A stretch of DNA of 37,182 nt from Syntrophobacterales bacterium (lineage in GTDB: Bacteria; Desulfobacterota; Syntrophia; Syntrophales; UBA5619), in contig JAHYJE010000031.1 in assembly GCA_019429105.1 (NCBI GenBank), positions 1 to 37,182 on the forward strand, written 5' to 3'. Each line of letters begins with the position of its first letter. The stretch's first letter is position 1. The notes beneath the pieces are model-generated. The model was not told where the DNA came from and did not search any database. It saw nothing but the letters and a program-made list of their open reading frames with translations. This document shows positions 1-37,182 of this stretch, piece after piece. The translations under genes were made by a program, and so were the position numbers.

Positions 1-291
1 TAGCATGCCAAGCGGTCAAACCGCAACCGATATTTTCCCTCAAACCACCAGCCCGCCAGCCTGCTTTAGAAAAACACCTCTGCCTGTCGTAAAAATGGTC
101 CCCACTCAAAAACGGGCACAATAATCAGCATTTCTTGGAAAAAGGGGTTCATCCGGTTATTGCATAACTTCCTGTAAGTGAGCATCCGACAATTCTTGCA
201 GAAAACATTGGACATGTTTTCAGAGAATACCTGATGAGTTCAAATGCCATTCATCAGACTCAAGAAACCTTTGCTTACCCGTGATTTTCTC
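1..291. other. Intergenic region, no gene recognised
   Basis: No open frame here looks like a conserved protein, and the only ORF reaching into it is antisense to the HigB gene. The one structured element is an inverted repeat, 201-208 paired with 214-221, annotated separately. Confidence 0.5.
192..228. repeat. Inverted repeat upstream of higBA
   Basis: The 8-bp arms GAAAACAT (201-208) and ATGTTTTC (214-221) are perfect reverse complements around a 5-nt loop. An outer 5-bp pair (ATTCT at 192-196, AGAAT at 224-228) extends the stem across a small internal loop. No T-run follows, so it is not a typical intrinsic terminator. It could be a protein-binding site or the end of an upstream transcript. 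Function is unknown. Confidence 0.4.
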
Positions 292-320
292 TTGACAAGC
301 GTAACCCTCTTGGTTACAGT
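292..320 (+). promoter_or_regulatory. higBA promoter with overlapping operator palindrome
   Basis: A sigma-70-like promoter is visible: TTGACA at 292-297 (six of six), a 17-nt spacer, and TACAGT at 315-320. A perfect palindrome, GTAACC (301-306), 5-nt centre, GGTTAC (312-317), lies in the spacer and overlaps the -10 box. That is where a HigA-type antitoxin would bind to repress its own operon. The expected transcription start (about 327) falls at the toxin ATG at 328, so the message may be leaderless or nearly so. Promoter elements are read directly; the operator role is inferred from known autoregulation in this family. Confidence 0.7.
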
Positions 321-327
321 ACCAGCC

Positions 328-603
328 ATGATAAAGTCTTTTATCCATAAAGGCCTGGAAGATTTTTTCTACGATGGAACTCGTAAAGGCATACAAGCCA
401 AGCATGCTTCCAAACTGGTGGCGATATTGGATAGGCTTGATGCGGCAAATGAAATCAAGGATACGAACTACCCCGGCTCCGGCCTTCATCTGATTCCCAA
501 AACGAAGGGGCGCTGGTCGATAAAGGTCTCCGGTAACTGGCGTTTGACGTTTGAATTCAAGAATGGAGAAGCACTGAACGTAGACGTCGAAGACTATCAT
601 TGA
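328..603 (+). CDS. higB: RelE/HigB-family toxin (mRNA endonuclease)
   Basis: This 91-aa protein has the usual length and layout of HigB-type toxins of the RelE/ParE superfamily. It starts MIKSFIHKGLEDFFYDG, has a central basic stretch, and ends with the beta strands containing GRWSIKVSGNWRLTFEF and DVEDYH. Such toxins cut mRNA at the ribosome and are neutralised by the downstream HigA. An upstream ATG at 244 is open in frame, but it lies before the promoter, and 328 gives the family-typical N-terminus. The toxin-before-antitoxin order is characteristic of HigBA. The pair probably stabilises the neighbouring accessory region, which is an inference. Confidence 0.87.
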   Translation: MIKSFIHKGLEDFFYDGTRKGIQAKHASKLVAILDRLDAANEIKDTNYPGSGLHLIPKTKGRWSIKVSGNWRLTFEFKNGEALNVDVEDYH

Positions 604-614
604 AAGGGACTATT

Positions 615-926
615 ATGCGAACACGAAAACGACCGCCGTCTCATCCGGGATCGATTCTCAAGCTTCATTACCTAGACCCGTCAGAGATCAGTGTTACTGA
701 TCTAGCGAGGGAGTTGAGATTGTCGAGAAAAACAGTATCCAAAATACTGAACGAACGCGGCGCCGTGACAACGGATGTTGCCTTGCGGTTGTCCAGAGCG
801 TTTGATACTACTCCTGAGTTATGGTTGAATCTTCAGAGAAATTACGATCTCTGGCATACGGCGAATGAGACGACTGATTGGCAGGCAATAAACCCTATAC
901 TGAAAATCGCACATGTAAGCGCATAG
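615..926 (+). CDS. higA: HigA-family antitoxin, XRE-type HTH
   Basis: This is a 103-aa HigA-type antitoxin with a Cro/C1 helix-turn-helix in the middle (around ISVTDLARELRLSRKTVSKI) and the conserved HigA tail AFDTTPELWLNLQRNYDLW. It should bind and inhibit the HigB toxin and repress the promoter at 292-320. The gene starts 11 nt after the higB stop. ATG at 615 was chosen because a GAAAGGG ribosome-binding site lies just upstream; a TTG at 600 in frame would overlap higB and has no such site. Family assignment is firm; autoregulation is inferred from relatives and from the palindrome in the promoter. Confidence 0.88.
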   Translation: MRTRKRPPSHPGSILKLHYLDPSEISVTDLARELRLSRKTVSKILNERGAVTTDVALRLSRAFDTTPELWLNLQRNYDLWHTANETTDWQAINPILKIAHVSA

Positions 927-1067
927 AGGATGCCTTTCTTCCTGCTATACGTAATGTCAGCCTCGACGAAAAAACAGGACTTCAATCTGTACTGAACATA
1001 ATTCACGTATGCCGAAAGACATTGGAGTCATATCCGCATTTTTGTGGTCTGACAGAAGGCAACTATC

Positions 1068-1688
1068 ATGATGTTCGGTATATTTACGGATAAAACCATC
1101 GGGATTCTCTTGCTGAGTTTGATGGGGCTTCAAGGCATGTTCATGATGCTCTCACCGGGCTCCGTGCGGATTCAAAAACCGGAAGGCGGAATGACTTCCT
1201 GGATTTACAATATTTTCAATTTGGTCTTTTTGCTGGTATTGCCACCTCTTGTTGCATGCGGCTTAATTGGTCTGCCGGATGTTTTCCGGTGGACCCATTG
1301 GAACCTTCCGAGGGAAACAGCATTCTTCATCAGCCGGATTATCGGTGTGCCGGTTTATATTCTTGGGTGCATTTTAATCTACTGGAGCCGTGTCGTCATG
1401 GGAAAGAGTTTCCGCTTGGGTGCTGTTCGGCCCGGTCGGGAAGATCGTTTGGTAATTTCCGGTCCCTTTCAATACGTGCGTCATCCCATGTACACCGCAG
1501 TTATTCTTATGGCGATCGGATTGAGTTTTATAGGAAACTCCTGGTTCATTTTGGCGTTGGCCCTCACGTTCATTGTATTTATTGTCAGAGTCATCCCGAT
1601 TGAAGAAGCGCAGTTGGAGGCGGCTTATAAAGATGAGTACCAGGACTTGCGATCAATAACATGGCGATTGCTTCCTTGGATTTATTAA
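1068..1688 (+). CDS. Isoprenylcysteine carboxyl methyltransferase (ICMT)-family membrane protein
   Basis: This 206-aa integral membrane protein has about five hydrophobic segments. Near the C-terminus it carries the ICMT/PEMT-family S-adenosylmethionine signature: GPFQYVRHPMYTA (about residues 131-143), followed by a hydrophobic helix and EEAQLEAAYKDEYQDL. Bacterial members methylate small or lipid-like substrates, mostly unknown; no prenylcysteine substrate should be assumed. A second ATG follows immediately (1071), so the exact start is uncertain by one codon. The gene stands alone between higBA and the defence operon, with 141 nt upstream and about 500 nt downstream. Confidence 0.85.
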   Translation: MMFGIFTDKTIGILLLSLMGLQGMFMMLSPGSVRIQKPEGGMTSWIYNIFNLVFLLVLPPLVACGLIGLPDVFRWTHWNLPRETAFFISRIIGVPVYILGCILIYWSRVVMGKSFRLGAVRPGREDRLVISGPFQYVRHPMYTAVILMAIGLSFIGNSWFILALALTFIVFIVRVIPIEEAQLEAAYKDEYQDLRSITWRLLPWIY

Positions 1689-2186
1689 AAGACTTAATTC
1701 ATTTCTTTCCGAGCAGACAACGGTTTGGGAAATTTTCTTATTGAGGTTTTTTATCGACAGCTTCCTGTAAGGCTTAAAATTATTTCTTTCGCCGAAATCC
1801 AAGCCTTCAAATACAACTGTTCAGTTTTGCTGATCGATCCAGATCATTGAATCCGGTCTGAAATGTGGAGGGCTGAATTGCGATTTTTTCCACTGAAGAA
1901 ATAAGGTCTCCCTTCTTGATATTTATAAAACGTTACCCATCAAGAAAGCATGGATTTCCTTAATCATTGATTTTATTTCCCCGATAATTATGATATGCAT
2001 GAATGACTCTGTGGCATCCCGTAGCCAATGGATATAGATGATCCATTCTGTGAAGGCCGGTGTCAACGCATAATGGTTGAAAATTGCGGCATCGTCAGGA
2101 AAATATGCATCTGTTTGGAAATGACTCGTAATAAACCGAAGTAGGGCACATGCAGGTTTTTGAAAAAACGATCTCAGGAGAGACAA
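1689..2186. other. Long intergenic region before the defence operon
   Basis: About 500 nt of AT-rich DNA. The promoter of the downstream operon should lie here, but no convincing -35/-10 pair was found; TTGAAA at 2077 has no good partner. A minus-strand open frame (1923-2228) overlaps the start of the DUF499 gene, has no recognisable domain, and is not called. The region may hold remnants of older sequence. Confidence 0.4.
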
Positions 2187-5000
2187 ATGCTTGGATTGAA
2201 GCTTAGAGAAGAATTTCTCGGGGCGCACATGCCCGGAACTGCCATTTCACTGCGTACAAGCGACAACCAAGGCGCCGCACAGAAGTCGCCCGATTACATT
2301 CTGTCGATCACCTATCCAACGGCAGATGTCCAGACTGCCCTGATGGCAATCAGCAAGAAACGCAGTGGTTGCCCCATCGTTTTGATGGGAGATCGTGGAC
2401 GCGGCAAGTCGCACATCATGGCCGTCATGCACCATGCCATCCAGTCTCCTGATATAGTCGAGAATTGGCTCAAAGATTGGAGCGCAAGAAGTGGCAGTGA
2501 TGAGCTCAAGTCTTTTGAGATGGTCAAGGGATACGTCCCTATTTCCGAACCAGTCCATAATCACGAATATCCAATGCTTTGGGATCTGCTGTTCGACAGG
2601 CATCCGAAAGGCGAATACTATCGCGGCCAGTTTGAAAGCATGACTCAACCGTTTCCGCCTCGAACACTCCTGGAAAAGATGTTTGTTGATAATCCAACTT
2701 GTTTGATTCTGGATGAATTCCAAACCTGGTATACCGGCCTGCCCGACAAAGACCCCAAGACGGGCCTGCTTGTCAAGCAGTATGCCTGCAACTTTGTTCA
2801 AATTCTTTCAGAGATAGCAAAAGATCGCCCGGAAATTCTTATTTTCGTCATTTCGGTCTTCAATAACCAGAACGACGCATTTCAGCAAGTCCACCGGCAA
2901 GGACCGGTTGTCATTGATTTTCGGGGGCCTTCTGCCAAACAGGACCGCCAGAAGCTTCTCCTGCATCGCCTGTTTGAGAATCGTCGCAACATTCCTGCTG
3001 CCGATATCACCAATACGGCTGGAGCCTATGCGGGTGAAAGATTCCGGTTGCTACACACCAATGAATCTGATGCAGAAAAGGAACGTGTTCACCGTGAGGT
3101 TTTTTCCTGCTGGCCTTTTAGCCCTGAGCTGCTTGACCTTCTCGAAGATCACATCCTGCTTTCATCGGCAGCACAGGAAACGCGGGATCTTATACGCATA
3201 CTGGCACAGGTATTTCGTTCCCGTGGTGATTTGGTTCCTGTTATTACGCCGTCAGATTTCTTTGTTGATGGAGAATCCGACGAGGTTCAGACCCTTGTTG
3301 ACTCGATAGCTGTTCAGGCGGGGCAGGAAAAACTGCGGCAGATTGCCCAGCATAATCTTGAAGCCGTTCGTGACTCTGGGGCTCTCGTCCCAAATGCGCG
3401 TGAGATAGTGAGCGCCATCTGGATGCGCTCCATGTCTCCCGGGAAAAATGTCGGCGGCACTCCGGCGGCGCTGCACCTGGATATTACCAGAGAGATTGCT
3501 GTTGACGACAACGCATTTCAGGCGGAGTTGGCGTTGCTTATCGAAAACAGCGTCAACATCCATGGCGATGAGGTGCCAGGCGGCCCTCTATGGTTTGGGG
3601 TCAACGAAAATCCGCGGTCAAAGGTCCGTGCCTGCGCAAAGAATAATAAGCTCTGGCATATCGGCGCTGTCCCTACGGCGGGTCAGACGGTTTACCCCGG
3701 AAAGGATATCTCCCATATTCGCAAGACGCTGCGGCACATTTTTGTTTCTGAAACAACGCAACCTCCATCTCGCGTAATTATTCTCGGTCCTCACTGGAAG
3801 GATGATCCTTGGAATGACATGGATGATATTGACAAGCCTTCTAAATGGGATAGGCCGGTTCTTCTGGTGATCCCTGATCTGATTGACGGCGGTCAGGCTG
3901 GTCTCAATTCCTGCCTCGGCGTGTGGCTGGCCAAGCATGTCCAGAAGCGACGCAACACGATCCGCTTCCTGCTTTCAGCGAGCGATACGCCAGGTCTTTA
4001 TACTGACGACGAGCTCATCTATTCCTCTCGTTGCAGTTACCTCTGCTCACCCGAGGGATGGGGTTCCGACATGACCTATAAGGCATTGCACCAGGATTTT
4101 GACCGGCCTCTTCGTCAATCCCTGAAATCGCGCTTTAACCGGTTTGCGATCCTGCGCAAATGGAATTTCCAGCAACCACAAGACTGCGTGTTTGAGGTCG
4201 AGAAGATTTCTGAACAAGGCGGAGATATCCCAGCGGCTGTCGAAGCAAAAATCTTATCGGCTCTCTTTGACCAAACTGAATTCAAGAAATTCGTACTCAA
4301 GCGGGCCAAGGATTCTGATTTTGTAGGTTCCTTGATGGACGATCTGACCGAGCCCCCTCCTCCTAACACAGGCGAAGCGATCCCCTTCCTGGGGGAAATA
4401 AAGATCTATGAATTCATAATGGATATTGTGGCCAAGGGCGAGCTTGTCCTTAATGTGAGCGGTGCCTGGATCGGGCGGCGGGCAGAAGATGCAACCGACG
4501 AAGATGCCCTGCGCCATATCAAATCAAAAGCGTTTCGCACCGGTCAAGAGATGCGGCAGATACAGCTCGGGCTTCCCGGCGCCGTTGGCGGTGGAACTAT
4601 TACTGGCCCGAAAGACCCCGTAGGTGGTAATCGTCCAGGGGGGGTAAAAGAGGTTGGGCCAGGAATCACGTCGGGACCAGAGAAGACAGGGGGCGGAGAT
4701 CAAGGGGCCGACCCTACGGCAGGCGGGGAACCCATAAGTGGAAACGGTGAGACAGGAGGGATCACGCCACCCCTAGTGCCGCCGGTAATCAAGAGCAGAA
4801 AATCCGAGGAGTCCGCGACAGGCATAAACCTTTCGGGGTGTTTTGAAAAATGGGGCGTTTCTTCCAGCCAGCCTATTGAAAGCGCACGAATCGAGTTCTC
4901 CGGATTAACGGCTCAGCAGATAAAACAAATCCTGCTGCATATTCCATCCACCTTCAAGGCGACCCTGGAGATTGACTACCAGGATGGGGGTGAGGAATGA
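2187..5000 (+). CDS. DUF499 (COG1483)-type AAA+ ATPase, first gene of BREX/Pgl-like defence operon
   Basis: This 937-aa P-loop ATPase has a Walker A motif GDRGRGKSH at about residues 68-76 and a Walker B strand LILDEF at about 173-178, in the DUF499/COG1483 style. The family co-occurs with DNA methyltransferases in defence islands and is probably the functional counterpart of BREX BrxC/PglY. Residues about 798-865 form a Gly/Pro-rich low-complexity linker that separates the ATPase body from a small C-terminal domain (about 880-937). ATG 2187 is preceded by an ideal AGGAG at 2176-2180 (6-nt spacing); an in-frame TTG at 2160 lacks this. The stop overlaps the next start as ATGA. Domain assignment is from motif and gene context; the defence role is inferred. 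Confidence 0.85.
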   Translation: MLGLKLREEFLGAHMPGTAISLRTSDNQGAAQKSPDYILSITYPTADVQTALMAISKKRSGCPIVLMGDRGRGKSHIMAVMHHAIQSPDIVENWLKDWSARSGSDELKSFEMVKGYVPISEPVHNHEYPMLWDLLFDRHPKGEYYRGQFESMTQPFPPRTLLEKMFVDNPTCLILDEFQTWYTGLPDKDPKTGLLVKQYACNFVQILSEIAKDRPEILIFVISVFNNQNDAFQQVHRQGPVVIDFRGPSAKQDRQKLLLHRLFENRRNIPAADITNTAGAYAGERFRLLHTNESDAEKERVHREVFSCWPFSPELLDLLEDHILLSSAAQETRDLIRILAQVFRSRGDLVPVITPSDFFVDGESDEVQTLVDSIAVQAGQEKLRQIAQHNLEAVRDSGALVPNAREIVSAIWMRSMSPGKNVGGTPAALHLDITREIAVDDNAFQAELALLIENSVNIHGDEVPGGPLWFGVNENPRSKVRACAKNNKLWHIGAVPTAGQTVYPGKDISHIRKTLRHIFVSETTQPPSRVIILGPHWKDDPWNDMDDIDKPSKWDRPVLLVIPDLIDGGQAGLNSCLGVWLAKHVQKRRNTIRFLLSASDTPGLYTDDELIYSSRCSYLCSPEGWGSDMTYKALHQDFDRPLRQSLKSRFNRFAILRKWNFQQPQDCVFEVEKISEQGGDIPAAVEAKILSALFDQTEFKKFVLKRAKDSDFVGSLMDDLTEPPPPNTGEAIPFLGEIKIYEFIMDIVAKGELVLNVSGAWIGRRAEDATDEDALRHIKSKAFRTGQEMRQIQLGLPGAVGGGTITGPKDPVGGNRPGGVKEVGPGITSGPEKTGGGDQGADPTAGGEPISGNGETGGITPPLVPPVIKSRKSEESATGINLSGCFEKWGVSSSQPIESARIEFSGLTAQQIKQILLHIPSTFKATLEIDYQDGGEE

Positions 5001-5950
5001 GCACGGACTGGACCGGCATTATTCTAAACTCTAAGTCACCCGCCACCACCTGGGCGGAAATTTTTTCAGCTCTTCTGAGCATGGCCAGGGAGAGTTCATC
5101 GCCCGTTGCCCTTCATGATGCAACCGTCATGCCCGACCGATTGCTGACCGAGGCCGCCTGGGAGCTGTGGGAGGCTTTCCCGGAATCTGTGATCAAAACT
5201 TCCACCACCCTGAAAGATTGGACAAACCAGAGTTCAGGCAAGGCGGTTCTGATCCTTGACGCCCTTTCTCTCCGGGAACTGCCCCTCCTGCTGGGAGCGG
5301 CGGCAGCCAGAGACATTCAACCACTTCATGTCAAAATCACCGGGTCGGAATGCCCCTCAACCACCGATTACTTCGCCAAGGCGATCGGGTTGCCTTCGAG
5401 AAGCGCTTTGGCCAATGACGGAAAGCCGGGTACTTTTACTCTGTTTGGAGGCAATTGTTATACCGACGTTGTCAGCCTGCCGTTCGAGGATTGCGCGGTG
5501 CCACCGACACCCAACATCGTCATCTGGCATTCCTGGCTCGATGACCTGATTCACCTGCAACATAAACTTCCCGACCAGATCGCCGGCATTGCATCAAGTG
5601 TTCTGCAGGGGGATGGATTCTGGAACTTTCTCAATAAATTACGACAGGGCCGCAGTCTGGTCATTACCTCCGACCACGGCTATGCGGTGAGCAAGCGCTT
5701 CTCTTCCGAAGTGGAAGACCCGGAGGCTATTGAGATTTTGAGAAATACTTTCGGCGCGTCCCGCAACAAGGCCGTTTCAGAGCCGTGGCAGAAACGATTC
5801 ATGCCGCCCATCGTTATGTCCTACAACAATCAACACGTTGTCATGGGACAGCGGAAATGGAAAGTCCAGGGCGGCTTTCCGCACGTCTGTCATGGTGGAA
5901 TGAGCCTTCTGGAAGTCGCCGTGCCTTACCTGGAGTTGCCGGCGCTATGA
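4997..5950 (+). CDS. Compact PglZ-like protein (alkaline phosphatase fold)
   Basis: This 317-aa protein carries the PglZ/alkaline-phosphatase metal-binding pattern in order: LILDALS (D88, candidate nucleophile S91), VIWHSWLDD (D182/D183), LVITSDHGY (D226, H227) and HVCHGGMSLLEVAVP (H299). PglZ is the signature protein of BREX and Pgl phage-defence systems and is thought to act as a phosphohydrolase or structural core. Typical PglZ proteins are 600-900 aa, so this one is reduced to little more than the catalytic domain. It overlaps both neighbours by ATGA junctions (4997-5000 and 5947-5950), implying translational coupling in one operon. Catalytic residues are inferred by pattern, not by alignment. 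Confidence 0.85.
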   Translation: MSTDWTGIILNSKSPATTWAEIFSALLSMARESSSPVALHDATVMPDRLLTEAAWELWEAFPESVIKTSTTLKDWTNQSSGKAVLILDALSLRELPLLLGAAAARDIQPLHVKITGSECPSTTDYFAKAIGLPSRSALANDGKPGTFTLFGGNCYTDVVSLPFEDCAVPPTPNIVIWHSWLDDLIHLQHKLPDQIAGIASSVLQGDGFWNFLNKLRQGRSLVITSDHGYAVSKRFSSEVEDPEAIEILRNTFGASRNKAVSEPWQKRFMPPIVMSYNNQHVVMGQRKWKVQGGFPHVCHGGMSLLEVAVPYLELPAL

Positions 5951-8900
5951 GCGATCAGAATACAACGGAAGTCGATCTCTGGGGTGATGAGATAAAACAA
6001 GCTCCGGATGTGCCGAAAAAGAGTAGCGGTACATCGAAAGCAACCCTGCGGGAGGGCCTGCTCCCCGATAAGCTGGGCAAAGCCGTGCGGTTGCCCGTGC
6101 CGGATTTTTCCGATCCGAATCGCAAGCTGACCTGCCTGGAGGCGGATTTCCCCATCGCCCAGATCAACGCGCTGTCGAACCTTGAAGGCAACGCCGGCAA
6201 GCCTATTTATCAGATGTCAAAATGGTGGGCTCGCCGTCGCTCCAGTGTCTTCCGTGCGATGCTGATTGCCGCGGCTACTGAAGCACCCGATGATCCCACT
6301 GAAGCAGCAAAGAAGGTATGGGATCATTATTACTGCAACCATCAAAAAGCCGGATCTTTTAAAAAATTACGCGTGCTGGACTGCTTCATGGGTGGCGGTA
6401 CAACTCTGGTTGAGGGCTCACGATTGGGAATGCAGATGACGGGTGTTGATCTCAACCCAGTCGCCTGGTTTGTGGTGAAAAATGAATTGGCCTGCAGTGC
6501 CCCGGAACAGGTGAAGGCGCTTTTCGAGTCTATCGAAAAGCAGGTTAAACCGCAGATCCAACCGTTTTATACCACCACCTGCCCGAGAGGGCATAAGGGG
6601 CTATGGATTGATGTGCAGAGTGGCGAAACAGTCGAAATCGAGCCGATGGATTTACCGCCCGAACAACGCTCCCGTTACCGCTGGGAAGGGCCGGAGGTCA
6701 TCTACACCTTTTGGGCCAAACATGGGCCATGTCAGGCCAAGGGATGCGGTCATCGCACGCCGATTTTCAAGAATCCGGTCATCGCAGAGAAAAAACTGAC
6801 CGCATACTTTATTCCGATAACCTGTCCCTCCTGCGGCCATTTGTTCAATGCGGAACTTGGCGAAACTCGTATGGCGCCTGCTGCAGAAAGAGTTGTTCTT
6901 GAAAATGAACCCTCCTTTACGGAATTGTCTCAGAACTTTGCCAAAAGACTAAAGCAGTATTCTCAAGGGACTGGGCCTGAAAAAAGAGAGCGGGCGCTGG
7001 AGCTTCTTGATTTGATCGTGCGTGAAGATGGTTTTAAATGCCCCAACTGCGGAGCCTCTGCCGGCAGCAAGATAAAAAGCATCCTTGACCGACATGCTAA
7101 AAGCGGAAGGGCTTCAGACCTGAAGAAAAAGGATTTTGGTATCGAAAGCCGCCATGTCTACATGTATCTGCTGATAAATCCAAGATGGTTTACGGGCGCA
7201 CCCGGTGATGAGAATAGTATCGAACTTGGCGGTTATGCCGGAGCAGAAGCAAAGAGTACGATTCATTGGAATGAACTGCGAATTTCAAACCTGAATTTGA
7301 TTGAGGTGAGAGGAAGAATCCGTCTTGCGGACGAAGAAATCGACGAACCGGATGAAGATGAAACCACAGATGCAGATGAACCCAATGAGGGTGATGAAGA
7401 GGAAAAGGATAGAAAGAAATATGGTCTCCCTCGGGAAATTAAGCTGCGAGATGGAACGGTAATTGAAACAAGAAAGGGCACCGTGCCACGCAGAGCTCAC
7501 TTTACCTGCGCGTCCTGTGGACGCGAGGGCAATACACTTGAATCTGTTCGCCCTACTGGACACACCGCACCGGTAGCGGCCTATGCTTTACAATGCCATT
7601 GCCCGCAATGCGAGATAGAAAGCTACACTTATGGAGGACGCTACTTTAAATCTCCGGATTCTTACGATATTCACCGTTTCAAGGCGACCGAAACTGAATG
7701 GGACAACCGCTCGGAAGCGGATTTGACGGAATTCTGGCCCCGGCAGGAATGCTGGGATGCTTACATGATGCGGGCCAACGGCGGTGTCAACGACGGCTGG
7801 GGCTACACTCACTGGTGGAAAATGTACAATCCTCGCCAGCTTCTAGTCCATACCCAGCTTCTCAAGGCCATCACCGAAGCATCTGAAGATACCTGGCCAT
7901 TGGATGTCCGGGAACAGGCATTGGGGGCGTTTCAGCAGTATTTGCGAAACCAGAATATGTTCGTTTTCTGGAATCCTCAACGCGATACTCCGGAACCAAT
8001 GTTTTCTAACGCAAACTATCATCCAAAGATGCAAGTAATAGATAACTGTGTCTTTAATAATCTCGGGAGAGGTAATTGGCAATCCTCTTCTGCGAAATGT
8101 CTTGAGGGTATTGAATGGGCAAAAATACCTTGGGATTTAGTTGTGTCTGACAGTGGCAACGCAAAATCAGAGAAAGGTTTTCCCGAAGATCCCATCATCC
8201 CCGGCAACGAACCCTACTGCGGCTCATCCACCGATCTGTCGATGCTGAGCAACGAGCAGTTCGATCTGGTAATCACCGACCCTCCGTTCGGCAATAACTT
8301 GTTCTACGCCGACCTTGCCGATTTCTTTTATGTCTGGCTAAGGCTTCCCCTGCGCAAATGGTATGTGGGTTTACCCGAGGCGGTCTACTTCGAACCGGAA
8401 CGCACCCCCCACAGCATGGAGGCGGTGGATAACTCGGTGGAACACCCGGACGACCGGGAGGATTACGAAAAAGAGCCATTCATCGAAACCAAACATCTGG
8501 CCCGGATTCGGGAACTGACCGGTGATGCTACCCTTGCCGTGAATGATCAGAATCCACTCCACCGCCCTCAGCCGTCCAGTGACTTCTACAGCCAGACCCT
8601 GTCTGCCGTATGGGCCGAGGCGTGGCGCCGCCTCAAGGATGGCGGAATCATGGCCTTTACCTTTCACCACAGCGAAGGCAGCGCCTGGGTGGATGTCTTG
8701 ATGGCACTTTTTAACGCCGGTTACGTGCTGGTAGCGACCTATCCCATCCGTAGCGATGAGACCAAGGGTGATGCAGGGGCGTTCGGTAGTCGAAAAATCG
8801 AATACGATATTATCCATGTCTGCCGCAAGCGCATTGCAACTCCTGAACCAGTTAGCTGGTCTCGCATGCGGCGTTGGGTGAAAGACGAGGCCATGCGGCT

Positions 8901-9612
8901 GAAGGAACTTCTGGAACACACCCATGGCAAAACCCTTCCCGAATCTGACTTACGGGTGATCCTGTGCGGCAAGTCCCTGGAATTTTATTCTCGCCATTAC
9001 GGCCAGGTGTTCAGCGGTGACGGTCAACTGCTGGATGTACGCGACGCACTTCTGGGTATTAACCAGCTTCTGGACGACCTGCTCGAAGATACCGCCCAGA
9101 CCGGCGGATTACGCCCACCGGAGAGTGCCGAACCTAAAAGTCGGCTTTATCTGCGGTTGTTCAAAAATCATGTTGTCATGGAGCGTGATGATATGACCAA
9201 GACACTGCGCGGTACGGGTATCTCGCAGGGCGACCTGGAAGCCCGTGGTTGGATTCGGGCAGTCGGCAGAACCGTGCACGTTGTCCCAGTTCACGAGCGA
9301 TTCGCCTATTTTACCGAACGCGGGCGCAATCGCAAGGTGATCAAGACCGATCTGGACCAGGCCCATTTCCTCATCGGCGCAGCTTTCCCGAATTCGGGGC
9401 TGAAGATCGATGCGGAACTGAACAACCCGAATTTTCGCCTCAAGAAATCGGTGGATGAAATCCTTCAATGGTATGCAGAAGTGGATCAGAGCTCTGTCAA
9501 TCGCTTGGCGGCCAGGACAGCGGCTCAATTAGTCGAGTATTGGCGAACCCGGAGTAGCCGCCCGGAAGAACAGCGGCAACTTTCACTCTTTGAAATGCTG
9601 GATAGGGAATAA
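5947..9612 (+). CDS. DUF1156 / COG1743 DNA methyltransferase with Zn ribbons (PglX-I-like)
   Basis: This 1221-aa protein has the DUF1156 N-terminal signature KWWARRRSSVFRAML, then SAM-binding motif I VLDCFMGGGTT (V143-T153) and catalytic motif IV DPPF (D778-F781). Between them are several CxxC zinc-ribbon pairs (CPSCG, CPNCG, CASCG, CPQC) and an acidic insertion rich in Asp/Glu near residues 460-490. COG1743 proteins are predicted adenine-specific DNA methylases; BREX type 3 uses a relative as its self/non-self modification enzyme. An upstream ATG (5785) is open but lies inside the PglZ gene; ATG 5947 forms the ATGA overlap and matches the family start. It is long for the family. Target sequence cannot be read from the DNA. 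Confidence 0.9.
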   Translation: MSDQNTTEVDLWGDEIKQAPDVPKKSSGTSKATLREGLLPDKLGKAVRLPVPDFSDPNRKLTCLEADFPIAQINALSNLEGNAGKPIYQMSKWWARRRSSVFRAMLIAAATEAPDDPTEAAKKVWDHYYCNHQKAGSFKKLRVLDCFMGGGTTLVEGSRLGMQMTGVDLNPVAWFVVKNELACSAPEQVKALFESIEKQVKPQIQPFYTTTCPRGHKGLWIDVQSGETVEIEPMDLPPEQRSRYRWEGPEVIYTFWAKHGPCQAKGCGHRTPIFKNPVIAEKKLTAYFIPITCPSCGHLFNAELGETRMAPAAERVVLENEPSFTELSQNFAKRLKQYSQGTGPEKRERALELLDLIVREDGFKCPNCGASAGSKIKSILDRHAKSGRASDLKKKDFGIESRHVYMYLLINPRWFTGAPGDENSIELGGYAGAEAKSTIHWNELRISNLNLIEVRGRIRLADEEIDEPDEDETTDADEPNEGDEEEKDRKKYGLPREIKLRDGTVIETRKGTVPRRAHFTCASCGREGNTLESVRPTGHTAPVAAYALQCHCPQCEIESYTYGGRYFKSPDSYDIHRFKATETEWDNRSEADLTEFWPRQECWDAYMMRANGGVNDGWGYTHWWKMYNPRQLLVHTQLLKAITEASEDTWPLDVREQALGAFQQYLRNQNMFVFWNPQRDTPEPMFSNANYHPKMQVIDNCVFNNLGRGNWQSSSAKCLEGIEWAKIPWDLVVSDSGNAKSEKGFPEDPIIPGNEPYCGSSTDLSMLSNEQFDLVITDPPFGNNLFYADLADFFYVWLRLPLRKWYVGLPEAVYFEPERTPHSMEAVDNSVEHPDDREDYEKEPFIETKHLARIRELTGDATLAVNDQNPLHRPQPSSDFYSQTLSAVWAEAWRRLKDGGIMAFTFHHSEGSAWVDVLMALFNAGYVLVATYPIRSDETKGDAGAFGSRKIEYDIIHVCRKRIATPEPVSWSRMRRWVKDEAMRLKELLEHTHGKTLPESDLRVILCGKSLEFYSRHYGQVFSGDGQLLDVRDALLGINQLLDDLLEDTAQTGGLRPPESAEPKSRLYLRLFKNHVVMERDDMTKTLRGTGISQGDLEARGWIRAVGRTVHVVPVHERFAYFTERGRNRKVIKTDLDQAHFLIGAAFPNSGLKIDAELNNPNFRLKKSVDEILQWYAEVDQSSVNRLAARTAAQLVEYWRTRSSRPEEQRQLSLFEMLDRE

Positions 9613-9623
9613 CGAGGTGTATG

Positions 9624-10811
9624 ATGAAAATTGAATCGATCCGCTTGAAGAATTTCAAATCCTTTAAAGACGCGGAACTCTCGGCATTACCGGAGCTCTG
9701 CATCATTGTAGGGGCAAACGGCGCCGGCAAGAGCACTATTTTCAGTGTTTTCGGTTTCTTGCGCGATGCAATGAATAGCAATGTCAACGCGGCGCTGGCC
9801 AGATTAGGAGGGAGCCGTGGCTTCAAAGAAGTGCGCAGCAGAAATTCGCAGGGGCCGATCGAAATCGAATTAAAATTTCGCGTCAAACAAGATAGTCCGC
9901 TTACGACCTATTTCCTGCAGATAAACGAAAAACAGGGCAAAGCTCAAGTTGAACGGGAGATTCTGAAATACCGTCGTGGCAGCAGCGGTCAGCCTTGGCA
10001 TTTTCTGGATTTTTCCAAGGGAAAGGGAACTGCCGTCACCAATGAACTGGATTCCGTAACAGACGTCAAGGATTTAAACCGTGAGGAGCAGACCCTGAAA
10101 TCACCGGATATCCTCGCCATCAAGGGATTAGCTCAGTTTGAACGCTTTCCGGCCGTGATGGCGCTCGGCGATCTTATTGAAAACTGGCATATTTCGGGTT
10201 TTCATATCAGCAAGGCCCGGCCTGAGCAGGAGGCCGGATATGCAGAACATCTTTCCCGGGAAGGTGAAAATCTTTCGTTGGTGATCGAGTATCTGTACAA
10301 CCATGCCAGACCCACATTTGAAAAGATACTTTCGCTCTTAAAGATGCGCGTACCCGGAATCTCTCAGATCGAGTCCAAAACCACCGAAGAAGGGCGCGTT
10401 CTTTTGAAATTCCAGGACGGTTCGTTCGAAGACCCATTTCTCGCCCGCTATGTCTCAGACGGCACCATCAAGATGCTCGCCTACCTCACTCTGCTTTATG
10501 ATCCAACCCCCCATCCGCTGCTATGCGTTGAAGAACCCGAAAACCAGCTTTATCCGAAGCTCCTGTGGGAACTGGCCGAGGAATTCCGCGCCTATGCCAA
10601 CCGCGGCGGCCAGGTTTTTGTATCCACCCATTCACCAGATTTTCTGAATGCGGCGCGGCTTGACGAGGTGTTCTGGCTGGTGAAAAAGGACGGCTACACG
10701 CAGGTCTGCCGCGCAAAAGATGATGAACAGCTTGCCGCGTATATGGCGCAAGGCGACCAGATGGGTTATCTCTGGGAACAGGGTTTTTTTGAAGGAGCCG
10801 ACCCGCGATGA
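9624..10811 (+). CDS. RecF/OLD-type AAA ATPase (AAA_21/AAA_15)
   Basis: This 395-aa ABC-type ATPase has a full motif set: Walker A GANGAGKST (residues 30-38), a SDGT signature-like stretch in the C-terminal half, Walker B LLCVEEPEN (E303/E304) and the switch histidine in STHSPDF (H336). Proteins of this shape partner TOPRIM nucleases in OLD-like and other defence systems. The next gene overlaps by ATGA and encodes a TOPRIM-like DUF4276 protein, so the pair probably forms a split ATPase-nuclease effector. ATG 9624 sits 6 nt from GAGG at 9614-9617; ATG 9621 directly before it is an alternative start. The gene lies 11 nt after the methylase. Confidence 0.88.
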   Translation: MKIESIRLKNFKSFKDAELSALPELCIIVGANGAGKSTIFSVFGFLRDAMNSNVNAALARLGGSRGFKEVRSRNSQGPIEIELKFRVKQDSPLTTYFLQINEKQGKAQVEREILKYRRGSSGQPWHFLDFSKGKGTAVTNELDSVTDVKDLNREEQTLKSPDILAIKGLAQFERFPAVMALGDLIENWHISGFHISKARPEQEAGYAEHLSREGENLSLVIEYLYNHARPTFEKILSLLKMRVPGISQIESKTTEEGRVLLKFQDGSFEDPFLARYVSDGTIKMLAYLTLLYDPTPHPLLCVEEPENQLYPKLLWELAEEFRAYANRGGQVFVSTHSPDFLNAARLDEVFWLVKKDGYTQVCRAKDDEQLAAYMAQGDQMGYLWEQGFFEGADPR

Positions 10812-11365
10812 AGACCATTGTCTTTTTTCTCGAAGAACCGTCGGCGAAAGAGATGCTCGCAGGAGTTCTGCCACGCATTCTCCCCGAAAACTTTCAGATT
10901 CGGTACATTGTGTTTCGGGGGAAGCAGGATCTGGAAAAAAATCTTCAGAAGAAGCTGCGCGGATGGAGAATGCCGGAATCCGTTTTTGTGGTAATGCGCG
11001 ATCAGGATTCGGGGGATTGCAAAGCGGTTAAATCCAGGTTAGCTGATCTCTGCGGCGAGGCAGGTCGAGAAGATATATTGGTTCGTGTGGCCTGTCGGGA
11101 ATTGGAGAGCTTTTATCTGGGCGATCTGGCGGCAGTGGAGCAAGGGCTTGGTGTCAGAGGCATTAAGGCGCAGCAGCTCGGGAGGAAGTTCCGGAATCCG
11201 GATGCGCTGGGCAACCCGGCGGAGGAACTCCGTAATTTGACCAGCAGTGCGTATGATAAAGTTGCCGGCTCTCGCGCTATCGCACCTTACCTGACGTTAG
11301 AGGGCAACCTCTCCCGGAGTTTCAATGTGCTCCTCTCGGGAATTAGAAATCTTGTGGAGATATAA
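10808..11365 (+). CDS. DUF4276 / TOPRIM-like protein
   Basis: This 185-aa protein has a TOPRIM-like acidic pattern: FFLEEPSAKEML near the N-terminus (E9/E10), then VVMRDQDSGDC (D65, D67), then CRELESFYLGD (E98/E100). This matches DUF4276, a family commonly encoded directly after AAA_21-type ATPases. The TOPRIM core binds divalent metal and in OLD and related enzymes cleaves DNA. The ATGA overlap with the ATPase gene argues that the two products act as a complex. Nuclease activity is inferred from the fold pattern; DUF4276 has no well-established reaction. Confidence 0.82.
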   Translation: MKTIVFFLEEPSAKEMLAGVLPRILPENFQIRYIVFRGKQDLEKNLQKKLRGWRMPESVFVVMRDQDSGDCKAVKSRLADLCGEAGREDILVRVACRELESFYLGDLAAVEQGLGVRGIKAQQLGRKFRNPDALGNPAEELRNLTSSAYDKVAGSRAIAPYLTLEGNLSRSFNVLLSGIRNLVEI

Positions 11366-11367
11366 AA

Positions 11368-11868
11368 ATGGACACCCTATCGAACAACGTCTGGCAGCGT
11401 AGAGGGTCTTGCGTCGTCTTTGATAAGACGAGTCTGGGGCCGTTCATCTCCGCTGGCGCTGCCATTTCCTTGAGGCAGGCGCTATCCTGGTCACAGGGAC
11501 TACCGGCCAATCCTCCCGTGCCTGGACGCACAATCCTTGTATCGGGTTTGGAGACGATAATCGAGACATTGGAACCGCAGGAGGCTGAAGAGTTTCTTAG
11601 AGGTCGCATCCGACCGTTACTGAAAGCGATTCAGGAAAAATGGACTGAATGCGGATTAGTCTTCGGATTCGCTTCACACCCCAGGGCCTTCGAGGAAACC
11701 GCGCTGGAAGAGGAGGTCCTGTTTCGCCGCCGCGACCGCAAGACGGTGCGTCTGTCCGAGGGGCTCTGGGATGGAAGCGCCACAATGAACATGAAACGTC
11801 TAATCCGGGATGGATTGCAATCTAACGAAGGAACAGTAGTCGGCTATCATGTTATCCATATCTCCTGA
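11368..11868 (+). CDS. Hypothetical protein in defence operon
   Basis: This 166-aa protein was not recognised. It begins MDTLSNNVWQRRGSC, has a hydrophobic strand RTILVSGLETIIETL (about residues 55-69) followed by a charged helix, and a basic stretch RRRDRKTVRLSE near residue 120. The strand-helix pattern recalls a Walker-B-containing core, but no P-loop is visible, so any kinship to BREX BrxF (a small P-loop protein of type 3 systems) is only a guess. The gene starts 2 nt after DUF4276 and its 3' end overlaps the helicase gene by 20 nt. This tight embedding suggests a required subunit of the operon. Confidence 0.75.
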   Translation: MDTLSNNVWQRRGSCVVFDKTSLGPFISAGAAISLRQALSWSQGLPANPPVPGRTILVSGLETIIETLEPQEAEEFLRGRIRPLLKAIQEKWTECGLVFGFASHPRAFEETALEEEVLFRRRDRKTVRLSEGLWDGSATMNMKRLIRDGLQSNEGTVVGYHVIHIS

Positions 11869-14638
11869 GATTCAGCCCGGCCTTAAGGTCAGTCATGTCG
11901 AGCTGGGGGACGGCGTTGTCGTCGGCCGCGAGCCGACCGGCTATATCACGGTCTTTTTCCGCAGCTTTGGTGAACGGCAGGTTCCGGCTGATTCTCTCCG
12001 CCCGGCAGCAGATCGCTTTGACCAGATTGTGCAGAGCATGATTCCGGCCTCAGCAGACCGGCTGGAAAGGCTCTGGCTCGCTGTCGAAGCTGAAGAAATC
12101 CCCCTGATGGAAAGCGCGGCGACACTGACCTCCGCGAAGGTCGATCTTTTACCGCACCAGGTTGTTCTCGTACATCGGGTGGCCAACGCCCGGCCGAAAC
12201 GTTTTCTGATTGCCGATGAGGTAGGTCTCGGGAAAACCATTGAAGCCGCTCTCATCCTCCGGGAATTGGCATCCCGCGGTGAGCTGCAGCGGGCCATCAT
12301 GATTGTCCCCGCTGGTTTAGTAGAAAACTGGCGCAGGGAGCTGAATGATGTCTTCAACCTTGATTTTGAAGTGTTCGGCAGTGAAGGCGATGTAACAGAC
12401 CGTAAGTCAAACGCCTTTGCCAAGCACAACCGGTTAATTGCCTCTGTGGATACCCTCAAGCGCCCGACAAGGGTAAAAAAACTTCTCGCTGCGCCGCCTT
12501 GGGATCTGGTGGTCTTCGATGAAGCCCATCACCTCAGTGTCTATCGTAACGGCAACAAGGTGAAGAAGACGGAAAACTTCAAGCTTGTCGAGGCAATCCG
12601 CGACCATTGCCGAGATCTGCTTTTTCTGTCCGCCACGCCCCACCAGGGAGATCACTTTCGCTTTTGGATGTTAATAAATCTTCTTGATCCTACATTGTTT
12701 GAAGATAGCTCGGATATGCTCGATAATCGCCATCGCCTTAATGCGGTAGTAATCCGGCGCACCAAAGCCGACGCCTGCGCCCAAGACGGCAGCCCGTTGT
12801 TTCTCCGGCGCATGGTGCATACCGAAGGATTCAGCCTTTCGGATAAGGAGATGGATTTCTATAACGCGCTCCTTGACTATCTGCGGGATGGATACAACCT
12901 TGCTGCTCAGCAGGGGAACAAAGGGCGTGCCCTGGGATTTGTCATGAGCGTTTTCCAGAAGATCGCTGCCAGCAGCTTTGCCGCCATACGCTCTACCCTG
13001 CAACGCCGGTTGCTGATGCTGACTATTCAAGAGGGTACAGAGCTCGACGAACTTCTGGATGTCGATGGCCGGAACCGGGTCTTTGAGGAAGCAAGAAAGA
13101 TCATCCACGGTATCTATTCGCTTCCCTTTGACTCCGTAGGAAATGCTCAAACAGACCAGATTCTGGCTGATGCGAAATTCCAACTACTCAAGAAGCGAAA
13201 TGAAGCACGTACGTTCGTTACGACAGCCGAGAGCTTTTCGGATTCGGAATATGAAGCGGACGTCGGAGAAGATTCGGCAGCCCTGCTTGTCGCCATTGCG
13301 TTGCCGGAGGAACGGCAGCGGATTCTTGCGCTTCTGGCCCGGTTCCCCGAAGGAATAGAATCCAAGACAGCCATGCTTATCCATGCCTTACGACAGATAT
13401 GGCAGCAGAATCCCGATGAGAGGGTCGTTATCTTCGCCACCTACCTCGGCACGGTAGCGGCCATCAAGATGCAAGTAGCCGCGGCCTTCCCCGGCAAGGG
13501 CGTGGATGTTCTCAAGGGTGGCGATCATGGTGCCAAAACCGCCGTTCAAAAGCGATTCCGGCGCAAAGACGGACCAAAAGTTCTGGTCTGTACGGCAGCC
13601 GGGCGTGAGGGGATTAACCTTCAGTTTGCAAGAATCCTTTTCAATTATGACCTGCCTTGGAACCCGATGGATCTGGAGCAACGTATTGGCCGAATACATC
13701 GCTATGGGCAGGAATCCACAGCCCAGATATATAACCTCGTCGCAACCGACACGATTGAGGGGAAGATCTACCTGCTTCTTGAAGAAAAGCTGGGCGAGAT
13801 TGCGCATACGCTGGGCAAAGTAGATGAGCAGGGCCAGATTGCCGAGGACCTCAGAACGCAGGTTTTGGGTCAGCTAAGTAGCTGCCTCAGTTATGACCGG
13901 CTGTATCAGGATGCTCTGAGCGATCCCACATTAAGAAGAACTCGGCAGGAACTTGAGGTCGCCATGTCGAATGCCGACTTGGCTCGCCAGGTTGTCTTCG
14001 AGCTTTTCCAGGTTTTGGATCGCTTCAACCTCGGCGACTACGAAAAATACGATGATCAGGGACGTGGCATGCAGCGACTGGTTGGTTTTGTGTCCAGATC
14101 AGCCAGGCTCTCAGACTGGGTTTTCCACAAAGAAGACGAAACCAGTTGGAAATTGTCCCACAATGGTGAACCAGCAATCTTTTTTACAACAGACCGTGAC
14201 CGGGCCTTGCAAGATGAGAACCTCCAGCTTCTGGGCTTGGAGCATCCCATCGTCAGCAAGATGCTGCGCCGGCATACCACGTCTGATTCAGCTCCTCGTG
14301 CTCTTGCCGGGAAAGCAAGTGGGCTCGCCGGTGGTGGTTTGCTCACGATCTGGAAAATCAACACCCAAGGGAAGGATGGTCAGGCAAGCCATCACATCGT
14401 CAGAATCGGCATGACCGCAGCAGGCGACCGCGCCCCCTGGCTTGAACGCCTGGAATACGATCTCCTGGGAATGGATGCTCCGACATCAAAGATGCCTGAT
14501 GAATGGCAAAGGCTTGCCACGAACAGGAGGCAGCGGCTACAGGAGCTACTGCATAGAGAGCTAAGCTATTCAGGGATCATCAACGAAGAAATGTCCTACT
14601 CGGCCGTTCCGCTGGTAATACTGGGGATTGAAATGTAA
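11849..14638 (+). CDS. SNF2-family (COG0553) helicase/translocase
   Basis: This 929-aa superfamily 2 ATPase has motif I DEVGLGKT (residues 123-130), motif II DEAH (224-227), motif III FLSATPHQGD and motif VI QRIGRIHRYGQ (611-621). The first 50 residues, with SHVELGDGVVVGREPTGYITVFF, resemble a small SH3/CarD-like domain seen in related DrmD/BrxHII-type helicases. It probably translocates on duplex DNA as the motor of the defence complex. It is the last gene of the operon; the following 160 nt contain a separate promoter. Its start overlaps the preceding gene by 20 nt and has only a weak ribosome-binding site, so coupling is likely. ATPase assignment is firm; the partnership is inferred. Confidence 0.9.
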   Translation: MLSISPEIQPGLKVSHVELGDGVVVGREPTGYITVFFRSFGERQVPADSLRPAADRFDQIVQSMIPASADRLERLWLAVEAEEIPLMESAATLTSAKVDLLPHQVVLVHRVANARPKRFLIADEVGLGKTIEAALILRELASRGELQRAIMIVPAGLVENWRRELNDVFNLDFEVFGSEGDVTDRKSNAFAKHNRLIASVDTLKRPTRVKKLLAAPPWDLVVFDEAHHLSVYRNGNKVKKTENFKLVEAIRDHCRDLLFLSATPHQGDHFRFWMLINLLDPTLFEDSSDMLDNRHRLNAVVIRRTKADACAQDGSPLFLRRMVHTEGFSLSDKEMDFYNALLDYLRDGYNLAAQQGNKGRALGFVMSVFQKIAASSFAAIRSTLQRRLLMLTIQEGTELDELLDVDGRNRVFEEARKIIHGIYSLPFDSVGNAQTDQILADAKFQLLKKRNEARTFVTTAESFSDSEYEADVGEDSAALLVAIALPEERQRILALLARFPEGIESKTAMLIHALRQIWQQNPDERVVIFATYLGTVAAIKMQVAAAFPGKGVDVLKGGDHGAKTAVQKRFRRKDGPKVLVCTAAGREGINLQFARILFNYDLPWNPMDLEQRIGRIHRYGQESTAQIYNLVATDTIEGKIYLLLEEKLGEIAHTLGKVDEQGQIAEDLRTQVLGQLSSCLSYDRLYQDALSDPTLRRTRQELEVAMSNADLARQVVFELFQVLDRFNLGDYEKYDDQGRGMQRLVGFVSRSARLSDWVFHKEDETSWKLSHNGEPAIFFTTDRDRALQDENLQLLGLEHPIVSKMLRRHTTSDSAPRALAGKASGLAGGGLLTIWKINTQGKDGQASHHIVRIGMTAAGDRAPWLERLEYDLLGMDAPTSKMPDEWQRLATNRRQRLQELLHRELSYSGIINEEMSYSAVPLVILGIEM

Positions 14639-14692
14639 AGAAGGTATCCATACAGCCTTGAATACTCACTATATTTTGAAGTTGATTGTGTC

Positions 14693-14722
14693 TTGACTTA
14701 TAAGGATGCCCTCACTTATAGT
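14693..14722 (+). promoter_or_regulatory. Promoter of the 181-aa orphan gene
   Basis: TTGACT (14693-14698), an 18-nt spacer and TATAGT (14717-14722) form a good sigma-70-like promoter. The expected start near 14729 leaves a leader of about 70 nt before ATG 14802. This separates the orphan gene from the defence operon transcriptionally. Confidence 0.6.
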
Positions 14723-14801
14723 TCAAAATGCGCAAAGGTAGCTATTATCAAATAATATTTTGACGATATCTCAATGAATAAATTTTAAGTTGGAGTGTGA
14801 G

Positions 14802-15347
14802 ATGGCAGACCCTAACTGGCAACTACAGAAGTTCATTATAGGCATAAGACACGAGAGGACTTTTCTTATTTCGGATATCCACGGGGGCATAATGGACGTG
14901 GTTTTGGGATTGCGTAAGAAAGTCCTGTTTCCCAAGGGCTGTTTTAGTCAGATGACTCGACCGGACGTTACCAAGATCATTTTGACGGATAAAGATGAGA
15001 ATTTATCCCTGACCTGCAGCATAGACGGGGTAGTAATCCAGGCAGAAATGTTCGAAGGCTCTTTAGTCGCCATAGAAAAAGTTGCCGAAATTTTTACACA
15101 CATTGTGCATGCTGTCTTACCACTAACCGAAGCAAAAGACAAAATTAACCGGCTGGGGGTTATCTATGAATTTCAGATCTCTAATTTTACAAATTCAGCA
15201 AAGACTATTTTCTCTCAGTTCATGAAGGTGAACCTGACCGGAATCCATGATAACATGCTCATGAGGATCTCACTTAAGAATCCTGTAACGGAATCAGTGA
15301 TGTCCTCAAAATCGCATCATTTTCAAACCGGCTTATTTGGTACATAA
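14802..15347 (+). CDS. Hypothetical protein, 181 aa
   Basis: Not recognised. The protein begins MADPNWQLQKFIIGIRHERT and appears soluble, with no signal peptide, membrane segment or obvious catalytic motif. ATG 14802 is chosen because GGAG at 14792-14795 is 6 nt upstream; a TTG at 14790 is also in frame but would overlap this site. The base composition is more AT-rich than the flanking core genes, fitting an acquired gene at the edge of the defence island. It might be cargo or an accessory of the defence system, but nothing in the sequence proves that. Confidence 0.6.
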   Translation: MADPNWQLQKFIIGIRHERTFLISDIHGGIMDVVLGLRKKVLFPKGCFSQMTRPDVTKIILTDKDENLSLTCSIDGVVIQAEMFEGSLVAIEKVAEIFTHIVHAVLPLTEAKDKINRLGVIYEFQISNFTNSAKTIFSQFMKVNLTGIHDNMLMRISLKNPVTESVMSSKSHHFQTGLFGT

Positions 15348-15654
15348 TCACGCAGCCGCTGACACCGTAACCGGATTCGCAGTCCCATCGGCGTTTAAAA
15401 TTGACCCCATTTTGCCATTCGTACTTCCCCGATGGCTGCAGTTATCAACATCCATCCTTCCGCCATGCTCGGGAAGGGCCGCTCCAGGATGGCTATTGAT
15501 AACTGCCTCCGGTGCCTGACCCTTTAGAAAATCTTTTTTAAAAACTTGACGCCATCGGGGAATATCGAATAACATTAAAACAGACGCGCCATGACGCCCG
15601 CGCTCATCATAACGCGTATCTTACATCAGGCTGCACTGCCGGAGAAAAGGAGCA
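15348..15654. other. Intergenic region with nested inverted repeats
   Basis: No convincing gene. A 75-aa minus-strand frame (15348-15575) lies across the inverted repeat and looks like a by-product of it. The region marks the boundary between the accessory island and core-like genes. Confidence 0.45.
15425..15562. repeat. Nested inverted repeat, MITE-like, about 138 bp
   Basis: The outer 12-bp arms, 15425-15436 and 15551-15562, are perfect reverse complements. Inside them, 20-nt arms at 15438-15457 and 15487-15506 pair at 18 of 20 positions, including 11 consecutive bases. A small TTCC/GGAA stem sits in the centre. The DNA could fold into a long branched hairpin. No transposase gene is nearby and target duplications were not evident. 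It may be a miniature transposable element or an RNA structure; copies elsewhere in the genome would distinguish these. Confidence 0.55.
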
Positions 15655-15657
15655 ATG

Positions 15658-15708
15658 ATGGGCACCATTCATAAAACAAGCTGCGTTCTCTGTTCGCAAA
15701 ACTGCTAA
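15658..15708 (+). pseudogene. 5' stub of a molybdopterin oxidoreductase gene
   Basis: A ribosome-binding site (AGGAG, 15648-15652) and tandem ATGs (15655, 15658) open a reading frame MGTIHKTSCVLCSQNC that ends in TAA (15706-15708). This is the characteristic N-terminus of molybdopterin-dependent oxidoreductases (formate dehydrogenase or thiosulfate-reductase-like), with the first three cysteines of the [4Fe-4S] site as CxxCxxxC. The remaining several hundred codons are absent: the ribosome-binding site of the next gene starts 8 nt later. It is most likely the remnant of a deletion that fused this 5' end to the crotonase gene. Being only 16 residues, the match is from memory of the motif and is not proven. 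Confidence 0.55.
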
Positions 15709-15726
15709 ATCGTGCAAGGAGGAACC

Positions 15727-16530
15727 ATGACCGAACTTGTGAACATTTCTATTGATAACCATATAGCAGATGTCCGTTTCAACCGTCCTGATAAATATAA
15801 TGCCTTAAACTTTGATATGATTGAGGCCATCGCCAACGCCCTCAAGAGACTGGAGGCGGAATCGGCGGTAAGGGCGGTTGTGGTGTCTGGCGAAGGCAAA
15901 GGCTTTTGCGCTGGTCTTGACCTGGAGAATTTCGCGGCGCTGCAGTCCCAGGCGGGAAATAAACTCCCTGGCCTCGTGGAGCGATACGAAGACAGGATCA
16001 CTAATATTTTTCAGTACATTGCCTATGGATGGAAACAGCTTCCCATGCCGGTAATCGCAGCCATTCACGGGGTGGCGCTGGGCGGCGGCTGCCAGATCGC
16101 GCTGGGGGCCGATATCCGTTTCTGCACACCCGACGCTAAATTTTCCATCATGGAAATGAAATGGGGGTTGATCCCGGACATGAGCGTTTCCCAGACCATC
16201 CGCGACCTGCTGCCTATTGATGTGGCCAAGGAATTGATCTTCACGGGAAAAATCATCAAGGGCGAAGAAGCAGCCCGCTTGCGACTGGTCACCCACGTAT
16301 GTGAAAAGCCATATGAAGAGGCCATGCTCCTGGCCAAAGAAATTGCCTCTAAAAGCCCGGATGCCATACGCTCCGCCAAAAAGCTGTTAAATGAGGTTTG
16401 GCATGGCAATTCAGCGCGGGGGCTGCTGATGGAGTCTGAACTTGAAAATAACCTGATTGGAACTGCCAACCAACTGGAGGCTGTTTCTGCAAACTTTGCG
16501 AAACGTACGCCAGAATTCAGGAATCGGTAG
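15727..16530 (+). CDS. Enoyl-CoA hydratase/isomerase (crotonase) family protein
   Basis: This 267-aa crotonase-fold protein carries GKGFCAGLDL (oxyanion hole) and IHGVALGGGCQIALGADIRF. At the usual first catalytic Glu (rat Glu144) it has Gln123, while the second (E143 in SIMEMKWG) is present and D151 follows in GLIPDMS. The pattern suggests an isomerase or other crotonase activity rather than a standard hydratase; substrate unknown. ATG 15727 is preceded by a strong AAGGAGG at 15716-15722; the GTG at 15712 would overlap this site. sbcD starts 8 nt downstream, so the three genes probably share a transcript. Confidence 0.88.
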   Translation: MTELVNISIDNHIADVRFNRPDKYNALNFDMIEAIANALKRLEAESAVRAVVVSGEGKGFCAGLDLENFAALQSQAGNKLPGLVERYEDRITNIFQYIAYGWKQLPMPVIAAIHGVALGGGCQIALGADIRFCTPDAKFSIMEMKWGLIPDMSVSQTIRDLLPIDVAKELIFTGKIIKGEEAARLRLVTHVCEKPYEEAMLLAKEIASKSPDAIRSAKKLLNEVWHGNSARGLLMESELENNLIGTANQLEAVSANFAKRTPEFRNR

Positions 16531-16538
16531 CCCCGAAT

Positions 16539-17768
16539 ATGAAAATAATCCACACCTCTGACTGGCACATCGGCCGCGTCCTCTATGGACGTGCGCGGTA
16601 CGACGAATACGAAGCGTTTCTGGACTGGCTGGCGGCGCTGATCGCAAGTGAGGACATCAACCTGCTGCTTGTCGCGGGGGACGTCTTCGACAACAGCACC
16701 CCCAGCAACCATGCCCAGGAGCTCTATTACCGTTTCCTCTGCCGGGTAGCCGCATCTTCGCATTGCCATGTGGTGGTGACGGCGGGAAATCATGATTCTC
16801 CTTCTTTTTTGGCTGCCCCCCGGGAACTCCTGAAGTTCCTGAATATTCATGTCGTCGGGTGCGCATCTGCGTCGCCGGACGATGAAATCGTGGTAATAAA
16901 GGGACCGGATGGCGGACCCCGGCTGATTGTCTGCGCCGTTCCCTATCTCCGGGACCGGGACATTCGCACCGCCGAGGCCGGGGAAAGCGTCGAAGCAAAG
17001 GAACAAAAAATAATCGCCGGGATCAGAGCCCATTATCGGATGGTATATGACGCAGCCCAGGCAAAACGCACTTTACTAAACAGGGATCTGCCCATTGTCG
17101 CGATGGGGCATCTGTACGCCGCCGGCGGCAAGACCGTTGACGGCGACGGTGTGCGCGAGCTCTACATTGGCTCGCTGCTCCATGTTGGTACGGATATCTT
17201 TCCGGAATCAATCGACTATTTGGCCCTCGGGCATCTCCACATCCCGCAGACGGTAGGCGATTCCAATTTCATTCGTTATTCCGGATCGCCGCTGCCGATC
17301 GGCTTCGGGGAGGCAAATCAGAAAAAGAGCGTGGTTCTGGTGGACTTCTCTGAACAAAAAAGAACAGTCACCACCATTTCTACTCCGCATTTTCAGGAGT
17401 TGCTGAGTCTGAAGGGCGATTGGCAAGACATTTCCCGCAAGCTAATGGAATTAAAGGAAAAAAGGAGCACCGCCTGGATAGAGATCATCTATGAGGGGAG
17501 CGCTACCGCCGCTGATTTGCAGGCGCGCCTTGACGAGGCCGTCGAGGGGTCGGAACTCGAGATTCTCCGCGTCCGGAACAACCGGCTGCTTTCGCAGGCC
17601 ATGAGCGGGCAGAACGAAACAGAAGCGCTGAGCGACCTGAACCCAACCGAAGTTTTCGAACGCTGCCTGGAAGCGCGCAATGTTGCCGCTGAACGGCGCC
17701 CAGCCCTTTTGAACGCCTACAGGGAAATCATCGTCTCCTTAAACGAGCAGGACCCGCAGGCAGAATAG
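16539..17768 (+). CDS. sbcD: Exonuclease SbcD
   Basis: This 409-aa Mre11-type metallophosphoesterase has DWHIG (D8, H10), AGDVFDN, the catalytic GNHDS and the late ALGHLHIPQ metal ligands. With SbcC it forms the SMC-like nuclease that opens hairpins and trims blocked DNA ends. The length is normal for SbcD. It starts 8 nt after the crotonase stop with a weak ribosome-binding site, suggesting translation coupled to the gene upstream; sbcC follows after 11 nt. Confidence 0.96.
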   Translation: MKIIHTSDWHIGRVLYGRARYDEYEAFLDWLAALIASEDINLLLVAGDVFDNSTPSNHAQELYYRFLCRVAASSHCHVVVTAGNHDSPSFLAAPRELLKFLNIHVVGCASASPDDEIVVIKGPDGGPRLIVCAVPYLRDRDIRTAEAGESVEAKEQKIIAGIRAHYRMVYDAAQAKRTLLNRDLPIVAMGHLYAAGGKTVDGDGVRELYIGSLLHVGTDIFPESIDYLALGHLHIPQTVGDSNFIRYSGSPLPIGFGEANQKKSVVLVDFSEQKRTVTTISTPHFQELLSLKGDWQDISRKLMELKEKRSTAWIEIIYEGSATAADLQARLDEAVEGSELEILRVRNNRLLSQAMSGQNETEALSDLNPTEVFERCLEARNVAAERRPALLNAYREIIVSLNEQDPQAE

Positions 17769-17779
17769 GAGAAAAATGC

Positions 17780-20700
17780 ATGCGAATCCTCGGCGTTCGC
17801 TTCAGAAACCTCAATTCGCTGGCCGGCGAATGGCAGATCGATTTCACCCATCCGGCCTATCGCGCTGACGGCATTTTTGCAATTACCGGACCGACCGGCG
17901 CCGGCAAGACTACCGTCATGGACGCCCTCTGTCTTGCCCTTTACGGAAGAACGCCCCGTCTTGACAAAATCACGAAGGGCGGAAACGAGATCATGTCCCG
18001 CCAGACCGGCGAATGCTTCGCAGAGGTTGCCTTTGAAACAGCCAAGGGTCGCTACCGCTGCCACTGGAGCCAGCACCGCGCCCGCAAAAAGGCGGACGGC
18101 GAATTACAGCAGGCCAGACACGAGGTTTCAGACGCCGCTTCCGGGCAACTCATCGAGTCCGGAATCACGCAGGTGAGCGAATTCATCGAAAAGGCAACGG
18201 GCATGGATTTCAACCGTTTCACCCGTTCGATGCTCCTTGCCCAGGGTGGGTTTGCCGCCTTTCTCAATGCCACACCTGATGAACGCTCCCCGATCCTCGA
18301 ACAGATTACCGGCGCCGAAATCTACAGCCGGATTTCCGTGCAGGTTCACGAACGCCGCGCGGCGGAACTAAAAAAGATCGAGCTGCTGCAGGCGGAACTG
18401 AACGGGCTTCGGGTAATTGGCGCAGACGAAGAGCTGGAATTGCAAAATCTTCTGCAAAACAAGCAGGATAAAGAAGTAGAACTGGCCGGAAAGATGAAAG
18501 AAGCAACGGCGGCGTTGACCTGGATCGAGGGAATGGCGATTTTGGAAAGCGAACTCGCGGAACTGGGAAAAAAGAAAAGCGAATTCGATGAACGCCAGCA
18601 GTCGTTTGCACAGGAATCCCACCGCCTGGAGATGGCGCGCCGGGCTCTCGAACTGGAGGGCGATTACCGAAGCGTAACGGCCTTACGGGAACAGCAGAAG
18701 CTGGAGATAACGGAACTTCACGACGCCCTGGCCATTATGCCGGAAAAGGAGACGGATGGCGCAGCGGCGCTCGCAGCGAGGCTGGCCGCGGAAAAGCTGC
18801 TGCAGGAAAGCCAGATCCGCCAGCTTGCGGAAGGGGAACTGATCAAAAAAGCCCGCGCCTTCGATGTCCGCATAGAAGAGCAGATAAAGCGGCTTGCGGA
18901 AATCAACCGGGAGATCGCCCAGGGTGAAGCAAAGGTAAAGGACTGCGAAATCAGCAGGGAAAATGGTAAACAGCAACTGACTCAAGCCCATTCCTTTTGG
19001 GAAGCGATCCGGGGATACCAGACAAAACACGGCGCCGACGCCGCGCTGCTGGCCAATCTCAGCGCCATCGAGCGGGGCTTCGCACTCGTTGACGAGGCTG
19101 AGGCAAAATATGAAAAGGCGGCAAAAGAGCTCTCCCGGGCGGTAACAGGGAAGGAATCAGCCCGCGCCGCGTACGCGAAAAAGGAGACCGCTCAGGAAAA
19201 ATCCCGCCAGGTTTTTTTGAAAAACAAGAATGATCTCAAAGAGCTGACTGAAGAAGTCACGGCGCTCTTGGGGGAACGCGACCTTAGCCAATGGCGCGCG
19301 GAAATGGATTGCCTCAAGGAACGCGGCAATCTGCTGCTGCAGGCAAAAGAGACGCTGACCGGGCTCGAACGAACAGCCACTCTCCTCAAGCAGCTTCAGG
19401 CGAGCAGCGAAACATTATACACTGGACATGCCGACATCCTGGCGGAGACGACCCTGCGCGGTGAGCAGAAAACCGTTTTGGAAAACGAGCTCGCCGCCCT
19501 CGAGACGGAGGTGTCGCTTCTTTGCCGTATCCGCGACCTTGAAGAAGAAAGGCAGCGCCTCGTGGACGGCCGACCCTGCCCGCTGTGCGGAGCGCTCGAA
19601 CACCCTTACGCAACGGGCAATCTCCCGGTTTTGAACGAAGCGGAGGCGAGGCTCAAAAAACGGAAGGATGAGGTTAAGGCGACGGCGCAGCTACTCGGGA
19701 AGTTAGAGACCGACAGGATCAAGGCAGAGGTGGAAATCCGGCAAGTCGAAAAGGAAATAGCGGAAAAAAGTAAAATCCTCGCTGAGGGTCAAAGGCTCTG
19801 GAGCGACATCCGGCAGAAACTTAAAATAGAGGCATTGCCATCTGAAATATATGTAATGATTAGCGAATTGTTTGGAGACGTCCAAACAAATCTTTCGGAA
19901 ACAGGGAGAATTATCAGCCTGGCAGAAGAGCGGGAGCGGCAGGAAAAGACGCTCCGCCTCACTCTGGAAAATACCCGGACGATCTTTGAAGGAGAGGAGA
20001 AAGCCCTTCAGGAAGCGCGTCATCAACTGGCAGCCGCCGACAGCGATTACGAGCGGCTGACAAAAGAGTACGCCGCGTTTGCACGGGAGCTTGAAAAAAT
20101 AAGGACCTCGCTTCTTGCTGACATCGAGCCGTTCGGGATACTCCGCATTCCCCCGGACAACCCCGCTGTCATCTTGAAAGAGTTGATACGCCGCAAAGAT
20201 GACTGGCAGACCAAGGAAGTGGAAAAGGCCAACCAGGGAAAGAAGATTGAGGCGCTGCAAGGCGGACTTGAAAAAAATGAAACCTTGCATGAGAGTCTGA
20301 AACAGGCGCTGGAGGTTAAGCGAACGGAGGGCGACCGCCTCAGGAATAACCTTGACTCGCTGCAGACGTCCCGTCGGGAATTATTCGGGGAGAAGAGCGC
20401 CGACGAGGAGGAAAAACGGCGGGCGGCGGATGTGGCGCAGGCCTTGAAGAATCTGGCGAATGCCAGTGAAAACTGGCTCAAGATCGAAAAGGAACTGAGC
20501 TTTCTGAAAGAAAAAATCGCCTCGCTGCGACAAAAAACAGCCGGGCGGGCGCCGGAAGTCTCCGTTGCGGAAGAACAATTATGGGGCAAGATTACCGCCG
20601 CAGGATTTGCGGACGAAGCAGACTGCCTCTTTGCACGTCTGACGGCAAAGGAACGGGAGTTGATTGCTGAAAAGGAAAAAATCCGGCTCCAGGAAAAAAC

Positions 20701-21451
20701 GGAGCTTGACGCCCGCCTTCAGGATCGCCTTTCCTCCCTGGCTGCCGAACGGAAGAAAAAAATGACGGAAGAAACCACCGAAACGCTTACGGAAATAATC
20801 CGCGCCGGGGATGACGAACTCAAGCAGGTAAGACTGGAGATCGGCGGCATTATTAAAGAGTTGTCCGATAATGAAATTCACAAAAACAGCCAGCGGGAAC
20901 GTCTGCGGAATATTGAGATTCAGAAGACGGAAACCCTCCGCTGGGAGGAACTGCATGAGCTGATCGGTTCGGCAGACGGGAAGAAATTTCGGAACTTTGC
21001 CCAGGGACTGACCTTTGAGATAATGACCGTTCATGCCAACCGCCAGCTTCGGGAGATGACGGATCGGTATCTTCTCATCCGCGACGAGCGACAGCCCCTG
21101 GAGCTGAACGTTATCGACAATTATCAGGCCGGAGAAATCCGCTCCACAAAGAATCTTTCCGGCGGCGAGAGCTTTATCGTCAGCCTGGCCCTGGCCCTTG
21201 GCCTCTCCCGAATGGCCAGCCGGAATGTCCGGGTAGATTCGCTCTTTCTCGATGAAGGATTCGGCGCCCTCGACGAAGACGCCCTGGAAATGGCTTTGGA
21301 AGCGCTTGCGGGGCTTCATCAGGAGGGCAAGCTCATCGGAGTCATCTCCCACGTTTCCGCGTTGAAGGAACGCCTCGCCACCCAAATACAAATCACTCCC
21401 GAGACGGGCGGACGCAGCTCTCTGAGCGGACCCGGCTGCCGGAAGATTTAA
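17780..21451 (+). CDS. sbcC: Exonuclease SbcC (Rad50-type ATPase)
   Basis: This 1223-aa SMC-like protein has Walker A GPTGAGKTT near residue 37, two long coiled coils rich in Glu/Lys/Leu, and the zinc hook CPLC at residues 600-603, midway. At the C-terminus are the ABC signature LSGGESF, Walker B SLFLDEGFGALD and the D-loop. It dimerises through the hook and works with SbcD on DNA hairpins and ends. The start at 17780 lies 8 nt after AGGAG (17767-17771); an ATG at 17776 is in a different frame. The SbcCD pair could restrict palindromic DNA such as the nested repeat upstream. Confidence 0.96.
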   Translation: MRILGVRFRNLNSLAGEWQIDFTHPAYRADGIFAITGPTGAGKTTVMDALCLALYGRTPRLDKITKGGNEIMSRQTGECFAEVAFETAKGRYRCHWSQHRARKKADGELQQARHEVSDAASGQLIESGITQVSEFIEKATGMDFNRFTRSMLLAQGGFAAFLNATPDERSPILEQITGAEIYSRISVQVHERRAAELKKIELLQAELNGLRVIGADEELELQNLLQNKQDKEVELAGKMKEATAALTWIEGMAILESELAELGKKKSEFDERQQSFAQESHRLEMARRALELEGDYRSVTALREQQKLEITELHDALAIMPEKETDGAAALAARLAAEKLLQESQIRQLAEGELIKKARAFDVRIEEQIKRLAEINREIAQGEAKVKDCEISRENGKQQLTQAHSFWEAIRGYQTKHGADAALLANLSAIERGFALVDEAEAKYEKAAKELSRAVTGKESARAAYAKKETAQEKSRQVFLKNKNDLKELTEEVTALLGERDLSQWRAEMDCLKERGNLLLQAKETLTGLERTATLLKQLQASSETLYTGHADILAETTLRGEQKTVLENELAALETEVSLLCRIRDLEEERQRLVDGRPCPLCGALEHPYATGNLPVLNEAEARLKKRKDEVKATAQLLGKLETDRIKAEVEIRQVEKEIAEKSKILAEGQRLWSDIRQKLKIEALPSEIYVMISELFGDVQTNLSETGRIISLAEERERQEKTLRLTLENTRTIFEGEEKALQEARHQLAAADSDYERLTKEYAAFARELEKIRTSLLADIEPFGILRIPPDNPAVILKELIRRKDDWQTKEVEKANQGKKIEALQGGLEKNETLHESLKQALEVKRTEGDRLRNNLDSLQTSRRELFGEKSADEEEKRRAADVAQALKNLANASENWLKIEKELSFLKEKIASLRQKTAGRAPEVSVAEEQLWGKITAAGFADEADCLFARLTAKERELIAEKEKIRLQEKTELDARLQDRLSSLAAERKKKMTEETTETLTEIIRAGDDELKQVRLEIGGIIKELSDNEIHKNSQRERLRNIEIQKTETLRWEELHELIGSADGKKFRNFAQGLTFEIMTVHANRQLREMTDRYLLIRDERQPLELNVIDNYQAGEIRSTKNLSGGESFIVSLALALGLSRMASRNVRVDSLFLDEGFGALDEDALEMALEALAGLHQEGKLIGVISHVSALKERLATQIQITPETGGRSSLSGPGCRKI

Positions 21452-21468
21452 TTTAATATTTTTAACCA

Positions 21469-21497
21469 TTGACAAATAACAACCGAATCCTTATTTT
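21469..21497 (+). promoter_or_regulatory. Promoter of the small sigma-region-4 gene
   Basis: TTGACA (21469-21474, perfect) is followed after 17 nt by TATTTT (21492-21497). An AAGGAGG site (21515-21521) then lies 8 nt before the TTG start at 21530. Confidence 0.6.
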
Positions 21498-21529
21498 CCC
21501 TGTTACGCTAACTCAAGGAGGCTGATGTC

Positions 21530-21814
21530 TTGGAAGATATTTATAAATGCAAGAAAAACGGATGCGTAATCGCTGCAGTGTGCCCGGAATCCACCTGCGA
21601 CTGGTATCTGAAGAGTGAAACACATTATAATTGCACTTGGGTAGCCTGCAATTACGGACCGTTCACCCTTGAAGAGGTCGGCGAAATGATGGGGGTAACC
21701 CGTGAGCGCATCAGGCAGATAGAGGCAAAGGCGCTAAAAAAGCTGCAGCATAAAAAAAGAAGGGATCAGCTCCGCGATTTCGCATCGCCGGACAGCGAGT
21801 GGGATGCGATATAA
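21530..21814 (+). CDS. Small Cys-rich protein with sigma-70 region 4 HTH
   Basis: This 94-aa protein has two parts. The first 41 residues contain Cys7, Cys12, Cys18, Cys23, Cys35 and Cys40, a likely metal site. Residues 43-72 ([19 protein letters not shown] onward) match sigma-70 region 4.2, which recognises the -35 element. There is no region 2, so it cannot be a complete sigma factor and is more likely a DNA-binding regulator. The start codon is TTG, chosen by its 8-nt spacing from AAGGAGG; the nearby ATG at 21525 is out of frame and ends after 14 codons. It has its own promoter and converges on the minus-strand crotonase with a 6-nt gap. Confidence 0.8.
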
Positions 21815-21820
21815 ACGTTT

Positions 21821-22600
21821 TCAGGGGTAGGTTTCTCGGCATTTACGGTTTTTCAGGGATTCCATGAAACAGTTCATTAGCTTTTTCCTTTCGGAACCGG
21901 AAAAGAGCAGCGCCTCCGTATCGCACTCCAGTTCCAGAGCGGCGTACTTGTCCAAGTTGGGAACTATGCTTGCCATTTTCTTGATATAGGTAATAGTTTC
22001 CGGAGATCTTTTGGCAAGTTCCGCGGCCGTCGCGGCCGTTTCCGCCATCAATTTTTCCGGAGGCACAACCCTGTTTACCAAACCAATCCGCAACGCCTCC
22101 TTGGCGCCGATTGGCTCGCCCAGCATCGTAAGTTCCTTGGCCTTGGCCATTCCCACGAGCCGACGCAGCGGGTCAAAAAGGGGATTCAACCCGAACTTGA
22201 GCTCGGGATGGCCGAAGATCGCACTTTCCGAGGCAATGGAGAGATCGCAAACTGTAATCAGATTGAAGCCTCCCCCCAGAGCCACCCCGCCTACAGCGGC
22301 AATGACCGGCTTGGGAAAGGAGTAGATCTTCTTCAGAGTCCTGAAAATAGAATTAAAATATTGTTTTATTCCCGCATCCGGGATGACCGACAGCTCTTTG
22401 AGATCCACTCCCGCTGAAAAAACATAATCGCCGCCAGTGAGAACAACAACATTCACATCCCTGTCTTCCTCAAGGAGGATGAAACAATCCTCCAAATCCT
22501 TACGCATCTCTTGAGAAAGCGCATTCAACTCCGCCGGCCTGTTCAGCTTGACGATTGCATACCCTGCATTTTTTTCTACAAGAATTGTTTTAAAGATCAT
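21821..22600 (-). CDS. Enoyl-CoA hydratase/isomerase (crotonase) family protein
   Basis: This 259-aa crotonase-fold protein has YVFSAGVDLKEL and AVGGVALGGGFNLITVCDL. Asn replaces the first catalytic Glu (rat Glu144 position), while the second is kept in FGHPELKFG. It is therefore unlikely to be an ordinary hydratase and may be an isomerase or act on a different acyl-CoA. ATG at 22600 gives the normal family N-terminus (MIFKTILVEKNAG); a longer frame to 22675 would run into sppA. It is the last gene of a minus-strand cluster, 16 nt after sppA. Confidence 0.87.
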   Translation of the reverse strand: MIFKTILVEKNAGYAIVKLNRPAELNALSQEMRKDLEDCFILLEEDRDVNVVVLTGGDYVFSAGVDLKELSVIPDAGIKQYFNSIFRTLKKIYSFPKPVIAAVGGVALGGGFNLITVCDLSIASESAIFGHPELKFGLNPLFDPLRRLVGMAKAKELTMLGEPIGAKEALRIGLVNRVVPPEKLMAETAATAAELAKRSPETITYIKKMASIVPNLDKYAALELECDTEALLFSGSERKKLMNCFMESLKNRKCRETYP

Positions 22601-22616
22601 GAGGGCCTCTGTCTCT

Positions 22617-23504
22617 TTACTGCAACAGGTATAAAGCTCCTGTCGAATCTGCCTTATTCCCGCTGACAGCTTCAACCAGACTTGATGTCATGCTCCCGGA
22701 TAAATAATTCAGGAAGCCCACCTTCTTTTTCGCACCATGAACTATTTCCGGTTTTCCTTCCAGGCCGGCGAGTCGCCCGGCGAGCATCACTGCATCCTGA
22801 AAGCCGCCAAGGCCGTCAACAAGCCTGCGTTCTTTTGCCTGTCTTCCGGAAAAAACACGTCCATCGGCAATTTGTCGCACTTCTTCCAGGGGAATCTTGC
22901 GATTTTTGGCAATAACCTGCACAAACTGATCGTAAATATCGTCAACAATTCCCTGGATCAGGGTCTGCTCTTCCGCCGTCATTTTTCTTGTCGGCGATCC
23001 GATATCCTTGAATTTTCCGCTTTTTATCACATGGGAGCTGACCCCGATCTTCTTCATCAACTCCTCCACGTTCGCGTAATGCATGACCGCGGAAATACTT
23101 CCCGTTATTGTCCCCGGATTGGCGAGAATGCGATCCGCGGCCACGGCGATCAGGTATCCGCCAGAGGCCGCAACCGCTCCCATTGACACTACAACCTTCT
23201 TCTTTTTTTTGAGTTCGAGCACCGCCTGATAGATCTCCTGAGACGGGGCTACCCCCCCGCCGGGAGAATTAATCCTCAGGACGACGGCGCGAACCCTTTG
23301 ATCGTCGGCAAATTGCTGCAGTTGTTCAACGATCGCCTCGGAATCGCTGATAATCCCCTCAATCGGCACGACCCCTACCTGACCCTTTAAGGAAAATGAA
23401 TGCCGGCCAGCGGCAAAAATCCCCAATCCATAAACGAGGACGACCGAGGCGAGTCCGATACACGCCAGCAAAACCACTCCCAATATAACCGGGTGCTTTC
23501 TCAT
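22617..23504 (-). CDS. sppA: Signal peptide peptidase SppA (S49 family)
   Basis: This 295-aa protein has one N-terminal membrane anchor (residues about 7-30) and a single S49 protease domain, the short SppA form. The catalytic serine is in VAASGGY (S114) and the general-base lysine is likely in SGKFKDIGSP (K166). INSPGGGV provides the substrate-binding strand. It degrades leftover signal peptides in the membrane, active site outside the cytoplasm. It lies 22 nt after rpsA and 16 nt before the crotonase gene on the minus strand, consistent with one operon. Confidence 0.93.
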   Translation of the reverse strand: MRKHPVILGVVLLACIGLASVVLVYGLGIFAAGRHSFSLKGQVGVVPIEGIISDSEAIVEQLQQFADDQRVRAVVLRINSPGGGVAPSQEIYQAVLELKKKKKVVVSMGAVAASGGYLIAVAADRILANPGTITGSISAVMHYANVEELMKKIGVSSHVIKSGKFKDIGSPTRKMTAEEQTLIQGIVDDIYDQFVQVIAKNRKIPLEEVRQIADGRVFSGRQAKERRLVDGLGGFQDAVMLAGRLAGLEGKPEIVHGAKKKVGFLNYLSGSMTSSLVEAVSGNKADSTGALYLLQ

Positions 23505-23526
23505 ATATCAAAGGGCTTTTCGAGAG

Positions 23527-25314
23527 CTAATTATCTGTATCAACGATCTTTATATCGGCAAGCGCCTGACTGAGACTCGAGCCGATATTCTCCTGATTGT
23601 TTATATATTGATTGGCCTGTTTACCCTCAGAGCCCTTTGTCGAACTTGCCCCTGTTTCCAGGTCCTTTATGCTCAGACGGATTTTTCTGCTTTTCGGATC
23701 GACATTTTTGACAACGGCGGAAACTACATCGCCGACGGAGAACAGCTCGGAAGAAGATTTTACCCTTTTGGAACTGAGTTCAGAGATGTGGACAAGCCCC
23801 TCCATCCCCTCCTCGATCTCAACAAAGACGCCAAATTCCGTAATATTGGTGACCTTGCCGTTTACGATCGAGCCCGGCAGATACCTCTCGCTCAACTCTT
23901 CCCAGGGATTCTTTTCAATCTGCTTCAGTCCCAGAGAAAATTTCTCATGCCCGACATCGATGTTGAGCACCATCGCCTCAATCGTCTGACCCTTCTTGTA
24001 AATCTCGGCAGGTTGCTTTACCCGCTGCTTCCAGGAGATATCGGACAGGTGAATAAGTCCGTCAACCCCCTCTTCCACACCGACAAAAATTCCGAAATTG
24101 GTAATATTTCTTACCACCCCGGTGACGATGCTTCCCTCGGGATATTTCTCTTTGAGGGCTTCCCAGGGGTTCGCGGTTATCTGCTTCAAACCAAGGGAAA
24201 TGCGCTTGGTGTCGGTGTTGATGTTAAGAACCATCACATTTATTACCTGCCCTATCGCCAGTACCTTGGAGGGGTGCTTTACCTCCCTTGTCCAGAACAT
24301 CTCCGACACGTGGATCAACCCCTCAACGCCTGGCTCGAGCTCAACAAAAACGCCGTAATCGGTAATGTTTACCACTCTTCCCTCAACAACAGCGCTTACC
24401 GGATATTTTTCCTTTATCGTTTCCCATGGATTCTCAGTCAACTGCTTGAGGCCCAGCGCCACGCGCTCCTTCTCCCGGTCAAAGGAGAGAATCTTTACCC
24501 TGATCCTTTCCCCCTTGGAAAAGTGGTCGGCGGGACGGGTTATCCTGCCCCAGGAAATGTCGGTTACATGCAGCAGACCGTCTATTCCGCCCAGGTCGAT
24601 GAAAAGACCATAGTCGGTTATGTTTTTGATCACGCCTTCGACAATCTTGCCCTCTTCGATATTCAGGAGGGTTTCAACCTTCTCCGCCTCCCGGTCTTTT
24701 TCCAGGATCGACCGCCGGGAAAGAACGACATTGTTGCGCTTGCGATCGTACTTTAAAATATTAAACTCTAATGTCTGACCGACATAGCGGTCGAGATCCC
24801 GGACCGGGCGAACATCAACCTGCGAACCAGGCAGGAATGCGGGAATCCCGATATCAACAGAAAGGCCTCCTTTCACCCTTTCGAGGACAATGCCTTTCAT
24901 CGGGGCGTTTTGCTCACAGGCAATCTTGACATCATCCCAGACCTTGATTTTGGCAGCTTTATCGCGGGACAGAACAAGGTTGCCGTCCTGATCACGGCGA
25001 TCGACAAGAACCTCGATCTCGTCCCCGATGTTAAAGACAACATTGCCATTTTCGTCGCTTATCTCCCGAGCGGGAATATACCCTTCCGTTTTCCACCCCA
25101 CATCCACCATGACGGTGTCGGTGTTGATCTGCACAATTTTGCCGATCAAAACATTGCCCAACTGTACGGATTGAAGGCTTTGCTCGTAAAGCTCCTTAAA
25201 ATCCATGCTCTCTTCTTTTTCCCCGGAAAAATCATCTACATTCTCCACAACTTCTTTTTCCCCGGTTACATCGTCTGCCTGCTGTTTCAAGATTTCGTTA
25301 CCGTCGTCAACCAT
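23527..25314 (-). CDS. rpsA: 30S ribosomal protein S1
   Basis: This 595-aa protein contains six S1 (OB-fold) RNA-binding repeats at about residues 54-118, 138-202, 222-291, 308-378, 395-465 and 482-551. The last four share the pattern NITDYGxFVxLxxGxxGLIHxS. S1 brings mRNA to the 30S subunit. A 36-residue acidic N-terminal extension precedes the usual MDFKELYEQS start; ATG 25314 is taken because AGGGGG lies about 9 nt upstream, but the internal Met37 remains possible. The order cmk-rpsA is conserved in many Proteobacteria. Confidence 0.95.
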   Translation of the reverse strand: MVDDGNEILKQQADDVTGEKEVVENVDDFSGEKEESMDFKELYEQSLQSVQLGNVLIGKIVQINTDTVMVDVGWKTEGYIPAREISDENGNVVFNIGDEIEVLVDRRDQDGNLVLSRDKAAKIKVWDDVKIACEQNAPMKGIVLERVKGGLSVDIGIPAFLPGSQVDVRPVRDLDRYVGQTLEFNILKYDRKRNNVVLSRRSILEKDREAEKVETLLNIEEGKIVEGVIKNITDYGLFIDLGGIDGLLHVTDISWGRITRPADHFSKGERIRVKILSFDREKERVALGLKQLTENPWETIKEKYPVSAVVEGRVVNITDYGVFVELEPGVEGLIHVSEMFWTREVKHPSKVLAIGQVINVMVLNINTDTKRISLGLKQITANPWEALKEKYPEGSIVTGVVRNITNFGIFVGVEEGVDGLIHLSDISWKQRVKQPAEIYKKGQTIEAMVLNIDVGHEKFSLGLKQIEKNPWEELSERYLPGSIVNGKVTNITEFGVFVEIEEGMEGLVHISELSSKRVKSSSELFSVGDVVSAVVKNVDPKSRKIRLSIKDLETGASSTKGSEGKQANQYINNQENIGSSLSQALADIKIVDTDN

Positions 25315-25438
25315 TAACCCAATACCCCCTGAAGATTTATAATTTTAGAACCGTTTGGCCAGATATCATACGAATTTTAAATTATCAAGGAATTTCAAAT
25401 AAAAAACCATCCGGCCATTTTTGTTCTCGCTCTGATTT

Positions 25439-26113
25439 TCAAAAATTGAGGTGTCGTTCTATTGCAAGAGCCATAATTTCGACAATTTCGTCAATCGCTT
25501 TGTCTGTGGTATCAATAACAACGGCATCAACAGGAATGACGAGCGGAGAAATCGTCCGCTCACTGTCCTGACGGTCGCGACGCTTAATATCCTCTTCAAC
25601 GCTCTGAGGATTTACCAGCTCGCCCTTGGCGATAAGCTCCCGGTGCCTTCTTCTGGCCCGTTCCTGCACGGATGCCTCTAGATAGAATTTGACCTCGGCC
25701 TCGGGAAAAACAACCGTGCCCATATCCCGTCCTTCCGCGACAACTCCTCCTCCGGCGCCTATCCTTCTCTGAATGTCAAGCAGGTTTTTTCTGACGGCGG
25801 GAATTGCGGAGATTTTCGAGGCGAGCAGACCGATCTTCTCTGTGCGGATCAACGTCGAAACATCCCGGCCATTTGCCGAAATGCGGAAAACCCCCGCCTC
25901 ATTTCCTACTTCTATCAGGGCGTCCCTGGATATCTCCGCCGCGCTTTCTTCCGTCTTTTCTCCCGGGCGCTCATCCACAAGATACGCCAACGCCCGGTAA
26001 AGCGCTCCGGTATCGAGATAGAAAAACGAGAATCGCGCCGCGATAAGCTTGCTGATCGTACTCTTTCCCGCACCGGCAGGACCATCAATCGTAACGACAG
26101 GTTTTTTTCTCAT
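25439..26113 (-). CDS. cmk: Cytidylate kinase
   Basis: This 224-aa (d)CMP kinase has the P-loop GPAGAGKST (residues 11-19), the CMP-binding DTGALYRALA and the conserved VVAEGRDMGTVVFP followed by the lid region with RRRHRE. It phosphorylates CMP/dCMP with ATP in pyrimidine salvage. Its ATG overlaps the stop of the vanZ-like gene (ATGA). The 124 nt between cmk and rpsA are AT-rich and may hold an rpsA promoter (TTGATA with a poor -10 on the minus strand), which is uncertain. Confidence 0.95.
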   Translation of the reverse strand: MRKKPVVTIDGPAGAGKSTISKLIAARFSFFYLDTGALYRALAYLVDERPGEKTEESAAEISRDALIEVGNEAGVFRISANGRDVSTLIRTEKIGLLASKISAIPAVRKNLLDIQRRIGAGGGVVAEGRDMGTVVFPEAEVKFYLEASVQERARRRHRELIAKGELVNPQSVEEDIKRRDRQDSERTISPLVIPVDAVVIDTTDKAIDEIVEIMALAIERHLNF

Positions 26114-26511
26114 AATTTTTTAACTCTCGGTAATAAAAAGGGAAACGAAAATGACGCCACAGCAACTCCCAGGGAGTCAAATAAAACGTCGAACAATGAG
26201 GAGTCCCGACCTGGAACAAATGATTGATGCCATTCATCGGTAAACGCGTAGATGATGCCGACAAAGATCGTTGCTATCAACGCGCGCCTTTTCCCCGGAA
26301 GACCTTCGACGTTTGCAAACCAGCGATACAAAAGAGCCCCCAGAATAAAATACTCGATAAAATGGACTATTTTGTCAAAACCGAAAAAAGAGGGGGTCTC
26401 GTCGGGAAAACGCGAAAGAGAGGAAAGGAAAAAAATAAGGGAGGCATAAACAACAACAGGACCGCCAAGATAAATCCATTTTAGAAAACGATTCTGAATG
26501 CCGGAAATCAT
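26110..26511 (-). CDS. VanZ-like family membrane protein
   Basis: This is a 133-aa protein with about four hydrophobic segments and the VanZ-family motif DEWHQSFVPGRDSSLFDVLFDSLG near the C-terminus. Family members include the teicoplanin-resistance protein VanZ, but most are of unknown function; resistance should not be assumed. The open frame reaches a GTG at 26586, yet no ribosome-binding site precedes it. ATG 26511 or a GTG at 26520 (4 nt after GGAGG) are better starts. It overlaps cmk by 4 nt and heads the minus-strand cluster. Confidence 0.8.
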   Translation of the reverse strand: MISGIQNRFLKWIYLGGPVVVYASLIFFLSSLSRFPDETPSFFGFDKIVHFIEYFILGALLYRWFANVEGLPGKRRALIATIFVGIIYAFTDEWHQSFVPGRDSSLFDVLFDSLGVAVASFSFPFLLPRVKKL

Positions 26512-26716
26512 GATTGCCACAATGCCTCCATTTACCCCAATATCTCTTATCCCCTGTTGCAGGCTTTCGCTTTTGCCCTCCAACACAAAGACTTTCCGTT
26601 ATCCCAGGCGACTGGAAGCCGTGTAAAACTCACAATATTTGCAAAAAGCAAAGGGATTGAGCCTATAGCATATCGCGGAGGAAACTTTCAAGCCTGCTTT
26701 CAAGTTAAAGTTGAGA

Positions 26717-26746
26717 TTGATTGTTAGCCGCAAAAAGGGGTAATAA
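26717..26746 (+). promoter_or_regulatory. Possible promoter of the M48 protease gene
   Basis: TTGATT (26717-26722), an 18-nt spacer and TAATAA (26741-26746) form a moderate match to a sigma-70 promoter, 33 nt upstream of the ATG at 26779. The -10 matches only in part, so the call is weak. The direct repeat CTTTCAAG occurs twice just upstream (26680-26705). Confidence 0.3.
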
Positions 26747-26778
26747 CGGCTTCCCTAATAATAAAAACGGTGAATGGT

Positions 26779-28374
26779 ATGAAAATGAGTGCAAAAAAGA
26801 TCAGAGAACTGCCGAAAACCTTTTTCTTGTTTCTTATCCCTGTGCTCGTCCTGCTTTACACCCCTTGCGCGCTGGCCTCATTCACGCTCGATGATGAAAA
26901 AAAGCTGGGGAAAGAATTTTACGATAAACTCGAGAAAAACGAGCTTCTTCTGCACGACGACAAGCCAGCCGCCTATTTGAACAAACTGGGAAAACTTATC
27001 TTGTCGCACAGCGACAAGCTGCCTTTCGATTACCGCTTTTCAATAATCCGCAGCGCGGGGATTAACGCCTTTGCTACCCCGGGCGGTTATATTTATGTAA
27101 ATCAGGGGTTAATTAATCTTGCCGAAAATGAAGGCGAGCTGGCCGGGGTGCTGGCGCACGAGATTGCCCATGTTAACGGCAGGCATATCGCCGCAATGGT
27201 TGATCGCTCGAAGAAAATTAACATCTCAACCCTCGCGGCGATAATCGCCGGCGCTTTTCTCGGGGGCGGCGGCGATCTCACCGCCGCGGTAACCAGTTTT
27301 TCAGTTGCCGCCGCAACGTCCCTATCGCTGCAGTACAGCCGGGAACACGAAGAAGCTGCCGATCGCAGCGGGCTTTCCTATCTTGATGCCGCAGGCTATA
27401 ACGGCAAGTATATGCTCGATTTCCTCAGGGTCATGCGAAGATACGAATATTACTCAAGCACGATTCCGTCATATTTTTTTACCCATCCCGGAACTGAAGA
27501 GAGAATCGGCTATATCGACGCCCTGCTCCAGACAACATACAAAAAGGCCGGAGCGGAACAGATTATCGGCGGTCTAAAAAGAATCCAGACCATTCTGCGA
27601 CTGCAGGGAGAGGACTCGTCTGCCAACCTGAAATTCTTCAAGGGGGAAATAGCGTCTGACAAGAATAATCTTGACGCACTGTACGGTCTTGCCGTTACAG
27701 AGGGAAAAATCGGGATGGCAAATGAAGCAGTTGAACATTTTCAAAGGGCGCTTGCCTTGAACGGCAAAGATCCCGATATCCTCCGCGACTTTGGAATCTC
27801 CCTGTTCAAGTTGGGAAAGTTTCCCGAAGCGGCTCTCTATCTGCGCCGGGCAATAGTTGTCGGCCCTGACGACGCCACGGCTAATCTATATTTAGGAAAA
27901 GCCCTTCTGGCAACCGGCAATGTTGCCGAGGCAATCGCTCTTTTAAAAGAGCTGGAGAAAAAGCGCCCTGCTGATCCTGATGTCTGCTATGACCTTGCAG
28001 TCGCGTACGGAAAGGCCAACGAAAAAGGCCTGTCCCATTATTATTTCGGCCGCCATTTCAGGATGAAAGAAAAGAAGGAAAGCGCCCTTTTTCACTTCCA
28101 GGCAGCCCTGAAGGAACTGCCCGCCAATGAAGAAAAAGCTGCAGAAATCCGAAAAGAAATAGACTCACTTAAAAGCCCGGCGCACAGCAAACAACCGCCA
28201 ATATCATTAAATCAGCCGACGAGGTCTTTTTTCGCCGCTAACGCACGAAGCGCGTATTCTTCGTGCAACCCTTCTTTTTTAAACAGCTCAAAAATATCCG
28301 GGTCTATATGCAGCTCTTTTGCCATCTTTTCCATGATGTCCATCGTTTCGGAAAGGGTGTTACCCTTCTTGTAG
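26779..28374 (+). CDS. M48-family metalloprotease with TPR repeats (BepA/YfgC-like)
   Basis: This 531-aa exported protease has a signal peptide (hydrophobic core FFLFLIPVLVLLY, cleavage near ALA-SF) and zinc motif HEIAH (residues 127-131). The third ligand Glu is in REHEEAADRSG (about 188-198), and TPR-like repeats span about 280-460. Relatives such as BepA act in the periplasm on outer-membrane protein assembly. The last 53 residues or so (from about 479) are Ser-rich, read antisense into the HD-GYP gene and do not look like family sequence; a TAA in another frame lies near 28207. The true end may therefore be earlier and the tail a product of stop-codon loss or a frameshift. A GTG at 26770 is an alternative start. 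Confidence 0.88.
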   Translation: MKMSAKKIRELPKTFFLFLIPVLVLLYTPCALASFTLDDEKKLGKEFYDKLEKNELLLHDDKPAAYLNKLGKLILSHSDKLPFDYRFSIIRSAGINAFATPGGYIYVNQGLINLAENEGELAGVLAHEIAHVNGRHIAAMVDRSKKINISTLAAIIAGAFLGGGGDLTAAVTSFSVAAATSLSLQYSREHEEAADRSGLSYLDAAGYNGKYMLDFLRVMRRYEYYSSTIPSYFFTHPGTEERIGYIDALLQTTYKKAGAEQIIGGLKRIQTILRLQGEDSSANLKFFKGEIASDKNNLDALYGLAVTEGKIGMANEAVEHFQRALALNGKDPDILRDFGISLFKLGKFPEAALYLRRAIVVGPDDATANLYLGKALLATGNVAEAIALLKELEKKRPADPDVCYDLAVAYGKANEKGLSHYYFGRHFRMKEKKESALFHFQAALKELPANEEKAAEIRKEIDSLKSPAHSKQPPISLNQPTRSFFAANARSAYSSCNPSFLNSSKISGSICSSFAIFSMMSIVSERVLPFL

Positions 28375-29882
28375 GGTCTGTCCGAAGCTGTAAGCGCCTC
28401 GAAAATATCCGCCAGGGCGATGATTCTTGCCTGCAGGGGAAGCTCCTCCGCGGTAAGCCCCCTCGGATAACCTATGCCGTTGAGCGTTTCGTGATGGGAT
28501 GATGCATAATGAGGCACACGCTTCATTTTCTCGGGGAAGGGCAGTTGTCGAAGGATATTGTTCGTCATCGCGGCGTGATTCTGGATAATTTCCCGTTCCT
28601 TTGAGGTCAATGTGCCCCTGCGTATGGAAAGATTTTCAACCTCTTCCGGAGAAAGCAGTGATTGGGCCTTTCCATCCATGGGAAATGTTGTCATCCCGAT
28701 CTGCCGGAGGCGGGCAATCATTTCATCAGACATGAACTCGCCGCCTTTGTTGGTCTTCATCAGAAAGTTGAATTCGTCCCGCAGCTTTTTCTCCCTTTCG
28801 TCTCGTTCGGGATAATAGCCCGAATTCAAGAGCGCTTTGTTTTCCGACTCTCCTATCAATGTCTCCAATTTATGAAGGTTGAACTTTGTTTTGTACAATT
28901 CAATCCGCAGCTTAACAATTTCAATCCGGTCAAAAATAGTCTGTAGTTTTGTTTCCTTATCGACAATATACTCCGGGGTTGTAATCTTTCCTACATCATG
29001 GAGCCAGGCCGCGGTTTGCAGTTCTTTAAGCTCGTCCTCGGAAAGCTCAATTTCTGCGAAATGCCCCTCTTTCGCTGCGTTGATTTTTCCGGCAATCTGC
29101 ATCGTCAACTCCGCGACCCGACGAACATGCCCGCCGGTGTAAGGAGATTTTTCGTCTATCGCCACGGCGATGGCGCGGATAAAAGATTCCAGCAGATCCT
29201 GGAGTTCTTTGATCAAACGTTTGTTGGAAAGGGCGATGGCTGCCTGGGAGGCAAATGATTCTGTTATTTCAAGGCTCATTGGCGAGAAGGAGCTGACGCT
29301 GCCGCCCTCCCTCGCATTCAACAACTGCAAAACGCCGATTACTTCATCTTCGTGATTCTTCATCGGCACAACCAGCATCGACCGGGAGCGGTAGCCGGTG
29401 GAGCGATCAAAATTTCTTGTTCCCTGAAAATCAAACCCCTCCTTTTGATAAACATCATCAATATTTACTGTTTCTTTCGTCAACGCAACATGAGCGCAGA
29501 CATGGCGGTGATTGGGGGAACCATCCGCATCACGAAGCGGTATAGGCTTCCATGTTATTTTTTCCCCTTTTCCCCCCATTTTTATTTTCAGACTGCTCGT
29601 CTGGACAATGGCAAATTGTAGTTCCGTCTTGTCGTCCGACATGATGTAGAGGGTGCCGCCGTCCGCATTCGCAAGTTCCTTCGCCTCTTCCAAAATCATT
29701 TCCAGCAGACGTTCGATGTTTCGCTCGCCGGAAAGGGCTGTCCCGATTTTTGTAAATCTATGTAAAAGCTTTATATTATCTTTTGTAAGATCATCAAGGA
29801 CTTCGCAAGACTGCACAGAAGAGGCATCGGCAGAAAGGTCTCTCCGCGTCGGTTGATTGTCCCGGTCCCCAATTGTTGCCAT
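28212..29882 (-). CDS. GAF domain HD-GYP phosphodiesterase
   Basis: This 556-aa cytoplasmic signalling protein has a GAF domain at about residues 45-205 (VVPMKNHEDEVIGVLQLLNA) and a C-terminal HD-GYP domain with GGHVRRV, LHDVGK, HHETLNGIGYP and ALADIFEAL. HD-GYP enzymes hydrolyse cyclic di-GMP; all hallmark residues including GYP are present, so activity is likely. About 100 residues of charged helix are inserted between HDVGK and the HHE motif. The start is placed at ATG 29882; a longer frame to 29990 would overlap nrdG. Its 3' end is antisense to the M48 gene for 163 bp. It lies 73 nt after nrdG and may be co-transcribed. Confidence 0.92.
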   Translation of the reverse strand: MATIGDRDNQPTRRDLSADASSVQSCEVLDDLTKDNIKLLHRFTKIGTALSGERNIERLLEMILEEAKELANADGGTLYIMSDDKTELQFAIVQTSSLKIKMGGKGEKITWKPIPLRDADGSPNHRHVCAHVALTKETVNIDDVYQKEGFDFQGTRNFDRSTGYRSRSMLVVPMKNHEDEVIGVLQLLNAREGGSVSSFSPMSLEITESFASQAAIALSNKRLIKELQDLLESFIRAIAVAIDEKSPYTGGHVRRVAELTMQIAGKINAAKEGHFAEIELSEDELKELQTAAWLHDVGKITTPEYIVDKETKLQTIFDRIEIVKLRIELYKTKFNLHKLETLIGESENKALLNSGYYPERDEREKKLRDEFNFLMKTNKGGEFMSDEMIARLRQIGMTTFPMDGKAQSLLSPEEVENLSIRRGTLTSKEREIIQNHAAMTNNILRQLPFPEKMKRVPHYASSHHETLNGIGYPRGLTAEELPLQARIIALADIFEALTASDRPYKKGNTLSETMDIMEKMAKELHIDPDIFELFKKEGLHEEYALRALAAKKDLVG

Positions 29883-29955
29883 GGAAAAATCGCCCCTGCC
29901 TATTATCGTCTTAGTACGGAAGATCAGCGCCTGACACAGAAAAGCAAAGCTTGGT

Positions 29956-30651
29956 TCAGCGGATAATAACACGCAGCTCTTCAGATTCAAACTCTTTTTT
30001 AAAAGCGGAGAATTCTTCGGACAAATAGGTTTTTTCGGTAAGAAAATCGCTGTTCAGTGTTTTAGAGGGAACAAACCCCTGTAATACGTAGCATCTTGCC
30101 CCTTTTATCGAATTTACGACCCGGACCAGGTCATCACGATCCAGCAGCGAACGGACAACCGTGGTTCTGAATTCATGTTCGGTCCCGGCAGCGATAATCA
30201 GAGAAATGCTTCTCCGAATATCGCCGGGGTCAATTTCAACGCCGGCAATTTGCCGATATTTATCGAACGGCCCTTTTATATCCATCGCCCAGAAATCGAC
30301 AAGCCGCCTTTTTATCAGCTTTTCGATTGCCTCCGGGTTAGAACCGTTGGTGTCCAGTTTTACAAGATACCCGAGTTCCTTTACCTTTTGCAGGAAATTT
30401 TCAAGGTCCGGCTGCAGCGTCGGCTCGCCCCCGGTTACCGATACCGCATCCAGCTTACCTCTCCTCTTTTCCAGAAAAGATAAAACTTCCGCCGCGGGAA
30501 GAACGGGACCATATCTTTGCGGATCTACAAGCTCTGGGTTGTGGCAGTAAGGACAACAAAAATTGCAACCCTGGGTGAAAATGATCGCGCAGATTCGCCC
30601 AGGGTAATCTATCAGTGAAAATTTTTGCAGGCCCCCGATTATTATTGTCAG
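29956..30651 (-). CDS. nrdG: Anaerobic ribonucleotide reductase activating protein (radical SAM), non-canonical start
   Basis: Translating the minus strand gives a continuous 231-aa radical SAM protein: GGLQKFSLIDYPG, the cluster motif CNFCCPYC (C29-x3-C33-x2-C36), SVTGGEPTLQPDL, LDTNGSNPEAIEK and WAMDIKGPFDKY. It generates the glycyl radical on NrdD using SAM. No ATG, GTG or TTG exists between the upstream reading frame and the conserved N-terminus; the first ATG (30285) is well inside the domain. A CTG at 30651 overlaps the nrdD stop (CTGA) and sits 9 nt after AAAGGA, so it is the best start; ATA codons a few positions later are alternatives. Function is clear; the start is inferred. Confidence 0.88.
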   Translation of the reverse strand: MTIIIGGLQKFSLIDYPGRICAIIFTQGCNFCCPYCHNPELVDPQRYGPVLPAAEVLSFLEKRRGKLDAVSVTGGEPTLQPDLENFLQKVKELGYLVKLDTNGSNPEAIEKLIKRRLVDFWAMDIKGPFDKYRQIAGVEIDPGDIRRSISLIIAAGTEHEFRTTVVRSLLDRDDLVRVVNSIKGARCYVLQGFVPSKTLNSDFLTEKTYLSEEFSAFKKEFESEELRVIIR

Positions 30652-32738
30652 AACGCGTATTCCTTTCGCAGAGCATACTCCTCTTTTTTACCCTTGTTCC
30701 ACTGCTTGACCGGGCGCAGATACCCGACAACGCGGGAGTATATCTCACATTCTTCTCCGCAGGTCGGACAGGCCTCCTGCTCGCCCGTGAGGTATCCATG
30801 CTCCGGACAGACGCTGAACGTCGGGGTAAAGGTAACATACGGCAGATGATAATTCGTGCAGATCTTTTTAACCAGCTCCCTTACCGCCCGGTAATCGGAA
30901 ATACGCTCCCCGGCAAAGGTGTGAAACACGGTGCCGCCGGTGTACTTGCACTGGATTTCGTCCTGCAGGTCAAGGGCCTCGAAGACATCGTCGGTATAGT
31001 TTACCGGCAGTTGAGTGGAATTAGTATAGAAAGGCTCGGCCTTGCGGGCAGTTATATTTTCTTCATCGGCGCAGATGATCTCCGGGTATTTCTCCTTGTC
31101 GATTCGCGCCAAACGGTAAGAAGTTCCCTCGGCGGGGGTCGATTCCAGATTGTAGTTGTTCCCGGTCTCCTCCTGAAATTTTACGAGCCGATCACGCATG
31201 AAATCCATAACTTTTTTTGCAAAGCTCTGTCCTTCCGGGGTTGTAAGGTCCTTTCCCAGGAGGTTAAGGCACGCCTCGTTCATCCCCAGCAGACCAATCG
31301 TAGAAAAGTGATTTTTCCAGTACTGGTTGAAACGCTGCTTGACGCTGCGCAGATAGTACTTCGTGTAGGGATAAAGGTTGCTTTCGGTAAAGCTTTCCAG
31401 CACCTTGCGCTTTATTTCCAGGCTTTCCCGGGCAACGTCCATCAGGCCGCCCAGTCTTACCAGAAACGACTCCTCCGTATCGGCAAGATAGCCTATTCTC
31501 GGCATGTTGATCGTGACCACCCCGACGGAGCCGGTCAGGGGATTGGAACCGAAAAGCCCGCCGCCGCGCTTTTGCAGCTCGCGGTTGTCTATCCGCAGCC
31601 GGCAGCACATACTGCGGGAATCCTCCGGATTCATGTCCGAATTGATGAAATTGGAAAAATAGGGGACGCCGTACTTGGCAGTCATTTCCCAAAGTCCGTT
31701 AAATTTCGGGTCTCCCCAGTTAAAACCCTTCGTTATGTTGTAGGTCGGAATAGGAAAGGTAAAAACCCGTCCCTTGGCGTCGCCGTTGGCCATAACCTGC
31801 AAAAACGCCTTGTTGAAGAGGTCCATCTCCTCCTGAAACTCTCCGTACGTCTCCTTCTGGAGTTCTCCGCCGACAATGACGCTTTTCTCGGCATAATAGC
31901 CGGGCACCTGCACATCGAGCGTCACATTGGTAAAGGGGGTCTGAAAACCAACCCGGGTCGGAACGTTGATATTGAAAATGAACTCCTGCAGCGCCTGCTC
32001 CACCTCCTTATAGCTGAGCTTGTCGTAGCGGATAAACGGGGCCAGAAGCGTATCGAAATTGGAAAATGCCTGGGCGCCGGCCGCTTCCCCCTGCAATGTA
32101 TAGAAAAAATTCACCACCTGCCCCAGCGCGCTGCGCAGATGCTTTGCCGGCTTGCTTTCCACCTTGCCGGAAACCCCCCGGAATCCCTCCACCAGCAGAT
32201 CGTACAAATCCCAACCGACACAGTAAACGGAAAGCAGACTCAGGTCATGGATATGAAAATCTCCCTCCGAATGGGCCCGGCGCACCTCCGGCGGGTATAT
32301 TTCATTTAACCAGTAAGTCTTGCTGATCTCGGAAGAGATGTAGTTGTTGAGTCCCTGCAGCGAATAATCCATATTGCTGTTTTCGTTTATCTTCCAGTCG
32401 GTTCTGTTCAGGTATTTATCGACCAGGTCCGTCTGCATCCGGTTTGTTATATCCCGGAGGCGGGCGTGCTGATCGCGATAGATGATGTATGCCTTGGCGG
32501 TTTTTTTGTAGGAAGAAGCGAGCAGCACCTCCTCCACGATGTCCTGAATATCTTCGACCGTTGCGGCATTGCCGTCAAAGACCTTTTCCACCAGATTCAG
32601 GACGCGAATCATCAACTTTTTTGCCGCCTTGTGATCAAATTCTCCGGTCACCGCACCCGCCTTGGCGATCGCATTGGTGATCTTTTCCGCATCAAATTTT
32701 ACCAGTCTTCCGTCCCGCTTTTTGATCTGTGTCGTCAT
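30648..32738 (-). CDS. nrdD: Anaerobic ribonucleoside-triphosphate reductase (class III)
   Basis: This 696-aa enzyme has an N-terminal ATP-cone (about residues 4-95), the ten-stranded barrel with MCCRLRID and SNPLTGSVGVVTINMPR, and the C-terminal glycyl-radical loop SRVVGYL (G672). Zinc-site residues are C644, H647 (CPEH), C657 and C660 (CPTC): the second Cys of the usual four is His. It reduces NTPs to dNTPs without oxygen. The ATP cone and the NrdR-box-like sites upstream suggest allosteric and transcriptional control. Its stop overlaps the proposed nrdG start. Confidence 0.96.
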   Translation of the reverse strand: MTTQIKKRDGRLVKFDAEKITNAIAKAGAVTGEFDHKAAKKLMIRVLNLVEKVFDGNAATVEDIQDIVEEVLLASSYKKTAKAYIIYRDQHARLRDITNRMQTDLVDKYLNRTDWKINENSNMDYSLQGLNNYISSEISKTYWLNEIYPPEVRRAHSEGDFHIHDLSLLSVYCVGWDLYDLLVEGFRGVSGKVESKPAKHLRSALGQVVNFFYTLQGEAAGAQAFSNFDTLLAPFIRYDKLSYKEVEQALQEFIFNINVPTRVGFQTPFTNVTLDVQVPGYYAEKSVIVGGELQKETYGEFQEEMDLFNKAFLQVMANGDAKGRVFTFPIPTYNITKGFNWGDPKFNGLWEMTAKYGVPYFSNFINSDMNPEDSRSMCCRLRIDNRELQKRGGGLFGSNPLTGSVGVVTINMPRIGYLADTEESFLVRLGGLMDVARESLEIKRKVLESFTESNLYPYTKYYLRSVKQRFNQYWKNHFSTIGLLGMNEACLNLLGKDLTTPEGQSFAKKVMDFMRDRLVKFQEETGNNYNLESTPAEGTSYRLARIDKEKYPEIICADEENITARKAEPFYTNSTQLPVNYTDDVFEALDLQDEIQCKYTGGTVFHTFAGERISDYRAVRELVKKICTNYHLPYVTFTPTFSVCPEHGYLTGEQEACPTCGEECEIYSRVVGYLRPVKQWNKGKKEEYALRKEYAF

Positions 32739-32789
32739 TGAGGCCCCCTTAATTGTTGAATGAATAGCAAAAGTTCGTTGTTAAGTAAA

Positions 32790-32805
32790 ACGCAACATGT
32801 TGTAC
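32790..32805. promoter_or_regulatory. NrdR-box-like site, promoter-distal copy
   Basis: The core CAACATGTTG (32793-32802) is a perfect palindrome and matches eight of ten core positions of the NrdR-box consensus (acaCwAtATaTwGtgt). It lies 32 bp (three helical turns) from the second site and just downstream of the predicted -10, around the transcription start. Confidence 0.55.
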
Positions 32806-32815
32806 ATTGGTGGCC

Positions 32816-32843
32816 TTAATATCACCATATATAGATAAGTCAA
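32816..32843 (-). promoter_or_regulatory. nrdDG promoter with NrdR-box-like site in the spacer
   Basis: On the minus strand, TTGACT (32838-32843) and TATTAA (32816-32821) are separated by 16 nt. That spacer (32822-32837) is itself the second NrdR-box-like 16-mer, with core CCATATATAG on the plus strand (nine of ten core positions). Paired boxes about 31-32 bp apart are the known arrangement for NrdR, the ATP/dATP-sensing repressor of ribonucleotide reductase genes. NrdR itself is not in the window. Confidence 0.6.
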
Positions 32844-32998
32844 GCAAAATTTTTCTCCTGCATTATTAAAATTTCAAGAAATTTATGGCTCCTTGATAAG
32901 GGCAATCGCGCTTCCAGCGAAATCTCAATGACTTGCCTTTCTTTGGGGAGCATTGTATGGTTACGGCAGATTGGAAAAAGAAAGGAACTTATCCGTAA

Positions 32999-33667
32999 AT
33001 GGGACTTGAAAAGCTTCAGAAATTAACCTTGAAAGGTTTTCTGGCGCAGGAGGAAGGCCTGCGTTTGTATGAACTTGCGCAAACAGCCTCCCGGCGCGGC
33101 CCCTGCCTGGAAATTGGGAGTTATTGCGGAAAATCCACAGCTTATCTCGGCATGGGGTGCAAAGAGTCGGGGGGCATTCTCTTTTCCATCGACCATCACG
33201 AAGGCTCCGAGGAACAGCAGCCGGGGCAGGAATATTTCGACCCGGAACTGTTCAACGAAAGGACCGGGAAAATTGATACCTTTTCAGTATTTCAGAATGT
33301 CCTGCGCGAGCTTTCCCTAACAGATACCGTGGTTCCGATCGTTTCGAAATCCTCCGTCGCCGCCCGCCTCTGGAGCACCCCGGTCAGTCTGCTATTTATC
33401 GACGGGGGACACACCTTCGAGGCGGCCTGTGCCGACTACAACTCCTGGATTTCCCGCCTCCTGCCGGATGGCATTCTGGCAATCCACGACATCTTTGCCG
33501 ATCGGACAAAGGGGGGCCAGGCGCCCCGCTGCATTTACAACCTGGCCCTCGACTCCGGCCTTTTTGCAGAGCTGCCGGGGGCGGGAACCCTGGGAGTCCT
33601 GCAAAGGGCCTCCGGCGCCACGATAACCGACCGCGCGCGGGAAAGATGGAACGAAATCAATCGCTGA
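32999..33667 (+). CDS. Class I SAM-dependent methyltransferase (Methyltransf_24 type)
   Basis: This 222-aa Rossmann methyltransferase has motif I CLEIGSYCGKST (about residues 36-47), then ILFSIDHHEG and the motif IV region LLFIDGGHTFEAACADYNSW with a following LAIHDIF. This is the Methyltransf_24 layout (cephalosporin hydroxylase/sugar O-methyltransferase-like); the substrate is unknown. The ATG at 32999 has AAAGGAA upstream at a longish spacing. It is transcribed divergently from nrdD. Its last 83 bp are duplicated at 36835-36917 (see repeat entries), so the segment downstream may have been inserted at its 3' end. Confidence 0.85.
   Translation: MGLEKLQKLTLKGFLAQEEGLRLYELAQTASRRGPCLEIGSYCGKSTAYLGMGCKESGGILFSIDHHEGSEEQQPGQEYFDPELFNERTGKIDTFSVFQNVLRELSLTDTVVPIVSKSSVAARLWSTPVSLLFIDGGHTFEAACADYNSWISRLLPDGILAIHDIFADRTKGGQAPRCIYNLALDSGLFAELPGAGTLGVLQRASGATITDRARERWNEINR
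33585..33667 (+). repeat. Left copy of 83-bp direct repeat (methyltransferase 3' end)
   Basis: This stretch, ending at the methyltransferase stop codon, matches 36835-36917 in the same orientation with five differences in 83 positions. Together the copies bracket about 3.2 kb. Confidence 0.85.
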
Positions 33668-33928
33668 TTGTCGCCTCTTGCGGCTCGAATCTGTTTTGGT
33701 TGTTGTGTGCCCAGCGCCAAATGCAGGAATCTTCGGAAAACATCGCGTAAAGATAACCCTTTTCGATAAAGTCTCGCACCGTTTTGCGGATCAATTCCCC
33801 ATCAATCCCGGTGGCGGCTGCGATCCACCGGCAGGCTCATCTTCCACAAAGCCGCTGTCGGCGCAATTTTTGACAACCCCCAGATTTTCAATCAGATCTT
33901 CCGAAAGCAGGTGATAAACCAGCTTCAT
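33657..33928 (-). pseudogene. Broken small gene, unrecognised
   Basis: Two minus-strand frames look like halves of one protein. The first runs from ATG 33928 (MKLVYHLLSEDLIENLGVV..., through SGFVEDEPA). The second, in another frame between the TGA at 33837-33839 and the stop at 33657-33659, reads RWIAAATGIDGELIRKTV, then FIEKGYLYAMFSEDSC and WRWAHNN. The second half resembles a winged-helix segment but was not identified. It has no start codon of its own, so a frameshift near 33837 is likely. The stop overlaps the end of the methyltransferase gene by 11 nt. Confidence 0.4.
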
Positions 33929-34047
33929 CCGGGGCAAACGCTTCGGTTTCCCCGGAGCGTCTCTCCAGGGAGGCCTGCAATAAATGAAGTATGCCAAATA
34001 ATTATAACTTCACGACAAAAACACACCGCCTGCCGCACCTGGTTGGA

Positions 34048-35169
34048 TTACTCAATGTGCCATGTTCCCCATGTGGATGGATTGGACGTCGAAGCGGAAG
34101 ACGGCCAGAACTTCCATTTTGTTCGTGTATCGGTGACATCAAAAGCAACCCCGATATCTCTTGCCTCTCCGGGAACAAGCCCGAGTTTTTCATATTCGAT
34201 TCGTACTTCCACAGTGCCGGGAGCAGTAAGGGGAAAGATGTTCCCCGACCATCCCACTTTGGCTCGCTTACAGGTACTCCATATGTTGAATCCTCCCCGC
34301 ATTTCACAATTGTTGTAGGAAGTATGAAACCACCGGTCATCCGACTTCCATGATGCACTTTTATCGTTGTTCACGTCCAGGAGGATTTCCGGGTAGAGTT
34401 CGCCCGACTGTGGTTTCAGATTGGTGAAGGCGACATACAGGCTATCGGCATCGTTTTTGTAGAACACCTTTACAACCCAGCCTTCTTCCACCGTTATTTC
34501 TGCTGTTTTCGCATCATCCCATTCTCCCGAGGCAAGAATACCGTCAATCTTCAGCGGGACATGAAGCGGCATTTCTCGCACTTGTGAAATGCCTTGCAGA
34601 TCATAAACGGCTTCCTCAGTACCTATTTTCCCATTACCATTCACGTCACCAGATTTATAGACAATTGCCTCGGATATGACTCCGGCAGGAATTCCGATTG
34701 CCAAAATTGCATCGGCAAGATCAATCTTCCCGTCGCCGTTGATATCTCCCCTGAAAGCCGGCAGCGATGAAAGTTGAAAATCCACATTGGCAGTTTGTGA
34801 AAGAATCACATTAACCTTTGACGCAGCGGAAAATGACAGGGCGTTGTTGAAATATTTAAGCGCATAATCCGTCCCGCCGGTGTTTGCTTCGAGGCGGTAA
34901 TCGCCCGAAGACAGCCCTGATATGGTATAGGAACCGTCAGCACCGGATTTAGCGCTTCCCCCACCGCCGTAAGCCCCGGTTGAATAATTTTCGGCAGCAA
35001 TCCATACACCAGCAACAGGGCCGCCATCTGATTCGCTGGTAATCTTACCTGAAATGCTAACCATTGCTGTTTGTGCGTAACTACTTGTAACATTGAGGTA
35101 AAAAAGAATCATAATAATCTCAAGCAACATTTTTACATTCTTGAACGCGACGCCACTGATAGATCTCAT
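34048..35169 (-). CDS. Secreted protein with dockerin repeats and CBM9-like domain
   Basis: This 373-aa exported protein has a signal peptide (hydrophobic 14-31, cleavage near SYA-Q), then a carboxypeptidase-regulatory-like beta domain (about 36-130, VSISGKITSESDGGPVAGV). Next comes a type I dockerin with two calcium loops, GDINGDGKIDLADAI (141-155) and GDVNGNGKIGTEEAV (174-188). Last is a CBM9/DOMON-like domain (about 204-373, beginning LKIDGILASGEWDDAK). Such proteins usually bind carbohydrate or sit at the cell surface; no cohesin partner is in the window, so cellulosome membership should not be assumed. Start ATG 35169 follows a GGGGGAGGA ribosome-binding site. It lies inside the direct-repeat-bounded segment. 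Confidence 0.82.
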   Translation of the reverse strand: MRSISGVAFKNVKMLLEIIMILFYLNVTSSYAQTAMVSISGKITSESDGGPVAGVWIAAENYSTGAYGGGGSAKSGADGSYTISGLSSGDYRLEANTGGTDYALKYFNNALSFSAASKVNVILSQTANVDFQLSSLPAFRGDINGDGKIDLADAILAIGIPAGVISEAIVYKSGDVNGNGKIGTEEAVYDLQGISQVREMPLHVPLKIDGILASGEWDDAKTAEITVEEGWVVKVFYKNDADSLYVAFTNLKPQSGELYPEILLDVNNDKSASWKSDDRWFHTSYNNCEMRGGFNIWSTCKRAKVGWSGNIFPLTAPGTVEVRIEYEKLGLVPGEARDIGVAFDVTDTRTKWKFWPSSASTSNPSTWGTWHIE

Positions 35170-35302
35170 TTCCTCCCCCTTTATCTATTGTCTATTGCAG
35201 AAATCTCAACAAGTTATTCTATCTTTTGGGGATATCTCTCCACTCGGCTTGAAGTTCCGCTATGCCCGAAGATAGCGCTTATCATGTAAAGTGAAATCAG
35301 TT

Positions 35303-35350
35303 TCAGAGACAGATTTGTTGTGATGCCACAGGGATAAAATATGTCTCTGA
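35303..35350. repeat. Inverted repeat before AbiE-type toxin gene
   Basis: TCAGAGACA (35303-35311) and TGTCTCTGA (35342-35350) are perfect 9-bp reverse complements with a 30-nt spacer. The right arm overlaps the first codons of the likely original start of the AbiEii-type gene. It might be an operator or a repeat edge. Confidence 0.4.
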
Positions 35351-36169
35351 CCCCGTTTTCCTTCCCAGCTCATTCTTCTCCAGCATCTGTACACACGACC
35401 TGAAAGCTCTCGCCTTGTCTTCCAGGGAGGTACGGCCATCCGCTGGTGTCACAACGGAGGCCGGTTTTCAGAGGACATCGATTTTGTTACGCATCTCGCG
35501 AGGCCCACGCTCGAAAGAATGATGCAGGCCATAGAGGCTCCGGTTGCCCGTGAGTCCATTGCCCATTTCGGGCTGGGCCGTCTTACGCTCGCCCCTCGTG
35601 CCCAACGGGATGAAGAGGTGGCCTGGCGGGTGGCTTTTGAACCGCTAAACTCCCGGGACAGGATTATGGTAAGGATTGAATGCGAGCGACTGCAGGAAGG
35701 GGTGACTCCGGAGTCTGAACCCCGGGTACTGGGAATGCAGCCTGCGGTATCCTACATGATCGCCAGCGGAGAGTTTCGCATTCCCCGCCCTAATTCGGTG
35801 ATGGTGGTCGAAACCCTTGAAGAGATTCTTTCCGATAAGGTTCGGGCTTTGCTGGAACGCTCCTATCTTAAGGGAGGGGACATCTACGACGTCTGGCATC
35901 TGCGGGAGCGACTGCATGTTCCGGTTGTCCGAGATGTGGTGGAGCGAAAGTTCTCCTGCTATGCGGCTCCGTTTATACTGAAGCGGACGCCCAGATGGTT
36001 TCAGAGCGCCGACAGCGATCTGCGGGATGCAATTGAGAATGATCTGGGGCGGTTTCTGTCGCCGGAGGTCATGACGGCCTGCCGCAACGATGGCTATCGC
36101 CCGTTTCTGGATGCAGTGAAGGGGCTTTTCCGCGATCTGCGGGAAACGGGCGTGGTGATCCCGCCATGA
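35341..36169 (+). pseudogene. AbiEii-type nucleotidyltransferase toxin, 5' frameshifted
   Basis: From 35351 to the stop the frame is open and encodes RPESSRLVFQGGTAIRW, then GRFSEDIDFVTHL, the GGT and SEDIDF nucleotidyltransferase motifs of AbiEii/AbiGii toxins, followed by the family C-terminal domain. Those motifs lie upstream of the first ATG in this frame (35519), so a start there would remove the active site. The likely original start is ATG 35341 with GGG at 35331-35333, but it is in another frame and stops after 20 codons; one extra base near the run at 35351-35360 would explain this. The stop overlaps the antitoxin start by ATGA. It is probably inactive unless the frameshift is a sequencing error. 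Confidence 0.7.
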
Positions 36170-36723
36170 GTACCATTGATATTCTCCAGGCTCTTCCTGT
36201 CCTCTTTCGCTCTGCCGATCTGCTAAAGTTTACCGGCAACGCCAATGTTTTTCTCACCCGTGCCCTGGAGCGCGGCTATATCACCCGGGTGACCCGTGGC
36301 GTGTATGTCAACAGCCGTCTGAAAGCTGAACCGTCGCTGGAAGAAACGGCCTGTTTCGTACGCGCCCCTTCCTATATCAGCGCCGAGTGGGCTTTGCACA
36401 AGCACGGGGTGATCATTCAGGTTCCCACGGTTTGTACGGTTGTCACGCTCAGCACGGCTGTCGGCATTGCCCGTAATCTCCACTGGCGCGGAGTCTCCAT
36501 TGAGTACTCCCACATCTCCGATCGTCTCTATTTCGGTTTTGAAGCGCGGGATGGATTTAACCTTGCCATGCCGGAAAAGGCGCTGCTTGATTGCATCTAT
36601 TATCGCAAGGCGGCGCCGTTTGAAGATGAACTGGAGTTGGAGGGAGTTGATACGGGGCGTCTGCAAGAAATGGCGCAGTCGTTTCCTGTGAGAGTGCGGG
36701 AGATTGTTGGAAAGTTGTCGTGA
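36166..36723 (+). CDS. AbiEi-type antitoxin (DUF6088-like) transcriptional regulator
   Basis: This 185-aa protein has an N-terminal winged helix (LLKFTGNANVFLTRALERG, then TRVTRGVYV) and the AbiEi C-terminal layout with YISAEWALHKHGV and LAMPEKALLDCIYY. AbiEi antitoxins repress the operon and counter the AbiEii nucleotidyltransferase without binding it (type IV toxin-antitoxin). Here the antitoxin follows the toxin with an ATGA overlap, the reverse of the classical abiEi-abiEii order. It remains intact although the toxin gene seems broken. Confidence 0.78.
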   Translation: MSTIDILQALPVLFRSADLLKFTGNANVFLTRALERGYITRVTRGVYVNSRLKAEPSLEETACFVRAPSYISAEWALHKHGVIIQVPTVCTVVTLSTAVGIARNLHWRGVSIEYSHISDRLYFGFEARDGFNLAMPEKALLDCIYYRKAAPFEDELELEGVDTGRLQEMAQSFPVRVREIVGKLS

Positions 36724-36770
36724 AAAACGGGGAGCACTGTCGTCAGTTCATTAAGATAGATAGTTAACCT

Positions 36771-36788
36771 ATGTCGGAGCTCCGGCAT
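36771..36788. promoter_or_regulatory. 18-bp near-perfect palindrome
   Basis: ATGTCGGAG (36771-36779) and CTCCGGCAT (36780-36788) are reverse complements except for one G-T pair, with no spacer. A dyad this size fits a dimeric DNA-binding protein site. It lies 47 nt after the antitoxin gene and before the right direct repeat. Function unknown. Confidence 0.4.
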
Positions 36789-36834
36789 AGAATTTTGGTA
36801 AGCGATCATAAGGCGCCCATTTTCAGCATTGAGT

Positions 36835-36917
36835 GAACCCCGGGAGTCCTGCAAAGGGCCCCCGGCGCCACAATAACCGACCGCGCACGGGAAAGATGGA
36901 ACGAGATCAATCGCTGA
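36835..36917 (+). repeat. Right copy of 83-bp direct repeat (methyltransferase 3' end)
   Basis: The copy keeps the reading frame of the methyltransferase C-terminus through its TGA stop. Of five differences, three are synonymous, one changes Ser to Pro and one changes Leu to Pro. There is no upstream remainder of the gene: an in-frame TGA lies just before it. It marks the right edge of the bracketed segment. Confidence 0.85.
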
Positions 36918-37182
36918 CGGCTGTCTCCTGTACTTTCCGACACTGACAAGTGCAACCTGCAAGGCAAGCTAAATCTGCGTAAAGTTGGAGGAACGCGCTC
37001 CGTTGCGTCCGCAGCGATTCCCGTAAAATAACCAATTGTAAATCAATAAGCATACGAGCCAATTGCAAAACTATTTGTCATTCCCGAAAGCGGAGCTTAA
37101 TGTACACAATGCTTCTATCGGGAATACGGTTTTTCAAGCAGTTAGAACCAGATTATGAACATTAAACTTCGTTTTCCCGCTT
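36918..37182. other. Intergenic end of window
   Basis: No gene recognised. ATTCCCGA (37080-37087) and TCGGGAAT (37118-37125) form an 8-bp inverted repeat extended by AAGC/GCTT, a hairpin of the dispersed-repeat type; the next T-run starts several bases later, so a terminator is possible but weak. Confidence 0.35.

Follow-up and report, generated by a model that had tools for sequence, protein, structure and literature searches.

The operon that includes positions 4997 to 5950 of the window (the whole stretch of 37,182 nucleotides analysed here) fits, in its gene content, a Type-3 BREX-Related (BR) anti-phage system, and the product of that gene is very probably the intact, standalone PglZ of the system. 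A first-pass annotation described the protein as a PglZ reduced to its catalytic core. Its PglZ assignment agrees with the profile matches, hhalign and a structure model compared with PorX and BREX PglZ. The idea of a reduced or unusual PglZ is not supported, since all complete homologues of the clade are short and the form is already in the literature. Judged by these homologues, a short PglZ is what members of a known clade ordinarily have, and not a shrunken oddity.

Gene content of the operon

As described by Rakesh & Krishnan (NAR 2026), Type-3 BR systems occur in 569 taxa with PglZ as a standalone domain, and their definition includes a nuclease-less helicase. An iSTAND component is found in 82% of the systems, and in a subset the methylase has two zinc-finger motifs (PMC12839542). 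The features present in the window are a DUF499 ATPase, a DUF1156 methylase, a nuclease-less SNF2 helicase and a standalone PglZ with its active site intact (Table 1); both also have one small additional gene in their core. The window operon differs in carrying an embedded HEC-01 pair. The Hma system and Type-1 BR have a homologous helicase, methylase and ATPase, but in these a nuclease is linked to the helicase and there is no PglZ. Canonical BREX is recognized by a PglZ of ~600-900 aa with N-terminal domains and by BrxC (DUF6079), with which BREX PglZ pairs; in contrast, the window PglZ has 317 aa and pairs with DUF499, and the 937-aa ATPase has no Pfam match to DUF6079.

Table 1. Genes of the operon, with positions in the window.
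Feature	Position	Strand	Basis or remark
DUF499-family AAA+ ATPase, 937 aa	2187..5000	+	Walker A GDRGRGKS, Walker B LILDE
Standalone PglZ domain protein, 317 aa, ATG start	4997..5950	+	sequence, profile and structure-model matches
DUF1156 N6-adenine DNA methyltransferase, 1221 aa	5947..9612	+	Pfam DUF1156 E 2.6e-6 (above cut-off), DPPF motif
Cassette gene 1: AAA_21/SMC-like ATPase, HEC-01B	9621..10811	+	PADLOC E 5e-207
Cassette gene 2: DUF4276 protein (presumably Toprim-like), HEC-01A	10808..11365	+	PADLOC E 3e-84
Conserved 166-aa protein	11368..11868	+	positional counterpart of the Type-3 BR iSTAND component
SNF2/RapA-like helicase, 929 aa, HmaA/BrxH/DrmD-like	11849..14638	+	SNF2 + Helicase_C, weak RapA_C match

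The direct Pfam match of the ATPase to DUF499 is weak (E 0.0079, below cut-off); along its whole length, the protein aligns at 38% identity with a plasmid protein that carries the DUF499 annotation. Its start is probably the ATG at 2187, and the TTG at 2160 chosen by the ORF caller is probably too early, because homologues begin at the ATG. The methylase is also homologous to annotated DUF1156 proteins and has four CxxC pairs that may form two 4C zinc fingers. The 166-aa protein has no match in Pfam, NCBIfam or PADLOC. It is a counterpart of iSTAND by position, and its hhalign comparison with BrxB (probability 0.9%, score 18.2 vs 10-16 for shuffled columns) is not significant. In the helicase no nuclease domain was found with Pfam, and no HKD motif.

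Further genes were noticed outside the operon. A HigB-like toxin and HTH antitoxin pair is found upstream (244-926), and towards the right-hand end of the window an AbiEi-like regulator follows an AbiEii-like nucleotidyltransferase (35519-36723).

Identity, length and catalytic residues of the PglZ

Searches with the single protein gave weak matches to PglZ in PADLOC (E 2e-4) and to BREX-3 PglZ in NCBIfam (E 0.001), and no match in Pfam, PF08665 included. A homologue of 23% identity in the same operon position matches PF08665 above the cut-off (E 3.2e-7). The profile of a 16-homologue alignment matches the solved Salmonella PglZ (1.6e-5) and PorX (2.6e-4), and hhalign against canonical PglZ domains of the same phylum gave E 8e-16 with a probability of 98.6.

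A usable AF2 model was built from the 16-sequence alignment (pLDDT 74, pTM 0.81, with pLDDT <50 in region 285-300, which includes H299); an input of eight close homologues gave a pLDDT of only 37. The top matches of the model in Foldseek and VIA are all PorX and BREX PglZ. With PorX, Foldseek gave E 7e-10 and VIA Z 18.1; Z was 15.0 and 11.2 for BREX PglZ, and all of these matches span residues 1-316/317. The structural comparison proposed earlier, with PglZ and with alkaline phosphatases, gave Z 11-18 for PorX and BREX PglZ. The fold group that came next, NPP and alkaline phosphatases, reached about 8.6 at most, and no other family exceeded Z 9 in VIA, which is still compatible with more distant relations. 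The model aligns to residues 142-518 of PorX and 381-753 of BREX PglZ. Because the PorX range takes in the helical linker ahead of the PglZ domain, the product is predicted to be a PglZ made up essentially of that linker and the catalytic domain.

PorX (PDB 7pvk, 8thp) is a two-component response regulator. It has the whole-chain fold with the helical linker, the catalytic Thr and the C-terminal His in common with the 317-aa protein, which differs in having no CheY-like receiver domain and in its defence context; identity is 12-15%. BREX PglZ (PDB 9nv3, 9zn5) shares the catalytic domain and most ligand residues. It also has N-terminal P-loop/HTH domains and a C-terminal beta-sandwich, and the 317-aa PglZ is without both.

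The length of the protein could be taken to mean that it is a remnant of a full-length BREX PglZ whose N-terminal half was lost. In the same phylum, the open frames with a PF08665 match above cut-off are 597-896 aa long, so that 317 aa is indeed about half the usual size, or less; the one exception, a 304-aa frame (G113), belongs to the DUF499-linked group. The homologues argue strongly against such a loss. Complete ones are all about 300-340 aa, down to 23% identity, and nearly all adjoin a DUF499 ATPase gene (one, L019, is called at 362 aa owing solely to an upstream start codon). They come from proteobacteria, Chlorobiaceae, plasmids and viral contigs. Full-length orthologues of 72-81% identity, found in Desulfobacterota-type bacteria, a Methylococcaceae bin and Chlorobiaceae, have 316-319 aa, and most share the 4-base overlap with DUF499. 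Six short homologues are from genomes of the window phylum (23-62% identity), and further ones are on plasmids and viral contigs (24-41%); a search of viral contigs with a narrow alignment gave no match. Collecting homologues next to DUF499, the check suggested with the first-pass annotation, therefore yielded short proteins wherever they were complete, and a truncated fragment of a longer PglZ was rejected as homologues of all distances are short.

The gene itself also argues against truncation. Both junctions read ATGA, as previously noted for the 317-residue frame: upstream, the PglZ ATG at 4997 overlaps the TGA of the DUF499 gene (4998-5000), and downstream, the methylase ATG at 5947 overlaps the TGA of PglZ (5948-5950). 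Because the DUF499 gene overlaps the PglZ start, there is no room upstream for a lost half. Differences from the homologue in L003 at codon positions 1/2/3 are 0.18/0.07/0.51, with dN ~0.12 and dS >2. For five homologues, the difference is 51-59% at codon position 3 and 7-11% at position 2, with dN of 0.11-0.18 and saturated dS. From these codon-position differences and the low dN, the gene is judged to be kept by purifying selection, and this together with the full-length homologues at 72-81% identity makes it a real gene and not a chance frame. An intact PglZ is the reading retained, and we regard truncation as exceedingly improbable.

One homologous operon has a damaged form of the gene. 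In L009 (9989-12976), PglZ residues 1-168 are fused in frame to the methylase; an internal deletion, due to decay or an assembly error, has taken away the latter half of PglZ together with the beginning of the methylase.

The predicted catalytic set is D88, T123, D182, H186, D226, H227 and H299. As an alignment of 22 sequences (the window protein and 21 homologues) shows, D88, P120, T123, D182, D226, H227 and H299 are invariant. H186, four residues after D182, is found in 17 of the 22 and is absent from a more distant branch; among the longer PglZs of the phylum, one group also has the D-x-x-x-H spacing (VDKIMHG), which is missing from the type-1-like ones (IDATG). In the motif P120-S-x-T123, the threonine, a probable nucleophile, aligns to PorX T272 and Escherichia fergusonii PglZ T538. 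T123 and H299 correspond to the Thr and His positions mutated in E. fergusonii PglZ (PorX T272 and H500), where mutation led to loss of metal and activity (PMC12205998). All seven residues of the ligand list drawn up earlier sit where they were placed, and D88, D182, D226, H227 and H299 are among the invariant positions. The list needs correction in that D183 is variable among homologues, S91 is no known metal ligand, and T123 and H186 were omitted. S91 is invariant in the clade and looks like a clade signature (D-x-x-S-x-R-E), because canonical PglZ carries other residues at this position (DAMRYE, DGLALDQ).

Since its catalytic residues are conserved, the 317-aa PglZ is probably an active enzyme. 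A protein inert in vivo, with a structural or regulatory part in the ATPase-methylase complex, would find a parallel in BREX PglZ, which forms stable complexes with its partners and whose nuclease activity is dispensable for methylation (PMC12205998). That the catalytic residues are strictly kept across 22 diverse sequences makes such a role quite improbable.

Extra genes at two junctions

HEC-01 is a PADLOC candidate system, and both window genes match it strongly. The pair (9621-11365) follows the methylase and precedes the 166-aa gene. The otherwise same operon in L004, L017, L018 and L033 is without it, so the pair behaves as an insertion and is best described, from this comparison, as an embedded extra cassette outside the PglZ system proper. 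HEC-01 is at the same junction in L002, L003, L005, L007 and L009, and in L029 the place is taken by a lipase-domain protein.

The junction between PglZ and methylase is also variable. It holds a DUF4365/PDC-M02 pair in L007, a PD-T4-4/PDC-M47-like pair in L017, Fic in L019 and L022, and SIR2 with HerA in the Klebsiella plasmid L032. In L006 an OLD-like ATPase comes directly after PglZ, and the contig ends soon after. The presence of different defence-type genes at two fixed junctions suggests that these are insertion hot spots in the homologous operons. That defence genes can lie embedded in other defence systems is well established (Payne et al., preprint, cited in PMC12255303).

The related operon of L032, with a PglZ 37% identical to the window protein, is present in 28 Klebsiella plasmid records and in a few from other enterobacteria. 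Most of these plasmids are typed as conjugative, and the PglZ of this operon is annotated merely 'hypothetical protein'.

Proposed function

Rakesh & Krishnan propose that PglZ is the nuclease effector of Type-3 BR (PMC12839542). Type-1 BREX PglZ nicks and cuts both dsDNA and ssDNA in a metal-dependent reaction that is inhibited by NTPs, and PorX cleaves cyclic and linear oligonucleotides (PMC12205998). By analogy, the window PglZ could be a metal-dependent nuclease or phosphodiesterase effector, a role for which belief and doubt are about balanced. The DUF1156 methylase would mark host DNA, and the DUF499 ATPase, the helicase and the small protein would form a complex that recognizes DNA and translocates along it. 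PglZ, a predicted two-metal phosphodiesterase of the alkaline-phosphatase/NPP fold, would be brought in to nick or cut invading DNA that lacks the modification. Because it is without the P-loop/HTH and beta-sandwich parts, it would have to rely on the partners for its targeting. We infer that this PglZ has activity, that it serves as the effector and that its partners direct it to the target. The Type-3 BR reading as a whole, with this working, is considered likely.

Enzymes related by the NPP fold hydrolyse small nucleotides. An active PglZ with a soluble nucleotide as its main substrate, either an oligonucleotide signal or an NTP, would be a signal-degrading or nucleotide-depleting enzyme. 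These NPP-fold relatives are consistent with such a substrate, as are the cleavage of oligonucleotides by PorX, the closest solved fold, the lack of the extra domains of BREX PglZ, and the inhibition of BREX PglZ nuclease activity by NTPs. However, type-1 BREX PglZ cuts DNA in both forms, and Type-3 BR operons have no other dedicated nuclease, which makes PglZ the best candidate for the cutter. A soluble nucleotide substrate is rather unlikely on this balance, and DNA cutting is the preferred reading.

Much more tentatively, the core-only PglZ may be the one nuclease that the core operon has, with the DUF499 ATPase and the helicase doing all of its aiming, and may be linked to back-up cassettes that can replace one another. 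These (HEC-01, SIR2-HerA, PD-T4-4-like, Fic and others at the two junctions) would act when restriction by PglZ fails, an arrangement that we think doubtful.

The earlier observation is confirmed, the identity of the enzyme is very probably right, and a DNA-cutting effector is the best guess for its function. Since proteins and operons of this kind have been described before, what is gained is more practical than conceptual: at its size, a standalone PglZ like this one is convenient for asking what the PglZ domain does apart from the extra domains of BREX PglZ.

Follow-up and report, generated by a model that had tools for sequence, protein, structure and literature searches.

Upstream of a crotonase gene lies an open reading frame of just sixteen codons with a ribosome-binding site of its own. 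Is this short frame a leader peptide that controls the enzyme gene, or what a deletion left of a longer gene? Attenuation leader peptides are short translated frames that precede an enzyme gene, and the locus resembles them in having a short frame with a start codon in that position. Its resemblance to deletion-reduced genes would lie in a once functional gene having been shortened; here, however, only 16 codons with a ribosome-binding site, a start and an immediate stop are present, which gives the frame a designed look. A literature search on gene remnants and leader peptides led to PMC2658671. We analyzed a window of 37,182 nucleotides, contig C31 of a 3.1 Mb draft genome in 95 contigs, in which the locus comprises the following features:

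15417-15570, no strand: palindromic element of 154 bp with nested inverted repeats (repeat search)
15568-15612, plus strand: decayed 3' tail of a MarR-type regulator gene, roughly the last dozen codons, end approximate (local alignments)
15613-15657, plus strand: 5' untranslated region, inherited from an oxidoreductase gene (match to L158)
15645-15652, plus strand: ribosome-binding site of the short frame, AAAAGGAG, within this untranslated region
15658-15708, plus strand: the short frame or stub, very probably codons 1-16 of a molybdopterin oxidoreductase gene with TAA directly after (from sequence; unique among 155 genomes)
15709-15726, plus strand: spacer of 18 nt with the crotonase ribosome-binding site AAGGAGG at 15716-15722
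15727-16530, plus strand: intact crotonase gene of the PRK07509 family, 267 aa, probably the third gene of the ancestral operon

Two in-frame ATG codons are found at 15655 and 15658, of which the second is the start used by relatives. Translation from this position gives MGTIHKTSCVLCSQNC up to the TAA at 15706-15708. The good ribosome-binding site named in the original prediction is present before the stub, and the next one does follow closely behind the stop, although at a distance of 7 nt and not 8, ahead of the crotonase ATG at 15727. Stub and crotonase had also been described as fused; they share a reading frame, but a single TAA splits them into two frames. Inspection of the sequence and frames of the 18 nt between them revealed no remainder of an oxidoreductase.

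To what extent does the stub resemble an oxidoreductase start? The comparison set consisted of 30 oxidoreductase loci from related genomes (L140-L169), in 29 of which the N-terminus is present and mostly similar to the consensus MGTIHKTGCVLCAQNC. Of the 16 residues of the stub, 14 agree with this consensus. The runner-up site in the window, searched in all six frames, reached 6 identities, and the best among 60 versions of the window generated from a second-order Markov model had 7. Among the best three sites of each of 184 other loci (1.62 million bases including overlaps, with the window copies L001 and L002 excluded), all matches of at least 9 residues were themselves oxidoreductase N-termini. 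Judged by these sequence comparisons, the likeness is far beyond chance, and the earlier reading of the stub as the beginning of an oxidoreductase gene is borne out. We take its three cysteines to be the first three of the oxidoreductase [4Fe-4S] site. A chance likeness, or a short frame that arose de novo and is not related to the oxidoreductase, might be invoked on the grounds that only 16 residues are compared and that CxxCxxxC is a short motif. The 14 identities, where the random windows gave at most 7, the non-coding similarity 5' of the stub and the oxidoreductase gene that relatives carry in this position leave this explanation a negligible probability.

At the nucleotide level, the first 48 nt of the stub are identical to L150 at 41 positions, to L146 and L149 at 39 each and to L156 at 38. 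The corresponding values for genome G115 are 41/48 nt and 23 of 30 bases upstream. A subfamily whose eighth residue is serine (G075, G089, G094, G134), with starts of the type MGEWKKTSC or MGERKKTSC, was considered as the source of the stub and rejected (31-36 of 48 nt; 4-7 of 30 bases upstream). The pattern AARACNVSNTGYGTNYTNTGYNCNCARAAYTGY followed by a TRR stop occurred in one of 155 genomes, the window's own, while the control pattern for a continuing gene, AARACNVSNTGYGTNYTNTGYNCNCARAAYTGY followed by GGN, occurred in 47. From sequence, the stub-stop pattern is a single truncation and no recurrent short frame.

The similarity extends into the non-coding DNA. In each of L150, L158 and L148, 23 of the 30 bases 5' of the stub start match, and L158 (G107) contains CCGGAGAAAAGGAGCAAT unchanged. 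Local alignments strictly upstream of the start, calculated for the five relatives with the best matches in a preceding local-alignment comparison, scored above all 200 shuffles in four cases (score against best shuffle: L148 56/26, L152 44/26, L158 36/27, L150 35/26); the alignment with L156 was not above its 200 shuffles (25 against 30). The similarity sets in at 15568 with L148 and at 15597 with L152, in both cases inside the MarR frame, at its 3' end, and the stretch aligned with L152 closes this frame (RLLTPRS, then stop). Since the upstream similarity extends this far, the regulator gene, too, has been cut to a decayed tail. The MarR gene before the oxidoreductase in L148 (G109:C86) looks degraded as well, which suggests repeated loss of this regulator.

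To the left, the operon homology ends at the right edge of the palindromic element. Its arms pair 15417-15436 with 15551-15570 and 15438-15458 with 15486-15506, and 63 nt of its core (15435-15497) are 84% identical to a site in a genome of the same family (G003:C164, L188). Possibly it represents a small mobile element or one of the REP type.

The crotonase itself is well defined. It matches Pfam ECH_1 with E = 6e-44 and scores 326.8 bits against NCBIfam PRK07509 (NF005699), above the family cut-off of 249; the nearest solved chain by sequence is 4og1. A plasmid collection searched with window positions 15600-16530 returned eight Rhodococcus records at 60-80% identity that cover part of the crotonase only. 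The crotonase stop is followed, 8 nt on, by the start of an sbcD gene. Farther away, positions 2160-14638 of the window hold a probable defence island with an ATPase and a partner protein (PADLOC HEC-01, E = 5e-207 and 3e-84), a weakly matching PglZ-like protein (E = 2e-4), a large methyltransferase (HmaB/MTase_II matches) and a SNF2 helicase (HmaA/BrxH/DrmD matches). Two short genes at 244-926 presumably resemble a HigB-HigA toxin-antitoxin pair.

What stands in front of this crotonase in other genomes? Orthologs (E ≤ 1e-75) were found in 20 of the 155 genomes of the order, the window's genome included. An oxidoreductase gene lies upstream in 11 of the 19 others, at 13-67 nt in ten of them and at 501 nt in one, and downstream in a further one. 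Near the remaining seven no oxidoreductase was found, within an upstream scope of 1,500 nt for five of them, 141 nt for L179 and none for L186. The most instructive locus is L053 from Syntrophaceae bacterium UBA2251. In it, three genes lie in a row: a MarR-type regulator (3701-4126), a full-length oxidoreductase gene of 744 codons (4163-6397), which starts with MGTIHRTGCVLCPQNCGLEV at 4163, and, 67 nt past it, the crotonase ortholog (6465-7271, 78% identity). The comparison of related genomes that had been proposed as a check therefore yielded genomes in which the start seen in the stub continues into a complete oxidoreductase and this crotonase follows. Homology, an intact syntenic counterpart and the lack of essential protein parts at the locus, which mark a deletion remnant, are all found.

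The oxidoreductase of L053 resembles the Mo/W-bisPGD oxidoreductases, such as formate dehydrogenase alpha, acetylene hydratase and PhsA, of which the stub would retain the first 16 residues only. It matches Fdh-alpha (TIGR01591) with E = 6.5e-73 and 245.9 bits, against a cut-off of 666.25, and stays below every NCBIfam cut-off among the matches listed. Among solved chains it matches the F420-dependent formate dehydrogenase 9t1s (1.4e-43) and acetylene hydratase 2e7z (9.9e-37). Among the papers searched, none combines a molybdopterin oxidoreductase, enoyl-CoA hydratase and Syntrophaceae; one, PMC12583861, mentions Smithella, molybdopterin and enoyl-CoA hydratase.

The linkage of the two genes is not uniform. 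Among the named loci L052-L071 (best 20 of 80), only L053 and L054 (the G027 and G022 loci) have the oxidoreductase. In L054/L050 (G022:C247) the crotonase comes first and a diverged oxidoreductase, about 54-57% identical to that of L053, follows 97 nt downstream, in surroundings that we take to include DUF169-like, nitronate monooxygenase-like and TetR-like genes. In a tree of 25 crotonase rows, the window adjoins the starred clade formed by the 16 rows of family f14, and L052 is placed just outside that clade (support 91/82 and 92/81, not starred). Mapping of the linked and unlinked states required five changes, with the window counted as linked, so that the linkage would have been gained or lost repeatedly. 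Besides this changing linkage and the L156 alignment, further observations count against a deletion: no oxidoreductase lies near L052, the crotonase most similar to that of the window (82%), and L150 and L148, two of the best DNA matches to the stub, belong to genomes in which oxidoreductase and crotonase genes are not adjacent.

Could the gap be an artefact of the assembly, with a complete oxidoreductase present in the real genome and skipped by the contig? The genome is split into 95 contigs, and a second oxidoreductase copy of the window's genome (L051, G000:C74, 2-1384, minus strand) runs off a contig end after 461 codons; a search of the rest of the assembly did not recover its C-terminal part. 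Over these 461 codons the copy is 85% identical to L053. It is, however, identical to the stub at only 32 of 48 nt and at 10 of 30 bases upstream, so there is no long repeat to explain a misjoin. The parent of the stub is absent from the assembly (no sequence of G000 fits the gene-continuing pattern), and the junction sequence contains no N. Hence we regard a skipped gene as very unlikely. We also considered the C74 copy as the relocated parent of the stub and rejected it, as its DNA match is below those of L150, L146, L149 and L156. By its sequence it appears to be a separate, distinct oxidoreductase gene, which may have made the loss of the other one tolerable.

The original prediction had left two options, a clean deletion or a short frame retained as a leader peptide. 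The first is supported by the complete gene in relatives; the second found no backing in the 155 genomes or in a fold or terminator. As a selected leader, the frame would either sense cysteine or iron-sulfur status or couple ribosomes into the crotonase 18 nt further on. The good ribosome-binding site and the short stop-to-start distance are in keeping with this. Between stub and L150 we counted 5 synonymous changes at 9.7 sites and 2 nonsynonymous changes at 38.3 sites, as would be expected under protein-level constraint (rounded Fisher p = 0.0025, a rough figure for 16 codons only). Constraint that acted before a recent deletion, however, would yield the same pattern. The stub with its stop is found in one genome of 155 and is not conserved as a short frame, the crotonase has a strong ribosome-binding site of its own, and gaps of 13-17 nt are seen in 5 of 11 relatives with the oxidoreductase in place. 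The RNA of positions 15580-15760 does not fold unusually well (z = 0.56; 136 of 200 shuffles were at least as stable). A scan of 15300-15800 gave no terminator-like site on the plus strand, all such sites being on the minus strand, and 2 promoter-like sites against 0.9 expected (s.d. 1.0), which is near chance. No switch between leader and gene, by terminator and antiterminator or otherwise, was seen in the 18 nt between the frames. Known attenuation leaders differ further in that the stub lacks a run of regulatory codons, having three spaced Cys codons only. We thus consider a selected leader very improbable. The same slim chance is given to a co-option after the deletion, by which the three-cysteine frame would have come to set crotonase expression as a coupling leader or one responsive to cysteine; if true, the first codons of a deleted enzyme gene would have given rise to a regulatory peptide.

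A deletion is, with high confidence, the origin of the stub: the sequence comparisons indicate that a MarR-oxidoreductase-crotonase operon once occupied the locus and that its crotonase alone is still intact. We propose the following course of events. The ancestor would have carried an operon of MarR regulator, molybdopterin (Mo or W) oxidoreductase and crotonase. A deletion of about 2.2 kb would then have begun at codon 17 of the oxidoreductase and taken out the gene up to its end or slightly past it; 728 of the 744 codons of the L053 gene are missing from the window locus. The 3' end of the deletion would lie within 15709-15726 or at the oxidoreductase's own stop codon. The untranslated region, the ribosome-binding site and 16 codons of the oxidoreductase would have been left before the crotonase, and the MarR gene would have been lost as well, except for the decayed 3' tail abutting the palindromic element. 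Transcription of the crotonase would still run through the old leader, and ribosomes may translate the stub without consequence. The loss of the oxidoreductase was presumably neutral, and the stub is most likely without function.

The timing of this deletion can be approached through the substitutions. The stub seems to have diverged mostly as protein-coding sequence, and the crotonase has a similar bias (against L052, dN 0.107 and dS 1.15; pN 0.10 and pS 0.59). Either the deletion is recent relative to the stub-L150 divergence or the peptide is still constrained; a recent deletion needs nothing extra. No close relative with an intact locus was found that would place the breakpoint or show any microhomology at the junction. 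For an empty-site comparison, sbcD matches (E ≤ 1e-60) were obtained in 7 of 20 other genomes of the family. These seven loci have no crotonase match within 1,500 nt upstream, their upstream open frames differ, and no common empty site could be defined.

An individual scar of this kind is of small general interest. It illustrates, however, that what looks like a leader peptide, a short frame behind a good ribosome-binding site and ahead of an enzyme gene, can instead be the scar of a deletion, and that comparison of one operon across related genomes settles which of the two is present. As the adjacency of oxidoreductase and crotonase would have been gained or lost several times, the scar in the window would be one among several breakups of this operon, which in several related genomes ties an uncharacterized Mo/W oxidoreductase to a crotonase.
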